A DNA stretch of 64,000 nucleotides. Origin: Pyruvatibacter sp. HU-CL02332 (GTDB taxonomy: Bacteria; Pseudomonadota; Alphaproteobacteria; CGMCC-115125). Positions 1 to 64,000 of the stretch are shown here, one piece after another. The DNA is taken from assembly GCF_040362765.1 (NCBI RefSeq), contig NZ_BAABWK010000001.1, forward strand, positions 1,775,501-1,839,500, in the 5' to 3' direction. Position 1 is the first letter of the stretch, and the number at the start of each line of letters is the position of its first letter. The notes beneath the pieces were generated by a model. The model ran no database searches and was not told the DNA's origin. It worked only from the letters and a program-made list of their open reading frames with translations. The translations under genes were made by a program, and so were the position numbers.

Positions 1-463
1 CAGCGGCTTCCGGCGTGGCCAGCGCGGCATGGGTGACGTCGCCAAGCTCTGCGACTTCGCGTGCAGAGCCTGCAGTATCGGCAGCCACCTGACCAAGAAT
101 ACCAAGTGAGTTCATGGTCTTGCGGCACTGCCCCAGTGCCATCACGTGGCTTTGGGCGGTCTTGATGTTTTCAAGCTTCGCCCCCTTGGGCGCCATCAAC
201 GCGAAGCGTATCCGCAGGAAGTGCTCGCCGATGATGTAGAGGCCGGACTCCGGCATCAGGTGATGAATGTCCGCAACGCGCCCGGCAAGTGAGTTCTCGA
301 TCGGGATCATGCCCAGCCGGGCTTCACCGTCACTGATGGCCGCGAACGCTTCTTCAAAGGTCGCGCAAGCCCGTGGTGTCATGCCCGGATACACTTCCTG
401 GCAGGCAATTTGTGAGTTGGCTCCCGGTTCGCCCTGATAGACGATGGTGTTTTCAGCGCTCAT
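1..463 (-). CDS. pheA: Prephenate dehydratase, partial (3' end beyond window)
   Basis: The first 154 codons of a minus-strand gene are visible; the rest lies left of base 1. The product should convert prephenate to phenylpyruvate in cytosolic phenylalanine synthesis. The visible start reads MSAENTIVYQGEPGANSQIA, followed by a segment with GMIPIENSLAGRVADIHHL, the classic substrate-binding stretch of the periplasmic-binding-like dehydratase domain. No chorismate mutase domain precedes it, as is usual in alphaproteobacteria. The ATG at 463 overlaps the TGA of kdsB (ATGA, 460-463), so the two are probably translationally coupled. The C-terminal ACT domain expected for feedback by phenylalanine is outside the window. 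Confidence 0.93.
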   Translation of the reverse strand, partial: MSAENTIVYQGEPGANSQIACQEVYPGMTPRACATFEEAFAAISDGEARLGMIPIENSLAGRVADIHHLMPESGLYIIGEHFLRIRFALMAPKGAKLENIKTAQSHVMALGQCRKTMNSLGILGQVAADTAGSAREVAELGDVTHAALATPEAA

Positions 464-1242
464 GACTTGTTCTCGTTGTTGAAGTAGGCCCGGACCCGCT
501 CAAGATCCTCCGGGCTGTCCACGCCGATGCGGGTGCCCTGGGGAACGATTGCAGCATCCATACGCATACCATGTTCAAGGGCGCGCAGCTGTTCCAGCTT
601 CTCGCGGATTTCCAGCGGCGATGGTGCAAGCGCGACGAAGCGCTTCAAGGCATCGCGCCGGAACGCATAAATGCCCACATGGTGATACAGCGGACCATCG
701 CCAGTCGGGGCTGTGGCGCGTGTGAAGTACAGCGCCCGGGCGATAGGTGTGTCCGGGTCTGGAAAGCTCGGTACCAGTTTGACGACATTCGGATTGTCGC
801 GCTCATGCTCATCAATGATGACGGACGAGAGCGTCGCGATGTCCACGGCCGGATCGCTCAGGGGCGTCAACACGGCAGTAAGAATGTCCGCATCAAACAC
901 CGGCTGATCGCCTTGCAGGTTGACCACCACATTGAATTTTTGGTCCGGGTCCAGTGTTTCGGCAGCTGCCCAGCACCGGTCTGTGCCCGATGGCAGGTCC
1001 GGGTCGGTCATGACCGCGTCGCCGCCGGCAGCCTTCACGGCGTCCACAATTTCCTGATCTCCGGCTGCCACCAGAACCTGTGCCCCTTCGCGCTTGGCGG
1101 CCCAGTCGCGTGCAATCTCCCAGACGCGCACGATCATCGGCTTGCCCGCGATGTCAGCCAGCGGCTTTCCGGGCAGTCGGGCCGCAGCCATCCGGGCCGG
1201 GATCACCAGGAGGGGGCGCAGTGACGTAGATGTGGAGGTCAT
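460..1242 (-). CDS. kdsB: 3-deoxy-manno-octulosonate cytidylyltransferase
   Basis: A 260-residue enzyme that activates KDO with CTP to CMP-KDO for lipopolysaccharide inner core. The nucleotide-binding start is clear: LVIPARMAAARLPGKPLADI near residues 11-30, then the NLQGDQP motif near residue 108 and the GIYAFRRD segment near 195. Length is typical for the family. The ATG at 1242 is the first in frame. It is coupled to pheA by an ATGA overlap. A kdsD homologue lies at 58.3 kb in the same window, so both early KDO steps are present. Confidence 0.96.
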   Translation of the reverse strand: MTSTSTSLRPLLVIPARMAAARLPGKPLADIAGKPMIVRVWEIARDWAAKREGAQVLVAAGDQEIVDAVKAAGGDAVMTDPDLPSGTDRCWAAAETLDPDQKFNVVVNLQGDQPVFDADILTAVLTPLSDPAVDIATLSSVIIDEHERDNPNVVKLVPSFPDPDTPIARALYFTRATAPTGDGPLYHHVGIYAFRRDALKRFVALAPSPLEIREKLEQLRALEHGMRMDAAIVPQGTRIGVDSPEDLERVRAYFNNENKS

Positions 1243-1540
1243 GGACTCGGCAACATTCTGGAATGGAAGTCAGGGCAGCAGACGGCAGAATAGGGGCGTT
1301 CACGCACCATGGAAGCACCTAATGCGACGCTTCGCCGCGCTTTTGGGAGCGCGAATGGCCAAATGTGCGCATCTGACCCGTATTTCCGGCGCTTATACGT
1401 CTTGCCCGGCAAAACCGGAAGCGGGTAGTCTGCGGCTCTCCGCGCGGGACGTGTACATTTCTCGCAATGCGGCTCTGATTCCCGCCTGAGCGTCATGCGC
1501 CTCATACGTCACACAAGATAAACACCGGACACGCAGCATC
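1243..1540. other. Divergent intergenic region between kdsB and cytochrome c
   Basis: About 300 bases separate two divergent genes and should hold both promoters. Small frames across it lack recognisable motifs and ribosome-binding sites, so it is treated as non-coding. No convincing -35/-10 pair, operator or riboswitch-like structure was found by eye. Confidence 0.5.
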
Positions 1541-2242
1541 ATGGACAGTTTTGAATTCAACAAGGTTGCAGGCGCCGTTCTGGCATCGCTCCTGATACTG
1601 CTGGGCGTTGGCATGTTCCTGGTCCCATCGCTTTATGCGCCAACCGAGCCTGAACAAAAGGCATTCATTGTCGAAGGCGTTGAGGAAGAAGGCGCGGCCG
1701 GCGCTGGCGCTGCAGAAGCACCCGTCGAGCAGCCGATTGAAGCACTGATTGCCGTTGCAACGGCGGATCGCGGCGAGCGCGTGGCGCGCCGCTGCGTTGC
1801 CTGTCACAGCTTTGATGATGGCGGCGACAACAAGATCGGCCCAAATCTCTGGAACGTCATGGGCGGCAAGAAGGCCCATCTGGACAACTTCAACTATTCA
1901 GCCGCCATGGCCAGTTCGCCGGGCGAGTGGACTTGGGACTCAATGAATGCATTCCTGAAGAAGCCAAGCGACTATATCCCTGGCACCATCATGTCCTTTG
2001 CGGGTCTCAACAAGCCTGAGGATCGTGCTGCCATCATGGTCTATCTCGCAGCCCAGGCTCCAACACCGTTTGCCAAGCCGGCGGTGCCAGAAGCAGCGCC
2101 CGTTGAAGAAGCAGCTGCCGAAGAAGGCGCACCAGCAGCCGGAGAAGCTGCTCCTGTTGAAGAAGCAGCCCCCGCAGCATCCTCCGGTGGCGGCGATGAG
2201 CCAGAGCGCAACGGTCGCCCCAACACCGAAACAGCTCAGTAG
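1541..2242 (+). CDS. Membrane-anchored class I cytochrome c
   Basis: A 233-residue periplasmic electron carrier held by an uncleaved N-terminal helix (about residues 8-28), like the CycM/cytochrome cy group that links the bc1 complex to terminal oxidases. The heme-attachment motif is C85-V-A-C-H89, and M151 in GTIMSFAGL is the likely axial methionine. An acidic Ala/Glu spacer (about 45-70) separates anchor and heme domain. After the heme domain there is an unusual tail rich in Ala, Glu and Pro (about 175-233). The gene is divergent from kdsB, a pairing common in alphaproteobacteria. The exact role in respiration is inferred from family. Confidence 0.9.
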   Translation: MDSFEFNKVAGAVLASLLILLGVGMFLVPSLYAPTEPEQKAFIVEGVEEEGAAGAGAAEAPVEQPIEALIAVATADRGERVARRCVACHSFDDGGDNKIGPNLWNVMGGKKAHLDNFNYSAAMASSPGEWTWDSMNAFLKKPSDYIPGTIMSFAGLNKPEDRAAIMVYLAAQAPTPFAKPAVPEAAPVEEAAAEEGAPAAGEAAPVEEAAPAASSGGGDEPERNGRPNTETAQ

Positions 2243-2290
2243 CTGAGCGGTCAGGCAACATTAACTGCCTGTAACAACACCGAAATTTGA

Positions 2291-2322
2291 AGAGGCGGAT
2301 CCTTTGTCGAGGGTCCGCCTCT
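2291..2322 (+). terminator. Hairpin after cytochrome c gene
   Basis: Arms agaggcggatcc and gggtccgcctct form a 12-bp stem with one G-T pair, about 50 bases after the cytochrome c stop. There is no T-run, so it is a weak intrinsic terminator or an RNA-stabilising stem. It also argues that the next gene starts downstream (2397), not at 2304 inside this stem. Confidence 0.55.
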
Positions 2323-2396
2323 CGCATATCTGGCGCAGTTTCGTCACAATGTGTGTGTCGACTGACTTATTCGTCCAACAATTCGGGTTCAAAGAC

Positions 2397-4271
2397 ATGC
2401 TCACATGGCCCCTCGCTGCAAAACAGGCCATCACAAACCTCTCGCTGACAGCCCTGCTGCTGGCGGTTCCCGGTGTCGCGCTGGCTCAGGAAACGATTAC
2501 GACAAATGGCCTGTCGCTGATTGGCGAACCCAAATATGCGGATGATTACACCCATTTTGACTATGTGAATCCGGATGCGCCCAAAGGCGGGCGACTCCGG
2601 CAGGCGGCCTTTGGCACGTTTGACAGCCTCAACCCTTTTGTCATCAAGGGGAAACCCGGTGCCGTGACCGCCATCTATGACCAGTTGATGGCTGACTCCA
2701 TGGATGAGCCAAGTGCTGAATATGGCCTGCTCGCCAAGTCTGTGACGTATCCGGATGATTTCAGCTGGGTTGAGTTTGAGCTGCACGAGACGGCGCGCTG
2801 GCATGATGGTGAGCCATTGACGTCGAGCGACGTGATTTTCAGCCTCAACTCACTGACGGCAAACCACCCTCACTTTGCGTCCTACTACAAGAATGTGAGT
2901 AAGGCTGAAGCGTTGGGTGACCATCGCGTCCGCTTTGAGTTTGACGAGAAAGGCAACCGCGAACTGCCACTCATCATGGGTCAGCTCTACGTATTGCCGG
3001 AGCACTATTGGGATGGCTCGGACGGCCGCGATATTTCGTCATCCACATTGACCCCGCCGGTTGGCTCAGGGCCCTACAAGATTGCAGACGTCGATCCCGG
3101 TCGCCGGATTGTCCTGGAAAGAGTTGCCGACTATTGGGGCAAGGATCTGCCCGTTAATCGCGGCAAGCACAATTTTGATCGCCTCGTCATTGAGTACTAC
3201 CTCGACGAAACAGCCATGGTCGAAGCCTTCAAAGGGGATCGTTATGATTTCCGTTTGGAGAACAGCGCCAAGCGATGGGCGACGGAATATGACTTCCCCG
3301 CTGTAACCGATGGCCGCGTGGTCCTGCAGACCTTCAAGACCAATCAAGCCTCGCCCATGCAGGCCTTCATCTTCAATCTGCGCCGCGAGAAATTCAGCGA
3401 TCCGCGCGTGCGGCAGGCCTTCAATCTCGCTTTCGATTTTGAGTGGATGAACAAGAACATCTTCTTTGGTCAGTACGCGCGTACAGATTCATTCTTTGAA
3501 GGATCGGAGCTTGAAGCAACAGGCCTGCCTAGCGCCAAGGAACTTGAGATCCTCGAGCCCCTGCGCGGCCAGATACCGGACGAGGTCTTTACCGCTGACT
3601 ACGAAAACCCGGTCAATGGAGACACAGGGGCCGTGCGTGCCAATCTGCGCAAGGCAACGGCCCTGTTGCAGGAAGCCGGATGGTCCATTCAGGACGGCGC
3701 ACTGACCAACAATGAATCCGGCGAGAAGATGGAGCTGGAATTCCTGCTTCGCTCTCCGACATTTGAGCGCGTGGTGCTACCCTATAAGCAAAGCCTGAAG
3801 CGTCTCGGCATCGAGGCCAGCCTTCGCGTTGTGGATACAGCGCAGTATCAGGCACGCATTGAAGAGTTTGATTTCGACATGGCGGTGGACGGTTTCGCCC
3901 AGTCCCTGTCTCCCGGCAATGAACAACGTGACTTCTGGGGCTCTGCCAGCGCCGATAGGGATGGCAGTCGCAACACGATTGGCATCAAGGACCCGGCCAT
4001 CGACAAGCTGATTGATGCCATCATCTTTGCGCCGGATCGCGAAACACTGGTGGCGGCAACCCGCGCCCTCGACCGCGTGCTCCTGTGGAACCACTTCGTG
4101 GTGCCGCAATGGTGGAGTTCTTTGCGCACAGCCCGATGGGACCGTTTCGGGTTGCCTGAAACGCTTCCAGCTTTTGCTCCTGCGGGCGGCTTCCCCGATG
4201 TGTGGTGGCACGAGGAAGGCTTTGCCGCCAAGCAAGCTGAAGACACATCAGCCAGCGAGGCATCCGAATGA
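2397..4271 (+). CDS. yejA: Peptide ABC transporter substrate-binding protein (YejA-like), first copy
   Basis: A 624-residue family 5 periplasmic binding protein of the YejA type, expected to capture oligopeptides or microcin C-like compounds for YejBEF. A signal peptide spans about residues 1-34 from the ATG at 2397, ending VALA before QETI. Typical motifs follow: FDYVNPDAPKGGRLR, ARWHDGEPLTSSDVIFS and RQAFNLAFDFEWMNKN. An upstream in-frame start at 2304 would include a terminator-like hairpin and push the signal peptide inside, so it is less likely. The stop overlaps the start of a second, related binding protein (ATGA, 4268-4271). Confidence 0.92.
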   Translation: MLTWPLAAKQAITNLSLTALLLAVPGVALAQETITTNGLSLIGEPKYADDYTHFDYVNPDAPKGGRLRQAAFGTFDSLNPFVIKGKPGAVTAIYDQLMADSMDEPSAEYGLLAKSVTYPDDFSWVEFELHETARWHDGEPLTSSDVIFSLNSLTANHPHFASYYKNVSKAEALGDHRVRFEFDEKGNRELPLIMGQLYVLPEHYWDGSDGRDISSSTLTPPVGSGPYKIADVDPGRRIVLERVADYWGKDLPVNRGKHNFDRLVIEYYLDETAMVEAFKGDRYDFRLENSAKRWATEYDFPAVTDGRVVLQTFKTNQASPMQAFIFNLRREKFSDPRVRQAFNLAFDFEWMNKNIFFGQYARTDSFFEGSELEATGLPSAKELEILEPLRGQIPDEVFTADYENPVNGDTGAVRANLRKATALLQEAGWSIQDGALTNNESGEKMELEFLLRSPTFERVVLPYKQSLKRLGIEASLRVVDTAQYQARIEEFDFDMAVDGFAQSLSPGNEQRDFWGSASADRDGSRNTIGIKDPAIDKLIDAIIFAPDRETLVAATRALDRVLLWNHFVVPQWWSSLRTARWDRFGLPETLPAFAPAGGFPDVWWHEEGFAAKQAEDTSASEASE

Positions 4272-6121
4272 ACCTGCGCGCGTGTCTGCTGACCGCCGCT
4301 GTCAGTATTGGTTTTGTGTTGCCGTCAGCTGCTGAAGATCTCGCGCCCAATGGCGGCGAGTGGCGCCACGGCATTTCGATTTTTGGTGACCTGAAATACC
4401 CGGCGACCTTTGAGCATTTCGACTATGCGGACCCCGACGCGCCCAAGGGCGGCGAGTTGCGGTTGTCCCCTTCAGAGGCCTATCTCAATCAGGGATTTCT
4501 GACCTACGACACGCTCAATGTCTTCGTTTTGAAGGGGTCTGGCGCGCACGGCATGCGGCTTAACTTCGATACGTTGATGACGCGGGCGTGGGACGAGCCG
4601 GACGCCATGTACGGCCTTGTGGCCGAAGCAGCAGCAATCGCACCCGACAAAATGTCTGTGGCTTTCCGCCTGCGCGACAATGTCACTTTTCACGACGGCA
4701 CCGCTCTCACGGCTGAGGACGTGGCATTCACCTTTGACTTGCTGAAGGCTCAAGGCCACCCGCATGTAACAACCGCTATTCGGGATGTTGCTGCAGCCAA
4801 GGTATTGGATGACCGCACTGTCCTCTACACATTTGAAGGCGAGTTGGTGCGCGATCTGCCTTTTACGGTCGCGGATCTGCCGGTCTTCTCCAAAGCTTAC
4901 TATTCAGCCAACGAGTTTGATGCCTCTACCCTGGAGCCTCCCTTGGGCACGGGCCCCTATCAGGTCTCTGACGTCAAGCAGGGGCGTACGATTACCCATA
5001 GTCTGAACCCTGACTATTGGGGCAAGGATCTCGCGGTCAACAAAGGGCGTTTCAACTTTGGCTCGATCCGGTTCGAGTATTTTCGTGATCGCACAGCCGG
5101 CTTCGAGGCATTCAAATCCGGAGAGTACGAATTCCGGGAAGAATTCACCTCGCGCTTCTGGGCCACAAAGTATGACTTCCCGGCGGTCACAGATGGCCGT
5201 GTCGTGACGCTTACCACTCCGGATGATCGTCCCTCGGGAACGCAGGGCTGGTTCGTCAACACCCGCCGCCCGCATCTGTCTGATCCGGTTGTGCGTCAGG
5301 CCCTCAGCCATGCGTTTGACTTCGAGTGGACCAATCGCCAGCACTTTCATGATCTCTACAAACGGACGCAAAGCTATTTCGAAAATTCAGAGATGAAGGC
5401 AACCGGCACACCCGACGCAGCCGAGCTGGCGCTACTTGAACCCTTCCGCGGCCAGGTACCTGACAGTGTCTTTGACGAAGTCTACGTGCCGCCTGTCTCA
5501 AACGCGTCAGGGCAGGACCGCCGTCAGTTGAAGATCGCCCGCGACCTGTTGGCGGAGGCTGGCTGGGACGTGCGCGAGGGCGTTCTCAAGAACGCGTCTG
5601 ACGAGCCGTTCACACTCGAGTTCCTGAGCGACACGCCGACCTTCGAGCGCGTTCTGCAGCCCTTCATCAAGAATCTGGCCCTGTTGGGGATCGACGCCAA
5701 GATCCGTCTGGTCGACGCGGCGCAGTTTGAAGAGCGGCTCAAGGATTTTGATTTCGACATCATCACCCGCCGCTTCTCCATGCGCGAAACACCTGGCGTC
5801 GAGCTGCGTGCTTTCATGGGGTCAGAGGCAGCTGCACAGGAGGGCAGCCGCAATCTGGCCGGTATCTCCAATCCGGCCATTGATGCGTTGATCGACAAGG
5901 TAACCGAAGCAACGTCCCGAGAGGACCTGGTGACCGCCGCCCGTGCCCTGGACCGTGTGCTGCGGGCCGGACACTACTGGATTCCCCAGTGGTACAAGGC
6001 GGAGCACAATCTGGCCGTGTGGGACAAGTTTGCCCAACCCGAGATCAAGCCGAAATATCATCGGGGCGTCATTCGCCTGTGGTGGGTCGATACTGAAAAG
6101 GAAGCTGCCCTTAACCAGTAG
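4268..6121 (+). CDS. yejA: Peptide ABC transporter substrate-binding protein (YejA-like), second copy
   Basis: A 617-residue paralogue of the preceding gene, with the same FDYADPDAPKGGELR, VTFHDGTALTAEDVAF and RQALSHAFDFEWTNR landmarks but clearly diverged elsewhere. A signal peptide covers about residues 1-22 (ending PSAAED). Being translationally coupled to the first copy suggests the two are made together and feed the same permease. Whether they have distinct ligands cannot be read from sequence. The next gene, yejB, starts 99 bases downstream. Confidence 0.92.
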   Translation: MNLRACLLTAAVSIGFVLPSAAEDLAPNGGEWRHGISIFGDLKYPATFEHFDYADPDAPKGGELRLSPSEAYLNQGFLTYDTLNVFVLKGSGAHGMRLNFDTLMTRAWDEPDAMYGLVAEAAAIAPDKMSVAFRLRDNVTFHDGTALTAEDVAFTFDLLKAQGHPHVTTAIRDVAAAKVLDDRTVLYTFEGELVRDLPFTVADLPVFSKAYYSANEFDASTLEPPLGTGPYQVSDVKQGRTITHSLNPDYWGKDLAVNKGRFNFGSIRFEYFRDRTAGFEAFKSGEYEFREEFTSRFWATKYDFPAVTDGRVVTLTTPDDRPSGTQGWFVNTRRPHLSDPVVRQALSHAFDFEWTNRQHFHDLYKRTQSYFENSEMKATGTPDAAELALLEPFRGQVPDSVFDEVYVPPVSNASGQDRRQLKIARDLLAEAGWDVREGVLKNASDEPFTLEFLSDTPTFERVLQPFIKNLALLGIDAKIRLVDAAQFEERLKDFDFDIITRRFSMRETPGVELRAFMGSEAAAQEGSRNLAGISNPAIDALIDKVTEATSREDLVTAARALDRVLRAGHYWIPQWYKAEHNLAVWDKFAQPEIKPKYHRGVIRLWWVDTEKEAALNQ

Positions 6122-6220
6122 GGAATATGTTTCAGACCATCACTGATTCGGGCACACTGCGATTCGCCCGCACTGACCTCTCAACCGTCTTCACCGACCT
6201 GGATTTCAAAACCCCGCCCG

Positions 6221-7324
6221 ATGGCTGCCTATATCATCAGACGACTGCTGCTCATGGTGCCGACCATTCTCGGCATCCTGCTTGTGGCCTTTGCCATCGT
6301 TCAGTTCGCACCCGGCGGGCCGATCGAGCGCATCATTGCCCAACTTCAGGGCAATGACGTTTCAGCAACGGCCCGTATTGGTGGATCTCCCGGGGGTGAC
6401 CTGGGGGCCGGTGCCCAGTCGGCCGGCGGTGATGCGGGCGCCACAGCCAAATATCGCGGTGCTCAAGGGTTGGACCCGGAATTCATCGCCGATCTTGAGC
6501 GCCAGTTCGGTTTCGATAAGCCCGTACACGTACGATTTGCAAACATGGTCTGGGACTATGTGCGCTTTGACTTTGGCGAGAGCTATTTCAGGGACGTCAA
6601 AGTCCTCGACCTGATTGCCGAAAAGCTGCCCGTCTCCATCTCGCTTGGCCTGTGGACCATGTTCATAGCCTATGGCGTGTCCATCCCCTTGGGGGTCGCA
6701 AAGGCCGTGCGCGATGGCACGCCATTTGATGTATGGACATCTGCGGTAATCATTGTCGGCTACGCGATACCCGGCTTCCTGCTTGCTGTGCTGCTGATCG
6801 TGGTATTCGCCGGTGGCAGCTATTTCGACCTGTTTCCACTAAGAGGGCTCACATCGGACAATTTCGATGAGCTCTCCCTGTTTGGAAAAGTTACCGACTA
6901 TCTCTGGCACATCATTCTGCCGGTCACGTCCATGGTCTTGGCTGGCTTTGCGACGACGACGCTACTGACCAAGAACTCCTTCCTGGATGAAATCAAGAAA
7001 CACTATGTGGTGACGGCCCGCGCCAAGGGACTGGCTGAAAAGCAGGTGCTCTACGGTCATGTCTTCCGCAACGCCATGCTCATCGTGATTGCGGGCTTCC
7101 CCGGGGCCTTCATTGGCGCGTTCTTCACCGGCTCCTTGTTGATCGAGACTGTATTTTCATTGGATGGTTTGGGCCTGCTGGGTTTTGAATCCATCGTCAA
7201 TCGCGACTATGCGGTGGTGTTCGCCACGCTCTACATCTTCGGCCTCATCGGCCTGCTGGTGAGCCTGTTGTCTGACATCACCTACACGCTGGTTGATCCG
7301 CGCATTGATTTTGAGGCGCGGTAA
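6221..7324 (+). CDS. yejB: Peptide ABC transporter permease YejB
   Basis: A 367-residue inner-membrane permease. The start, [19 protein letters not shown], is the first helix of the DppB/OppB fold. A Gly/Ala-rich extension between helices 1 and 2 (about residues 43-95) is characteristic of YejB rather than DppB. The EAA-loop region reads [23 protein letters not shown] near residues 264-286, the contact site for the ATPase. The C-terminal helices end in DPRIDFEAR. It forms a heterodimer with YejE, three bases downstream. Confidence 0.95.
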
Positions 7325-7327
7325 TAC

Positions 7328-8431
7328 ATGAACGCGATCCTCGATAAAACCGCACAGGGCAAGATCAACTGGGAAGCCACCTGGATCGGGCGGTTCAACA
7401 AGGCACGCACATCGCCAATCAATCAGCGGCGCTGGCGGAATTTCAGAGCAAACTCCCGCGGCTACTGGGCACTATGGTTCTTTGGCGTTCTATTCGTCGT
7501 AAGCCTGTTTGCCGAGTTCATCGCTAACGACAAACCGTTGCTCGTCACATTTGAAGGCGGCGTCTACATGCCGGTTTTTGTGGCCTATCCCGAAACCGAC
7601 TTCGGTGGGGACTTTGCAACAGAGGCTGACTATCGCGACCCCTTCGTGCAGGAGCTGATTGAGGACGCAGGCGGCACAATCATCTGGCCGCTCATCCCCT
7701 ATAGCTACGACACCATCAATCTTGATCTGCCTGTGCCCGCGCCCGCGCCCCCCAGTGCTGAAAACTGGCTGGGTACGGATGATCAGGGGCGCGATGTGGT
7801 AGCGCGCGTCATCTATGGCTTCCGGATTTCCGTGTTGTTTGGGCTGATCCTCACCATCTTTGCGTCCATCATTGGCGTCGCGGTGGGCGCCGTGCAGGGG
7901 TATTTCGGCGGCTGGATAGATCTGATCGGCCAGCGTCTGATCGAGATATGGAGCTCGGTACCCTCGCTCTATCTCATCATCATCATCGCCGCCGTCATTG
8001 AGCCAACCTTCTGGATATTGCTGGGTATCCTGCTGCTGTTCCAATGGGTGGCGTTGGTGGGTGTGGTGCGTGCGGAGTTCCTGCGGGGCCGAAACCTTGA
8101 ATATGTGCGCGCAGCCCGGGCACTTGGCCTGCGCAACGTGGCCATCATCTTCAAGCACGTATTGCCCAATGCCATGGTGGCAACGCTCACCTTCCTGCCG
8201 TTCATTCTCAACTCGTCGATAACAGCCCTGACCGCGCTCGACTTCCTGGGCTTCGGCCTGCCGCCGGGGTCTCCCTCGCTGGGCGAGCTGCTGGCACAGG
8301 GCAAAAACAATCTGCAGGCCCCGTGGCTTGGCTTCACCGGCTTTATTGTCATTGCCACCATGTTGAGCCTGCTCGTGTTTGTTGGTGAAGCCGTCCGTGA
8401 TGCCTTTGATCCAAGAAAGACACTGCAATGA
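7328..8431 (+). CDS. yejE: Peptide ABC transporter permease YejE
   Basis: A 367-residue partner permease of the OppC type. The N-terminal cytosolic stretch carries NQRRWRNFRANSRGYWALW before helix 1; a periplasmic region of about 90 residues follows, then NWLGTDDQGRDVVARVIYGF, the family signature before the transport core. The EAA loop is near residues 258-280 (YVRAARALGLRNVAIIFKHV). Its stop overlaps the yejF start (ATGA, 8428-8431), indicating coupled synthesis. Confidence 0.95.
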   Translation: MNAILDKTAQGKINWEATWIGRFNKARTSPINQRRWRNFRANSRGYWALWFFGVLFVVSLFAEFIANDKPLLVTFEGGVYMPVFVAYPETDFGGDFATEADYRDPFVQELIEDAGGTIIWPLIPYSYDTINLDLPVPAPAPPSAENWLGTDDQGRDVVARVIYGFRISVLFGLILTIFASIIGVAVGAVQGYFGGWIDLIGQRLIEIWSSVPSLYLIIIIAAVIEPTFWILLGILLLFQWVALVGVVRAEFLRGRNLEYVRAARALGLRNVAIIFKHVLPNAMVATLTFLPFILNSSITALTALDFLGFGLPPGSPSLGELLAQGKNNLQAPWLGFTGFIVIATMLSLLVFVGEAVRDAFDPRKTLQ

Positions 8432-10065
8432 GTGGTGCTGATCAAAAGCTCGTTGAGGTCAAAGATCTCTCTGTTGTCTTTACCCAGGACGGCAACGAGA
8501 CGCTGGCGGTCGACAAAATCTCTTTCGATCTTGCTGAAGGCGAGACGCTCGCCCTTGTTGGCGAGTCCGGGTCAGGCAAGTCTGTATCAGCTCTGTCCTT
8601 GATGCAGCTGCTGCCTTATCCCGCAGCGTCTCATCCGTCAGGGTCGATCAAATATCGTGGTGAAGAGGTTATGGGTGCGGACGAACGCACCTTGATGGGC
8701 ATTCGCGGCAACGAGATCTCGATGATCTTTCAGGAGCCGATGACCTCCCTCAATCCGCTGCACACCATCGAGAGGCAGGTGGGTGAAGTGCTCGCTGTCC
8801 ATCGCGGCTTGCGTGCCGAGGCCGCACGCAAACGCGTGCTCGAACTGCTCAACAAGGTCGGCCTGCAAAACGCCGAGTCCCGCTTGGGCGCCTATCCGCA
8901 TGAATTGTCAGGCGGGCAACGTCAGCGCGTGATGATTGCCATGGCGCTGGCCAATGAGCCGCGCCTGTTGATTGCTGATGAGCCGACAACCGCTCTTGAT
9001 GTAACCGTTCAGGCGCAGATCCTCAAACTGCTCAAGAGCCTGAGCCAGGAAATGGGCATGGCCATGCTGCTCATCACCCATGACCTTGGCATTGTTCGAA
9101 AAATGGCTGACCGCGTGTGTGTCATGAACAAGGGGCATATCGTCGAGGAAGGCGAGACAGCCGGTCTGTTTGATGACCCGCAGCATGAATACACCCGCCA
9201 TCTATTGGGCAGTGAGCCCAAGGGCAAACCGCTGACCGCGCGGGCTGATGCACCTGAGATCATGTCCACGGACGATCTCAAGGTGTGGTTCCCGATCAAA
9301 AAAGGTGTGCTGAAACGCACGGTCGACCACGTGAAAGCCGTAGACGGTATTTCTCTCACCGTGCGGCGAGGGCATACGGTGGGCGTGGTGGGTGAATCCG
9401 GGTCCGGCAAGACCACCCTCGGCCTTGGCTTGTTGCGGCTCATCGACTCGGACGGACCCATTGTCTTCATGGGTCAGCACATCGAAGACGACAGCTGGTC
9501 CGAATTGCGCAGTCGCCGCGCTGACATGCAGATCGTTTTTCAGGATCCGTTCGGGTCTCTCAGTCCGCGCCTGTCAGTGGCGCAGATCGTGGAAGAGGGG
9601 CTGCTCGTCCACGGTACCGATCTGAATTATGACGCACGGCGTAAACGCGTCGCGGAAGCGCTGGTCGAGGTCGGCCTTGATCCGGAAACCATGGATCGAT
9701 ACCCCCATGAGTTCTCCGGCGGCCAGCGCCAGCGCATTGCCATCGCGCGGGCCATGGCGTTGAAGCCCGACTTTGTCGTGCTGGATGAGCCCACCAGTGC
9801 GCTGGACATGTCAGTGCAGGCGCAGATTGTCGATCTGCTGCGGGACCTTCAGCAAAAGCACGATCTTGCCTATCTCTTCATCAGCCACGACCTCAAAGTC
9901 GTACGGGCGCTGGCGGACGAAGTCATCGTCATGCGCAATGGCAAGGTGGTTGAGCAGGGGTCGTCAGATCAGATTTTTGATGATCCGCAGACGGACTACA
10001 CCAAGGCCTTGATGGCGGCAGCCTTCGATCTTGAGACAGCGCCTGAAGGTGTTGTGGCGAGCTAA
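8428..10065 (+). CDS. yejF: Peptide ABC transporter ATPase YejF (fused double NBD)
   Basis: A 545-residue protein with two complete ABC ATPase domains in one chain, as in YejF. Walker A motifs GESGSGKS (about residue 45) and GESGSGKTT (about 321), signatures LSGGQRQR and FSGGQRQR, and Walker B segments LLIADEPTTALD and VVLDEPTSALD are all intact. It powers the YejBE pore. Its TAA overlaps the TAG of the convergent cell-wall peptidase gene by four bases, leaving no room for a terminator between them. Confidence 0.96.
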   Translation: MSGADQKLVEVKDLSVVFTQDGNETLAVDKISFDLAEGETLALVGESGSGKSVSALSLMQLLPYPAASHPSGSIKYRGEEVMGADERTLMGIRGNEISMIFQEPMTSLNPLHTIERQVGEVLAVHRGLRAEAARKRVLELLNKVGLQNAESRLGAYPHELSGGQRQRVMIAMALANEPRLLIADEPTTALDVTVQAQILKLLKSLSQEMGMAMLLITHDLGIVRKMADRVCVMNKGHIVEEGETAGLFDDPQHEYTRHLLGSEPKGKPLTARADAPEIMSTDDLKVWFPIKKGVLKRTVDHVKAVDGISLTVRRGHTVGVVGESGSGKTTLGLGLLRLIDSDGPIVFMGQHIEDDSWSELRSRRADMQIVFQDPFGSLSPRLSVAQIVEEGLLVHGTDLNYDARRKRVAEALVEVGLDPETMDRYPHEFSGGQRQRIAIARAMALKPDFVVLDEPTSALDMSVQAQIVDLLRDLQQKHDLAYLFISHDLKVVRALADEVIVMRNGKVVEQGSSDQIFDDPQTDYTKALMAAAFDLETAPEGVVAS

Positions 10066-10928
10066 CGCGACAGGGCTGCCAACCGCTTTACGGATGTAAC
10101 AGGGCCGTCCGTTTGGGCGATCCGGGCAATCGCAGGTTCCACGGCCTCTTCGACGGTCTTCATATGCGTTGCATTGGCATGCAGCAGCGTCGCGCCATCT
10201 GCCATGATGCCTACATGCCCCTTCCAGAACAGCAGGTCCCCACGCTTCAGCGGCTCGCTATCAGGCATAGTTGTGCCAAGCGCAGCCTCCTGCATATCGG
10301 TATCCCGTGGGCAGGTGATGCCGGCGGCCTCCAATGCGCATTGCACAAGGCCCGAGCAATCCAGTCCCAGGCTTGATCTGCCGCCCCATAAATAGGGTGT
10401 TTCCAAGAACTGCTCGGCGATTGAAACATAGTCCGGTGCGAAGATGTCGGTGGCTGATATGTGATCGCTGAAGACGTGTCCGCCGCCCGCAAGCGCACTG
10501 AAGCGCCCCTGTGTCCCCGTAACAACAAGCGGCGAGTTGAGCGACAGCCAGCTGTTCATGGGCGATTTGAGGTCTGGTTCGCTATAGATGAAGCTGCGCA
10601 GGGCCGAGACACGATGGGTCGGTGTCGGTGTGCCTGTCTCAAGAGCGGCAAGGGATACGTAGCCGACATAGGCATCACGCTGTGACTGAACCCATGCAAA
10701 CCCGTCTGCCTCGTCAAATACCAAGACGCTTTCCCCGTGGAGCAGTTCCGTGTCGCGCGGCCCATCCACTTCCGGGCGGCGGCGCAAAGCTGTGACGGGT
10801 GCAGTCACATGTGCAGGCCGTCCTGATGCAAAGCGGGTCGCTTCTACCTGGCCCTTGAGGACATCAGCCGCCAGATCATCTCGAAAGACATTGAGACGGG
10901 GATCAAGAGCAGGACGCAGGGAGGCCAT
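10062..10928 (-). CDS. NlpC/P60 (C40) family cell-wall peptidase
   Basis: A 288-residue hydrolase likely cleaving gamma-D-glutamyl-diamino acid bonds in muropeptides. The first 150 residues resemble bacterial SH3-type domains; the C-terminal domain has the catalytic Cys in PYLWGGRSSLGLDCSGLVQ (about residue 194) and the catalytic His in WKGHVGIMADG. No signal peptide is evident, so it may act on recycled peptides or leave by another route. The ATG overlaps the upstream regulator's TAA by one base (TAATG). In related genomes this gene often follows a leucyl aminopeptidase, which is also the case here after one inserted regulator. Confidence 0.88.
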   Translation of the reverse strand: MASLRPALDPRLNVFRDDLAADVLKGQVEATRFASGRPAHVTAPVTALRRRPEVDGPRDTELLHGESVLVFDEADGFAWVQSQRDAYVGYVSLAALETGTPTPTHRVSALRSFIYSEPDLKSPMNSWLSLNSPLVVTGTQGRFSALAGGGHVFSDHISATDIFAPDYVSIAEQFLETPYLWGGRSSLGLDCSGLVQCALEAAGITCPRDTDMQEAALGTTMPDSEPLKRGDLLFWKGHVGIMADGATLLHANATHMKTVEEAVEPAIARIAQTDGPVTSVKRLAALSR

Positions 10929-11266
10929 TAGATATCCTTGGCGTGTTTGGCAATCAGCTCGGCGAACTCTGAAAGATAAACGGATCCCTTTACCGTTCGC
11001 TGAACAAGCACGTTGCGCCGGTCATTTTCATCGCGCTTGCGCTTGAGCAGATCAATCCGTCCCATGGCGTCCAATGCACGCGTGATGGCCGGCTTGGAGA
11101 TATTGAGACCCTCTGACAGTCCCCGCACCGTATGGGGCGGTGGCGACAGGTAGACGGTCAGCAAAATTGCCATCTGGCGTGAAGACAGATCAGGGCCATC
11201 ATCGCGGACCGTATCGGTCACAACGTCATGCCACAGCTTCAAAGCTTCAACGGATTTGAGATCCAT
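10928..11266 (-). CDS. MarR-family winged-helix transcriptional regulator
   Basis: A short (112-residue) winged-helix DNA-binding protein. SSRQMAILLTVYL is followed by a recognition region GLSEGLNISKPAITRALDAM (about residues 50-70) and a wing with KRKRDENDRRNV. The start at 11266 is preferred over 11320 because AAAAGGGGG lies about ten bases upstream. The 5' region holds a direct repeat that could be its own operator. It is translationally joined to the C40 peptidase, so it may control cell-wall peptide turnover; that role is inferred from position only. Confidence 0.8.
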   Translation of the reverse strand: MDLKSVEALKLWHDVVTDTVRDDGPDLSSRQMAILLTVYLSPPPHTVRGLSEGLNISKPAITRALDAMGRIDLLKRKRDENDRRNVLVQRTVKGSVYLSEFAELIAKHAKDI

Positions 11267-11330
11267 TGCGCCGCACGCCCCCTTTTCGGCTGTCGGGCTT
11301 GCGTGAAATCGGTCCCCCAAGACCGGGCGC

Positions 11331-11361
11331 TAGCGCTCAACATGGTTAATGGTAGCGCTCA
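11331..11361. promoter_or_regulatory. Candidate operator: paired TAGCGCTCA repeats
   Basis: TAGCGCTCA occurs at 11331-11339 and again at 11353-11361, 22 bases apart (two helical turns), each containing the palindrome AGCGCT. They lie 65-95 bases upstream of the MarR-type gene. A regulator binding site is a reasonable reading but unproven. Confidence 0.35.
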
Positions 11362-11410
11362 GGCGCCTCGCACTGCAACCGCCTACGAAATGATTTTGAC
11401 GCGAGCCTGG

Positions 11411-12784
11411 TCAGCCGTATCGCTTGGTCAGCAGATGGTAGAGGGCGCGCACGGCCTGAATGTCGCCACCAACCGGACGGCCCGGACGTGGTTTGGCGTT
11501 CCACCCATAGATGTCAAAATGCACATAGGACGTGGTTTCGGTCACAAACCGGTTGAGGAACAAAGCCGCGGTGATACACCCGGCGAACGGGCCGTCTGAG
11601 ATGTGATTCACGTCTGCAATCTTGCTATCCAGCCAGCTGTCATATGGTGCCCAAAGCGGCAGGCGCCATACGGGGTCATGAGCCGTAGTAGCGGCGTCTT
11701 CCAGCTCGGCGGCAAGGGCATCGTCCTTGGTGAAGAAGGGCGGCAGCTCGGGCCCAAGAGCAACGCGTGCCGCACCGGTCAGTGTGGCAAAATCAATCAG
11801 CAGTTCCGGTGTTTCGGTGTCAGCTTCAGCCAGGGCATCGCCCAACACCAGCCGGCCTTCAGCGTCCGTATTGCCGATTTCAACAGTCAGCCCCTTGCGG
11901 CTTTGCAAAATGTCGCTGGGCCGGAAGGCATTGCCGGCTACAGAATTTTCAACGGCGCCGATCAGAACCCGCAATCGGACATCAAGGCCGCGCTCCATGA
12001 TCATTTGCGCCAGACCAAGTGCCGCCGCCGCGCCACCCATGTCCTTCTTCATCAGCGCCATGAAGTTGCCAGGCTTGAGGTTCAACCCACCCGTATCAAA
12101 GCAGACACCCTTGCCCACCAGCGTAATCTTTGGTGCGTCATTGCGGCCCCATGTGAGGTCAATGAGGCGAGGCGCGCGGTCACTGGCGCGACCGACAGCA
12201 TGCACCATGGGGTAGTTGTCGCGCAGCAGGTCGTCACCTGTGATGACGGACAGACGGGTGTCGAAGCGGTGATGCAGCTTCTCTGCTGCCGCCTCCAGCT
12301 CTGCCGGGCCCATATCGGCAGCCGGGGTATTAATGAGGTCGCGGCCCAGAAAGATTCCCCTGGCAATTCGCGATACGTCCTGGCAGTCCACGCCTGTCGG
12401 CACCACCATGCGGACTTTGGGTGCGTCGTCCTTGCTGCCGGATTTGTAGCGATTGAATGCATAGGTGCCCAATGCAAACCCGAGCAGGGCAACCGATGCG
12501 TCTTCCGGCGTTGGATCAAACATATAGTCACCGGGCTGAAGTTTTCCGGCGAGGCCCCCATAGACGAACGGGTCGCTCTCATCGCCCAACCCGAACAGGA
12601 TGCGCTCAATGGCACCTTCGGCGTTTGGCAATGCCAGTGTCTCGCCGGCTTTCGCTTTGAAACCCTGTGCTTTTGCCCATGCTGCATGCCCGGGGCTTGC
12701 AGTTTCAATCCACGCACTCAGGGCGCCAGCGGAAACAGGGGTCACAGGAGTGGCGGGGCCGGCATCAATAAAAACATCAAGCAT
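11411..12784 (-). CDS. Leucyl aminopeptidase, M17 family
   Basis: A 457-residue cytosolic metallo-exopeptidase that removes N-terminal residues from peptides. Metal-binding and catalytic landmarks of M17 are present: LVGKGVCFDTGGLNLKPG (about residue 222) and the signature NTDAEGRLVLGDAL (about 302). The N-terminal domain is shorter and diverged compared with E. coli PepA, as in the alphaproteobacterial subgroup. It could process peptides imported by the Yej system next door; that link is inference. It lies 144 bases upstream of the MarR-type gene. Confidence 0.93.
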   Translation of the reverse strand: MLDVFIDAGPATPVTPVSAGALSAWIETASPGHAAWAKAQGFKAKAGETLALPNAEGAIERILFGLGDESDPFVYGGLAGKLQPGDYMFDPTPEDASVALLGFALGTYAFNRYKSGSKDDAPKVRMVVPTGVDCQDVSRIARGIFLGRDLINTPAADMGPAELEAAAEKLHHRFDTRLSVITGDDLLRDNYPMVHAVGRASDRAPRLIDLTWGRNDAPKITLVGKGVCFDTGGLNLKPGNFMALMKKDMGGAAAALGLAQMIMERGLDVRLRVLIGAVENSVAGNAFRPSDILQSRKGLTVEIGNTDAEGRLVLGDALAEADTETPELLIDFATLTGAARVALGPELPPFFTKDDALAAELEDAATTAHDPVWRLPLWAPYDSWLDSKIADVNHISDGPFAGCITAALFLNRFVTETTSYVHFDIYGWNAKPRPGRPVGGDIQAVRALYHLLTKRYG

Positions 12785-12908
12785 GGGTCAGTCGGGGTCC
12801 AATCTGGGGATCATCGTGTGTTGCCTTGGGAGTAGAAGGCGACACCGCTATATGGCACGGTCTTACAGGCCAATGGAATATGCGCTGTCATTACTGTGAG
12901 GCACCAAA

Positions 12909-13577
12909 ATGCACACACCACCCCTTCAACTCGTCATCGGTGACAAGAACTGGTCATCCTGGAGCTTGCGCCCATGGTTGGCCATGAAAGTGGCCGGGCT
13001 GGATTTCGAAGAAGTTGACGTGTCGCTGCGTCAGGGTGCCGAAACCAAGGCTCAGTGCCTGTCTCACTCGCCAGCTGGAAAAGTCCCCGTCCTCAAATGG
13101 GCGGATGAAACCATTTGGGACTCTCTGGCCATTCTTGAAACCCTGGCTGACCGTCTGCCAGACGCACGTTTATGGCCTGATGACGCACAGGCACGCGCCC
13201 ATGGGCGCGCCATCTCGGCGGAAATGCACTCGGGCTTCACTGCACTGCGCCGAGATATGCCGATGGATTGCACACACCACAGGTCCGGTGAAGGCATGAA
13301 CGACGCGGTGGCGGAGGACATCAGCCGCATCATCGCAATCTGGACCGAGGCGCGCGGGCGCTTTGGAGAGGCGGGAGGGGGCCCCTATCTGCTTGGGACA
13401 TTTTCCATTGCTGATGCCATGTATGCCCCTGTGGTATCGCGGCTTGAAACCTATGCGCCCGACCTGGTGGCACTTGGCGACCGCGATGGCACCGCGCGGG
13501 CTTACATGGAAACCATCAACTCCATGCCAGAAATGCGCGAATGGGTGTTGGGCGCCCGCGCCCAGATGGGACGATAG
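12909..13577 (+). CDS. Glutathione S-transferase family protein
   Basis: A 222-residue protein with an N-terminal thioredoxin-like domain (LVIGDKNWSSWSLRPWLAM, with Ser residues at the usual catalytic place), SPAGKVPVLKW around residue 55 carrying the cis-Pro, and DSLAILETLAD for glutathione contact. A helical C-terminal domain follows. The family conjugates or reduces electrophiles in the cytosol; the substrate is not predictable. It stands alone on the plus strand, divergent from the aminopeptidase. Confidence 0.87.
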   Translation: MHTPPLQLVIGDKNWSSWSLRPWLAMKVAGLDFEEVDVSLRQGAETKAQCLSHSPAGKVPVLKWADETIWDSLAILETLADRLPDARLWPDDAQARAHGRAISAEMHSGFTALRRDMPMDCTHHRSGEGMNDAVAEDISRIIAIWTEARGRFGEAGGGPYLLGTFSIADAMYAPVVSRLETYAPDLVALGDRDGTARAYMETINSMPEMREWVLGARAQMGR

Positions 13578-13742
13578 CCAGCGGCGGCTCGGCCGTCCTT
13601 AAGGCGTAAGGCGCAAATCCATCGGTCATGATTAACAGTTTCTTGAGGGCTGTTTGCGACCATGTTCCCCAATGGAAATGGTTCACGCCGGCCCCCGGGC
13701 TGGCAACCATGCTTTCGTATGGAAATGTGGAAGAGAGTTCCC

Positions 13743-14585
13743 GTGAAACTGCGTCCGAGTTCCGCACTGGATACATTGTCATCGCAGCGCCTGCGCCGCG
13801 TCATCGCTGCTTGCGCTGTTGCAGCGCTCGTTGCTGGCTGTCAGACGACAGGCGCTGGGTCCAAATCCGGCCCAGACCTTGATACACGTCTCAAGGATGC
13901 TGACGTCATGTCTGAGGTAAACGGCAATGTTGTCGCCAAGGCAGCCTATTGGGGCGGTCTTTACGAACAGGACCCCCGCAACGCTGAGGCGGCGGCTGAA
14001 TATGCATCTGCCTTGCGTGCCATTGGGTCTATGCCTGCAGCGCTCGATGTTTTGACCCGCGCCGGCTCACTGACACCGGATGATCCACGCATTTTGGCCG
14101 AATATGGCAAAACACTTACAGCGGCAGGTCGCGCTGCAGACGCCATGCCGGTTTTTGAGCAGGCCTTGAGTTTTGATCCGCGCAACTGGCGCACACTGGC
14201 AGCACAGGGTGTTGCCTATGATCAGCTGAGCCAGCACGACGACGCCCGCGCAAGCTACCGTGCCGCAATTTCTGCAGCACCAAACGAACCAACACCGTGG
14301 AACAATCTCGCACTGTCCTATGCGTTGACCGATGATCTGGAAGACGCAGAACTTGCCATGCGTGAGGCCATGTCGAAACCAAAGGCCACGGCAAAGATGC
14401 GTCAGAACCTTGCTCTCGTGCTTGGCCTGCGCGGTGAGTACACAGATGCTGAACGCCTCGCCCGCGCCGAGATGGCGCCCGAGCCTGTGGATGGCAACCT
14501 TCAGGAACTGCGCACAATCGTGACCCAGCCTGCTCTGTGGGCCCGTGAAGCAAACGCTGACAACAACCCGGTCATCATCGAGTAG
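13743..14585 (+). CDS. tadD: TPR lipoprotein, TadD-like pilus assembly factor
   Basis: A 280-residue protein with a lipoprotein signal ending LVAGC (Cys near residue 33) and about five tetratricopeptide repeats (for instance NAEAAAEYASALRAIG and NWRTLAAQGVAYDQLS). TadD proteins help the outer-membrane secretin of Tad systems. The GTG at 13743 is chosen because AAGAGAG sits five bases upstream; in-frame ATGs at 13719 and 13662 are alternatives. It is on the opposite strand from the rest of the tad run and converges on tadC with a strong bidirectional terminator between. Confidence 0.82.
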   Translation: MKLRPSSALDTLSSQRLRRVIAACAVAALVAGCQTTGAGSKSGPDLDTRLKDADVMSEVNGNVVAKAAYWGGLYEQDPRNAEAAAEYASALRAIGSMPAALDVLTRAGSLTPDDPRILAEYGKTLTAAGRAADAMPVFEQALSFDPRNWRTLAAQGVAYDQLSQHDDARASYRAAISAAPNEPTPWNNLALSYALTDDLEDAELAMREAMSKPKATAKMRQNLALVLGLRGEYTDAERLARAEMAPEPVDGNLQELRTIVTQPALWAREANADNNPVIIE

Positions 14586-14610
14586 ACACCCGGCGCTGAT
14601 ATGCGCTGCA

Positions 14611-14651
14611 ATACAAAAGGCCTGCAGGAAATCCCTGCAGGCCTTTTGTAT
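14611..14651. terminator. Bidirectional terminator between tadD and tadC
   Basis: A perfect 18-bp inverted repeat (atacaaaaggcctgcagg and its complement, five-base loop) with A- and T-rich ends that give U-tracts in either direction. It sits exactly between the convergent tadD and tadC stops. Confidence 0.93.
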
Positions 14652-14695
14652 TTGTATGGATGAATGAGGCCGGGGAGTGGACCCAATAAGCGCGG

Positions 14696-15676
14696 TTAGC
14701 TCATTGTGAAGCGGATAACTGCCGGGCCGAGGATCACAACAAAGAGCACAGGCAGGAAGAACAGGATCATCGGCACTGTGAGCTTGGGAGGCAGGGCCGC
14801 CGCACGCTTTTCGGCGGCTGCCATCCGAATGTTCCGGTTCTCCTCCGCCATGACACGCAGAGCCTGACCCAGAGGCGTACCGTAACGCTCTGCCTGTATC
14901 AGGCTGGTCGTAACTGCTTTCACACCAGGCAGGCCAGTACGTTTGCCGAGGTTTTCATACGCCTGGCGGCGGTCCTGCAGATAGGACAGTTCAGCGGTTG
15001 TGAGCGCCAGCTCTTCTGCCAGCTCAACAGATTGCACGCCAACTTCTGCGGCCACCTTGTTGAAAGCGGCTTCAACGGACATGCCGGATTCAACACAGAT
15101 CAACAGCAGGTCAAGTGCATCCGGAAACGACTGTTGAATGGTCGCCTGACGGCGCGTGATGATGTTCTGCAGGAAGACATTGGGAAGATAGAAGCCGACA
15201 AAGCCCGCCATGGCTGACATGCCCAGCTTGCCCAGCATGGGCGTGGACAGATCGAGCACAAAGAAAATGTAGAACGCTGCCACGCAGAACACGATAGGCG
15301 GCATGGCAATGCGGAAGAACAGGAACGTGTAAATGGGCCCCTGCCCACGGAAGCCCGCCATCTTGATCTTCATCTGAAGATCTTCATCTTCCAGCAGCTT
15401 GCGCAGGTTGAGCTTGTCCACGAGCCGCTTGGAAAAGCCCTTGGGTTGCGCGCGAAGCGAGGCGCGTTTTGCCCCGTCGCGTTCTGCAATTTCTGCGCGC
15501 AGTTTGCTGCGCAGTTCCTCGCGCTCGGTGGCCACATACTTCATGCGCGAGGAGAGCGTGTCCTGCGACAGATAGGGCAATCCGATTGTAATGATCGTCG
15601 CAAAGGCAGCCACGGCCGCGAGAAGCATGGCCATAGTCTGCGGATTGGTAACGATGTCTACAAAAGCCATGAACAT
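14696..15676 (-). CDS. tadC: Tad pilus inner-membrane platform protein TadC
   Basis: A 326-residue type II secretion system F-domain protein. Helices near residues 12-32, 118-160 and 300-325 flank the cytosolic domain containing QQSFPDALDLLLICVESGMSVEAAFNKV. It pairs with TadB to form the platform on which CpaF acts. It is the last gene of the minus-strand run and is 30 bases downstream of tadB. Confidence 0.95.
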   Translation of the reverse strand: MFMAFVDIVTNPQTMAMLLAAVAAFATIITIGLPYLSQDTLSSRMKYVATEREELRSKLRAEIAERDGAKRASLRAQPKGFSKRLVDKLNLRKLLEDEDLQMKIKMAGFRGQGPIYTFLFFRIAMPPIVFCVAAFYIFFVLDLSTPMLGKLGMSAMAGFVGFYLPNVFLQNIITRRQATIQQSFPDALDLLLICVESGMSVEAAFNKVAAEVGVQSVELAEELALTTAELSYLQDRRQAYENLGKRTGLPGVKAVTTSLIQAERYGTPLGQALRVMAEENRNIRMAAAEKRAAALPPKLTVPMILFFLPVLFVVILGPAVIRFTMS

Positions 15677-15706
15677 GGCGTGGCATTCCCCGAAATCTTC
15701 AAATCA

Positions 15707-16705
15707 TCAGTAGTCGAACGTAATCATCTTCTTCATGACCAGGATGCCACACAGCATCCAAAGTGCGCCGCCAATCAGCATGGCCTGACCCATGCGTTCT
15801 TCGAACAGCAGATTGATGTAGTCAGGCGTCGTAATGTAAACGAGCGTCATCACACCGGGCGGCAGGACGCCGATAATGGCTGCCGACGATTTGGCTTCCT
15901 GGCTCATGGCGGTGATCTTGCCCTGCAGAACCTTGCGGTCGCGTAGCACCTTGGACAGATTGCCAAGTGCTTCAGACAGATTGCCGCCGGTCTTTTGCTG
16001 AATGGAGATCACAATCTGGAAGAACCGCAGGTCCGCAAGCGGAACGCGTTCGGTCATTTTTTCCAGACCTTGTTCAAGGGTGATGCCGATCCGTTGACCC
16101 TCAACAAGTTCCTTGAACTCCTCGCGCACCGGGCCCTGTGCTTCTGTGGAAATAATCGTAATGCAGTCATGCAGCGGCAGGCCGGCCTTGAGGCCGCGGA
16201 CGATCACATCCACTGCATTGGCGAATTCTTCTGTGAACTGCTTGAGGCGCCGGGTCTTGAGATAGCCCAGCAACCAGCGCGGAAAGCCGAAGCCGGCTGC
16301 AAAACCTGCAAGCAGGCCGATCAACGGCGGCTGTCCACTCAACATCAGCAGGCCGGCGACCACGAGCCCACCTGTCGCGCCCAGCAGCGTAAAGTTACGT
16401 GGGGAGACATCCAGACCCGCCTGCTCAATGCGGGCACGCATGGTCACAGTCTTCTTGCGCGCGGCCTGAGCCTCATCGAGTTCCTTGAGAGTATCCTGCA
16501 CCTGCTTGCGGCGCTCGGCATTGGGATCAACCGAACTACCGCGGCCGGCCCCACGGCCGCGCTTGGCGCCCGCAGCTACTGTCATGCGTTTGTTGGACTG
16601 ACTGCGCTTTTCCAAAGCGGGCACAATCGCGGCATAGGCGACGCCGCCTATGCCAAGCACACCCATGAAAACCGTTGCAATGAAAACCAGTTGGGCATCG
16701 AACAT
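15707..16705 (-). CDS. tadB: Tad pilus inner-membrane platform protein TadB
   Basis: A 332-residue F-domain protein. The signature segment EFANAVDVIVRGLKAGLPLHDCI lies near residue 162, with membrane helices at the N-terminus, near 125-150 and at the C-terminus. A basic, low-complexity cytosolic stretch (KRGRGAGRG, about residue 47) follows helix 1. It lies 12 bases after cpaF, so they are surely cotranscribed. Confidence 0.95.
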   Translation of the reverse strand: MFDAQLVFIATVFMGVLGIGGVAYAAIVPALEKRSQSNKRMTVAAGAKRGRGAGRGSSVDPNAERRKQVQDTLKELDEAQAARKKTVTMRARIEQAGLDVSPRNFTLLGATGGLVVAGLLMLSGQPPLIGLLAGFAAGFGFPRWLLGYLKTRRLKQFTEEFANAVDVIVRGLKAGLPLHDCITIISTEAQGPVREEFKELVEGQRIGITLEQGLEKMTERVPLADLRFFQIVISIQQKTGGNLSEALGNLSKVLRDRKVLQGKITAMSQEAKSSAAIIGVLPPGVMTLVYITTPDYINLLFEERMGQAMLIGGALWMLCGILVMKKMITFDY

Positions 16706-16717
16706 GCGTTGTGCCCC

Positions 16718-18169
16718 CTAGGCCTCAGCTTCTTCAAGCGCTGCAACAAGTTGACCTTCAAGGCCGTAATAGCGCGCACGCTCCCAGAAATTGGGTCGGG
16801 CAATGCCGGTGGACTTATGTGTGCCGTTGATGTTGCCGTTGGCGTCTTCGCCGTCCATCTCATAGACGAAGAGATCCTGGGTGATGATGACATCACCTTC
16901 CATGCCGGTCACTTCAGTGATGTGCGTGATGCGACGTGAGCCATCGCGCAGGCGGGCAGCCTGAATGATGACGTCGATGGATCCGGAGATCATTTCGCGG
17001 ATGGTACGCGACGGCAGCGAAAAGCCGCCCATCGTGATCATGCTTTCAAGGCGCGACATGGCTTCACGCGGTGTATTGGCGTGGAGCGTGCCCATCGACC
17101 CGTCATGGCCCGTGTTCATGGCCTGAAGGAGATCAAAGGCCTCCGGGCCACGCACTTCGCCCACGATAATCCGTTCCGGGCGCATACGCAGGCAGTTACG
17201 CACGAGGTCGCGCATGGTGATTTCGCCGGAGCCTTCCAGGTTCGGCGGCCGTGTTTCGAGGCGCACCACATGGGGCTGCTGCAGCTGAAGTTCAGCGGCG
17301 TCTTCACAGGTGATGACGCGTTCATCTTCTTCAATGAATGCCGTCATTGTGTTGAGAAGCGTTGTCTTGCCTGAACCGGTACCGCCCGAGATCAGCACAT
17401 TACATCGGCACTTGCCGATGATGCTTAGTACGCGTGCGCCTTCCGCAGAGATTGACCCGAATTTCTCAAGGTCCTCCATCCGCAGCTTGTCTTTTTTAAA
17501 CTTACGAATGGTCAGGCTTGGACCATCGATGGCCAAAGGCGGCGCGATAACGTTGACACGACTGCCGTCCGGCAGGCGGGCGTCACATATGGGGCTTGAT
17601 TCATCCACGCGCCGGCCAACCTGGCTCACAATGCGCTGGCAGATGTTCATGAGCTGAGAGTTGTCGCGGAACTTAACGCCAGTTGCCTGGGTCTTGCCGT
17701 TGACTTCAATGAAAACGTCAGCTGCACCATTGACCATGATGTCAGCGATGTCGTCGCGCGCCAGGAGCGGTTCAAGCGGACCATAGCCGAGCACGTCGTT
17801 GCAGATGTCCTGCAGCAGTTCTTCCTGCTCGGAGATCGACATGACAACGCTTTTGATCGAAATGATCTCGTTGACGATGTCGCGAATTTCTTCGCGGGCA
17901 CTTGCCCCGTCCAGTTGTGCAAGCTGCGTCAGGTCGATGGTATCGATCAGCGCATTAAAGATGGTCGTCTTGATCTGGTAGTAGTCAGCCGAGCGTTCCT
18001 GAGATCGCACAGGCTTGGGAGCGGCAGCTGCTGCGGGCTTGGGCGCAGGCTTGGGCGCAGCAACAGGCTTTGGGGCAGCGGCCTTTGGCGCAGCCGGCTT
18101 CGGTGCCACAGGCGCTGCCTGGGGCGTGGACGGCGGCGGTGATCCTTCGCTATCGCGACGGCCAAACAT
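16718..18169 (-). CDS. cpaF: Tad pilus assembly ATPase CpaF/TadA
   Basis: A 483-residue secretion ATPase that drives Flp pilus extension and probably retraction. The Walker [13 protein letters not shown] is near residue 262, the Walker B region is within [17 protein letters not shown], and the His box is [15 protein letters not shown]. The first 60 residues are a flexible Ala/Pro/Lys-rich tract (repeated PKPAAPK-like units) before the conserved N-terminal helical domain. It is six bases after cpaE. Confidence 0.97.
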
Positions 18170-18175
18170 CCTGCA

Positions 18176-19501
18176 TTACCCTTTTTTACCAAGCAGCCGC
18201 GCGAGCAAAGACCCGCTCGGTTTGCTGGAAGCTGAAATCTGTCGTCCTGAAACCGCGGAAGCGAGATGGCGCATGCCCTGCGCTGTTTTACTCCGCGCAT
18301 CAATTTCCTCGATCATCTGACCGTTATTGGCAGCTTCCCCAAACAGGGCCGCATCAAACGGCAGGACCAGCGCAGGATCCATCTCAAGTGCATCTGCAAA
18401 ATCCTTGACCGGAATTTCCGGGCGCTTGGCAATGCCAACCTGATTGATCACCAGATGAGGTGACACATCATTTGGTCGCGCTGTCTTCAAGGTATCGAGC
18501 AGGTTTTTGGTATTGCGAAGGCTGGCAAGATCAGGCGTTGCTGTCACAACAATCTCATCGGCCTCAAGCAAAAGTTTGCGTGTCCACGGTCCCCACACAT
18601 GTGGGAGATCAAGAATGACGCACGGCACTGTGTGTCGCACAACATCAAGCACTAGCTCATAGGTCTCCTCATCAATCGCGTAGTCACGATCAAGAGTGGC
18701 AGGTGCCGCAAACAGGCTTAGGTGTTCCGTGCAGCGAACCAGAAGCCGTTCCAGAAGCACGTCATCCAGCCGTTCCGGTGCGTACAAGGCATCAGCTACG
18801 CCCTGAGCAGGGTCCTGATTGAAATCAAGACCACCGGTACCAAACGCAAGGTCAAGGTCAACGACCGTGACATCTTCGTTCATGTGTTCGGAGATGCACC
18901 AGCCGGCATTGTGAGCCAAGGTGCTGGAGCCTGCGCCGCCACGTGCACCAACAAACGCGATCGTGCGTCCAAGCGGTGGTGCTTCAGGGTCGGCATAGAG
19001 CGTCGAAATGCTCTCGACAATCTGCAGCGGGTTAAGTGGTGCCACGAGATAGTCGTTCACGCCTTTGCGAATGAGCTCGCGGTAGAGCGTGATGTCATTT
19101 GCATGACCAACCACAACAATGCGTGTGCCTGCATCACAGACTTCCGCCAGCTTATCCAGAGACCCCAGAATCTGTGAGCCGCCAAGCTGGCTTTCCACAA
19201 TGATGAGGCCGGGCGTAGGCGTATCCACATAATGCGATACGGCTGCTGCAATGCCACCCATGTGGACGGTGAGATGGGCCTTTGCCAGACGCCGGTCCTG
19301 GGCAGCACGTTGCAGCGAAACACCAACGTCCGGCGTTTCGCAGAACGCCTGAATGGTTACGCGCGGCACTGGCCGAATGATCTGGCCATCACCAGCTTCT
19401 GGTGCCTCGTAAGGCTCCATGGGCACAGGCTGTGGCGCAGTCATTTCCTGATCATCAGGAAAAGGCGGCATCTGCGGATCTATCTGATGGGCTTCGCTCA
19501 T
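18176..19501 (-). CDS. cpaE: Pilus localisation/assembly protein CpaE/TadZ
   Basis: A 441-residue protein with an N-terminal receiver-like domain (about 55-170) and a C-terminal ParA/MinD-type domain. The P-loop reads GARGGAGSSTLAHN: the usual lysines are absent, a known trait of CpaE/TadZ, so nucleotide hydrolysis may be weak. The family places the pilus machine at the cell pole. The ATG at 19501 is preferred over a TTG at 19510. It overlaps no neighbour but is tightly spaced with cpaD and cpaF. Confidence 0.93.
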   Translation of the reverse strand: MSEAHQIDPQMPPFPDDQEMTAPQPVPMEPYEAPEAGDGQIIRPVPRVTIQAFCETPDVGVSLQRAAQDRRLAKAHLTVHMGGIAAAVSHYVDTPTPGLIIVESQLGGSQILGSLDKLAEVCDAGTRIVVVGHANDITLYRELIRKGVNDYLVAPLNPLQIVESISTLYADPEAPPLGRTIAFVGARGGAGSSTLAHNAGWCISEHMNEDVTVVDLDLAFGTGGLDFNQDPAQGVADALYAPERLDDVLLERLLVRCTEHLSLFAAPATLDRDYAIDEETYELVLDVVRHTVPCVILDLPHVWGPWTRKLLLEADEIVVTATPDLASLRNTKNLLDTLKTARPNDVSPHLVINQVGIAKRPEIPVKDFADALEMDPALVLPFDAALFGEAANNGQMIEEIDARSKTAQGMRHLASAVSGRQISASSKPSGSLLARLLGKKG

Positions 19502-19512
19502 CTGTCTCAAGC

Positions 19513-20211
19513 TCAGTTCTCGTTGACCTGACTGGATGCGCCGGATTCTTCCTCTGCGCGTTCAGTCTGAGTTGTTTCACCGGCGCGATAGCGCTCAAGC
19601 ACGACGTCGCGGCGCTGGGCGTCCGACGGTGCAACGCCGCGTGGAGCGACGAGGTCACCTGGATCAGCCACCATGACCGCCAAATTGTTTTGTGATGCAC
19701 ACCCGAAGTTCGCGGAGCGGGTGTTGCGTGGATTGTAGGCCATGTCTTCGGACCAGTTTCCGCATGGAGAGGGCGTGGCCACATATTGTGTGAAGGACAG
19801 GATCAAAGGCGCGTCAGACGCAGCACCTGATGCACGATAATGGCTCAGACGAAGACGGTTGGTGCCAACAGCCATGCCATCAAGCAGCGTTTCCACTTCA
19901 GCCGCAGCGCGAGATGCCGCACCGCGATTGGGTGCACCGGTTGGAATGGACATGACCATGGGTCCGTTGCCGCGGCTGCGGTAGTGAAGCGCGAATGACT
20001 TGAGGCGCCCGATGTCATCATCGGTCAGAGAGGTCGAGTCCGGTGCCACATGCACCATCAACGACGCTGCCTGCGTATCCACAGTGATGGGATGCGTCTG
20101 TTTGACCGAGGCCGCTTGCAGCGGACCATTCTGACCAAAGCCGCCGCACGCACCAAGGCTCAGTGCCAGGGCAGCAACGGCGAGAACAGGAAGGCGGAAC
20201 ATCTTACGCAT
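19513..20211 (-). CDS. cpaD: Pilus assembly lipoprotein CpaD
   Basis: A 232-residue lipoprotein: the signal ends LSLGAC with the lipid-carrying Cys at residue 22. The family segment PCGNWSEDMAYNPRNTRSAN followed by FGCASQNNLAVMVADPGDLV (about residues 148-187) is diagnostic. CpaD helps the CpaC secretin in the outer membrane. Seven bases separate it from cpaC. Confidence 0.94.
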   Translation of the reverse strand: MRKMFRLPVLAVAALALSLGACGGFGQNGPLQAASVKQTHPITVDTQAASLMVHVAPDSTSLTDDDIGRLKSFALHYRSRGNGPMVMSIPTGAPNRGAASRAAAEVETLLDGMAVGTNRLRLSHYRASGAASDAPLILSFTQYVATPSPCGNWSEDMAYNPRNTRSANFGCASQNNLAVMVADPGDLVAPRGVAPSDAQRRDVVLERYRAGETTQTERAEEESGASSQVNEN

Positions 20212-20218
20212 TGCCGCA

Positions 20219-21796
20219 TCACTCCATAATGAAACCGACAGGGCCCTGAAGCTGTTCCTTCAGGTCCTTCTTGCCGGCGCTCTTGGTGCCATTGAGGCGA
20301 CCAAGAAGAATGGTTTCCAGATCACTTGCCGGTACATGCTCGTCGGTGGGCAGCACGAAATCGCTCTCGTGCTTGGGATCCACCAGATACGGGGTCACGA
20401 TGACAACCAGCTCGGTCTCTGCATTGAGATAGTCACGTGACCGGAACAGGGACCCGAGAATGGGAATGTCCTTGGCACCGGGTACGCCGTCGATGTTCTG
20501 ACGGGTTGATTCCTGCAACAGGCCGGCGAGGGCAAGCGATCCACCAGATGGCAGCTCAACAGCCGTTTCAGCGCGACGTACGCGCAGGGCCGGGATGGTA
20601 ATGCCGTTCAACTGTGAGGTCGTACCGTCGGAGTTTGTGACAGTGCCACCCTGAACCACGAAGGAACCTTCAGAAGACAGCTCACTAACCTCGGTTGAAA
20701 TCTTGAGACTGATACGGCCCTCAGAAAGCACAACCGGCGTGAAGGAGAGGCCAACACCAAAGGGCTTGAACTCGATACGCACATTGCCGCTGTTGTCGCG
20801 ATCAGATGGAACGGGGAATTCGCCACCAACAAGGAAGTTGGCGCTTTCACCCGTGATGGCCGTCAGTGTCGGTTCGGCAAGCGTGCGCAAAAGGCCATTG
20901 CGTTCCAGGGCGCGCAGGGCGCCGTCCACGTAGGAGCCAGCTGAATCGTTGAAAGAGATACCGCTTGATTGCGGGAACACGGTGCCGCCCGCAGTTGAGG
21001 GGCGCACTGATGTCGGCGCAGACGTCAGGCCACCCAGCGCACGACCCTGAACGGAGAACGCGTTGTTGGTCTGAAGGCGCAGGGCAAGGTCACCAATGGA
21101 TGAGATGGAGGACAGATCGATGCCCAGTTGCTTGATCAGGGTCCGCTGCATTTCAGCAATCGTGACCTTGAGCATGACCTGCTCTTTGCCATCGATTGAA
21201 AGCATGTTGAGCACTTTTTCGTCGTCGCCGACGAACCGCGCCGCAATCTCGCGTGCCTTGCTGGAGGCAGCCGCGTTGGGCACAACGCCGGTCAGCATCA
21301 GATTGTCATTGATCGGTTCAACGCTGATCCGTGCATCAGGAAGGTGACGGCCCAGCATGCCAAGCAGCGAGTCGATGTCGCGCTCTACCCGAATTTCAAG
21401 ATTGAGAACCTGGCGGCCTGCTGCATCAAAGAAGAAGGCGTTGGTTTCACCAACTTCCATGCCCAGCAGATAAGTCCGCCGCGCGCTGCGGACGATGGCA
21501 TCCGCAATTTCAGGGTTGGCGATCAGAACGTCGGACGCATCAACCGGCAGTTCAACCACGGCTGACTTGTTGAGCCCAAGGCTCAAGACCTGACTGTTGG
21601 CACTGGCCCCGCCCGGATCGACCTTGACCACCGGGCTGCCTTCTTCGCCACCGAGCAGCTGCGCGGCCCGCGTGGGAGCAGCAGCCGGGCCGGCTGTCAG
21701 CATGAACGCAATGAATGCTGCAACAAACGCGTTGCGCAGCATTTCAAACCGGTCCATGCGGTTGGATGAGGGGGAAAGGCGCATCAATTCACTCAT
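20219..21796 (-). CDS. cpaC: Outer-membrane secretin CpaC/RcpA
   Basis: A 525-residue secretin that forms the outer-membrane channel for the Flp pilus. It has an N-terminal pilus-formation domain (LGLNKSAVVELPVDASDVLI, about 70-145), a BON-like region, then the secretin domain with VEFKPFG-like strands and the conserved LALAGLL and VPGAKDIPILGSLFRS near residues 425-450. A membrane signal is at about 20-42. It overlaps cpaB by four bases. A stand-alone copy of its N-terminal domain is encoded at 24998-25558. Confidence 0.96.
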   Translation of the reverse strand: MSELMRLSPSSNRMDRFEMLRNAFVAAFIAFMLTAGPAAAPTRAAQLLGGEEGSPVVKVDPGGASANSQVLSLGLNKSAVVELPVDASDVLIANPEIADAIVRSARRTYLLGMEVGETNAFFFDAAGRQVLNLEIRVERDIDSLLGMLGRHLPDARISVEPINDNLMLTGVVPNAAASSKAREIAARFVGDDEKVLNMLSIDGKEQVMLKVTIAEMQRTLIKQLGIDLSSISSIGDLALRLQTNNAFSVQGRALGGLTSAPTSVRPSTAGGTVFPQSSGISFNDSAGSYVDGALRALERNGLLRTLAEPTLTAITGESANFLVGGEFPVPSDRDNSGNVRIEFKPFGVGLSFTPVVLSEGRISLKISTEVSELSSEGSFVVQGGTVTNSDGTTSQLNGITIPALRVRRAETAVELPSGGSLALAGLLQESTRQNIDGVPGAKDIPILGSLFRSRDYLNAETELVVIVTPYLVDPKHESDFVLPTDEHVPASDLETILLGRLNGTKSAGKKDLKEQLQGPVGFIME

Positions 21797-22626
21797 TGGC
21801 CTGTCCTTGGTAGCTCAAGCGACTGAACGCCATAGCGCACGACAGTGACAGCGGAGCCGCGGCGCGCCTGTGTGTTACGATTCTTGCCAAGGACGCCCGT
21901 ATCCACCGGGCCGCCGGTGGCGGTATCTTCAAGGCTGCGCAGGGACAACCACAGATCGCCCATAGCCTGCGAGCGGGCGAGTGTTTCAGCCTGCTTGGGT
22001 GTCAGCTCAAGCGTAGCCGTCTTGCCGACAGCGATCTTCTCGCCTGTGTCGTCGTTTGTTTCACCGAATGCCTGGTCGATCGCCAGCACCCGAACATTCG
22101 CCAGCACAGTGTCGCTGACAACAATGGAGTCGCGACCTGTATCATTGCGTGATTCATGGGTGACGATGACGTCTACCCGGTCACCGGGAAGAATGAACCC
22201 GCCAGCGCCGGTCTCAGGCGAGATCGCAACCGACACGGCGCGCATCCCTTTGCCAAGCCGCGCCGCCATAAAGCCCGCGGATGTAGTGTCGATGACCTTG
22301 CCGTTGGTAATCGGCTCACCCTGCATCATGGCAGAACGGACAAGCGCTCCCTGCATGCCGATCATGGCATCGGGTGTCTGATCCTTGACCACATATCCAG
22401 AAGCCAGTGCCTCCGTCGGCCATGTCTGCCAGCGCATGTCGCCCGGCGTTACCTTTGCGCCAACCTGCAGGTCGCGGGCAGCAACAAGAACTTCGTCCGT
22501 CACGATCTGTGGTTCAGGTGCCTGCACCTGCTGCACATCCGTGCCGACAAAAGACGACGCAAGCCATGCAGCAGCGGCAGCTGCCAGCACGGCAAGAATG
22601 AGAACGGCGATGCGGGCAACGGACAT
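21793..22626 (-). CDS. cpaB: Pilus assembly protein CpaB/RcpC
   Basis: A 277-residue periplasmic protein anchored by an N-terminal helix (about 5-25). A SAF domain follows (VLVAARDLQVGAKVTPGDMRWQ), then the RcpC domain with SPETGAGGFILPGDRVDVIVT near residue 135. It stabilises the secretin. Its stop overlaps the cpaC start (ATGA). Confidence 0.95.
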   Translation of the reverse strand: MSVARIAVLILAVLAAAAAAWLASSFVGTDVQQVQAPEPQIVTDEVLVAARDLQVGAKVTPGDMRWQTWPTEALASGYVVKDQTPDAMIGMQGALVRSAMMQGEPITNGKVIDTTSAGFMAARLGKGMRAVSVAISPETGAGGFILPGDRVDVIVTHESRNDTGRDSIVVSDTVLANVRVLAIDQAFGETNDDTGEKIAVGKTATLELTPKQAETLARSQAMGDLWLSLRSLEDTATGGPVDTGVLGKNRNTQARRGSAVTVVRYGVQSLELPRTGQ

Positions 22627-22801
22627 TAGCCGGGCTTTCGCGATGTGCGCATAAGTAAGCGCGTTGTGGGGTGCGGGAACGCGCGCGAACGCAATGCGGG
22701 CTCCTGCATGGGGGTATCAAACCGGGAATTCGTCAATTCGCGGTTAACCGTGTTGGTCAAATGCAATGCTGAAGCAGCAAAAGGAGGGTGGGACAGGTGG
22801 G

Positions 22802-23338
22802 TCATGCAGCACCTGCAATCCAGGCACTTTGTCCAAACACCAGCAGGCCGCCTGCAGCAAGCGCCAGCCCATAGGGCACGCCTTCCTTGGGGTCATGCAG
22901 GCGCATCAGCCAACCCTGGGCCGCCAGAGGTGCCGGCATCGGCAGTTTGCGGAAGGACAAAAGAGCAAGCGTCAGGAAGCCGCCGAGAACTGTGGAAATC
23001 AGCGCGAAACCAAGAATGTGATAGGGGCCGAGCCAAAGTGCAGTTGCTGCAAAAAACTTGGCATCGCCGCCGCCAATCCAGCCGGTTGCAAACAGCCCCA
23101 TGCAAATAATGAGAGCGCCAAAGCCTACAGCCACGTGCAGGCCCAGTGTCTCAAGCGGCATAGCCGTGCCGGCCGCCGCAATGGGAAAGGCCATGGCCAG
23201 TGTGCCCGTCAGCCAGTTTGGAATGCGCATGCTTGCTGCATCAGATGCGGCAGCCGCAATCATCAAGGCAGGAAAAACGCCAACAACAGCCCATTGCAAA
23301 AGCGAATAGGCCGGCAGCGTGGCAAGATCTGGCATCAT
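22802..23338 (-). CDS. cpaA: Prepilin peptidase CpaA/TadV (A24)
   Basis: A 178-residue membrane aspartyl peptidase with about six helices that cleaves Flp and pseudopilin leaders. Catalytic aspartates are in AAASDAASMRIPNW and GGGDAKF. The ATG at 23338 is preferred because CGGAG lies upstream at usable spacing; ATG 23356, ATG 23371 and TTG 23383 are alternatives. The gap of 175 bases to cpaB includes a CGGTTAACCG palindrome at 22741. Confidence 0.9.
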   Translation of the reverse strand: MMPDLATLPAYSLLQWAVVGVFPALMIAAAASDAASMRIPNWLTGTLAMAFPIAAAGTAMPLETLGLHVAVGFGALIICMGLFATGWIGGGDAKFFAATALWLGPYHILGFALISTVLGGFLTLALLSFRKLPMPAPLAAQGWLMRLHDPKEGVPYGLALAAGGLLVFGQSAWIAGAA

Positions 23339-23459
23339 TTCGTGAGGCTCCGACATCAGCGTTGAGCCCATTAAGCCCGCCAAGCCGTAAACCCCGGGTA
23401 AACCTTAAAATGTGAGCCAATCTGTCCGCATTCCTGATCCTGAAAGCTCTGGCATGCAG

Positions 23460-23494
23460 ACAAAGAAAAAGGCCGCCGGGAAAACCCGGCGGCC
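23460..23494 (-). terminator. Terminator after flp
   Basis: A perfect 10-bp stem (ggccgccggg, four-base loop, cccggcggcc) followed on the minus strand by TTTTTCTTT. It ends the flp transcript and probably sets high pilin over downstream expression. Confidence 0.93.
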
Positions 23495-23534
23495 TCGATC
23501 TTTTCCAGCGAAAACGCCGGGAAAATGAAGTGGC

Positions 23535-23699
23535 TTACTTCATTTCGTCAGAAACACTGCCGAACGTCGTGCCGATGTTCGTGCCCAGTGTGTTGACGGC
23601 CGTGATGATCGCAACAGCGATACCGGCAGCAATAAGACCATATTCGATGGCCGTGGCGCCGGATTCATCACCGGCAAAACGCTTCATAAAATGGCTCAT
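23535..23699 (-). CDS. flp: Flp-type major pilin
   Basis: A 54-residue pilin precursor. The leader MSHFMKRFAGDESG is followed by ATAIEYGLIAAGIAVAIITA, with Glu +5 and Tyr +6 after the cleavage Gly, exactly the Flp motif. The start at 23699 has a near-perfect AGGAGG upstream; a longer frame from 23786 is not supported. It has its own terminator and AT-rich upstream region, so it is likely a separate, highly expressed transcript. Confidence 0.97.
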   Translation of the reverse strand: MSHFMKRFAGDESGATAIEYGLIAAGIAVAIITAVNTLGTNIGTTFGSVSDEMK

Positions 23700-24019
23700 A
23701 AAAGCCTCCTCTGGATCAATCCAAGTTGTCGCGACTGTGTCGAAACAGCCCCTAAAAAGACGTTGGCAGTCGGGACAGGCCACCAAATCGCCTGTAGTGC
23801 AAAATAAGGGGAGGCGCTTACTCGTGTATTAATTGGATATGTAAAACCAAGTGCTTTCAGAAAAAAATCGGATGGCACAGTAAAATCACAAGTCTAGATA
23901 AGTATTCGACTAAAAGTAGAAGTGATTATGTATTCTTGGGACTGTGTCAGCTTACTTGGCATGTGCAGTTTGGTTAACAAATTGCTGATGTGCAGGAACT
24001 GTAAATGGCGAAGTGTGCT
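23700..24019. other. AT-rich intergenic region upstream of flp
   Basis: About 320 bases with no gene, clearly richer in A/T than the flanks, between flp and the Crp-like gene. It should contain the flp promoter and 5' leader. A near-palindrome TTTGGTTAACAAA at 23970-23982 and poly-A stretches are present; no clear sigma-54 site was found. Confidence 0.6.
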
Positions 24020-24763
24020 CTATTTTTGGGAGGTAGCTGCGGTAGAGGCCAATGTCCGCAGCTTTTCTGCATCAAGAATGCAAAGGCCTGGATAGCGCCG
24101 TTCCACACAGCCGGATTTGACCAGGCTGGCGAGACTTGCAGCGACTTCTGCCTCGCTCAGGCCCGTCCAGTCCGCAAGTTCTCTGTGGCGGGGCAAGCGG
24201 GAGATAAGCAGGCCGTCGTCCATCTTGGAATCGGCTTCCGCCATGCGCAGCAATTCTGAGTACAGCATATGGCTGCTGCCGCTGGCCTCTCCGGGCGTGC
24301 GGGGGGCTTGCGTCATGGTATCGCGCGCATGGGCACGCATCAGCTCCAGGGCGATCACCGGATGTGCCTCGATCAACATGCAAAAGGCCGAAGCGGGCAG
24401 AAACGATACTTCCGTGCTGCTGAGGGCTACGGCAGAAAGCTTCGGTGTTTCTCCGGTAAGCGCCTCAAGGTGACCAAACACGCCCCCATCAGTCACATCG
24501 AAAAAGGCGACGTCTCCGTGGCGGTCTGGCGGAAGAGACACCCGCACCGCACCGTGAGTCACAAAAGCAACGCTTGTTTCACCGGCACCGGGGCCACCAA
24601 CAATATCCCCTGCCGAATAGGAGATGAAACGGCTTGCTTTGGCAGCATTATCCCTGTCCTCACGCATCAATCCGCCGAGGCAGGTGACAGAAGACAGCGA
24701 CCCTGTGTGCTCAGGTAAGAGGGCGGCCTTGGTGTGCATCTGGCGGCGATGTGCAGTTGGCAT
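24020..24763 (-). CDS. Crp/Fnr-family transcriptional regulator
   Basis: A 247-residue regulator with a cyclic-nucleotide-binding-like N-terminal domain (about 40-150) and a C-terminal winged helix (RHRELADWTGLSEAEVAASLASLVKSGCVE, split by the family HTH pattern). It lacks the Cys cluster of Fnr. It sits between flp and a divergent pilus gene, so control of the tad locus is the natural hypothesis. The ATG at 24763 is chosen over TTG 24778; 24739 is also possible. Confidence 0.82.
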   Translation of the reverse strand: MPTAHRRQMHTKAALLPEHTGSLSSVTCLGGLMREDRDNAAKASRFISYSAGDIVGGPGAGETSVAFVTHGAVRVSLPPDRHGDVAFFDVTDGGVFGHLEALTGETPKLSAVALSSTEVSFLPASAFCMLIEAHPVIALELMRAHARDTMTQAPRTPGEASGSSHMLYSELLRMAEADSKMDDGLLISRLPRHRELADWTGLSEAEVAASLASLVKSGCVERRYPGLCILDAEKLRTLASTAATSQK

Positions 24764-24997
24764 AGGTTTGGCCCGCAAGTGAATTGAATATGGAGGCTGT
24801 GGTGAAACAGCCCAGCGCCCCTGTTTGTAGGGCTGTGCGGCTAAGGCTGGGCTAAGGACCCTTTGAAAGGCTTAGACAAATCAGGTGTAAAGGTGGGCCA
24901 AAGCTGAACAGCTCCCTTTGGGGTTTCTTCACCATTTCAAGCGAGGCTGGCGGTCAGGATTTGAAGACCTTTGTTTGGACCGACCTGGGAGCGCCCC

Positions 24998-25558
24998 ATG
25001 CGCGAAACACTTATTGCCCCCGCCAAGGATGCATTGACTGCAGCTAAGCAGGCGGCACGGGCCGCGTGCATCGCTGCGGCGATCCCGGCTGTTCTGGCAT
25101 CCATCCCCGTGCACTCGGCCCAGGCCGGCGGCATGTACGAGATGGTGTCCCACGACTTCAAGGTCGGCATTGATCAGGCAAAGATGCTGCGCATCGAAGG
25201 CGCCGCAGCCATTGTTGCTGTGGGTAACCCATCCATCGCCGACGCGATTCTGCAGGGTCCCGACATGCTGCTGTTGATCGGCCGCACATATGGAGCAACC
25301 AATGTTCTGGTGTTTGATCACGACGGCAATGAAACAGCCTCGCTGATTGTGAATGTGGTCGATGCCGCACCGCGCCTCCTGACGCTCCATCGGGGCAACG
25401 CGCAGGCAAGCTACAATTGCGCTCCCCACTGTCAGCCTGTGCTGCGTATCGGCGATGACGAGACCGTAACAGAGCGGATCACGACGCAGAGTGGCAACAA
25501 GATGGGCCTGGCGACAGAAGGCGCCGAGGCAACAGCGCAGGGGTCCAGCGAAGAGTAA
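24998..25558 (+). CDS. Stand-alone pilus-formation (CpaC N-terminal) domain protein
   Basis: A 186-residue exported protein with a signal helix (about 15-42, ending SAQAGG). Residues 50-125 match the N-terminal domain of CpaC: the pattern of bias to a fixed strand, GNPSIADAIL, GRTYGATNVLVFD and an Asn-rich final strand can be laid over NPEIADAIV, GMEVGETNAFFFD in the cpaC product of this window. No secretin domain follows. GGGAG eight bases upstream supports the ATG at 24998. Probably an accessory of the secretin. Confidence 0.82.
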   Translation: MRETLIAPAKDALTAAKQAARAACIAAAIPAVLASIPVHSAQAGGMYEMVSHDFKVGIDQAKMLRIEGAAAIVAVGNPSIADAILQGPDMLLLIGRTYGATNVLVFDHDGNETASLIVNVVDAAPRLLTLHRGNAQASYNCAPHCQPVLRIGDDETVTERITTQSGNKMGLATEGAEATAQGSSEE

Positions 25559-25589
25559 GCCGCACTAGCCACTTTGGTTATGTGAATAG

Positions 25590-25619
25590 AAAAACCCCGG
25601 CACATGTGCCGGGGTTTTT
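25590..25619. terminator. Bidirectional terminator
   Basis: A 30-base perfect palindrome with a GC core (ccccggcaca and complement) framed by five A and five T. It lies between convergent stops at 25558 and 25659 and should work both ways. Confidence 0.93.
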
Positions 25620-25658
25620 GTTTGTCGCAGTAGGTCGAAGCCAGCTGAAGGGTATGTC

Positions 25659-27245
25659 CTACTTGGCCAACCGCAGATTGCTGAGGTCATAGGCAATGGC
25701 CTGGAACGCTTCGCGCAGCTGCTCGTTGCTCGGGCTATCGAAATAGAGCTCTGGCTCTGTCGCGCACTCACGGAACACGTCTTCAAGCGTTGGCGAGTTG
25801 AGCTGGAAGGTGATGGTGTAGATGCGTACGCCCTGATCCTTAATCCGGGTGCACATTTCCTCGACCTTCTTGTCTACCTTGCCGCGCGCGGTGCCAATGT
25901 CATTGGTGCCAAGGCGCTGTTTGCCGATATAGCCAAAGCTTGTGTAGTCGGATTTATTGAACGTGCTCTGGCTCACAATCTCGTTGTTGCCATCTGTCAG
26001 CAGGATCAAGGCCTTCTGCACATCAGGATCTGTGAAGCTGCGGCCTTCGGTGAAGGGCGCACCGGGCGACAGAACACGCCAGCCCCATGCAAGACCTTCA
26101 GCAATGTTGGTGCCCGAATTGTACCAGGGTTCCATGGCACGCACTTCGTTGACCAACGTCGCTTTGGAGTTCGTCAAGGGGACAAGCGGGCGAGCACAAC
26201 TCTTGTTGGGGCCTTTGGTGCTGGACGGGATTTCATCGACCGACACATTGTAGCCCATGTATTTCGCGCCATTCTTTTGGCGCTTCTTCTTCTTCCCGCT
26301 AATGCGGTCGTCCGCATAGTCGTTGTGCGCATTGTCTTCTGTATCGGGTTCGTCCGGCCAGAAGTAGGGAACAAACAGCGTGTTGGCATTGGTCTTTGTC
26401 GGTGCTGTGTCGAGCGTGTCATAAGGTTCAGGGCGCATCTCCACGCAACCTTTCCAGGTTGCGTTCTTTATCCCGTTAAACAGCTCAAAGTGGTTGGTTG
26501 GCCCCTTGTTGGGATCAAAGTTCTCGCCGTGATACTTGGAGTTTCCATCCACATCCATCCAGTTCATGTCGAAGCCATCGGCTTTGATGTTCACTGACGT
26601 GACAAACGGAACGAGTGACATGCGCAGCAGTTCAGGCGTGTCCTGATCACCAAACAAAATGGTCACGAGGTCTTCTGAAGCTGTCCGCAGAGCGCCGATT
26701 TTCCCGTTCCACGCCATGGAGCCGGTATTATCGAGGACCATGGCGATCTCCAGCGCCTTCGACTCGCGTACCACAGTGATTTCACTGCCAACGGTCAATT
26801 TGTCGAAACCGACAACACTCATAATCGTGGTAGGGAGTTCGGCTGTTGCCGCCAATGTCACGCTGCTGTCGCCTGGTGTCAGCAACAGTTTGCCAGGAAC
26901 ACCGACTTCCTTGTCATTGTAGTTTGCGTCGAAAAAACTCTGCGCCACAGCAAGCATTTGTTCAGTCGTCGCTGCTGGAGAGGCACCAACAGCAAGGCCT
27001 GCGGCATCAAGTGCCCGTTCCAGCCGCTGCTGCACAATAAAGGCACGGTTCAAATCAACAGCGGCGCCTGCAGCAGCCGTCAGGGGGAGCAGCGACAGGG
27101 CGAAGATCATCGCAAGGTTGCCACGCTGATCCGCTGCGAAGTCCGTTGCGAACTTTCGCACCAGAAGAGATGTTGCGATGTCGCGAATGCCCGTGGAAAG
27201 GGAAACCCGGCAAGCGCGTGCAAAATGGAAAATGGTGTGACGCAT
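25659..27245 (-). CDS. TadG-like pilus protein with von Willebrand A domain
   Basis: A 528-residue protein anchored by an N-terminal helix (QRGNLAMIFALSLLPLTAA, about 38-60) of the TadE/TadG type, followed by a VWA domain. The metal site begins with DNTGS in AMVLDNTGSMAW and continues with ILLTDGNNE. A lysine/arginine-rich insertion (KKKKRQKNG) lies in the middle. Such proteins act in Tad pilus adhesion. The ATG at 27245 has CGGAA upstream; 27323 is a longer alternative without support. Confidence 0.87.
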   Translation of the reverse strand: MRHTIFHFARACRVSLSTGIRDIATSLLVRKFATDFAADQRGNLAMIFALSLLPLTAAAGAAVDLNRAFIVQQRLERALDAAGLAVGASPAATTEQMLAVAQSFFDANYNDKEVGVPGKLLLTPGDSSVTLAATAELPTTIMSVVGFDKLTVGSEITVVRESKALEIAMVLDNTGSMAWNGKIGALRTASEDLVTILFGDQDTPELLRMSLVPFVTSVNIKADGFDMNWMDVDGNSKYHGENFDPNKGPTNHFELFNGIKNATWKGCVEMRPEPYDTLDTAPTKTNANTLFVPYFWPDEPDTEDNAHNDYADDRISGKKKKRQKNGAKYMGYNVSVDEIPSSTKGPNKSCARPLVPLTNSKATLVNEVRAMEPWYNSGTNIAEGLAWGWRVLSPGAPFTEGRSFTDPDVQKALILLTDGNNEIVSQSTFNKSDYTSFGYIGKQRLGTNDIGTARGKVDKKVEEMCTRIKDQGVRIYTITFQLNSPTLEDVFRECATEPELYFDSPSNEQLREAFQAIAYDLSNLRLAK

Positions 27246-27476
27246 CTGTTTTCCGCCGATGCTCCTTGGACCGGGTTGCCCCGATGGATCGTCTGGCCAG
27301 ACCACAATCGGCAAGCCGGACATAGGCCACCCCTGACCTCAATTAGGTTTTCAAGATAATGCCGGGGTGATGAAGCGGACCTTAAGAAAACTGGTTACCA
27401 GAGCGTGAAGACAACGCTTCGTTTTGTCATTTAGCGCTTGCCGGTTTGGTAACGTCAGCGCGCGTAAAACGTCCGC

Positions 27477-28040
27477 ATGAAACCTGTTCGCACCATAACG
27501 CCGGTTCGGCTTTTTCTGCGCCGGTTTAACCGTGAAAATCGCGGTGCTGCGGCGGTGGAATTTGCACTGCTGGCGCTACCGTTTTTCGGCATGCTGTTCG
27601 CGATGCTGGAAGCAACGGCTGTGTTCTTTGCATCCGTCAGTCTGGAAACGGGCGCGGCTGAGGCTGCACGGCTTGTGCGGACCGGTCAGGTACAGCTTCA
27701 GGGTATGTCCAAGGAGCAGATCCGCAACAGAATCTGCGACGCCATGTTCATGGGGTGCGACGCGCGCATGCAACTCGATGTGAGGCGCTTCGATAGTTTC
27801 ACCAGTGTCGATTTCACAGACCCACTCACTGCTGACGGTGACCTGCGGACCGACCTGCTGTTCCAGCCCGGCGCGCCTGGCGACATTGTTCTGGTGCGCG
27901 TTTTTTATGTGTGGAACATCGCCACGCCCATGATTGGCGACGCCATGTCGAATATGGCCGGTGGCCAAAGACTGATCGTGTCCAGTGCTGCTTTCCGCAA
28001 CGAGCCGTTCAACAACGCGACATTGGGCGGGGGCAAATAG
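27477..28040 (+). CDS. TadE-family pseudopilin, first
   Basis: A 187-residue protein with a basic start and a prepilin-like motif NRGAAAVEFALLALPF (Gly then Glu at +5), followed by a single helix and a periplasmic domain with two cysteines in the CDAMFMGCDARM segment. TadE-type pseudopilins are matured by CpaA/TadV. It is two bases before the second tadE-like gene. Confidence 0.88.
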   Translation: MKPVRTITPVRLFLRRFNRENRGAAAVEFALLALPFFGMLFAMLEATAVFFASVSLETGAAEAARLVRTGQVQLQGMSKEQIRNRICDAMFMGCDARMQLDVRRFDSFTSVDFTDPLTADGDLRTDLLFQPGAPGDIVLVRVFYVWNIATPMIGDAMSNMAGGQRLIVSSAAFRNEPFNNATLGGGK

Positions 28041-28042
28041 TC

Positions 28043-28579
28043 ATGAGCATTTTGAAGCTCGCCCGAAACCTGAAGAACGACACCCGCGGCATGTCTGCTG
28101 TCGAGTTCGCACTTTTGCTGCCGGTTATGACCGTGATGTATCTGGGTGCCGTTGAGCTTTCATCCGGCCTCATTGCTCACAGGAAGGCAACAGCCGTCGC
28201 AAGCACGGCAGCAGATCTGGCCGCACAGGCCATGGCTTTGTCCAACGCTGACATGACCGACATCTTTGGCGCCTCAAAAGCTATTCTTGAACCGTTTGAT
28301 TCAACCGGGATCAAGATTGTCCTGACCAGTGCCTCAGATCAGGGAACAGGATCAGTTCGCGTGGACTGGAGCGACGGCCACAACACCGCTGCTCACGCCA
28401 AGGGGTCTACGATCGAAGTGCCGAACAATCTCGTGTTCACCAATGGCAGCGTGATTATTGCCGAGGTTGAGTACACATACACCTCGACCATGGGGAAATA
28501 CCTCACCGGTCCACGGGTGATGGAAGACACGTTCTATGCCCGTCCGCGCCGGACCCTTGTTGTGGCGCGTGTGCCCTAG
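28043..28579 (+). CDS. TadE-family pseudopilin, second
   Basis: A 178-residue protein with TRGMSAVEFALLLPVMTVMY, again Gly then Glu at +5, and a predicted long helix. The periplasmic part has no Cys pair. It starts two bases after the previous stop, so the two are made together and may act as a pair (TadE/TadF-like). Confidence 0.88.
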   Translation: MSILKLARNLKNDTRGMSAVEFALLLPVMTVMYLGAVELSSGLIAHRKATAVASTAADLAAQAMALSNADMTDIFGASKAILEPFDSTGIKIVLTSASDQGTGSVRVDWSDGHNTAAHAKGSTIEVPNNLVFTNGSVIIAEVEYTYTSTMGKYLTGPRVMEDTFYARPRRTLVVARVP

Positions 28580-28671
28580 GCCAGCGTAACGGCTCGCCGA
28601 CCTCCAATCATATGTCCGGACAATGGCCAGGTGACCAGCCTTGGAGGCAGGTCGTTTGGCTGATGGTTTTC

Positions 28672-28683
28672 TTGTGTGCACAA
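28672..28683. promoter_or_regulatory. Candidate operator TTGTG-TG-CACAA
   Basis: A short perfect inverted repeat 45 bases upstream of the dioxygenase start. It could be a regulator site; it is short enough to be chance. Confidence 0.22.
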
Positions 28684-28727
28684 AACCTGTTTAGCTAGGC
28701 TTCTGGCTCCAGCCGGGAGGAATGACC

Positions 28728-29738
28728 ATGCAGGCAGAAAAATCGTACCGTTCATTTGGCGAACAGGCGCTCCACTACTTCATCCGTGATCACAACACTG
28801 TTCCGACTGGGTCTGTGTCATCCCCCGCAGACTGGCGCGGTGCTGACATGCGCACCCGGTCGGACGAATGGCTTGAGCTTCTGACCGCCGATGAGGTTGC
28901 CGAAGTGAAGGCGGCGGTGGACGCTCTGATTGCCCGCGATGTGCAAATGGACGACGTCACGCGCGAGAACTTCAGTTTGCCGACGCTCGCCTCGCGGATT
29001 GCATCCTGGCGCCAGGAGATTGAAACCGGCCGGGGGTTCGTTGCTGTGCGTGGATTGCCGGTCCTCGACTGGGGGGATGATTTTTCAGCGTATGCCTACT
29101 GGGGCATCGGCCATCATCTGGGTGTGCCCGGCGCGCAGAACCCTCAGGATGAACTGCTGGGCCATGTCACCAACTATGGTGAGGAAGGTGACAACGCCAT
29201 CGTTCGCCGCTATCGCACATCCGGCAACATCGACTTCCACTGTGATGCGGCAGACGCGGTGGGCCTAATGTGCCTGCGTGCTGCCAAAAGCGGTGGCCAA
29301 AGTCGGATTGTCAGTTCGGTCGCCATTTTCAATGCACTGGTTGCTGAGCATCCCGACCTTGTCCAGCGCCTGTTTGAGCCATTTCAGCTCGACCGCCGCG
29401 ACGAAGAGCGCGCAGGCGAGGCAAAACACGTCGACATTGCCCCCTGCCAGATGGGCCTGGATGGTGTGCTGCGCACTTTCTATCACTCAGAGTATTTCCG
29501 CTCAGCTGCGCGGCTGCCGGATGTCACCATCGACGATGCCGCAATGCGCATCATGGATTTTTATGATGAGAAGTGTCTCTCGCCGGAATTTCATCTGGAT
29601 ATGTGGCTGGAGCCCGGAGACATGCAGTTCATCTCCAACCACACCACTTTGCATTCGCGCACGGCCTATGAGGATTGGCCCGAGCCCGACCGTCGACGAC
29701 ACCTGCTTCGGCTATGGCTGTCCTTCGACGGGCGTTAA
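28728..29738 (+). CDS. TauD/TfdA-type Fe(II)/2-oxoglutarate dioxygenase
   Basis: A 336-residue enzyme of the clavaminate synthase-like fold. Iron ligands are visible: H171-x-D173 in IDFHCDAAD and H309 in HTTLHSRTAY; the arginine-rich C-terminal strand (RRRHLLRLWL) would hold 2-oxoglutarate. Substrate unknown. The ATG at 28728 is preferred over 28722 because GGGAGGA then has seven bases of spacing. No obvious operon partner. Confidence 0.87.
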   Translation: MQAEKSYRSFGEQALHYFIRDHNTVPTGSVSSPADWRGADMRTRSDEWLELLTADEVAEVKAAVDALIARDVQMDDVTRENFSLPTLASRIASWRQEIETGRGFVAVRGLPVLDWGDDFSAYAYWGIGHHLGVPGAQNPQDELLGHVTNYGEEGDNAIVRRYRTSGNIDFHCDAADAVGLMCLRAAKSGGQSRIVSSVAIFNALVAEHPDLVQRLFEPFQLDRRDEERAGEAKHVDIAPCQMGLDGVLRTFYHSEYFRSAARLPDVTIDDAAMRIMDFYDEKCLSPEFHLDMWLEPGDMQFISNHTTLHSRTAYEDWPEPDRRRHLLRLWLSFDGR

Positions 29739-29917
29739 CCCCGATTGTGGAGTGGTGTCACATGAATGCATCATGAATTGCCGGCACCTCAATCTGACTG
29801 CAAAGGAGGCAGTTAGAGGCGCATGGGGAAGTCCCGTGGCGATGCAATACGACGCGCCGGCACATGATCATTCTGATGGGAAGCTGGAGCGGGCGCGACC
29901 TTGTTAACCAAGGTGAA

Positions 29918-30007
29918 TGGCGGAGAGACAGGGATTCGAACCCTGGAGACGGTTACCCGCCTACACGCTTTCCAAGCGTGCGCCTTCGACCACTCGGCCA
30001 CCTCTCC
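29918..30007 (-). tRNA. tRNA-Ser (anticodon GGA)
   Basis: A 90-nt gene including encoded CCA. Acceptor ggagagg pairs with tctctcc, the anticodon stem cacgc/gcgtg holds TTGGAAA (anticodon GGA), a long variable arm and the T-loop TTCGAAT are present. It reads UCC/UCU. Confidence 0.97.
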
Positions 30008-30043
30008 GTCAACTCACGTCACCTGAGTGACATGTGAGCAGGG

Positions 30044-30072
30044 GGGATAGCCCATCGAACCCCATGCATCAA
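30044..30072 (-). promoter_or_regulatory. Candidate promoter for tRNA-Ser
   Basis: On the minus strand, TTGATG (30072-30067), 17 bases, then TATCCC (30049-30044), with transcription expected to start about 30 bases before the tRNA. The tRNA-Leu gene at 55345 has a similar TTGATC-17-TATCAC element. Confidence 0.42.
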
Positions 30073-30287
30073 GGGACTTTTGGGCCCCAACTCGCCCAAA
30101 CACCCGCAAAACTGAAGGCTGTTTACACTTGCGTAAGTAGGGTGAGTGCGGTTTGACTATGCACAACGTGTTTTTTGCAGGATATCGCTGCAGGTGCGAC
30201 GTGACGCTTGGGCATGGGGATGCCCCTGATTGTGTTTCACGAAGCGCTGTGTATCCGCGTTTGGCCAATATTGGGGGGCCTTTAACA

Positions 30288-30593
30288 ATGGTAATTTTTC
30301 GTTTGCTCGGTCTGGTGCTCATTGCAGGCGCCTTGATGGTTTTCGGCGCAGATGTTCTGCGATCACTTGAATCCGGTGAAGTCGGCATCAACTCGTTTGC
30401 CGAAGTCTGGGCGCTGCTTGATGGCCGCCTTGGCGCGACAACGCTGGACAACTTCAAAGCATGGGCCGAAGTGACCCTGCCACCTGCGGCATGGGATCCG
30501 GGCGTAGTGTCAGTTCTCAGCTATCCCGCATGGGCTGTTCTGGGCGTGCTGGGCATTATCATTGCCCTAATCTTCCGCCCCCGAAATGGTTAG
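30288..30593 (+). CDS. Unknown small membrane protein A
   Basis: A 101-residue protein, not recognised. Helix 1 (about 4-22) and helix 2 (about 78-97) enclose a 50-residue domain with SFAEVWALLDGRLG and PPAAWDPGVVSVLSYPAWAV. A GGGG stretch precedes the ATG. The spacing of EVW, WDP and PA is repeated in the next gene, so they are likely paralogues. No known domain is claimed. Confidence 0.68.
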   Translation: MVIFRLLGLVLIAGALMVFGADVLRSLESGEVGINSFAEVWALLDGRLGATTLDNFKAWAEVTLPPAAWDPGVVSVLSYPAWAVLGVLGIIIALIFRPRNG

Positions 30594-30638
30594 CCGGTCC
30601 TAACACCGCCTTAATCTCAAAGCAGGATCGTCAGCACC

Positions 30639-30920
30639 ATGATATTGCGTGTTCTGACGGTTCTGTTTCTGGGTGCGGCCATTGGTGCCGCCATCGGCGA
30701 TGTCGTGTCTCGATCGGGCATGGCGTCGTTGGGAGAGGTGTGGTTTGCCATCCACTCCGGCTCACTGAACCTCAGCCAGGCCATCACCCAGCGCTATCTG
30801 TCACCGGAAATCTGGGACCCGTACGCAATCTGGGTGCTCGGCCAGCCGGCAACCGTGTTCTTCGGTCTGCTGGCCCTGCTTTGCTTCCTGGGGGCGTGGC
30901 TGCGTGTTCGGCGCGGCTAG
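30639..30920 (+). CDS. Unknown small membrane protein B (paralogue of A)
   Basis: A 93-residue protein with helices at about 3-21 and 68-88. LGEVWFAIHSGSL and SPEIWDPYAIWVLGQPATV align with the neighbour's EVW, WDP and PA positions. Both share an N-terminal helix, a soluble loop and a C-terminal helix ending in basic residues. It starts 45 bases after gene A. Function unknown. Confidence 0.68.
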   Translation: MILRVLTVLFLGAAIGAAIGDVVSRSGMASLGEVWFAIHSGSLNLSQAITQRYLSPEIWDPYAIWVLGQPATVFFGLLALLCFLGAWLRVRRG

Positions 30921-30944
30921 ACTGGTCCCAAAAAGGGGATATGG

Positions 30945-31250
30945 ATGGCAAAAATAAGCTTTCTAACCTTGTTCCTCGGCGGTTTGGCATTTCTCATTTA
31001 CTTGGACGCCAGCAATGGAGAACTCCGGTCGCTGAACAACTTGTTTGGTCCAATGGAAACTTTCAGTACGAACGCGTTTGCGCCTGTGGAAGACGTCCCT
31101 GAGTCTGGTCCTGTGGTGACCTTCTTCGCTTGGGTTGCTGAATTGCCCGCGCTCGCCGTGCTTGCGGTAATTTTCTTGATTTTCGCAATGATGCCGCCAG
31201 AAAATTTTTCGTTTCACTATTGGGAATTTTCAGTCGGTGGCGGCGACTAG
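30945..31250 (+). CDS. Unknown small membrane protein C
   Basis: A 101-residue protein with the same two-helix outline (about 4-22 and 64-84), but without the WDP motif; [12 protein letters not shown] echoes the second helix of A and B. The coding sequence is less GC-rich than its neighbours. Its stop overlaps the lepA stop by four bases (CTAG). Confidence 0.58.
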
Positions 31251-33049
31251 TTGTCGTCCATCTTCAGCGCTGAGATGAAGGCTTCCTGCGGAATATCCAC
31301 CTTGCCGAACTGACGCATGCGCTTCTTGCCCTCTTTCTGCTTGTCGAGGAGCTTGCGCTTACGTGTGGCGTCACCGCCGTAGCATTTGGCCGTCACGTCC
31401 TTGCGCATGGCAGCGATGGTTTCGCGGGCAATCACCCGGCCGCCAATGGCTGCCTGCACCGGTATCTTGAACAGGTGGCGCGGGATCAGGTCCTTGAGCT
31501 TCTCGCACATGCCACGGCCACGTGCCTCAGCCCGTTCCTTGTGCACGATCATTGCCAGCGCATCCACAGGCTCCGCGTTCACGAGAACGGACATCTTCAC
31601 CAGATTGCCCGGCTGATAGTCTTCGATGTTGTAGTCGAAGCTGGCATAGCCCTTGGTGACGGACTTCAGACGATCATAAAAATCGAAAACGACTTCGTTC
31701 AGCGGCAGGCGATAGACGGCCATGGCGCGGCCACCCACATAGGTCAGGTCCTGCTGTACGCCACGTCGGTCTTCACACAGCTTGAGGACAGCACCGAGAT
31801 ATTCATCCGGCACCAGGATGGTGGCCCGGATCCATGGCTCTTCGATGGTCTCGATTTTCATCGGGTCCGGCATGTCGGCGGGATTGTGTAGCTCTACAAC
31901 TTCGCCGTCGGTCATGTGCATGTGGTAGACCACACTTGGCGCGGTGGTAATGAGATCAATGTTGAACTCACGTTCAATCCGTTCACGGATGATCTCAAGA
32001 TGAAGCAGGCCAAGGAATCCACAGCGGAAGCCGAAGCCCAATGCCGCTGACGTTTCCATCTCATACTCAAAGCTGGCGTCATTGAGGCGCAACTTGCCAA
32101 GAGACTCGCGCAGATCTTCAAACTGCGCCGCATCCACCGGAAAGAGGCCGCAGAAAACAACTGGCTGTGCCGGTTTGAAGCCGGTCAGGGCTTCCGCCGT
32201 CGGGCGCTTCTCATCAGTAATTGTGTCGCCCACAGCCGTGTCGGCAACCTGCTTGATTGAAGCCGTCAGATATCCGATTTCACCCGGGCCGAGGCTTGCG
32301 ACCTTTTCCTTCTTGGGGCGGAACACACCGACTTCATCCACCCCGTATGTGGCATCGGTTGCCATCATGTGGATGCGCTGGCCCTTCTTGAGCTCGCCAT
32401 CAATGATCCGCACAAGAACGACGACGCCCAGATAGGCATCGTACCAGCTATCCACCAGCATCGCCTTGAGCGGCGCGGAGCGATCTCCCTTTGGCGGCGG
32501 TAGCTTCTGAACGATGGCTTCCAGCACGCTCTCAATGCCAAGGCCGGTTTTGGCCGAAATCTCAAGTGCCTCCGAGGCGTCCAGACCGATCACATCCTCA
32601 ATCTGCTGTTTGATGCGGTCGGGCTCCGCGGCCGGCAGGTCAATCTTGTTGAGGACCGGCACGATCTCGTGGTCGACCTCAATGGCCTGATACACATTGG
32701 CCAGGGTCTGTGCTTCCACGCCCTGGCTGGCATCCACCACCAGCAGCGACCCTTCGCAGGCCGCCAGTGAGCGGTTCACTTCGTATGCGAAATCCACATG
32801 GCCTGGTGTGTCGATCAGGTTAAGCACATAGGGCTGGCCGTCTTCGGCGGTGTATTCCAGCCGGACCGTCTGCGCCTTGATGGTGATCCCGCGCTCGCGC
32901 TCGATATCCATCGAGTCGAGCACCTGCTGCTTCATCTCACGCGCGGCAAGCCCGCCGGTGAACTGGATCAGCCGGTCGGCAAGCGTGGATTTGCCGTGGT
33001 CAATATGCGCCACGATGGAGAAGTTGCGGATATGAGAAAGGTCAGTCAT
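31247..33049 (-). CDS. lepA: Elongation factor 4 (LepA) translational GTPase
   Basis: A 600-residue GTPase that acts on ribosomes during elongation or biogenesis under stress. G1 [10 protein letters not shown] is near residue 14, G3 DTPGHVDF near 80 and G4 NKID near 134; the C-terminal LepA-specific domain ends [20 protein letters not shown]. The ATG at 33049 gives the usual length; the frame extends to 33121 without reason to use it. 68 bases separate it from the ion channel. Confidence 0.96.
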
Positions 33050-33117
33050 TGCAGCGGCATATAGCACCCGCAAACCCTTGCGCCTAGCGGAATTGACGCC
33101 GCAGGCCGCTCGGTCGA

Positions 33118-33975
33118 TCACATGCCCGGTTTGGGGCCTGCTTCTTCCTCCTCCTCAAGCCGTTCGCGCTCGCGCTGCTGGCGCAATTCGTCCTGAAAAG
33201 CACCGGCAATAATGCCCGAGGGAAGGCTCACAAGGCCGATGGCGCCCAGAATGAGCAGGCCTGCCGCCATACGGCCCCCGAGGGTGGCCGGCACCACATC
33301 GCCATAGCCTACAGTTGAGAGGGTCACCACGCTCCACCACATGGCCTTCGGAATGGAGCCAAACGCCTCTGGCATGGTGTCGCGCTCGAACAGATACATG
33401 ATGACGGCGGCGGAATAGATCACCAGCGAGGCAATCACCGCTGCCACCATCAACTGCCGCCACGTTGACCGCAGAACCCGAACAACCACCCGCGCAGGCT
33501 CGAAATACTTTGCCAGCTTGAACAGCCGCGCCAGCCGGAAGGCCCGCAGCCACGCCAGATCAGCGCCCATGAATCCAGTCGCGATCAGCACGATGAGTTC
33601 AGGGCCAAACGCCAGAAAATCAACCGATAGCCAGAACCGCCCCGCATAGTGAGCGCGATTGCGCAGGCCCGTGACGCCGCGGGTCTGCCCGGCACACCAC
33701 AATCGAAGACAGAATTCGATGGCAAAGATCAGCAGAATGGCATCATTGACCAGATCGAGCAGAAAGGCCGTGTTAGACGACAAACCTTCCATGGTCTCGA
33801 CCGTAAACAGCACAACGCTGAGAATAATCAGAACAAGGATGACCCAGTTCAGAGGCGACAGCCCGCGCCCGTCCCATGAATCCAGCAGCAGCTGGCGATC
33901 AAACCAGCTGCGGGCTTCTGCCGCGCCCTGCTCATAGGGTGGCTCTGTTTCGTCATTCGGGGCGGTCATGGGCAT
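33118..33975 (-). CDS. Voltage-gated potassium channel-like protein
   Basis: A 285-residue six-helix channel subunit. The S4-like segment [20 protein letters not shown] has basic residues at every third position, and the selectivity filter is TVGYGD in [16 protein letters not shown]. The C-terminus is a short charged helix ([12 protein letters not shown]) that may be a coiled coil. A second ATG at 33969 is possible. It probably carries K+; gating is not predictable from sequence alone. Confidence 0.88.
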
Positions 33976-34047
33976 GTATCCGCATCACGTGCCGCACCGA
34001 ATCACGTGCAGCCAACGACACACATTACCCTTGCCCGGCCTGTACCG

Positions 34048-36441
34048 TCAGCCGCGCAGTGTGCCGCCGGTCGCCTTCTGCACGGATGCAACGATTTTCT
34101 CAGACACAGCATCAATGTCCTTGTCGGTCATTGTCTGCCCCGTGGGCTGGAGTGTGACCTCAATAGCGACAGATTTGCTGTCCGCATCAATGCCTTTGCC
34201 CTCATAGATATCAAAGACCTGCGCATCAGTGATCAGCTTCTTGTCAGCCGCCCTGGCCGCCTTCAGCAGTGCGTTGCCTGCTACATCCTTGGTGACGACG
34301 AAGGCAAAGTCACGGCGAACCGGCATCAGATCAGCCGCATCCAGCGGTGGCTTGGAGCGTGTGGCCTTCTTGCGCGGCGCCGGAATGGCATCGAGATAGA
34401 CCTCGAACGCAGCAACGCGGCCTGACAGACCAAGCGCCTCAACAACGCGCGGGTGCAGCTCACCAAATTGTGCCAGTACAACTTTGGGCCCAAGCGTCAG
34501 CAAGCCGGAACGGCCCGGATGATACCACTCGGACGCACCGGTCGAGACTTGAGCATTTGCAGCCGGCCCGCCAGCAGCAGCCAGTGCCGCCAGCGCATCT
34601 TCCTTGGCGGTGAACACATCCGGCGCGGACGCACCCTGCCACTCACGGGTGGTGTTGCCCGCGCGAAGACCAGCAGCAGATGTGCTCTGGCCTTCTGGAG
34701 TTTCATTTGCGTAGTGCGCACCAACCTCAAACAGCGCAACGTCGCGCATGCCTCGGTCAATGTTGCGCTGAGCGGCAGCCGCAAGGGTTGCCAGAATGCT
34801 CGGGCGCATGTCGGACAGTTCTGATGAAATCGGATTTGCCAGCTCCAGCGCCTTTTGACCGCCACCGAACAGTTCCGCCTGCTGTTTGGAGCAGAAGGCC
34901 CACGTCACGGCCTCAGACAGGCCACGGGAGGCCAGTCCACGCCGGGCGAGGCGCACACGGCCCTGCATCGGCGTCAGGATCGGTTTTGCAACCGCATGAA
35001 GACGCGGCAGCGGTGTGGGCTTCACTTCGTTGATGCCGTGCACACGCACAGCTTCTTCAACGAGGTCAGCAGAGCCATGGACGTCAGGGCGCCAGGACGG
35101 CGGCGTGACCTTGGCAGGTGACGATGTGCTGTCACTCTCGAACCCAAGAGCTTCAAGGATTGAGAAGATGCGCGCGTCATCAAGTTCAAGGCCGGTGAGC
35201 TTGCGCACCCGCGCCGTATCGAACGCAATCTCGCGGCGCCATTCCGGGATGCCACCAGCGCTTTCAACGGTGCTGGCCTCGCCGCCACACATGTCGAGGA
35301 TCAGGCGTGTCGCCATTTCCATGCCGTCGTGAGCAAATTCCGGATCAACACCACGCTCAAAGCGGAAGCGGGCATCTGACGTGATGCCTGTCTTGCGGCC
35401 GGCAGTCGCAATGGTGATGGGGTCGAACAGGGCGCACTCGACGAACACATTGACCGTGTCCTCTGTGCAGCCGGAGGCCGCGCCACCCATGACACCACCA
35501 AGCCCGAGCATGCCGTTGTCGTCAGCGATGACGCACATGCTGTCGTCGGCTTTGTATTCCTTGCCGTCGAGCGCCAGAAATTCTTCGCCTGTCCGGCCCA
35601 TGCGCGCATGTACGGTGCCGGAAAGCTTGTCTGCATCAAACACATGCAGTGGACGTGCGCGGTCGAAAGACATGTAGTTGGTGATGTCCACCAGCGCATT
35701 GATTGGCCGCAGGCCGATGGCACGCAGCTTTTTCTGCAACCAGTCCGGCGATGGGCCGTTCTTCACGCCCTTGATCATCCGTCCAAGGAACAACTGGCAG
35801 GCAGGGTCGCCGTCGAACTTGAGATCGACCTTGGTGTTGCTCTCAAATGTGCCGGGAACGGTCTCTATGGTTTCAGCCTTGAGGGTACCCACGCCCATGG
35901 CGGCCAGATCACGCGCAATGCCGCGCACGCCAGTACAGTCGGGCCGGTTGGGCGTAATGGCAATTTCGATGACGGGATCATTGACGCCAAGGGCGTCCGC
36001 CGCAGACATGCCGACCTCGAAGTCACCTTCAAGATCGATGATGCCGTTGTGCTCTTCCGACAGCTCAAGCTCACGTTCCGAGCACATCATGCCGTTGGAC
36101 TGCACACCGCGAATTTCCGTCGGCTTCAACGTCATGTCGATGCCGGGCACGTAAGCGCCTTCCGGCGCAAAGATGCCGGTCAGTCCTTCGCGCGCATTGG
36201 GCGCACCACACACAACCTGCATCTCGCCTTTGGCCGTGGCGACCTTGCAGAGCTTCAGCTTATCCGCATTGGGGTGCTGTTCCGTGCTGATGATCTTCGC
36301 AACGGTGAACGCACCAAGGGCCTTGGCCGGATCGTGGATCTCTTCCACTTCCAGACCCAGCATAGTCAGGGCGTCGGACAGTTCATCAAGCGTGGCTGTT
36401 GTCTCAAGATGGTCCTTGAGCCAGGAGAGGGAGAATTTCAT
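34048..36441 (-). CDS. pheT: Phenylalanyl-tRNA synthetase beta subunit
   Basis: A 797-residue beta subunit with the N-terminal EMAP/tRNA-binding fold ([21 protein letters not shown]), B3/B4 editing region, B5, and a C-terminal anticodon-binding domain (RRDFAFVV... [11 protein letters not shown]). Together with PheS it forms the alpha2beta2 synthetase. The start overlaps the pheS stop (ATGA, 36438-36441). Confidence 0.97.
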
Positions 36442-37532
36442 CGGCTCAGCCCTCCGTATAGAGACGGTACATCCAGAGCCGAAAATCCGTAGTGCTTGAG
36501 CCAGCGCAGGTCGCCATCAAAGAACGCCCGCAGATCAGGCGCGCCATATTTCAGCATGGCGAGACGGTCAATGCCAATGCCGAAGGCAAAGCCCTGATAA
36601 ACCTCAGGGTCGAGGCCGGACGCCTTGAGCACGTTCGGATTGACCATGCCGCAGCCCAGAATTTCGAGCCAGTCATCACCCTGGCCTATCTTGATGTCTT
36701 TGCCCGAGCGATCACAGCGGATGTCCACTTCCATGGACGGTTCCGTGAACGGGAAGTAGCTCGGGCGGAAACGCATTTCCACGCTGTCTACTTCAAAGTA
36801 GGCGCGGGCGAATTCTTCCAGTGTCCAGCGCAGGTGACCCATATGGGTTGTTTCATCAATGACCATGCCTTCCACCTGATGGAACATCGGGGTGTGGGTC
36901 TGGTCACTGTCGCAGCGGAACGTGCGGCCCGGTGCAATGAAACGATGCGGCGGCTTCTCGCTGCGCATGGTGCGCACCTGCACAGGACTTGTATGGGTCC
37001 GCAGCAGCAGCCGTGAGCCGTCTTCCTGCTCATGGAAATAGAACGTGTCATGCATCTGCCGGGCAGGGTGCTCCGGCGGGATGTTCAGCGCTGTGAAGTT
37101 GTATTCGTCCGTTTCAATGTCCGGACCTTCCTTCACGTCGAATCCCATATCCGCGAAGATGGCGACGATCTCGTCCATCACCTGTGAGTTCGGGTGGATG
37201 CGGCCCTGCTCGGCGGGAGCGGCGGCAACCGGCAGCGTGACATCCACGCGGTCCTGTTCCAGCTGCACTTCCAGGGCTGCGTCATGCAGCATGGCCTGAC
37301 GGGCCGTGATGGCGTCGGCGATGCGGGTCTTGAGGCCGTTGAGAAGTGGACCCGCTTCCTTGCGTTCCTCTGGGCTCATTTTGCCCAGACCCTTCATCAG
37401 CTCTGAGACGCGCCCCTTCTTGCCCAGGGCGGCCACGCGCACCTGCTCCAGCGCGTCCAGGGTCTCAGCATCTGCGATGGCAGAGGTGAACTGGTCTTCG
37501 AGGGATTTCGCTTCAGTCTGAAGGTCGCTCAT
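36438..37532 (-). CDS. pheS: Phenylalanyl-tRNA synthetase alpha subunit
   Basis: A 364-residue class II catalytic subunit. An N-terminal coiled coil (about 1-90) is followed by the catalytic core, with motif 2 in [12 protein letters not shown]...[22 protein letters not shown] and motif 3 in [14 protein letters not shown]. It is preceded by a structured terminator-like element (37575-37656), which may regulate it. Confidence 0.97.
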
Positions 37533-37574
37533 CTGGTCTCAATTCCGGCCATTTGGGTACAGGCCTTTTGGCAT

Positions 37575-37656
37575 AAAAAAATCGCTGTTGCCACGCGCGT
37601 GGCAGCTATTCGGTTCTGGTGGGAACCGGCAGCAGCCCGCGCGGGCAAACAGCGAT
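37575..37656 (-). promoter_or_regulatory. Branched RNA element with U-tract between rplT and pheS
   Basis: On the minus strand a 9-bp outer stem (atcgctgtt/aacagcgat) encloses three small hairpins: gccc-gcgc-gggc, cggttc-ccacca-gaaccg and gccac-gcgc-gtggc. Six U residues follow, then pheS 43 bases on. An alternative long single hairpin can form from the same arms. It is either an intrinsic terminator of the rpmI-rplT transcript or an attenuator for pheST. The element is seen directly; its function is inference. Confidence 0.65.
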
Positions 37657-37683
37657 GTTTATCGTGTGGATGAGTCCTAAGGA

Positions 37684-38040
37684 CTACTTCAGCGCGGCGG
37701 CCGCCTGATCGACCAGAGCCTTGAAGGCCTCAGGTTCGCGGATCGCGATGTCAGACAGCACTTTGCGGTCCACGTCGATCCCGGCAACCGTGAGGCCGTT
37801 GATAAATCGGCCATAGGTCATGCCGTGCTCACGCGTGGCAGCATTGATGCGCTGGATCCAAAGCGAACGGAACGTACGCTTGCGGACCTTGCGGTCGCGA
37901 TACTGGTACTGGCCAGCCTTGTCGACAGCCTGGGTGGCGATGCGGAAGGTATTCTTCCGGGCGCCGTAGTAGCCCTTGGCGGCCTTGATTACTTTGCGAT
38001 GACGGGCGTGAGTTGTGACGCCCCGTTTGACACGTGCCAT
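37684..38040 (-). CDS. rplT: 50S ribosomal protein L20
   Basis: A 118-residue ribosomal protein. The N-terminal RNA-binding extension [21 protein letters not shown] and [21 protein letters not shown] are unmistakable. It follows rpmI by 38 bases. Unlike E. coli, infC is not adjacent; it lies 6.6 kb away. Confidence 0.98.
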
Positions 38041-38078
38041 GTCAGGTTCTCCTCAAACGAATTTCTAAAAAGGGGCGT

Positions 38079-38276
38079 TCAGCCGTAAGGCAGGAACTTT
38101 TTGACGACCTTGGCATCCTGTGGAGACAGGATGGTTGTCCCGCGCAGATTACGAATCTGCGTCTGAGACCGCTTGATCATGCCGTGACGCTTGCCAGCCT
38201 GGCCCGCGCGCACTTTCCCTTTAGCCGTAAGAGAGAAACGCTTCTTGGCGCCGCTCTTTGTCTTCAGTTTGGGCAT
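38079..38276 (-). CDS. rpmI: 50S ribosomal protein L35
   Basis: A 65-residue basic protein, [22 protein letters not shown], with the usual KRHGMIKRS near the middle. It is the first gene of the rpmI-rplT unit and has a good promoter about 110 bases upstream. Confidence 0.98.
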
Positions 38277-38381
38277 TTCGCGTCTTCCTTCAAATCAAAG
38301 CGCCGGATCAAGATCCAGCGCTGGAACAGCAACAAAGCCGCCATGGCATGCCCTACAGGCCAGGCGGCACTAAGAGGCGGG

Positions 38382-38410
38382 GTTATAGAGGGGCCAGAAG
38401 GGGGATGCAA
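38382..38410 (-). promoter_or_regulatory. Promoter for rpmI-rplT
   Basis: On the minus strand, TTGCAT (38410-38405), exactly 17 bases, then TATAAC (38387-38382), about 105 bases before rpmI. Good match to a housekeeping sigma-70 promoter. Confidence 0.62.
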
Positions 38411-38517
38411 GAGGGGGTGAGGCCCCGGTTCTGTCATGCCTGCTGCCCTTTTTTGTTGCCTGGCCGGGTCATGATCCGTTAGGCTGAGTTCAATATAGAA
38501 ACTCAGGAAGGTGCCCC

Positions 38518-39360
38518 ATGGCTGTGCAAAGCATGTTTGAAGACGATCCGCTGGATGATTTCGACCATCGCGAGATCACGCTGGACGGGGCGACCCCGGG
38601 CATCACCAAGATGGTGCATGTGATGGGCTCGGGCCCGGCGGTCATCGTGATGACGGAAATGCCCAATATCAGCCCGCATGTGTCGCGGTTTGCCCGCTGG
38701 GTGCGCGATGCCGGTTTCACGGTCTATATGCCCTCGCTATTTGGCCGCGATGGCGCGGTTCCCAATGAAAAAGAGGGCACGGAGAGCTTCCAGCATGCCT
38801 GTGTGAGCGCTGAATTTAGGGCTTTTGCCAAGGGCAACCCCGATGGCAAGGCCAGCCCGGTCACGATCTGGCTGCGGGCATTGGCCAAACTGGCCCACGA
38901 AGAATGTGGCGGCCCCGGCGTTGGGGCCATCGGCATGTGCTTTACCGGCAATTTTGCCTTGTCGATGATGCTTGAGGACTCGGTTCTGGCGCCGGTGCTG
39001 TCTCAGCCATCCCTGCCACTGGACGATGCCGCCGCCGTTGAAAGCCCGCCGGAAGAGCTGGCCGCCGTACGCGAACGCATGGAGCGCGACGACCTTACAG
39101 TGCTGGCCTATCGCTTTGAGGGCGACAGTTTCTGCCAGGCAGAGCGCTTTGCCCGCTACGCGGAAGCCCTGGGCGACCGTTTTGAAGGGCATGTGCTGCC
39201 CGACAGTGCTGCCAACACCGACCTGCCGGAATTCGCCAAGAAGTTTGTGACCACGCCCCACAGCGTGGTGACCACCCACCTTATTGATGAGGAAGGTGAG
39301 CCCACAGCCATGGCCCGCGACAACATTCTGGACTTCTTCAAGCAGCGGTTGGCGTCGTAG
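38518..39360 (+). CDS. Dienelactone hydrolase family protein
   Basis: A 280-residue alpha/beta hydrolase. The nucleophile is a Cys in GAIGMCFTGNFALSMM, as in dienelactone hydrolase; the His is likely in VTTPHSVVTTH. The substrate could be any small lactone or ester. It is a single gene, convergent with the LLM enzyme with three bases between the stops. Confidence 0.85.
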   Translation: MAVQSMFEDDPLDDFDHREITLDGATPGITKMVHVMGSGPAVIVMTEMPNISPHVSRFARWVRDAGFTVYMPSLFGRDGAVPNEKEGTESFQHACVSAEFRAFAKGNPDGKASPVTIWLRALAKLAHEECGGPGVGAIGMCFTGNFALSMMLEDSVLAPVLSQPSLPLDDAAAVESPPEELAAVRERMERDDLTVLAYRFEGDSFCQAERFARYAEALGDRFEGHVLPDSAANTDLPEFAKKFVTTPHSVVTTHLIDEEGEPTAMARDNILDFFKQRLAS

Positions 39361-39363
39361 CGA

Positions 39364-40611
39364 TTACTCCGCAGCCGTCTGGTTCACCTGCGGCTTGGAC
39401 ACTGCCGCAGGAATAACGGGAATATCCTTGTCCGCGATGGGAGGCATCTTCTGTTTGCGGGCAAGGGCTGCCTCGATGTAGGGCGCGAGTTCTTCGGCCT
39501 TCCGGGCTTCGCGCTTGGCAACATCTGCCTTGAAGTCCGGCATGACGTCGGACGCAAACAGCTCAAGGCTCTCGCAGATATGCTGGTGCGAATTGTTGCC
39601 CGCCTGCTGCATGAAGATGACCTGATCAACGCCGGCCTCCTGCATGGCTTTCAAGTGCGCACGCATGTCGTCCGGCGTGCCGATGCCACCAAGTCCGCCC
39701 GGCGCCTGTGACGCGGCTTCCTTGATTACGTCTTCCGTCCGATCGCCCCGGCGCTCGATGTATTCCGCCCACATATCCGTGCGGCCCGGCACAAAATCCT
39801 GCGTCACCATGCGGCCCAGCGCATAGCCAAAGAACTCAAAGCCTTCATGGCCACGGCGGATTGCTTCTTCACGGTCCTGATGAATCGAGAACGATGACAC
39901 CATGGCGATGTTGGCATTGACCCGATGGCCCAGCGGCACGCACTGGTCTGACTTGATGATGCCGTAATAGATGTCAGCCCACGCGCGCGCTTCGTCGGGA
40001 TCAACAAAGGAGAACGCCAGTGCACCCAGACCAAGCGACGCTGCCACCTTGATGGTGTCGCGATTGGTGCAGGCCATCCACATGGGCGGATGCGGCTTTT
40101 GCAGTGGCTTGGGAATGACGTTGCGGCACGGCATGGAGAAGGTCTTGCCTTCAAATCCAGGATAAGGATCCATCACCATCATGTTGGCAATCTGCTCGGC
40201 GGCCTCCAGTGACATCTCGCGTTTTTCCCGCGCGGGAATGTCAAAGCCGCCAAGCTCAAGACGCGTCGCGCCTTCGCCGATGCCGAAATCCACACGGCCA
40301 TCAGAGATGAGATCAAGCGTGCCGATGCATTCTGCCGTACGGGCGGGGTGATTGTAGTTGGCAATCACCTGCCGGATGCCGTGGCCAAGCCGGATGTTTT
40401 TCGTTTGCCCGGCGGCAGCGGCCAGAAACACTTCCGGTGCTGCGGAGTGGGAGTACTCCTCAAGGAAGTGATGCTCCACCTCCCACGCATAGTCATAGCC
40501 AAGCTTGTCCGCGAGAACGATCTGGTCCAGCGCCTCCTTGAAGAGGCGGTGTTCCCCATCGTCGCCCCAGGGGCGTGGCAGCTGAAGCTCGTAAAAGACC
40601 CCAAAGCGCAT
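39364..40611 (-). CDS. LLM-class flavin-dependent oxidoreductase
   Basis: A 415-residue luciferase-like monooxygenase. MRFGVFYELQLPRPW, WEVEHHFLEE and RLGHGIRQVIANYNHPARTAE are typical of the bacterial luciferase fold, and FHEE-like His residues sit at the flavin site. It would use reduced flavin and O2. GGAGACACCG precedes the ATG. A LysR regulator lies 84 bases upstream on the same strand and may control it. Confidence 0.86.
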   Translation of the reverse strand: MRFGVFYELQLPRPWGDDGEHRLFKEALDQIVLADKLGYDYAWEVEHHFLEEYSHSAAPEVFLAAAAGQTKNIRLGHGIRQVIANYNHPARTAECIGTLDLISDGRVDFGIGEGATRLELGGFDIPAREKREMSLEAAEQIANMMVMDPYPGFEGKTFSMPCRNVIPKPLQKPHPPMWMACTNRDTIKVAASLGLGALAFSFVDPDEARAWADIYYGIIKSDQCVPLGHRVNANIAMVSSFSIHQDREEAIRRGHEGFEFFGYALGRMVTQDFVPGRTDMWAEYIERRGDRTEDVIKEAASQAPGGLGGIGTPDDMRAHLKAMQEAGVDQVIFMQQAGNNSHQHICESLELFASDVMPDFKADVAKREARKAEELAPYIEAALARKQKMPPIADKDIPVIPAAVSKPQVNQTAAE

Positions 40612-40695
40612 CGGTGTCTCCTCCCATATATTTTTGTTTTCAGGAGAAGTATGACCCTGATTGCCGCGAATGCAAAAGCAGCGGCTCTGATCCGC

Positions 40696-41589
40696 TCAGG
40701 ACGTGGCAGTGAGCGACCTGACGCTATCAATGAAACTGCTGATCGCCGGTTCGTGCCGGGTTTCAGGAAGCGTCGCCGCGCTGACGGAAAAATTGAGGCC
40801 TGCCGGGTGAGGCCTGGCGTCCAGACTGCCGTCTGCAAGGTACGGTGCGAGGGCTGATCGCGGGGCCGCGGTGAGCACATCCGTGGAGGCGGAAAGCGCC
40901 AGGCAGGCTGTCTGGCTCAGCAGCCGGTAGCGCGGGAAATCACTTCGTTGCAGCAGGTCGCGCAGCTCATCGGGCAGGTTGCCTTCAAAAATCTGATCGT
41001 ACCCTGCAACAGCCCAGTCAAATGTCAGCAGTTCACCAAGCGCGCCGTCTGTTGCGAGCATCGGGTGTCCGGGCCTGAATGCCACCATGTAGGGCTCTTC
41101 AAACAGCGTCTCGATGTGCAGGCGCCTGTTATGCGGCAGCCCGGCCATGGTGGTGGTGTGGTAGAGCAGCAGATGCGCCCGGCGCTGGATCAATTCGTCC
41201 GCCGCATAGGCGGGCGGCATGGATTCAGCGGTCACCCGCATATGCCCGTGCGTGTCCCGGTAGTGCAGCAACGCAGGTTGGATAAGCAACTCAAGCACAG
41301 CAGGCCCGCTGACGATCCGAAGCTCGCGCGCCCCGCCGCGCGTTTCCCGCCGCACATTCTCCGCATAGGCGAGAATATTGACGGCCAATGGATAGAGGCG
41401 CTTGCCGGCCTCCGTCGGCGCAACAGACCGTGTGGTGCGATGAAACAGCTCCACATCCCACAAAGTCTCCAGCGATCGGATGCTTTTGGTGATTGCGGAC
41501 TGGGACAGGCTCACTTCGTCGGCCGCTTTTGAGAAGTTGCCGAGCCTGTAAACGGCTTCAAAGTGCCGGATATGGCGGAGGTCAAACAT
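40696..41589 (-). CDS. LysR-family transcriptional regulator
   Basis: A 297-residue LysR protein. HTH: MFDLRHIRHFEAVYRLGNFSKAADEVSLSQSAITKSIRSLE spans residues 1-41 (shown as the typical pattern; see positions 41589-41467), followed by an effector-binding domain. The ATG at 41589 is used; a TTG at 41598 is less likely. It is divergent from the sterol-desaturase-like gene and co-directional with the LLM enzyme, so either may be its target. Confidence 0.88.
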   Translation of the reverse strand: MFDLRHIRHFEAVYRLGNFSKAADEVSLSQSAITKSIRSLETLWDVELFHRTTRSVAPTEAGKRLYPLAVNILAYAENVRRETRGGARELRIVSGPAVLELLIQPALLHYRDTHGHMRVTAESMPPAYAADELIQRRAHLLLYHTTTMAGLPHNRRLHIETLFEEPYMVAFRPGHPMLATDGALGELLTFDWAVAGYDQIFEGNLPDELRDLLQRSDFPRYRLLSQTACLALSASTDVLTAAPRSALAPYLADGSLDARPHPAGLNFSVSAATLPETRHEPAISSFIDSVRSLTATS

Positions 41590-41621
41590 ATATTCCAAAA
41601 GGTGGCATATAAGGGATTATT

Positions 41622-41637
41622 ATTCAATTTATCGAAT
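41622..41637. promoter_or_regulatory. Candidate operator ATTC-N8-GAAT in LysR intergenic region
   Basis: ATTC and GAAT are arranged as an inverted repeat in an AT-rich stretch between the divergent LysR and desaturase-like genes. The dyad is even-spaced, so it is not a textbook T-N11-A LysR box. Confidence 0.27.
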
Positions 41638-41719
41638 TTAACTGCTCCGATAGCGTTCAGCCAATCCCGGAGCATGCCGGGGCCGGGAAACACCGGAAGA
41701 TGGGCTGGAGGCTAGAATC

Positions 41720-42646
41720 ATGGTTTTGGAAGACATCGTCGCGTCAAAAGTGACGCTCTACGCGATCCCCGTATTTTTTGCGGCCATCGCAATTGAAATG
41801 GTCCTCGTGCGCATCTTTGGCACGCGGGTGGAAATGGATGGCAGGGACGACGCTGTCAGCATTTTCCTTGGGCTTGCCAGCACGGTCACAAACGGGGCGT
41901 CGGCCTTTCTGACCGTCGCCATGCTCTTTTGGGCTGCGCAATATCAGCTCGTGGCCATCCCGCTCACCGTGGCATCAGTTGTCGCATGCTTCCTGCTCGA
42001 TGATTTGCGTTACTACCTGCATCACCGCATTGCCCATCGTTGCCGCTGGCCGTGGGCGATGCATGTGACACATCACTCAAGCACCCACTTCAACCTGGCC
42101 GTTGCCTTGCGCCAGGGATGGACCAAACATTTCTCGGGCACGACATTTCTCAAGATCCCGCTGGTGCTGATCGGGTTTGACCCCCTTGTCGTCATTTTCT
42201 GCGGTGCGCTGAACGCCATCTATCAATTCTTCCTGCACACGCAGACGATCGATAAACTGCCGGCATGGTTCGAGGCTGTGTTCAACACGCCGTCCCACCA
42301 CCGCGTACATCACGGCAAGAACCCGCAATATCTCGACAGAAATTATGCAGGTACACTGATTATCTGGGACAAGATGTTCGGCACGTTCGCAGCCGAAGAC
42401 CCCAATGACCTGCCTGAGTTCGGTCTGGTGAAAGACATCGAGACACTCAATCCCCTCAAGATTATCTTCCACGAATACTGGAATGTGGTGAAAGACTTTT
42501 TCACACCGGGACTGACGCTGATGCAGCGTGTCCTGTATGTGGTTGCTCCTCCCGGCTGGAGCCATGACGGGTCCCGCCTGACATCTGTTGCCATCAAGCA
42601 GGCAGCAGACGTGGTTGATGAAACGCTTTCACCGCAGCAGGCCTGA
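41720..42646 (+). CDS. Sterol desaturase/fatty acid hydroxylase superfamily protein
   Basis: A 308-residue membrane di-iron enzyme. Several N-terminal helices precede the histidine motifs LHHRIAHR, HVTHHSSTHFN and SHHRVHHGKN, which together can bind two irons. Likely hydroxylates or desaturates a lipid; the substrate is unknown. The next gene starts two bases after its stop. Confidence 0.88.
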   Translation: MVLEDIVASKVTLYAIPVFFAAIAIEMVLVRIFGTRVEMDGRDDAVSIFLGLASTVTNGASAFLTVAMLFWAAQYQLVAIPLTVASVVACFLLDDLRYYLHHRIAHRCRWPWAMHVTHHSSTHFNLAVALRQGWTKHFSGTTFLKIPLVLIGFDPLVVIFCGALNAIYQFFLHTQTIDKLPAWFEAVFNTPSHHRVHHGKNPQYLDRNYAGTLIIWDKMFGTFAAEDPNDLPEFGLVKDIETLNPLKIIFHEYWNVVKDFFTPGLTLMQRVLYVVAPPGWSHDGSRLTSVAIKQAADVVDETLSPQQA

Positions 42647-42648
42647 TC

Positions 42649-43254
42649 ATGCCTGTGCATTATGCAGCCTCTGAGGCGGTGTTGGTTCTCGCTTGTCTAT
42701 GGTCTATCCGCGCTTTCTGGCGGAATGGATGTCGGCTCGCATCTGTCGGTGCAGCTCTCATCGGTATTGCCGCCGCGCTTGGAACAATCCGTTTCGGCTT
42801 GAATGCGCATGATCAACTGGAAACCATCCACAAGCTCGTCTCACGGGCGGGCGGATTGATTGGCGCCGGGCTTATTGCCTCAGATCTAGTCCGGTACTTT
42901 GCCCCGGCAGGGTCCAGAGACATGGTTGGTAAACTGGCGGTCCTTGTGGTCGGACTATGCATTGCAGTGGCGCTGACATGGCCCGTAGTTGCAGTGGCCG
43001 TTGTCTTGGCCTTCACGGTGGTGCCGATACCTGTCGTGCTGCTTGGCGCTGCAGCCCCCGTCGCCGGACGCCTGCTGGCGACGGCTGCAGCGTCCCTCAT
43101 GCTGATCAATATCTTGCTGGTGCAGCGATCGCCGGTCCTTGGGCCAGACATAAGCTGGCACGCCTACCATCTGCTGATCGCAGTCTGGTTGGTGGCAATC
43201 GCCATGATTCTGACCTGGCAGCAGGTAGGTCGCGGGAAGCAGGTAGCGTCCTAA
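42649..43254 (+). CDS. Unknown multi-pass membrane protein
   Basis: A 201-residue hydrophobic protein with about six predicted helices and no recognised domain. It is joined to the desaturase-like gene by a two-base gap, so it may act with it (for example as a membrane partner); that is inference. Its stop overlaps the esterase stop by four bases (CTAA). Confidence 0.7.
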   Translation: MPVHYAASEAVLVLACLWSIRAFWRNGCRLASVGAALIGIAAALGTIRFGLNAHDQLETIHKLVSRAGGLIGAGLIASDLVRYFAPAGSRDMVGKLAVLVVGLCIAVALTWPVVAVAVVLAFTVVPIPVVLLGAAAPVAGRLLATAAASLMLINILLVQRSPVLGPDISWHAYHLLIAVWLVAIAMILTWQQVGRGKQVAS

Positions 43255-44192
43255 ACGCCCAACCCGCGTCCCAGCGACTCCAGATAGTCCCGCTCAAACC
43301 GTTGAGATATCGGCGCGTCCTGCACAAAGACAAAGCCGTGATAGGCAGCGGGGTAGATCTGTAACTCCGTCGCGACACCTGCCCCCGTCAGTCGGCGGGC
43401 ATAGGCGATGTCTTCGTCCAAAAACAGATCAAGACTGCCAACCCCAATCCATGTGGGGGGCAGTCCGTCAACACTGTCTGCGCGTGCGGGCACAGCCGGA
43501 GCAGCTGGTGCCATGTCACCCAGATAGGATGCCCAGCCGAACACATTGGCATCCGCCGTCCAAACAAACTCGCCTGTAAGCGGATCAGGCGTCACGCCCG
43601 GTGCGGTCGTGCGGTCGTCCAGCATGGGATAAACCAGATGCTGGAATGCGATTGTGTATTTGCCTTCCGCATGGGTGCGCTGAACAAGGGCTGCGGCCAA
43701 TCCGCCGCCCGCACTGTCACCGCCCACGGCAATGCGCGTAGCGTCCACATTCAACTCACCGGCAGTGTCAAAAAGCCACGCAAGAGCAGCAGCGCAGTCA
43801 TCAAGCGGTGCAGGGTAGGGGTGTTCAGGTGCCAGCCGGTACTCGACGGAAACGACCGTCACGCCAAGCTGTGCTGCGATCTGCGTGTTGCGCTGATCAG
43901 ATCCTTCCACATTGCCGCCGATATAGCCGCCGCCATGGATATGCAGGAAGGCCGGACGGGTGCCGGCGCTTTTGTTGCTCTCATAAACCAGGCATCGAAC
44001 ATCCGGTGCGCCGTTTAGCCCGGGAACCTTGATCTCGCGACGGGTGACATCATGCTCTGCCGGATCACCAAGCACGGCCATGCTGGCCATCAGTTCACGA
44101 ATGCCCGGCAAGGCCTCGGTTGAGAGATCGAGTGCAGGAAACACATCCAGAAAAGACTGCAGGTCCGGGTCAACCAGGTGGCGGGTGCTCAT
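43251..44192 (-). CDS. Alpha/beta hydrolase (hormone-sensitive lipase-like)
   Basis: A 313-residue esterase of the HSL group. The oxyanion-hole motif is HIHGGGYIGG (about residue 80), the nucleophile is in GGDSAGGGLAAALV (about 155), and the catalytic Asp and His are expected near DLFLDED and AAYHGFVF at the C-terminus. AGAGGA precedes the ATG. It lies 36 bases after the next gene upstream, so they may form an operon. Confidence 0.9.
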   Translation of the reverse strand: MSTRHLVDPDLQSFLDVFPALDLSTEALPGIRELMASMAVLGDPAEHDVTRREIKVPGLNGAPDVRCLVYESNKSAGTRPAFLHIHGGGYIGGNVEGSDQRNTQIAAQLGVTVVSVEYRLAPEHPYPAPLDDCAAALAWLFDTAGELNVDATRIAVGGDSAGGGLAAALVQRTHAEGKYTIAFQHLVYPMLDDRTTAPGVTPDPLTGEFVWTADANVFGWASYLGDMAPAAPAVPARADSVDGLPPTWIGVGSLDLFLDEDIAYARRLTGAGVATELQIYPAAYHGFVFVQDAPISQRFERDYLESLGRGLGV

Positions 44193-44228
44193 GAAATTTC
44201 CTCTGCTCTGCTATGTGTGGTGATCAGC

Positions 44229-44570
44229 CTAGACGGGGGCGTAGAACTTGGCGCCCGCTTTGCTGAAGGCATCCGCCAGTGCGGATGATGGCGTGCCGCA
44301 GACGCTCATGGAAGCAACCGTGCGCAGGCTGGCAAGCTCTTTGGCGAATGACGCATAGTTTTGTGCGTGAAAAAGAACAGCGTCGGAGCTTGCGTAAACC
44401 TCAACCACCCGCGCTGTATTGTTGTCTGCATCAATGAACCAGTCATACTGAAGCGTATCGGGTTCAGTCTTGGCGACATGCGCTTTGAGGCGCGCAACGA
44501 CCGCCAGAAGCTCGTCGAGCTTTCCGTCACTGATGTTGGACTCAACCAGCAATGTGATTTGGTCTGACAC
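44229..44570 (-). CDS. Antibiotic biosynthesis monooxygenase-domain protein
   Basis: A 113-residue dimeric alpha/beta barrel protein of the quinol monooxygenase/ABM type, with ITLLVESNISDGKLDELLAV at the start and a central YDWFID-NNTARVVEVYAS segment. The GTG start at 44570 is supported by AGGAG eight bases upstream. Function is broad in the family; co-direction with the esterase suggests shared regulation. Confidence 0.78.
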   Translation of the reverse strand: MSDQITLLVESNISDGKLDELLAVVARLKAHVAKTEPDTLQYDWFIDADNNTARVVEVYASSDAVLFHAQNYASFAKELASLRTVASMSVCGTPSSALADAFSKAGAKFYAPV

Positions 44571-44607
44571 GTATCCATCTCCTGCCTATCAATGTTTTCG
44601 ATGCCAT

Positions 44608-44645
44608 AAAAAATGCCCGGGTCCATTTGGACGCGGGCATTTTTG
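44608..44645 (-). terminator. Terminator after infC
   Basis: On the minus strand, aaaaatgcccgcgtcca pairs with tggacccgggcattttt (one mismatch) and ends in T's. It lies 18 bases past the infC stop. Confidence 0.9.
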
Positions 44646-44662
44646 TCTGATCTTCAAGACTG

Positions 44663-45202
44663 CTAGCGCGGCGCCAGCACCATGATCATCTGGCGGCCTT
44701 CAAGCTTGGGGTGGAGTTCCACCTTCGCGATTTCATCCACCTGGTCACGGACCTTGTGGAGCAGTTTCATGCCGAGTTCCTGGTGGGCCATTTCACGGCC
44801 ACGGAAGCGCAGGGTGACCTTCACCTTGTCGCCTTCTTCAAAGAAGCGAAGCATGTTGCGCATCTTCACGTCGTAATCATGCGTGTCGATGTTCGGGCGC
44901 ATCTTGATTTCTTTGACGTCGACCGTCTTCTGGTTCTTGCGCGCTTCAGCGGCTTTCTTCTGGGCCTGATATTTGTATTTGCCCAGATCCATGATCTTGG
45001 CGACAGGCGGCTTGGCGGTGGGAGAAACCTCCACCAGATCAAGGCCAACCTCTGAGGCCATTTCCATCGCGCGGTCTGTGGCGACAACGCCTACATTTTC
45101 GCCTTCGGCATCAATCAGCCGAACGTCTGGAACATTGATCTGGTCATTGGCGCGCGGGCCCTCTTGTTTTTGAGGGGGCGCCATATTGGGGCGGCGTGCG
45201 AT
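44663..45202 (-). CDS. infC: Translation initiation factor IF-3, likely AUC start
   Basis: A protein of 179 residues if begun at AUC (45202), 173 if begun at ATG (45184). IF-3 binds the 30S subunit and checks the start codon. [22 protein letters not shown] and the C-terminal [18 protein letters not shown] are typical. GGGAGAG lies seven bases before the AUC, which gives (M)ARRPNM at the N-terminus; the ATG has only a pyrimidine-rich stretch before it. Non-AUG infC starts are well known for autoregulation. The Shine-Dalgarno lies in a 7-bp hairpin. Confidence 0.9.
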
Positions 45203-45210
45203 GTCGTTAC

Positions 45211-45235
45211 TCTCCCGTCAGAACGGCGCGGGAGA
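45211..45235 (-). promoter_or_regulatory. Hairpin sequestering the infC Shine-Dalgarno
   Basis: TCTCCCG (45235-45229 on the minus strand) pairs perfectly with CGGGAGA (45217-45211), with an 11-base loop. The second arm is the infC Shine-Dalgarno, so opening of the stem could control infC translation. Confidence 0.5.
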
Positions 45236-45320
45236 AAGGTTCAATCATACAGTCCCGCAAGCCCCGTCCAGTGAAACACAAGGTGTTGAAGCGCCTATAT
45301 TTCGTGAATCCGCCTGAAAT

Positions 45321-46274
45321 TCAAGTTATTCCGGCAAGTTTCGCCAATGCGGCCTTAACGTCGTCCGGAGAATGCGCGGAAATCTCCGGCCCGGCGAGGA
45401 TGCTGACCCTTGGTCCGCGCGGCGCACACAGAGCCGGATCGCTGTCAGAGCCAAACAACGCCACACTCGGCGTGCCGCTGAGCGAGATGAGATGCATGGG
45501 CCCGGTATCGTTGCCCACAGCCATTTTTGCACCCAAGGCCAGGGTCACAATGTCATTGAGGCTGGTGTCTCCGGCAAGATTGAGAGCGGTGGATTCGCTC
45601 TCCGCAATGTCCTGCGCGAGGGGTTTTTCGCTCTTCGACCCCAAAATGACCGGGCGGATGCCCTGTGCAGCCCAATCACGCGCGACCTGCGCAAAATGGG
45701 TTGCAGGCCAGCGCTTGGCAGGGCGGTGGGGCGCAGCGCCAGGCACCATGAGACCATAGGGCGCATCCGATCCGATCGTCTCCACCACGGATCTGGAGCC
45801 GGCAAGCCGTGCTGGATCAGGCATTGGTGTGTCAGCAATGCCAGCATCGCGCAGCTGCTCCGCCTGTCGATCGATGGTGTGCATGAAATCGCGGCGCGGG
45901 TTGGTGTGCGGGTGTGAGCACCCACGCGCAATGCCAGACCACTCGGTGCGTGGCCAAAGCAGATGAAAATACATCGAGGACCGCGACGAGGTCTGCAGGT
46001 CATAGACCCGCGTGAATTTCGCCCAGCTCATACGGCGAACCAGTGACAGGAGCGACCCAAAGCCCTTCGTGCGCCCGTCGTCCCAGATGTCGTCGAAATA
46101 GCCTGAATCTTTGGCAAGGCCTGCAAAGGCAGGCGTGGTGAGCAGGGTGATGTGCGCGTGGCCCGTCTCATCCAGCGCGTCGTGATGGGTGCGGATGGCG
46201 GCAAAGGGACCAAGCGCCTGAACAAAATCCCCAAGCGCGCCCAGCTTGATGACCAGAATGTTTTCCCTGCTCAT
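45321..46274 (-). CDS. Glycosyltransferase family 9 (heptosyltransferase-like)
   Basis: A 317-residue protein with the heptosyltransferase start ILVIKLGALGDFVQALG and a C-terminal GNDTGPMHLISLSGTPSVALFG, which would bind an ADP-sugar. Probably adds heptose or a similar sugar to lipopolysaccharide core. The ATG at 46274 is chosen; a longer frame to 46349 lacks motifs. It overlaps the upstream glycosyltransferase stop (ATGA). Confidence 0.9.
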   Translation of the reverse strand: MSRENILVIKLGALGDFVQALGPFAAIRTHHDALDETGHAHITLLTTPAFAGLAKDSGYFDDIWDDGRTKGFGSLLSLVRRMSWAKFTRVYDLQTSSRSSMYFHLLWPRTEWSGIARGCSHPHTNPRRDFMHTIDRQAEQLRDAGIADTPMPDPARLAGSRSVVETIGSDAPYGLMVPGAAPHRPAKRWPATHFAQVARDWAAQGIRPVILGSKSEKPLAQDIAESESTALNLAGDTSLNDIVTLALGAKMAVGNDTGPMHLISLSGTPSVALFGSDSDPALCAPRGPRVSILAGPEISAHSPDDVKAALAKLAGIT

Positions 46275-47488
46275 GAAGTTCCGGCGGCCTTTCGGGCGCT
46301 TGCCGCACCGCTCAGGACATCGCGATAGACATCCAGGGTAGAGGCACACATGGCCTCTGACGTGAAAGAGCTGAGCGCATGTGCCCGCGCCCGCCCGCCC
46401 ATCTGGGTTGCGTCCTCAGCCGACATGGCAAGCGCGTCATCCAGCACGGATGCCAGGGCATCCGCATTGCCGGGCTCAAACAGCCAGCCGGTGCGCTGAT
46501 GGGCCGGGTCCGTGATGAACTGTTCCCGCGCGCCTCCGTGGTCCGGCGCGATCATGAGCTTGCCCATGGCCTGTGCTTCCACACCAATGCGTCCAAAGGG
46601 CTCTGGGTCCAGCGAGGCAGACACAATGATGTCTGCCGCCTTATAGGCCGCCGCCATATCGCTGATATGGCCTGCCAGCGTCACCTGTTCCATGAGGCCA
46701 AGATCAGCGATGTGCTGGCGGACTTCAGTTTCAAAATCCTCTCGCCCCTGTGCATCGCCTGCGATGACAAATTTTGCGGGCAGTGTGGTTCTGGCAGCAG
46801 CATCAATCAAAAGCAGCGGACCCTTCCAGCGGGTCAGCCGGGCGGGCAGCACAACCAAAGGACGGTTGTCTCCCTCCACGCCCCATTCGTTCTTCAGCGC
46901 CTGAACGCGGGTCTGATCCACACTGTCCGGGTCAAACGTCTCAAGATCAAAGCCGCGTGGAATCGGATGGACCGTGTCCACCGGTGTCCCATGGGCCATC
47001 ATGATGCGATCAGCGGTAAACTGTGAGTTGGCGATGACGGCCTCACCGCGGGCCATCACTGAATTGTAGAACACTTTCCAGCGCGGCTTGTCATGGACCT
47101 TGCTGTGATAGGTCGTGACGAAATGCCGGCGCTCGGCATTGGCAGCCGCTATGGCACTCCAGGCCGGTGCCCGGCTGCGGGCATGGACGATGGATATATC
47201 GCGTGCGCGTATGATCCGGCGCAGTTTGCCGATGTTTTCCATCATGACCATCGGATTCTTGGACGCGGCATCCATATGAAACACGGTGACGCCGGCCCGC
47301 AGCAGCTCGGTTTCCAGACGACCACCATTGGTGGCCACAAACGAACGCCAGCCATTGGCTGCAACCGCGCTGGCGATCTCCACGCAGGAGCGTTCAGCGC
47401 CCCCTGCGTCAAGCTGAGGGATTACCTGCAGCACGCCGGGCTTGGTAAGCTGGCTGTCCGTGTGTTCCAAGAGCTCTTGTGCTCCCAA
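46271..47488 (-). CDS. Glycosyltransferase family 4
   Basis: A 405-residue GT-B enzyme. VLQVIPQLDAGGAERSCVEIA at the N-terminus and the C-terminal PFGRIGVEAQAMGKLMIAPDHGGAREQF motif mark family 4. Likely acts with the neighbour in envelope sugar synthesis. The start is unsure: no ATG is in frame and TTG at 47488 or 47470 must be used. Confidence 0.86.
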   Translation of the reverse strand: MGAQELLEHTDSQLTKPGVLQVIPQLDAGGAERSCVEIASAVAANGWRSFVATNGGRLETELLRAGVTVFHMDAASKNPMVMMENIGKLRRIIRARDISIVHARSRAPAWSAIAAANAERRHFVTTYHSKVHDKPRWKVFYNSVMARGEAVIANSQFTADRIMMAHGTPVDTVHPIPRGFDLETFDPDSVDQTRVQALKNEWGVEGDNRPLVVLPARLTRWKGPLLLIDAAARTTLPAKFVIAGDAQGREDFETEVRQHIADLGLMEQVTLAGHISDMAAAYKAADIIVSASLDPEPFGRIGVEAQAMGKLMIAPDHGGAREQFITDPAHQRTGWLFEPGNADALASVLDDALAMSAEDATQMGGRARAHALSSFTSEAMCASTLDVYRDVLSGAASARKAAGTS

Positions 47489-47510
47489 GTACCAATAGAA
47501 TTCAGGCCTT

Positions 47511-48287
47511 ATGACCCAATTAGAAAATACGTTCCAGAACCTTACCCGCCCCGACGGCGAAACGCTCGCTTTTCAGGCGCGCGAGGGAGAGGGCCCGACG
47601 GTGGTCTGGTTCGGCGGCTTTAAGTCGGACATGACGGGCACAAAAGCAACCGCGCTGGACGACTGGGCCAAGGAACGGGGCCAGGCTTTTGTCCGGTTTG
47701 ACTATTTCGGACACGGGGCATCGTCCGGTGACTTCACAGACGGCACCATTGGTCGCTGGCTGGAAGACGGGCTGCATGTGCTGCGGGACCTGGCGCCCGG
47801 CCCTGTGGTTCTGGTCGGGTCCAGCATGGGCGGTTGGCTGTCTCTTCTCGCGGCCCGTGCGCTGCAGGCGGCAGGCGAGGGCGACCGCCTCAAGGGCATG
47901 GTGCTCATCGCGCCGGCACCGGATTTTACGGAAAAACTGATGTGGTCCGGCTTCTCCGACGAGATACGCCGCACGATTATGGACGAAGGTCAGTACAACC
48001 AGCCATCTGATTATGATGATGAGCCTTACATCATTACCCGTCGGCTAATCGAGGAAGGCCGGGATCATCTCATCCTCGACAAGCCCATTCCGGTGACCTG
48101 CCCGGTACGCATCCTCCAGGGCATGTGCGACGACGATGTGCCGTGGCAGCACGCGCTCATGCTGGTGGAAGCTCTGGAGGGCGACGACGTGGCCTATACA
48201 CTGGTCAAGTCCGGCGACCACCGCCTGTCCACCCCGGCAGACATCGTCCGGCTGCATCAGGCTCTGGATGATGTTACCGGCACCTAG
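47511..48287 (+). CDS. Alpha/beta hydrolase
   Basis: A 258-residue hydrolase. The nucleophile elbow is GSSMGGWLSLL (about residue 103), with likely Asp in QGMCDDDVPW and His in SGDHRLS. The family includes thioesterases and esterases; substrate unknown. It begins 22 bases from the divergent glycosyltransferase and ends overlapping the epimerase-like gene (CTAG). Confidence 0.85.
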   Translation: MTQLENTFQNLTRPDGETLAFQAREGEGPTVVWFGGFKSDMTGTKATALDDWAKERGQAFVRFDYFGHGASSGDFTDGTIGRWLEDGLHVLRDLAPGPVVLVGSSMGGWLSLLAARALQAAGEGDRLKGMVLIAPAPDFTEKLMWSGFSDEIRRTIMDEGQYNQPSDYDDEPYIITRRLIEEGRDHLILDKPIPVTCPVRILQGMCDDDVPWQHALMLVEALEGDDVAYTLVKSGDHRLSTPADIVRLHQALDDVTGT

Positions 48288-49159
48288 GCTTTTCCGTCCC
48301 AGGCATCGGCAAGCGCCTGCAGACCTTCGCGGTAGGTCGGGTACTTCAGAACCACGCCCAGATCATCCTTGATGCGGTCGTTTTTCACCCGTTTTGATTC
48401 TGCGTAGAAGCTGCGGCCCATGGGCGACATCTCCACCTCGTCAAACGGCACCAGCGGCGGTGGGTCCATGCCCAGGAGGTCTGCCGCATAGGCCACAACG
48501 TCCTGCGGAGCGCTGGCTTCGTTGTCGCACACGTTGAAAGGCTGCGTCGGCAGGCCGCTTGTGGCAGCCGCCTCAAGTATCTGGGCAATGTCATCCACAT
48601 GAATGCGCGAGAACACCTGCCCGGGTTTCTCAACCCGGCGTGCCTTGCCCTTGCGCAGGCTGACCAGTTGATTGCGCCCGGGTCCATAAATCCCCGCCAG
48701 CCGGAACATGTGAAGGGGCACGTTCATGGCAGCGGCAAGGTCCTGCCAGACAAGCTCCGCAGTGACGCGTTTTTTGCCGCGCTCTGTTGAGGGCAGCAAC
48801 ATGCTGTCTTCGTTTACGTAGCCACCCTTGCGGTCGCCATAAACACCGGTGGTTGAAAGATATCCGATCCATTCAAGACCGCTGATGGTCTGGATGTCTT
48901 TGCCATGGGTACCTACGACCGGATCACCATCGTCACCGGGAGGCACCGACGCAAGCAGATGGGTCGTGCCTGCGAGTGCTTGGGCTGGATCAGCAAGCGG
49001 TGCATCGCCGAACAGATGAACGTCAAAACCCTCAGCACGTAAAACTTCCGCCTTTTCTTCGCTGCGGCAGGTACCTGCAACCTGCCAGCCTTGCTGCTGC
49101 ATATGCCGGGCAAATGTGAGCGCAGAGAATCCAAGGCCAAAACAGAACAGACGAGGCAT
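48284..49159 (-). CDS. NAD-dependent epimerase/SDR-like protein (YeeZ group)
   Basis: A 291-residue Rossmann protein with LFCFGLGFSALTFARHM at the N-terminus and LSTTGVYGDRKG around residue 108; the Tyr-x3-Lys pair is not in the standard place. A YeeZ-type role is unknown. The ATG at 49159 is chosen over a TTG at 49186. Confidence 0.8.
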   Translation of the reverse strand: MPRLFCFGLGFSALTFARHMQQQGWQVAGTCRSEEKAEVLRAEGFDVHLFGDAPLADPAQALAGTTHLLASVPPGDDGDPVVGTHGKDIQTISGLEWIGYLSTTGVYGDRKGGYVNEDSMLLPSTERGKKRVTAELVWQDLAAAMNVPLHMFRLAGIYGPGRNQLVSLRKGKARRVEKPGQVFSRIHVDDIAQILEAAATSGLPTQPFNVCDNEASAPQDVVAYAADLLGMDPPPLVPFDEVEMSPMGRSFYAESKRVKNDRIKDDLGVVLKYPTYREGLQALADAWDGKA

Positions 49160-49231
49160 CGAGGGAAGAATCCTTTTTGTTGCCAAATGCGCGCCTTGAA
49201 ATGGCCACCGCTGCGCGCGACGGTAGCGCCC

Positions 49232-50050
49232 ATGAGAGAGATGATAAATGCCGCACGGCTGTTTTTCCTATGGGTCGGCCTGCTGATTGTCGGCGTCGCC
49301 ATCCTGATGGTGTTCGTGCTGCCCGCCCGAAGCTATGCCCAGGACCTTGATTCCGCTGCGCGCTACCGTGACTGCCTGCGGCTGGTCGAGGTTGACCCGG
49401 ACCAGGCCTTTGATCAGGCGATGGAATGGCGCACCAATGGCGGCGGTCCCGCCGCGCGTCATTGTGAGGCGCTGGCCCTTGTGGAGTTGAAGCTGTACGG
49501 CGAAGCCGCGGTGCGTCTGGGTGATCTGGCTGATGCGCCGGGCTCGGGCGAACCCGAAGACCGTGCCGCCCTGTTGGCGCAGGCGGGCAATGCGTGGCTG
49601 CTGGCAGGCAGCGGCGAAAACGCGGCGATTGCCCTGACGGCCGCCCTCAACCTCACCCCCGGCGATACCGGGTTTCTGGTCGATCGGGGGCGGGCCTATG
49701 CAGCTGCCGGAGACTTTGCGGCGGCTGAAGCAGACCTCAATCAGGCATTGGCCATTCGACCCGATGCAGCAGATGTTCTGGTGCTTCGTGCAGGTGCCAA
49801 ACGCGCACAAGGCAAGCTGGATGGCGCCAGCGAAGACATTTCACGTGCCCTCGCGTTGCAGCCGGACGGTCCTTATGTGCTGGTTGAACGCGGCGCCATT
49901 CGGTTGGCGCAGGGTGATGATGCTGGTGCCCGCGCGGACTGGGTTTCGGTGGCACGCATTGTTGGCGAAGTTGGTCCCGAGCATCCCGATGCGGAAGCGC
50001 TCAAGGATGCCCAGCGCAGCCTTGAAGACTTGGATGTCGACAAGCCTTAA
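49232..50050 (+). CDS. TPR-repeat periplasmic protein
   Basis: A 272-residue protein with one N-terminal helix (about 8-30, then SYAQDL) and six or so TPR-like repeats, including NAWLLAGSGENAAIALTAAL and AADVLVLRAGAKRAQGKLDG. Probably a scaffold in the envelope. Nothing in the neighbourhood shows its partner. ATG 49241 is an alternative start. Confidence 0.75.
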   Translation: MREMINAARLFFLWVGLLIVGVAILMVFVLPARSYAQDLDSAARYRDCLRLVEVDPDQAFDQAMEWRTNGGGPAARHCEALALVELKLYGEAAVRLGDLADAPGSGEPEDRAALLAQAGNAWLLAGSGENAAIALTAALNLTPGDTGFLVDRGRAYAAAGDFAAAEADLNQALAIRPDAADVLVLRAGAKRAQGKLDGASEDISRALALQPDGPYVLVERGAIRLAQGDDAGARADWVSVARIVGEVGPEHPDAEALKDAQRSLEDLDVDKP

Positions 50051-50067
50051 GGACTCAAGAGCAAAAG

Positions 50068-50760
50068 CTAGAAATCAAGATTTGCGTAATGCCGCGCGGC
50101 AGGCATGCCGGGCACATTGTCGGCCAGCAACGCCCTGAAAGATGGCCGCGACTTGATGCGTGCATACCAGTCTTTGGACTGGGGAAAATCCGACCACGGA
50201 ACATTACCAATATAGTCAACCGCTGACAGATGCGCAGCTGCTGTCAGATCTGCAAGGGTCATTTCTTCTCCGGCCAGCCAGTTGCGGCGTTCCACAAGAA
50301 ACGAAATGTAATCCAGGTGATAGCTGACATTGTGCATGCCAATGCGCACGGTCTCGGTGTCCGGCGGGCCGCCGCCCAGGTCGCGGGGCAAAAACCGCTT
50401 GAGAATTTTTTCATCAACGAGGGTGCGGGTGACTTCCTCGGCAAACTTGTCGTCGAACCAGTCCGCAATACGCCGCGCCTCTGCGCGTTCAATCGGATTG
50501 CCGGGCAACAAAACCAGACCGCCGTCAGGGTCGCGGTAGAATTCGTCCAGATATTCGGTGATTGCACGGTGGCCCGAGAAGATGGTGCCATCCTGTTCAA
50601 CCAAAACGGGCACGGCGCCAGCCGGATTGAGGGCCAGAAATTCTTCGCGCCGCTCCCATGGTTTTTCAACCTCCAGTTCGAAGGCGAGTTTCTTTTCCGC
50701 AAGTGCCAGGCGGACCTTGCGACAGAACGGATCAAGAGGTTGATGAATGAGGCGTCTCAT
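50068..50760 (-). CDS. Glutathione S-transferase family protein
   Basis: A 230-residue protein with a thioredoxin-like start RLIHQPLDPFCRKVRLAL (Cys/Phe at the catalytic place), NPAGAVPVLVEQDG with cis-Pro and SGHRAITEYLDE for glutathione contact. The C-terminal helical domain is complete. The ATG at 50760 is used rather than a GTG at 50772. It is convergent with the TPR gene with 17 bases between. Confidence 0.88.
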   Translation of the reverse strand: MRRLIHQPLDPFCRKVRLALAEKKLAFELEVEKPWERREEFLALNPAGAVPVLVEQDGTIFSGHRAITEYLDEFYRDPDGGLVLLPGNPIERAEARRIADWFDDKFAEEVTRTLVDEKILKRFLPRDLGGGPPDTETVRIGMHNVSYHLDYISFLVERRNWLAGEEMTLADLTAAAHLSAVDYIGNVPWSDFPQSKDWYARIKSRPSFRALLADNVPGMPAARHYANLDF

Positions 50761-50897
50761 GCTGGGGCGCACTGTAGCTTATTCGCAGGCGCGCGCGATG
50801 CCTGAATTGGGCAAAACCCGGATTTGTTTTACCGCCACGATTGCGTAATGAATGGCGCCTATAGTGAGTGCTTCATGATTCCTCCGGACCCCGCCAA

Positions 50898-51698
50898 ATG
50901 CCCATTAGCCAACTGATCGTCCTGGCCATTATTCAGGGCCTGACCGAGTTCCTGCCGATCTCTTCGTCTGGCCATCTGGCTTTGGTGGATGAGCTGACCG
51001 GCTGGGCTGATCAGGGGGTGCTGATCGATGTGGCGATCCATGTGGGGTCGCTCTTCGCGGTGCTCATCTACTTTCGCAAGGACGTTGGCGCGTTGATTGG
51101 CGGCAGCATGGCCCTGCTGCGCGGCCAGATGACCGATGCGGGACGCTTGGCGCTCTACCTCATCGCGGCCAGCGTGCCGATCTTCATCGTCGGGTTTGTC
51201 GTTGTGAGCACCGGGATGGTGGATGGTCTACGTGGTGTCGCAACCATCGCCTGGGCCAACATGATTTTCGCCGTGTTGCTCTATTGGAGCGACCGGGCGG
51301 GGGCCACCACCAAGACACTGGCTGAGATGAGCTGGGGGCAGGCCGTTATTGTGGGCATATCTCAGGCGGCAGCCGTCATTCCTGGTGCCAGCCGATCAGG
51401 CGTCACCATGATGGCGGCGCGGTTCCTGGGATTTGACCGACGCGAGGGTGCCAGGTTCTCCATGCTGCTCGCCATCCCAACCATTCTGGGGGCAGGCGCT
51501 GCTGCTACCCTTGAACTTGCGGAAACGGGCAATGTCACCTTGCAGAGTGACGCTGTTATTGCCGCCCTCTTATCGTTTCTGGTGGCGTGGGCTGCCATAG
51601 CCGTCTTCATGCGACTGCTGGAAAGCATGTCGCTCACACCATTTGTGATCTATCGCGTGGTGCTGGGCGCAGCCCTGCTGCTGTGGGTCTATCTCTAG
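50898..51698 (+). CDS. uppP: Undecaprenyl-diphosphatase
   Basis: A 266-residue membrane phosphatase that recycles the lipid carrier of cell-wall synthesis. The signature GLTEFLPISSSGHLAL lies at residues 12-27 and the second motif PGASRSGVTMMAARFLGFDR near 165. About eight helices. The ATG at 50898 matches the usual start; GTG 50868 is in frame but longer. Confidence 0.96.
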   Translation: MPISQLIVLAIIQGLTEFLPISSSGHLALVDELTGWADQGVLIDVAIHVGSLFAVLIYFRKDVGALIGGSMALLRGQMTDAGRLALYLIAASVPIFIVGFVVVSTGMVDGLRGVATIAWANMIFAVLLYWSDRAGATTKTLAEMSWGQAVIVGISQAAAVIPGASRSGVTMMAARFLGFDRREGARFSMLLAIPTILGAGAAATLELAETGNVTLQSDAVIAALLSFLVAWAAIAVFMRLLESMSLTPFVIYRVVLGAALLLWVYL

Positions 51699-51724
51699 GC
51701 GAAAGCGGTTTTATGCGGTTTCGC
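51699..51724. terminator. Hairpin between convergent uppP and NDUFA9-like genes
   Basis: GCGAAAgCG and CGgTTTCGC form a 9-bp stem with one mismatch and an 8-base loop that contains the NDUFA9-like stop codon. No long T-run, so termination is possible but weak. Confidence 0.4.
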
Positions 51725-52682
51725 GCTTGATATCTTCCGCGTACTGACCCTGTCGGCGATACATCCACAAATAGCCCGGCACGATGGCTTCGACGGATTT
51801 GGGCGTGATGCCCAGATCTTCGATTGTGCGGTTCTGTGACGTTGCTTCCTCGCTGACCACATTGTCTGTTTCCAGCATGCGCACCTGATCCAGGGTGAGC
51901 AGCGGGGCGGGGAGCAGTCCCAGAATGCGCCCCTGAAGACGGGCAATCCCCCAGGGGATTGGTGCAAGGATGCGTTTGCGCTGCGTCTCTTCAAGAACGA
52001 TCTGCATCAGTTCCTTGAAGCTGTAGACCGTTGGTCCACCAAGCTCGTAGGTCTTGCCCTGTGTAGAGGTGTCTTCAAGGGAAGTGCACACCGCATCCGC
52101 CACATCATCTACATAGACGGGCTGCATTTTCGTGTGACCGCCGCCAAGCAACGGCAGGGCCGGTGAAAACTTGGCCATGGCGGCGAAGCGATTGAAGAAG
52201 CCGTCTCCATTCCCGAAAATGATGGACGGACGCATGATGACGGCTTCCGGAAAGGCGTCCAGCACAGCGGCTTCGCCCTCAGCTTTGGAGGACGCATACT
52301 TGGCCGGGCTTTCTGGATCAGCACCGATGGCTGATACATGCACGAGACGTTCAACGCCCTTGGCCTTGGCGGACCATGCGATGCGCCCAGCTGCTTCCGC
52401 CTGAAGGGCCTCAAATTTTTGCTTGCCGCTTTCATACAGAATGCCGACCAGATTGACCGCCATGTCAGCGCCGGAAAGCGCGCGGGCAACGGACTCATCA
52501 TCTTTGATGTCCGCATAAACCGCTTCCACCTGACCTGGCAGGCCCATGGTGCGCACAAAGCCCGCGAGCGAGGGATGCCGCACGGCTGCCCGCACCCGGT
52601 ATCCGCGCTTGGCCAGTTCCCGGACCACGTGGCGGCCCACAAAACCGGACCCACCAAAGACTGTTACGATTTTCGCGCTCAC
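51711..52682 (-). CDS. NDUFA9-like NAD(P)-binding protein (complex I associated)
   Basis: A 323-residue atypical SDR. VTVFGGSGFVGRHVVRELAKRG binds NAD(P) and EAVIMRPSIIFGNGDGFFNRF is typical of the complex I NDUFA9 group. It may bind complex I or act in its assembly. A GTG start at 52682 is used. Its position opposite uppP is common in alphaproteobacteria. Confidence 0.88.
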   Translation of the reverse strand: MSAKIVTVFGGSGFVGRHVVRELAKRGYRVRAAVRHPSLAGFVRTMGLPGQVEAVYADIKDDESVARALSGADMAVNLVGILYESGKQKFEALQAEAAGRIAWSAKAKGVERLVHVSAIGADPESPAKYASSKAEGEAAVLDAFPEAVIMRPSIIFGNGDGFFNRFAAMAKFSPALPLLGGGHTKMQPVYVDDVADAVCTSLEDTSTQGKTYELGGPTVYSFKELMQIVLEETQRKRILAPIPWGIARLQGRILGLLPAPLLTLDQVRMLETDNVVSEEATSQNRTIEDLGITPKSVEAIVPGYLWMYRRQGQYAEDIKRETA

Positions 52683-52926
52683 GCCGCGTCTTCCTTATTC
52701 AAGGCTGGCCCGATTCAAGTTTGGCGTTTAAAGCCGGATCAAGCCGTAGTTGATTTGCTGACCTTCTAAATAGCGCAGCTGGGCATATGCGCCTAGGGGG
52801 CTCATTAGACCGCGCTGATTTGGCTCGATTGGGAGAATGACACCCCGATTGGTTTGGCAGGCCCGGTCGAGCGCTCTAGGCTTTGGGTGAATCGCGCAAA
52901 AGAAGACCATCCCGGGAAATCCCTTC

Positions 52927-54189
52927 ATGTCATCTGCCCACATAGATCCATCCAATCCGGACCTGCATAGCTATGCCTTCGAGAGCAATCCGGAGCCAAC
53001 GCTGGCCTGGCTGCGCGAGCATGATCCGGTGCATTGGTCTCAGCATGGCTACTGGTTTGTGACGCGATATGAGGATGTGCGGGCAGTTCTGGGTGATCCC
53101 GCCCGCTTTTCCAGCCAGAAAGCCGGGTTTGGCGCAAACAATCCGATTGGCAAGGACGCTGGCGGAGCGAATGGAGGGGGCGGCAAGAAGGCCTCTGACG
53201 CGGAAAAGACCATGTCCAAGGGGCTGGCGCTTTCGTTCAACCAGCAGGACCCGCCAGATCATTCCCGCGTCCGTAAGCTGGTCAATCAGGCTTTCTCCCG
53301 CCGTGAGATATCTGAGCGTGCCGACAAGATTCAGGCGGTCGTGGACACTTTGATGGCCGACGCACAGGCCAAGGGCGAGTTTGATCTGATCACCGACTTT
53401 GCCTTTCACCTGCCCATTATCGTGGCGTCGGACATCATCGGTATTCCGTCCGAAGACCGGGATCTTTTCCGGCGTAATTTTGAGCTTGCTGCCCGTTTGA
53501 TGGCGCCCAAGCGCTCCGATGAAGAATGGGCCGAGGCGCTCACCGGCGCCAAATGGCAGAGCAACTATATGGGCGAGCTGATTGCCAGCCGGGCTAAAGA
53601 ACCGCGCGCTGACCTGATCTCGGCCCTGATCCAGGCATCTGAAGACGACCAGAAACTGACCGGTGGCGAAGTAGCGTCCGCTATCATGACGATTTTTACA
53701 GCGGCCGGCACCACAACTGAGCGGATGATCTCAAGTGGCGCCTTTTTGTTGCTGACTCACCCTGAGCAACTCGCCGCCCTGCGTGCAGACCACAGCCTGA
53801 TGGACAATGTGCTGGAAGAGATCCTGCGCTTTCACCATCCCAACCAGTCCACCTCAACCAACCGTCGGGCAACGCAGGATGTGGAGCTTGGCGGCAAGAC
53901 CATTCGTGCTGGAGATACGGTGCGCGTGTCGCTTGGATCTGCCAATCGCGACGCTGCTCAGTTTGAAGAGCCCAATGCATTCAACATTCAGCGCACCGGC
54001 ACGAAGCACATGTCATTCGGCTTTGGCATTCACTTCTGTCTGGGGTCAGCGCTGGCGCGCTACGAAACGAAAGCAGCCCTTGAAGCGCTTTTGCTTGGGC
54101 CAAAGTCAATTGAATTGGTCACGCAGAACCCGGTGAAAGACCCCGATCGCCCTGACCGATACAAGGAAATCCGTGTGCGGATGTCTTAG
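52927..54189 (+). CDS. Cytochrome P450
   Basis: A 420-residue bacterial class I P450. The heme loop FGFGIHFCLGSALAR has the ligand Cys at about 371; ExxR is in EEILRFHHP (about 297-300). The I-helix reads AAGTTTERM (about 258-266): AG then T-T-T, lacking the usual Asp/Glu before the conserved Thr, which may affect proton delivery. A Gly/Lys-rich insertion lies near 78-92. Partner ferredoxin genes are not adjacent. Stop overlaps the thioesterase stop (TTAG). Confidence 0.92.
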   Translation: MSSAHIDPSNPDLHSYAFESNPEPTLAWLREHDPVHWSQHGYWFVTRYEDVRAVLGDPARFSSQKAGFGANNPIGKDAGGANGGGGKKASDAEKTMSKGLALSFNQQDPPDHSRVRKLVNQAFSRREISERADKIQAVVDTLMADAQAKGEFDLITDFAFHLPIIVASDIIGIPSEDRDLFRRNFELAARLMAPKRSDEEWAEALTGAKWQSNYMGELIASRAKEPRADLISALIQASEDDQKLTGGEVASAIMTIFTAAGTTTERMISSGAFLLLTHPEQLAALRADHSLMDNVLEEILRFHHPNQSTSTNRRATQDVELGGKTIRAGDTVRVSLGSANRDAAQFEEPNAFNIQRTGTKHMSFGFGIHFCLGSALARYETKAALEALLLGPKSIELVTQNPVKDPDRPDRYKEIRVRMS

Positions 54190-54611
54190 GTAGACACGAC
54201 ACTGAACGTCGCGCTGACAAAGGCGCAGTCGCGGCCATCTGCCGTCACCTTGCCCTGCGCCATATCCATGCTTCGGCCGGTTTTGATGGCGGTGGTTGTA
54301 AATTCAAGCCACTGCCCCTGTTTGGCAGGGCGCAGAAAATCGACATGCAGCGTCACAGTGACGGCACCGGCCACCTCATTGCCAGCGTCGCGGTGAGCCT
54401 GCACGCAGCTCAGCCCCATGGCGTTGTCGGCCAGTGCTGAAATCAACCCGCCATGCACAAGCCCCCGGGAATTGCAGTGGGCGTCGCCTGCCGTGACGCC
54501 AATCACCACAGCGCCGTCATCAACACGCGAGTAGAGCGGCTCCCACGGGTCGGTCATGGGACTTTTGCGAAAATGCGGCTTGAAGCCAGCGGCGATCGAT
54601 GAGGTGTTCAA
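54186..54611 (-). CDS. PaaI-type hotdog thioesterase
   Basis: A 141-residue acyl-CoA thioesterase-like protein. RGLVHGGLISALADNAMG carries the catalytic Asp/His region. A TTG start at 54611 has AGGAG nine bases upstream; ATG 54557 has none. A perfect 18-bp palindrome lies 31 bases upstream, so control by a dimeric repressor is likely. Confidence 0.83.
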   Translation of the reverse strand: MNTSSIAAGFKPHFRKSPMTDPWEPLYSRVDDGAVVIGVTAGDAHCNSRGLVHGGLISALADNAMGLSCVQAHRDAGNEVAGAVTVTLHVDFLRPAKQGQWLEFTTTAIKTGRSMDMAQGKVTADGRDCAFVSATFSVVST

Positions 54612-54641
54612 TGCAGGTCACTCCTGTTGGATGACCTTGTA

Positions 54642-54659
54642 ATAGACCATATGGTCTAT
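54642..54659. promoter_or_regulatory. 18-bp perfect palindrome, probable operator
   Basis: ATAGACCATATGGTCTAT is a perfect inverted repeat, 31 bases before the thioesterase start and 15 after the kinase-like gene's stop. The AGACC-N4-GGTCT core is of a type bound by TetR-family repressors; the exact protein is unknown. Confidence 0.6.
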
Positions 54660-54674
54660 AACGCCAATTTGCGA

Positions 54675-55199
54675 TTATGGCGTGTTGGTTTGCGCGGTGC
54701 CGATCTGCTCAAGAATGAAGGCAACAGCATCCTCCGGGGTGTGGACGGATGTATCCACAATCAGATGCGGCTCCGGCCAGGGCGCGTAGTCGCGGCCCGT
54801 TACATCGTCCCAGCTTGGCAATTTGAAGTCGGCGATGTCTGTGGTTCGTGTCTCAACCCGGTTGCGATGGTCGGTGGCATCACTGCACACAAGCTCAATC
54901 TCATGGGCCAAAGCGCCTGCGTCCTGTGCCGTTGTGCGCCATGCCTCCCGGGTGAGCGCCCACGGATTGACGCTCTCCGCCACCACATCACGCCCCAGTG
55001 CCAGATTATCCGCCGCAACCCCCATGGCCACGCGATAGCCATGGTCCACAACTTCCACCGGTGCGATGGGTGACGAACGAATGGCCTGTTCAATGGTATC
55101 TACCCGCACATAGACAGCGCCAAGGGCACGGGCCAGGGGCCGGGCGAGGGTGGTTTTGCCGGTGCCAGGCAGGCCTGAGAGAATAAGAAGCTGCGTCAT
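54675..55199 (-). CDS. Small P-loop kinase-like ATPase
   Basis: A 174-residue protein with Walker A GLPGTGKTTLARPLA (about residues 9-23) and an Asp in YVRVDTIEQAIR. Similar to small zeta-toxin-like or shikimate kinase-like proteins that phosphorylate small molecules. No antitoxin partner is adjacent, so a toxin role is not supported. The ATG at 55199 is used; the open frame runs on to 55610 but crosses tRNA-Leu. Confidence 0.8.
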   Translation of the reverse strand: MTQLLILSGLPGTGKTTLARPLARALGAVYVRVDTIEQAIRSSPIAPVEVVDHGYRVAMGVAADNLALGRDVVAESVNPWALTREAWRTTAQDAGALAHEIELVCSDATDHRNRVETRTTDIADFKLPSWDDVTGRDYAPWPEPHLIVDTSVHTPEDAVAFILEQIGTAQTNTP

Positions 55200-55278
55200 A
55201 TGCGTTTGTCCTGCGAGTCCATGTCGAATCCGGGGGGCGAATCCGGAGGCGAATCCTTGCCAAATTCGCATTCTAGGC

Positions 55279-55307
55279 TTGATCCGCCGGGTCCGCAGCG
55301 CTATCAC
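55279..55307 (+). promoter_or_regulatory. Candidate promoter for tRNA-Leu
   Basis: TTGATC (55279-55284), 17 bases, TATCAC (55302-55307), about 38 bases before the tRNA. It resembles the candidate promoter of tRNA-Ser in this window. Confidence 0.45.
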
Positions 55308-55344
55308 TCGCCCCCTCGTGCCGCCAGACATGGCGACCGCACGG

Positions 55345-55431
55345 GCCCAGGTGGCGGAATTGGTAGACGCGCTAGCTTCAGGTGCTAGTGTCCGAAAGGA
55401 CGTGGAAGTTCGAGTCTTCTCCTGGGCACCA
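55345..55431 (+). tRNA. tRNA-Leu (anticodon CAG)
   Basis: An 87-nt gene with encoded CCA. Acceptor gcccagg pairs with cctgggc, the anticodon stem ctagc/gctag holds TTCAGGT (anticodon CAG), followed by a long variable arm and a T-arm. It reads CUG. RNase D-like gene begins 40 bases later with no terminator between. Confidence 0.97.
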
Positions 55432-55470
55432 CTCTTCACGACAGTAAAAAACCGGTGCATTGTCCGGCCC

Positions 55471-56082
55471 ATGACAACAACACTCCACAAGGGCGATCTG
55501 CCTGACGGTCTGGACCTCGGCGCGGTCGTCGCGGTTGATACCGAAACCATGGGTCTCAATCCGCATCGAGATGAGCTGTGCGTGGTGCAGCTCTCCTCAG
55601 GCGACGGCACCGCCCATGTGGTGCAGATGGACCGGGCAACCTATGACTGCCCCAACCTCAAAAAGATGTTTGCTGACCCAGCAAGCGTGAAGCTCTTTCA
55701 CTTTGCGCGCTTTGACGTCGGCATGGTGCGCAAATATCTGGGCGTTGAGTGTGCGCCGGTCTATTGCACCAAAATCGCGTCCAAGCTCGTGCGCACCTAC
55801 ACGGACCGCCACGGGCTCAAGGATCTGAGCCGCGAACTGCTGGGCATTGATATGTCGAAGCAGCAGCAAAGCTCCGATTGGGGTGCTGATACGCTCAGCG
55901 AGGCCCAGCTGGCCTATGCGGCGTCAGACGTGCTGCATCTTCATAAGCTCAAGGAGAGGCTGGACATGATGCTGGCGCGCGAAGGGCGCACCGAGTTGGC
56001 TCAGGCCTGTTTCGACTTCCTGCCCACCCGCGCCAGTCTTGATCTGGCCGGCTGGCCGGAAGTGGACATTTTCTCCCACTAG
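55471..56082 (+). CDS. Ribonuclease D-like 3'-5' exonuclease
   Basis: A 203-residue DEDDy exonuclease. DTETMGL (about 23), FHFARFDVGMV (about 76) and LAYAASDVLHLHKL (about 149) supply the acidic residues and Tyr. It lacks the C-terminal HRDC domains of full RNase D, as is common in alphaproteobacteria. Likely trims tRNA or other RNA 3' ends. It may be cotranscribed with the tRNA-Leu just upstream. Its stop overlaps the TetR stop (CTAG). Confidence 0.9.
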   Translation: MTTTLHKGDLPDGLDLGAVVAVDTETMGLNPHRDELCVVQLSSGDGTAHVVQMDRATYDCPNLKKMFADPASVKLFHFARFDVGMVRKYLGVECAPVYCTKIASKLVRTYTDRHGLKDLSRELLGIDMSKQQQSSDWGADTLSEAQLAYAASDVLHLHKLKERLDMMLAREGRTELAQACFDFLPTRASLDLAGWPEVDIFSH

Positions 56083-56744
56083 TCTTTCAGGTTCTGGATG
56101 CGCTGCATTAGCCTTTGCCTGAATGCGGGCTTCGCATCAGCGGCAAGGCAGAGAAAAACTCCTGTCAGGGACTGGCGCCGGAAGCCTTCAAGATCAAAGT
56201 AGCCATTCATCCAGTCCTGCCGCGCAAGCCTGTAGCAGCCATAGATCTGGCGGCCCATCTGCTCCGAGCTCACATTGCCGAACAATAAACCGGCCGCAAC
56301 TGCGTCGCGGCAAACGTCAATAGGCAGCTGTAGTGCCCGGGAAAATATGCCTGATTGCGAGCTTTGCTCGAACAGGCCACTCCTGTCACCAGCAATGAAT
56401 GCGGCGCGATAGTAATTCTCGTCTGACTGAAACAGCTCCGCCAGCTTGTCGATTTGCGCTTCAAAAGCCAACTCGACATCGTCCGTCTGGACGCGTCGTT
56501 GCACCTCCTGAAGGCGCTCCACCAATTCCTCAATGATGAGCGCCAATATCTCCGGCTTGCCGCCAATCAGGTTGTAAATCGTTGGAACGGTGACGCCTGC
56601 CTGACGTGCCAGATCTCGGAGTTTGAGTGCGTCAAACCCCTTCTCGGCAATGGTCGCACGCGCATGGGACAAGATGAGCCCGCGGCGCTTGGCCATGTTT
56701 CTTGCGCGTGTTGTAGGAGCTGGTGTGTCGGTCTCTTCGAGCAT
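56079..56744 (-). CDS. TetR-family transcriptional regulator
   Basis: A 221-residue repressor. The HTH lies at about residues 28-70 with LRDLARQAGVTVPTIYNLIG; the rest is the ligand-binding domain. It is divergent from the dioxygenase; the intergenic dyad TTTAAC-AAC-GTTAAA is the probable operator. Together they form a likely small regulated unit inserted between RNase D and kdsD. Confidence 0.9.
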   Translation of the reverse strand: MLEETDTPAPTTRARNMAKRRGLILSHARATIAEKGFDALKLRDLARQAGVTVPTIYNLIGGKPEILALIIEELVERLQEVQRRVQTDDVELAFEAQIDKLAELFQSDENYYRAAFIAGDRSGLFEQSSQSGIFSRALQLPIDVCRDAVAAGLLFGNVSSEQMGRQIYGCYRLARQDWMNGYFDLEGFRRQSLTGVFLCLAADAKPAFRQRLMQRIQNLKD

Positions 56745-56770
56745 CAGACAGTCTTAGGCTGTTCGTTCGC

Positions 56771-56800
56771 TTGACTCAAGAATTGCACGGTGTTTAAAAT
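56771..56800 (+). promoter_or_regulatory. Sigma-70-type promoter of the PhyH-like gene
   Basis: TTGACT (56771-56776), 18 bases, TAAAAT (56795-56800), about 35 bases before the start. The repressor dyad begins at the last base of the -10. Confidence 0.6.
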
Positions 56801-56814
56801 TTAACAACGTTAAA
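56800..56814. promoter_or_regulatory. Probable TetR operator
   Basis: TTTAAC-AAC-GTTAAA is a perfect 6-3-6 inverted repeat between the divergent TetR and PhyH-like genes, overlapping the expected transcription start of the latter. A second overlapping dyad, CAAC...GTTG, covers 56805-56824. Confidence 0.6.
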
Positions 56815-56834
56815 TAAATTGTTGGGGAAATCAT

Positions 56835-58010
56835 ATGGCCCGTCCGGACTACACAAAATCCATCAATGCCTGTGCTGCACATTATGGCGACGAGGCTGAC
56901 GCGGTCAGGCGTTATATGGTTGAAGGTCAGGAAAAGGCTTATGCCCTCGGGAATCGGGGCCCTATCCGGTTCAATGCCGATGGATCCCTGGACCCAGGGA
57001 TTGCCGAGGCCTACTCCAAGCATGGGTTCTATGTGTTTGAGAATGTCATCGGCGGCGCTGAAATGGCCGACATTCTTGAAGACATTGAGGATGTGCGGTC
57101 GCGCTTTCCGATCCATCCAGGTTCTTCAGTGGATACCCAGGGCCGCCCAGCGATAGGAGCAGGCTGCAAAGGGCCCGGGTTGATCTGGAGCAAACCACTC
57201 ACTGACCCGCTGGGTGGCACTGACGTTTCAAACGGTCGCCATCAGGTCAAACTGAAGGACCTGAAGGCCGCAGCGGACGCGCCGGAAGAAGCACCCTTTG
57301 TTCTCTTCGGTTCGTTACAGTTCTCAGACGCAGCTCTGCGCGTCTACGGGCACCCGGACCTATTGCGGGTTGCGGCAGCCATCAACGGGGAAGATTTTGC
57401 ACCGTTCAACGAGGTCTTGTTCATCAAGGACGCAGGTCTCGGGTCAGCCGTATCCTGGCATCAGGACGGCGATACCCACTGGGACAATCCCGCCTTTGAT
57501 GAGGGCATTCACGGCTTCAACTTCATGGCTCAGGTCTATGGGAGCACCCCGGTCAATGGTGTTTGGGTAGTTCCAGGCACCCACAAAATGGGCAAGATAG
57601 ACATTGTGGCAATGGTGGAGGAATCAGGCAGCGAGCGCCTGAAAGACGCTGTGCCCATTGTATGTGAGCCAGGCGACGTCGTGATGTGTAACCGTCAACT
57701 CGTGCATGGCTCTTTTGCCAACTCAGGCTTCGAGCCGCGCCTTACCATCAATTTTGGGTTCCATCGCAGGTCGTCGGTGCTTGACGTGAAGGGGGCCGGA
57801 ATCCACAGCCCGGTCGCTGTCTATACGGATGAGATCATTCAGCAGCGATCGAAGGCGCTGGGATATGCCATAGCCGCACGGCATAACCAGTATCCAGATG
57901 AGAAGCAGTATGACTACAAGCCGTTCAGGGACACCGGTGCCACCTTTGTATGGGACAGCGCCGCAAGGGCGGACATGCGCGACTACAACCTGCTTGATCT
58001 CAGCATCTGA
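56835..58010 (+). CDS. Phytanoyl-CoA dioxygenase (PhyH) family protein
   Basis: A 391-residue Fe(II)/2-oxoglutarate oxygenase. Iron ligands are H209-x-D211 in SWHQDGDTHWDN and H291 in QLVHGSFANS; the PRLTINFGFHRR segment probably holds 2-oxoglutarate. Substrate unknown; the TetR neighbour suggests induction by a small molecule. No signal peptide or membrane segment. Confidence 0.88.
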   Translation: MARPDYTKSINACAAHYGDEADAVRRYMVEGQEKAYALGNRGPIRFNADGSLDPGIAEAYSKHGFYVFENVIGGAEMADILEDIEDVRSRFPIHPGSSVDTQGRPAIGAGCKGPGLIWSKPLTDPLGGTDVSNGRHQVKLKDLKAAADAPEEAPFVLFGSLQFSDAALRVYGHPDLLRVAAAINGEDFAPFNEVLFIKDAGLGSAVSWHQDGDTHWDNPAFDEGIHGFNFMAQVYGSTPVNGVWVVPGTHKMGKIDIVAMVEESGSERLKDAVPIVCEPGDVVMCNRQLVHGSFANSGFEPRLTINFGFHRRSSVLDVKGAGIHSPVAVYTDEIIQQRSKALGYAIAARHNQYPDEKQYDYKPFRDTGATFVWDSAARADMRDYNLLDLSI

Positions 58011-58130
58011 CCTCGGACTGCGTTCCAGAACCTCTCATCGAGGCGCTATTCTGGCCTGCTGCTAGTTTGCCGTGACATTACCGGCCTGATCCACTTGGCC
58101 TCCAAAACGCCTGATTTGTGGGCATTCTGG

Positions 58131-58160
58131 TTGACCCTACAGGGCCTGCGGAGACATACT
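58131..58160 (+). promoter_or_regulatory. Candidate promoter of kdsD-lptCA
   Basis: TTGACC (58131-58136), 18 bases, CATACT (58155-58160), about 100 bases before kdsD. A GCGCCG-CTT-CGGCGC hairpin follows in the leader (58202-58216). Confidence 0.42.
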
Positions 58161-58260
58161 CCGGCGCAAGGTCTTGCTTCTGGCAAGGTTTTTGCTTAAA
58201 CGCGCCGCTTCGGCGCAGCACGGGTCTCTGCATTTCTCCGGGAAAGCGGCATTTCATCTA

Positions 58261-59301
58261 ATGGCTAAGACACAGATACCAGCTTCGGCGACAGCGTCCG
58301 CTGACCAGGCTTCTGCTCCCGAGCTGGGGCCAGAAGACCGCGAAGCTGCGGGCCGTGTCCTGACCCTGGCGTCAGATGCTCTGGCGAAGCTGCGCGATAC
58401 GCTGGATGGCCGGTTCTCCCTTGCCGTAGATGCCATGCAGGCCACCCAGGGCCGCGTGATCGTGTCCGGCATGGGCAAGAGCGGCCATGTGGCGCGCAAG
58501 ATTGCAGCCACCTTGGCATCAACGGGTACGCCGGCCCATTACGTTCATCCCGGCGAAGCAAGCCATGGCGACCTTGGCATGGTCACCCGCGGCGACTGCC
58601 TTTTGGTGCTCTCCAATTCCGGTGAGAACCAGGAACTTGGTGACATCATTGCCCATGGCAAACGCATCAACACACCGCTGATTGCCATTACCAGCAAGCC
58701 GGACTCGACACTGGCGCGCGCAGCCACCGTGCTGTTGCATCTGCCGGAAGCTGAAGAGGCCTGTCCCATGGGCATGGCGCCCACCACATCCTCCACCATG
58801 ATGATTGCGCTCGGTGATGCGCTTGCGGTTGCGCTGATGGAGCGGCGCGGCTTCACAAAGGACAAGTATCGCGAACTGCATCCCGGCGGCCGACTTGGTC
58901 AGATGCTGGTGCGCGTTTCAGATATCATGCATCCCGTCGAGCGGGTGCCGATGGTCAAGCGTGACACCAAGGTGCCCCAAGCTGTTGCCCAGATTACAGC
59001 AAGCGGTTTTGGCTGCACGGGTGTTGGAGACATTGCCGGACGGTTGATCGGCGTCATCACAGATGGTGACCTGCGTCGGCATCTTGGCGCAGACCTGGTC
59101 GGCAGAGACGCCACTGAGGTCATGACGCCTTCGCCGCGTACCATTGCCAGGGACGCACTGGCCGGTGAAGCAATCGCCCAGATGAACGAAGTGGATCCAC
59201 CAGTCATGGTGCTGTTCGTCGTGGATACAGCATCCGAGGACCCTCAGGCACCTGTTGGCATTTTGCACATGCATGACTTGTTGCGGGCAGGCTTTGCATG
59301 A
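58261..59301 (+). CDS. kdsD: D-arabinose-5-phosphate isomerase (KpsF/GutQ/KdsD)
   Basis: A 346-residue enzyme making arabinose 5-phosphate for KDO synthesis. A SIS domain (about 45-185, with GRVIVSGMGKSGHVARKIAA and LVLSNSGENQEL) is followed by two CBS domains (about 220-340, VSDIMHP and TEVMTPSP). The ATG at 58261 is used; a TTG at 58174 in the leader is less likely. It overlaps lptC (ATGA, 59298-59301). Confidence 0.95.
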   Translation: MAKTQIPASATASADQASAPELGPEDREAAGRVLTLASDALAKLRDTLDGRFSLAVDAMQATQGRVIVSGMGKSGHVARKIAATLASTGTPAHYVHPGEASHGDLGMVTRGDCLLVLSNSGENQELGDIIAHGKRINTPLIAITSKPDSTLARAATVLLHLPEAEEACPMGMAPTTSSTMMIALGDALAVALMERRGFTKDKYRELHPGGRLGQMLVRVSDIMHPVERVPMVKRDTKVPQAVAQITASGFGCTGVGDIAGRLIGVITDGDLRRHLGADLVGRDATEVMTPSPRTIARDALAGEAIAQMNEVDPPVMVLFVVDTASEDPQAPVGILHMHDLLRAGFA

Positions 59302-60002
59302 GCCTCAGCGGAACCTCCAGCACATTGCAGCGGCGCACAACGCCGTCGGGTCAGCGCAAGCAGGCCAATGCCGCGAGCGCCAAAGCCTATAGCCGCTTTG
59401 TGTCTGCCATGAAGCTTGGGCTGGCTCTGACGGCCGCCATACTTATTGTAGCGCTGCTTTTTCTGTCAGGTACGTTTGACGGCCCCGACGAGCTGGACAT
59501 TACATTTTCGGAAGTTACGTCGCGTACGGATGATCTACGCATGGTAAGCCCGCGCATCTCTGACATTGATGATGAAGGTCAGCCCTACACCATCACGGCA
59601 ACAAGTGCCGTCCAGGATGCGGACGATCCGGCCCTTATTCATCTGGACAATGTTCAAGGTGACCTCGTGAGCGCCACACAGTCATCGTGGACATCAGTGA
59701 CGTCACTGGGCGGACTGTTGAACACCGATGAAGAATGGATCGACCTTGAAAAGGACGTGATGCTGTTCACCGATGGCGGCTTCCAGTTTCAGGGAGACAT
59801 TGTGCGGGTTGATCTGGCATCGGGCGACATTTCCAGCGACACGCCGGTGTTTGCGCAGGGACCCGATGGAACAGCTGAAGGTGGCGGCCTGCGCGTAACG
59901 GACTCAGGCAACACGATCACACTGATCAACGGCGCCAAGGTCGTGATTTTTGATGCCGGTGGTGGTGGATCATCCAGCATCTTTGGAATCGCAGACGAAT
60001 AA
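59298..60002 (+). CDS. lptC: LPS export system protein LptC
   Basis: A 234-residue bitopic protein with one N-terminal helix (about 38-57), then a periplasmic beta-jellyroll domain. It links LptBFG with LptA in LPS export. Sequence conservation is low, but position between kdsD and lptA is diagnostic. Confidence 0.88.
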   Translation: MSLSGTSSTLQRRTTPSGQRKQANAASAKAYSRFVSAMKLGLALTAAILIVALLFLSGTFDGPDELDITFSEVTSRTDDLRMVSPRISDIDDEGQPYTITATSAVQDADDPALIHLDNVQGDLVSATQSSWTSVTSLGGLLNTDEEWIDLEKDVMLFTDGGFQFQGDIVRVDLASGDISSDTPVFAQGPDGTAEGGGLRVTDSGNTITLINGAKVVIFDAGGGGSSSIFGIADE

Positions 60003-60070
60003 GCAGACGACCGGCCGGGGCTGGCTGGTTACGAATGTCGGGGCGAGACGCAGGAAAGCGATTGAGGACG

Positions 60071-60736
60071 ATGAAGAAGATATCAGACCTAAGCCGGCTT
60101 CTGCCCGCAGCATGTTTTGCCTTTGTGGTAGCCATTGGCGGCGCTGCTCTCATGCCCAAGGCTGTCGCCCAGGAAGCTGCATCAGGCACCAGCGATGGAT
60201 TTACGGATGATCCCGGTGAACCCATCGAAGTCGTCTCTGACACCGCAGAATGGAAGCGTGCTGAAAGTGTCGCGATCTTCACCGGCAGGGTGGACGCCGT
60301 GCAGGGCACCATGCGGCTGCGCGCCGACAAGGTCTTCGTGCACTATGTGCAAAAAGAAAAAGCCGAAGGCGAGGCCAAGGCTGAACCGGTCAAGGAAGAC
60401 GTGCCGGAAGGGTTTGAGGGCGATCCTGAGCCCGGGCCCGCCCCCGGCCAGAGCATCACCAAGATTGATGCCAAGGGAAACGTCATCATCACCGACATTG
60501 ATGGTCAGACGGCGGTGGGTGACTGGGCGCTCTATGACATGAAGAAGCGTGAGATCTATATGGGCGACACCGTCGTGCTCACCCAGGGTGAAAACGTCAT
60601 TCGCGGCCAGAAGCTGGTGATGAATCTGGATACGGGCCAGACGGTTGTGGACGCAGGCACAGCAGGCGCTGAAGGCAGCCAGGGTGGGCGTGTACGCTCG
60701 GTTTTCGTCCCGGCTGACGAGGGAGAAGGCGGCTGA
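60071..60736 (+). CDS. lptA: LPS transport periplasmic protein LptA
   Basis: A 221-residue periplasmic bridge protein. Signal peptide about 1-35 (PKAVAQEA); the OstA-like domain starts with EPIEVVSDTAEWKRAE and includes GDTVVLTQGENVIRGQKL near 165. An acidic insertion (EKAEGEAKAEPVKEDVPEG) is present. GAGG precedes the ATG at 60071. A terminator-like stem follows before lptB. Confidence 0.93.
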   Translation: MKKISDLSRLLPAACFAFVVAIGGAALMPKAVAQEAASGTSDGFTDDPGEPIEVVSDTAEWKRAESVAIFTGRVDAVQGTMRLRADKVFVHYVQKEKAEGEAKAEPVKEDVPEGFEGDPEPGPAPGQSITKIDAKGNVIITDIDGQTAVGDWALYDMKKREIYMGDTVVLTQGENVIRGQKLVMNLDTGQTVVDAGTAGAEGSQGGRVRSVFVPADEGEGG

Positions 60737-60780
60737 TACTCAGCCCTTGGGGGTAAATTTTTCCGATGATCCGACCCAGG

Positions 60781-60803
60781 AAGGCAAAAATCGTGCCTTT
60801 TTT
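60781..60803 (+). terminator. Terminator-like hairpin between lptA and lptB
   Basis: AAGGCA and TGCCTT form a 6-bp stem with a 7-base loop, followed by four further T's. It sits 45 bases after lptA and 50 before lptB, so it may reduce read-through. Confidence 0.5.
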
Positions 60804-60852
60804 GCCGTCAGACCATCATGGTTCACTGATTTTTAAGCGCGCAGGCTAACTA

Positions 60853-61656
60853 ATGACCGGTATGAACGGGGACACCACAGGACAGACATCGAATGCCACG
60901 GAGCCATCCGGCGGCCCGCGTCTTGTTGCGGCATCGTCCGGGCTGATCATTGAAGGCATCGGAAAGAGCTTCAATAAGCGCCCTGTTGTGCGTGGCGTGT
61001 CCATGAATGTGGAGCGTGGCGAGGCCGTGGGTCTTCTGGGACCAAACGGTGCCGGTAAAACCACCTGCTTTTACATGATCGCCGGGCTGATTGAGGCGGA
61101 TTATGGCTCCGTTGAGCTGGACGGCGTCGATATCTCCAAGCTGCCTATGTATCGCCGCGCCCGCATGGGCATCGGCTACCTGCCGCAGGAAGCATCCATC
61201 TTCCGTGGTCTGACGGTTGAAGAAAACATTCGTGCGGTCATCGAGCTTGTGGAAAGCGACCATGGCCGCCGCGAGAACATGCTGGATGAGTTGCTGGCGG
61301 AATTCTCGATTACCCATCTCCGCCGCACACCATCGGTTGCGTTGTCAGGCGGTGAGCGCCGCCGCGTGGAAATTGCCCGCGCCATGGCTGCTCAGCCAAA
61401 CTACATGCTGCTCGATGAGCCGTTTGCAGGCATTGATCCTATCGCGACTGGTGACATCCACGAGCTTGTAAGCCACCTCAAGGACCGTGGCATCGGCGTG
61501 TTGATCACCGACCATAATGTGCGTGAGACCCTTGAGCTGATCGACCGCGCATACATCATTCATGACGGGCGCCTTCTGCTTGAAGGCCTGCCCTCCGAGA
61601 TTGTTGGCAACGAAGATGTTCGTCGCCTGTATCTCGGCGAGCGCTTTTCGCTGTAA
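60853..61656 (+). CDS. lptB: LPS export ABC transporter ATPase LptB
   Basis: A 267-residue ATPase. Walker A GPNGAGKTTCFYM near residue 63, signature ALSGGERRRVEIARAMAA, Walker B YMLLDEPFAGIDP, switch His in ITDHNVRETL. It drives LPS extraction by LptFG. An N-terminal extension of about 30 residues precedes the usual start. Confidence 0.97.
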   Translation: MTGMNGDTTGQTSNATEPSGGPRLVAASSGLIIEGIGKSFNKRPVVRGVSMNVERGEAVGLLGPNGAGKTTCFYMIAGLIEADYGSVELDGVDISKLPMYRRARMGIGYLPQEASIFRGLTVEENIRAVIELVESDHGRRENMLDELLAEFSITHLRRTPSVALSGGERRRVEIARAMAAQPNYMLLDEPFAGIDPIATGDIHELVSHLKDRGIGVLITDHNVRETLELIDRAYIIHDGRLLLEGLPSEIVGNEDVRRLYLGERFSL

Positions 61657-61674
61657 GCGGGGAAGCGGGGCGCG

Positions 61675-63312
61675 ATGGCATTAGCACCACGTCTGGAGAT
61701 GCGCCAGGGCCAGTCCCTGGTGATGACGCCCCAGCTGCAGCAGGCCATCAAGCTCCTGCAGCTTTCCAATATTGAACTTGCGTCTTTCGTCGAGCAGGAG
61801 CTGGAAAAAAACCCGCTTCTGGATCGCGACGAACGCGCAGAAATACCTGATCTTGCCGGCGAAAGCGCCGAGCGGGAGCGCGCTGACAGCGCCAACACCG
61901 ATACGAATGCTGATGCAGGCGGCGACAGCAGCGGTGCTGACGCGACCACAAATGCATCAGGTGAGGCCACAGCTGAACCGGACCCCGCGCCGGTATCGCT
62001 GGATGATGCCACGCCCACTACCGAAATTGATTCCGGTTTTGAAGACATGTACCCGGAAGATGCGGGCTCTGATCGCTCCGGCACGGAAGCCGATGCGACA
62101 CCAGCAGCCCTTGGCGGTTCCGACTGGTCATCATCCGCAGGCGGGTCTGGCGGTGGCGTTGGCGGCGACAGCGAGCTTGATCTTGAAAGTCGGCTGACCC
62201 GCGACCTCACATTGCATGAACACCTGACCGAGCAACTGGACGTGGCAATCTTTGATCCTGCCAAGCGCATGATCGGACGTTTCTTGATCGATTGCGTGGA
62301 TGACGCAGGCTATCTGCGCTTCGATGATCTCGAAGATGGCGTTGACGGCCTGGATGACATCGCTTCGCGCCTGGGGTCACCCCGCGAGGAGGTGGACGAA
62401 GTCCTGACCGTGATGCGGGGCTTTGAGCCCACAGGCGTCATGGCGCGGTCGCTCAAGGAGTGCATGGCGCTTCAGCTTGCCGAGATGGATCATCTCGACC
62501 CGGCCATGCAGTGTTTTTTGGACAATCTCGAACTGGTTGCGCGCCGTGACCTCAACCAGCTGTGCAAAGTATGTGGCGTTGATGAAGAAGACATCCGCGA
62601 CATGATCGAAGAAGTGCGGTCTTTGGATCCGCGCCCGGGTCTGACCTTTGGCGGCGAGGCGGCAGCACCGGTGGTGCCTGATGTATTCGTCCGCTCCGCT
62701 CAGGGTGGCGGCTGGACCGTTGAACTCAACACCGAGACATTGCCCCGCGTCCTCGTGAACCAGCAGTATTACGCAACGGTCTCAGGCGCGACCCAGAAGA
62801 AAGACGACAAGCTCTACCTGTCGGACTGTCTGCAGAGCGCCAACTGGCTGGTAAAAAGCCTCGACCAGCGGGCGCGCACGATATTGAAGGTCAGCCGCGA
62901 GATCGTCCGCCAGCAGGATGGTTTCTTTGCCCACGGCATTTCGCATCTGCGGCCACTCAATCTGAAGACCATTGCAGACGCCATCGAGATGCATGAGTCG
63001 ACGGTGAGTCGCGTGACCTCGAACAAGTTTATGGCGACCTCTCGCGGCGTGTTCGAGCTGAAGTATTTCTTCACATCTGCAATTTCTGCCACCGATGGCG
63101 GTGATGCGCATTCGGCTGAGGCTGTGCGCCATCGGATTCGCGAGCTGGTGGATGCAGAAAGCGCGGCAAAAATCCTGTCTGACGACAAGATTGTTGAGAT
63201 TCTCAAGCTCAGCGGCATTGATATTGCGCGGCGTACCGTGGCGAAATACCGCGAAGCCATGCACATTCCCTCATCGGTTGAACGTCGCCGGGCAAAACGT
63301 CTAAGTGCTTGA
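61675..63312 (+). CDS. rpoN: RNA polymerase sigma-54 factor
   Basis: A 545-residue sigma-54. Region I MTPQLQQAIKLLQLSNIELA (about 18-37) is followed by an acidic, low-complexity region II (about 60-165), the core-binding domain, HTH and the RpoN box ARRTVAKYREAM near 518-529. It starts 18 bases after lptB. The region II is long and rich in Asp, Ala and Thr. Confidence 0.97.
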   Translation: MALAPRLEMRQGQSLVMTPQLQQAIKLLQLSNIELASFVEQELEKNPLLDRDERAEIPDLAGESAERERADSANTDTNADAGGDSSGADATTNASGEATAEPDPAPVSLDDATPTTEIDSGFEDMYPEDAGSDRSGTEADATPAALGGSDWSSSAGGSGGGVGGDSELDLESRLTRDLTLHEHLTEQLDVAIFDPAKRMIGRFLIDCVDDAGYLRFDDLEDGVDGLDDIASRLGSPREEVDEVLTVMRGFEPTGVMARSLKECMALQLAEMDHLDPAMQCFLDNLELVARRDLNQLCKVCGVDEEDIRDMIEEVRSLDPRPGLTFGGEAAAPVVPDVFVRSAQGGGWTVELNTETLPRVLVNQQYYATVSGATQKKDDKLYLSDCLQSANWLVKSLDQRARTILKVSREIVRQQDGFFAHGISHLRPLNLKTIADAIEMHESTVSRVTSNKFMATSRGVFELKYFFTSAISATDGGDAHSAEAVRHRIRELVDAESAAKILSDDKIVEILKLSGIDIARRTVAKYREAMHIPSSVERRRAKRLSA

Positions 63313-63368
63313 CAAATAAGGTTTGTTTGGTCTGGCTTTACCGTGATCCAAGGGCGTGAAACCGCGTG

Positions 63369-63397
63369 TTGACACCCCCAAGCGACCTCACTAGGGT
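63369..63397 (+). promoter_or_regulatory. Candidate promoter of hpf
   Basis: TTGACA (63369-63374), 17 bases, TAGGGT (63392-63397), about 130 bases before hpf. The -35 is perfect but the -10 is weak. Confidence 0.38.
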
Positions 63398-63528
63398 CCG
63401 GCGCTCGTACAGGAAAGTTGGCCTTTGAGAGGCGATTTTCGAGGAGAGGCGGGGAACCGCCGACGCGCTGCCGGCACACATGTTTGGTAGCTGCGCTTCA
63501 CAACACGACTTTTGATATTTGAGGCTCC

Positions 63529-64000
63529 ATGCAGGTTCAGGTTACCGGCAAGCATATCGATGTGGGGGACGCATTGCGGACCCACGTGACGGATCGTCTT
63601 GAGGCAGCCGCTGAGAAATATCTCGGCCGCGCCACCGACGCCCATGTGGTGTTTTCAAAAGAAGGCCACGAGTTTCAGGCTGATTGCACCGTGCGGCTTG
63701 GTCATGGCGTAGTGCTACAGACCAAGGATCGCGCGGGCGACATCTACGCGTCTTTTGATGGCGCTGCCGAAAAGATGGAAAAGCGCCTGCGCCGCCACAA
63801 GCGCCGGCTGAAGGACCACCACGCAGAAGGCCGCCAGGCACCGGAAGAAATTGAACTCCCCGCCCGCGTGCTGGCCGGTGAAGCGGAAGAACACGATGCG
63901 GCTGACGGGTCAGATGACCAGCCCATCATCATTGCTGAAACCACGACCAAACTTCAGCGTCTGTCAGTTGGTGAAGCTGTCATGCGCATGGATTTGGCCG
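63529..64000 (+). CDS. hpf: Ribosome hibernation promoting factor, partial (3' end beyond window)
   Basis: The first 157 codons of a long-form HPF/RaiA. MQVQVTGKHIDVGDALRTHV and the RRHKRRLKDHH basic run mark the S30AE domain; the C-terminal dimerisation domain is starting at the window edge with TKLQRLSVGEAVMRMDL. It dimerises and inactivates ribosomes in starvation. Position after rpoN is conserved. Confidence 0.95.
   Translation, partial: MQVQVTGKHIDVGDALRTHVTDRLEAAAEKYLGRATDAHVVFSKEGHEFQADCTVRLGHGVVLQTKDRAGDIYASFDGAAEKMEKRLRRHKRRLKDHHAEGRQAPEEIELPARVLAGEAEEHDAADGSDDQPIIIAETTTKLQRLSVGEAVMRMDLA

Follow-up and report, generated by a model that had tools for sequence, protein, structure and literature searches.

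The pheST operon of enteric bacteria is governed by an attenuator of the PheM type, which comprises a short Phe-rich leader peptide and a mutually exclusive antiterminator. One study (PMC5371410, accessible portion) found the pheM attenuator of E. coli to be cut internally by RNase III; its authors suggested that the readthrough transcript predominated under the growth conditions used. L20 leaders, in which two G-C pairs in a row, together with an AA dimer, mimic rRNA, are described from Gammaproteobacteria, Firmicutes and Deltaproteobacteria (PMC7247131, accessible portion). The accessible portions of a 2009 Pelagibacter study (PMC2704228), a 2010 survey (PMC2864571), a 2018 B. subtilis paper (PMC6097659) and a 2024 review (PMC10931766) name no alphaproteobacterial L20 leader.

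The locus described here lies in a 64,000-nucleotide (64 kb) stretch of Pyruvatibacter sp. HU-CL02332 DNA, referred to as the window. On its minus strand, rpmI, rplT, a structured element, pheS and pheT follow one another in this order, together with the features listed below.

38382..38410, minus strand: promoter-like TTGCAT-17-TATAAC 5' of rpmI; both hexamers present in 4/4 genus genomes by eye
38335..38370, minus strand: candidate r-leader hairpin in the rpmI leader; from folding, covariation and a covariance model
38299..38322, minus strand: second rpmI-leader hairpin; from folding
38079..38276, minus strand: rpmI (ribosomal protein L35); from ORF translation, also the query for relatives' rpmI leaders
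37684..38040, minus strand: rplT (ribosomal protein L20); from ORF translation, the query for related loci
37575..37656, minus strand: rplT-pheS element, putative intrinsic terminator, with a rod hairpin at 37656-37581 and a U-tract to 37575; from folding, shuffles and genus comparison
37547..37565, minus strand: small hairpin GGCC...GGCC between the U-tract and pheS; weak
36438..37532, minus strand: pheS; from ORF translation
34048..36441, minus strand: pheT, overlapping the end of pheS; from ORF translation

The gene names are predictions: rpmI and pheT are presumed from their position, and rplT and pheS are so named in an earlier note on this DNA. A single copy of pheS is present genome-wide, and the element likewise occurs once in its own genome. 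Comparisons within the genus cover four genomes (G000, G001, G002 and G003), the same four and no others being returned by family- and order-level searches; the rplT of locus L004, in one of the four, has the same contig coordinates as that of L006, which is 97% identical to the rplT of the window. A DNA search of 385 genomes of the class for a wider family of the element found the four genus genomes and one 24-nt match elsewhere, which we take as chance.

The element begins 27 nt after the rplT stop codon and ends 42 nt before pheS. Its base stem (AUCGCUGUU/AACAGCGAU) is a perfect 9 bp, and the U-tract (AUUUUUUU), with six unpaired U's, abuts this stem and is invariant in 4/4 genus genomes. 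The minimum free energy fold is one long rod of 76 nt with about 30 pairs and small bulges, whose stability of -50.8 kcal/mol (z -8.3) was equalled in none of 200 dinucleotide shuffles. Among 81 hairpin-plus-U-tract places that pass our filter in the 64 kb window, this one ranks strongest; the second-strongest (60449-60361, minus strand) falls inside a reading frame open on the opposite strand. Rfam 15 gathering scores were reached in the window by two tRNAs only, and a search of positions 37400-38600 at E values up to 5 gave nothing beyond a miRNA model on the plus strand and a CRISPR repeat model, each scoring far under its cut-off. The small hairpin at 37547..37565 reads GGCGC...GCGCC in G002 by eye, and an alignment-based pair count lends its pairing no support. 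With its hairpin and U-tract, and with a rod kept in four genomes, the element is very probably an intrinsic (Rho-independent) terminator of rpmI-rplT, and we infer that it terminates transcription in the cell.

The earlier note had placed between rplT and pheS a cloverleaf of three hairpins enclosed by a 9-bp outer stem and followed by six U's, and had remarked that the arms might pair instead as one long stem, so that two exclusive folds would be possible. The location is right (37656-37575, minus strand), the stem and the U's are exact, and the arms do pair as one long stem, namely the rod; the first two of the three hairpins measure 4 bp and 6 bp, and the third has just 5 bp if the 9-bp outer stem is to stay intact, since at 6 bp it would share one A with that stem. 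The notion of two comparable folds is not borne out, as the cloverleaf reaches -34.4 kcal/mol against -50.8 kcal/mol for the rod. Base stem and U-tract are moreover common to both, so an exchange of rod and cloverleaf provides no on/off switch of termination. The cloverleaf follows from the sequence of the rod: arm 1 is almost the reverse complement of arm 3, and GCCCGCGCGGGC is palindromic, so that each arm is also able to fold on itself.

Comparison of the genus points the same way. The rod keeps its energy (G001 -50.6, G003 -50.0 and G002 -49.3 kcal/mol); the third arm of the cloverleaf is weaker in G003 (-3.3 against -6.9), and another weak hairpin (-2.9) stands in its stead in G002. Pairs specific to the rod form in full (15/15) in G000, G001 and G003 and to 12/15 in G002. 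First-arm cloverleaf pairs are complete in every genome (4/4), and third-arm pairs number 5/5 in G000 and G001, 4/5 in G003 and 3/5 in G002. RNAalifold, given the four genomes, returns the rod, in which a U-A pair of the base stem becomes C-G in G003 and a G-C pair higher up becomes U-A in G002. Compensatory change, which the earlier note had named as a check, is present but thin: double-sided changes affect 5 of 44 predicted pairs, 2 of these in the rod, and G000 and G001 are 98% alike within the element, so that the four genomes amount in effect to three sequences and the covariation is suggestive only. Neither ARAGORN nor Rfam reports a tRNA at the element. A cloverleaf or tRNA mimic, 16 kcal/mol worse than the rod and with a third arm that decays in 2/4 genomes, was rejected; we take the predicted rod to be the fold that functions.

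To place the junction in a wider context, post-rplT stretches were collected from 83 loci, two duplicate loci being left out. The gene next to rplT is pheS in 60 of them, and our filter, whose background is 19 hits in 82 shuffled stretches, finds a terminator in 36 of these and none in 24. For the other 23 loci, including L073 and L074, which end soon after rplT, no pheS was found within 450 nt; 20 of them have a terminator after rplT, so that closing off the ribosomal operon would be purpose enough for such a structure. Where a terminator and a linked pheS occur together, the U-tract starts at most 53 nt from the extrapolated pheS start in 26 of the 36 loci, which leaves little room for a promoter, and at least 87 nt from it in the other 10. 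Fourteen of the 26 are Sneathiella-type loci, 8 of which have a likelier ATG 12 nt further on.

These junctions also hold structures of other kinds. Sneathiella-type loci (L027, L028, L034, L037, L043-L045, L047, L049-L052, L054 and L068) have a conserved attenuator-like leader in the rplT-pheS spacer, in the order rplT stop, CGGGCCC, a small hairpin and a terminator containing GGGGGCCC right before pheS; judged by its sequence, CGGGCCC could pair with the GGGGGCCC of the terminator. Since double-sided changes are found in 1 of 23 predicted pairs, this leader rests on sequence conservation and geometry; of 385 class genomes searched with a model of it, 4 have a match, and these belong to a single genus. 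At L029, L056 and L064 the rplT-pheS terminator is conserved in sequence (GCUCUAUGAGCGU...ACGUUGAUAGGGCUUUUUUUAUG) beyond the needs of a plain terminator. Parvibaculum-type loci (L020, L022, L026, L067, L035, L038 and L041) have a long structured spacer in which the filter finds no terminator in 6 of 7 cases, L035 passing; the region before the pheS start appears to be paired to a strand upstream, and translational control is possible there. The motif GGACUUGNCGGGCC, present in the rplT-pheS spacers of four relatives, was rejected as a widespread motif, as it occurs in 42/385 genomes and a backward control is about as frequent by eye. The devices at the rplT-pheS junction thus seem to differ among alphaproteobacteria, and that of the window looks the plainest.

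Polymerase that has transcribed rpmI-rplT would meet the rod and U-tract and mostly halt, and a minority would read through into pheST; L35 and L20 would consequently be plentiful and phenylalanyl-tRNA synthetase scarce. The 42 nt that separate U-tract and pheS hold no recognisable promoter, so that readthrough probably supplies pheST, and we give this inferred leak about even chances of being the main source of the pheST transcript. The best promoter score in the spacer is 7/12 in three genomes and 8/12 in G003, where the site runs into the pheS start codon, and 97 to 199 of 200 shuffles match these scores. If the leak is real, it would explain how head-to-tail gene groups serve products needed in very different amounts.

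Among the alternatives, the one that survives best is that the rpmI-rplT terminator is near-complete and pheST is transcribed from its own promoter, located in the 42-nt spacer or overlapping the 3' arm of the element. It shares its terminator part with the preferred reading, and the odds attached to the two overlap. The terminators after rplT in 20 of 23 loci without a nearby pheS speak for it, as do the 10 of 36 linked loci whose U-tract starts at least 87 nt before pheS, with room for a promoter; no promoter-like pair before pheS is conserved across the four genus genomes, however, and spacer scores are no better than those of shuffles. A non-consensus promoter overlapping the 3' arm is possible, given that TTGCAT-17-TATAAC, the likely rpmI promoter, itself matches only 8/12 positions of the sigma-70 consensus, a score reached by 56 to 95 of 200 shuffles. 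We regard a near-complete terminator with a dedicated pheS promoter as less likely than not.

That the rod is mainly an RNase III processing site separating the rplT message from that of pheST appears unlikely. Its roughly 30 pairs with small bulges would suit the enzyme, and in E. coli RNase III cleaves the pheM attenuator, which occupies this very junction (PMC5371410, accessible portion), yet such a site has no need of a U-tract, and the U-tract is invariant in four genomes. Cleavage by RNase III could occur in addition to termination.

The earlier note had hesitated between a plain terminator of rpmI-rplT, the reading that is borne out here by the hairpin and U-tract, the conserved rod and the terminators of pheS-less loci, and a novel attenuator responsive to tRNA or L20. 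Regulated attenuation, in which a signal (uncharged tRNA-Phe, L20 or other) would shift the rod to a non-terminating fold, accords with the position of the element immediately upstream of pheS, which the E. coli pheM attenuator shares (PMC5371410, accessible portion), with the sequence-conserved attenuator-like leader at the same junction in Sneathiella-type loci and with a 5' arm, TTTGCCCGCGCGGGC, invariant in four genus genomes, but it is highly improbable given that rod and cloverleaf share the terminating stem and U-tract, that the cloverleaf is 16 kcal/mol worse, that the best upstream duplex with the 5' arm, the would-be antiterminator, is matched in 167/200 shuffles over 150 nt and in 37/200 over 620 nt, that no Rfam family applies and that, in agreement with the earlier note, no Phe-rich leader peptide was found, no short frame starting within 37760-37520 on the minus strand having at least two Phe. 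The relevance of L20 to this operon may lie at its other end, in the rpmI leader.

When the rpmI leaders of 12 loci were folded, the same hairpin recurred in distant relatives. Its stem has 12 pairs and one bulged base, in most cases U, and its loop reads ..AGGGCAU; in the window (38370-38335, minus strand) 11 of the 12 pairs form, and the whole match to the covariance model described below spans 38372-38303 on the same strand. The sequence GGGCAUGCC is present in 45 of 83 rpmI leaders and absent in 38, and GGCATGC is missing from the last 250 nt in 30, Sneathiella-type leaders among them. At least 10 of the 12 pairs form in 43 of the 53 leaders that have GGCATGC; this level is reached by a mean of 29 when upstreams are swapped between loci, which still pair because the stems resemble each other, and by 5 when they are shuffled. 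A second strong hairpin (38322-38299, minus strand), with a stem of changing sequence, is found in 4/4 genus genomes between the conserved leader hairpin and the ribosome-binding site.

The 5' strand of each hairpin was taken as the best-pairing one within 45 nt, a choice that also fixed the stretches aligned and that favours the observed outer-cell pairing in both of the following counts: 32 distinct hairpins show 235 of 256 outer cells paired against a maximum of 213 in 1000 row shuffles, and all 53 loci (45 distinct) show 317 of 360 against a maximum of 281 in 1000 shuffles. For the 32-hairpin count, 14 of the 53 loci had been removed by hand, mostly Stappia/Pseudovibrio types that have no adjacent 5' strand; four of the 14 (L032, L036, L060 and L061) nevertheless reach 10 pairs, in three cases by closing loops of at least 30 nt. 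Removal of three near-copies left 36 rows, and removal of ten MAFFT-misaligned short-loop rows and of L014, L019 and L085 left 23. In this 23-row alignment 94.2% of cells are paired, double-sided changes occur in 8 of 12 pairs, none of 500 shuffles equals it on any of five measures, and pairing drops to at most 51% once the partner is shifted by 1 to 3 columns. Two consecutive G-C pairs are invariant in 23/23 hairpins. Judged by eye, an AA follows the hairpin in many relatives; CUUUGUUGC stands there in the window's genome, and AA is not seen in its own genus. Stappia/Pseudovibrio-type rpmI leaders (L030, L057, L060-L062, L065 and L066) keep the 3' half, GGGCAUGCCGUGGCGG, with no clear adjacent 5' strand.

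A covariance model built from the 23 sequences matches 55 of 385 alphaproteobacterial genomes, in one place each (E <=0.001), a count that includes the genus and, in all probability, further species from which the alignment was drawn, and is to that extent not independent of the model. Genomic position is not part of the model, and 53 of the 55 matches lie directly before rpmI-rplT (30/30 of the best genomes and 23/25 of the others); for the remaining two matches, both weak, tblastn found no rpmI. In the 30 best genomes the match is on the same strand as rpmI, no more than about 95 nt upstream of it or in contact with its start; each of these loci also contains rplT, and pheS was found in 29 of them. 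One of the 30, L142, has a second, weak match elsewhere at a looser cut-off (E 0.0042). Rfam 15 yields no match on the strand of the hairpin, in the window or in L003.

Because its place, its stem with a conserved bulge and the linkage to rpmI-rplT all fit, this conserved hairpin is a candidate autoregulatory leader for L20 or L35, a proposal drawn from sequence comparison. Within Rfam 15 and the freely readable literature that was searched, it is also a candidate for an undescribed one. The two ends of the operon can be read jointly, in a model to which we give even odds: the alphaproteobacterial rpmI-rplT(-pheST) operon would be under a leader of undescribed scaffold, a hairpin with a bulged base and an AGGGCAU loop to which L20 (or L35) binds, with repression of the operon as the outcome, and the rplT-pheS element would be a second control point, a leaky terminator dividing a self-limited transcript from a low supply of pheST. 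The terminator itself is ordinary, and the rpmI leader matters more.

Like intrinsic terminators after ribosomal-protein operons, the element is a G+C-rich hairpin abutting a U-tract, 27 nt after the stop codon and conserved in the genus; its rod is unusually long at 76 nt, and a gene on the same strand follows 42 nt on. With the E. coli pheM-pheST attenuator it has in common a terminator-like structure between rplT and pheS, and it differs in having neither the Phe-rich leader peptide nor the alternative antiterminator for which we searched. The rpmI leader resembles the L20 ribosomal leaders covered in the accessible portion of PMC7247131 in being a conserved structured RNA before the L35-L20 genes with two consecutive invariant G-C pairs, but its scaffold is judged to be a different one, since Rfam gives no match, it is found in Alphaproteobacteria, and the AA dimer is not seen after the hairpin in the window's own genus. 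If this leader does respond to L20, it would add a further scaffold for the same protein.
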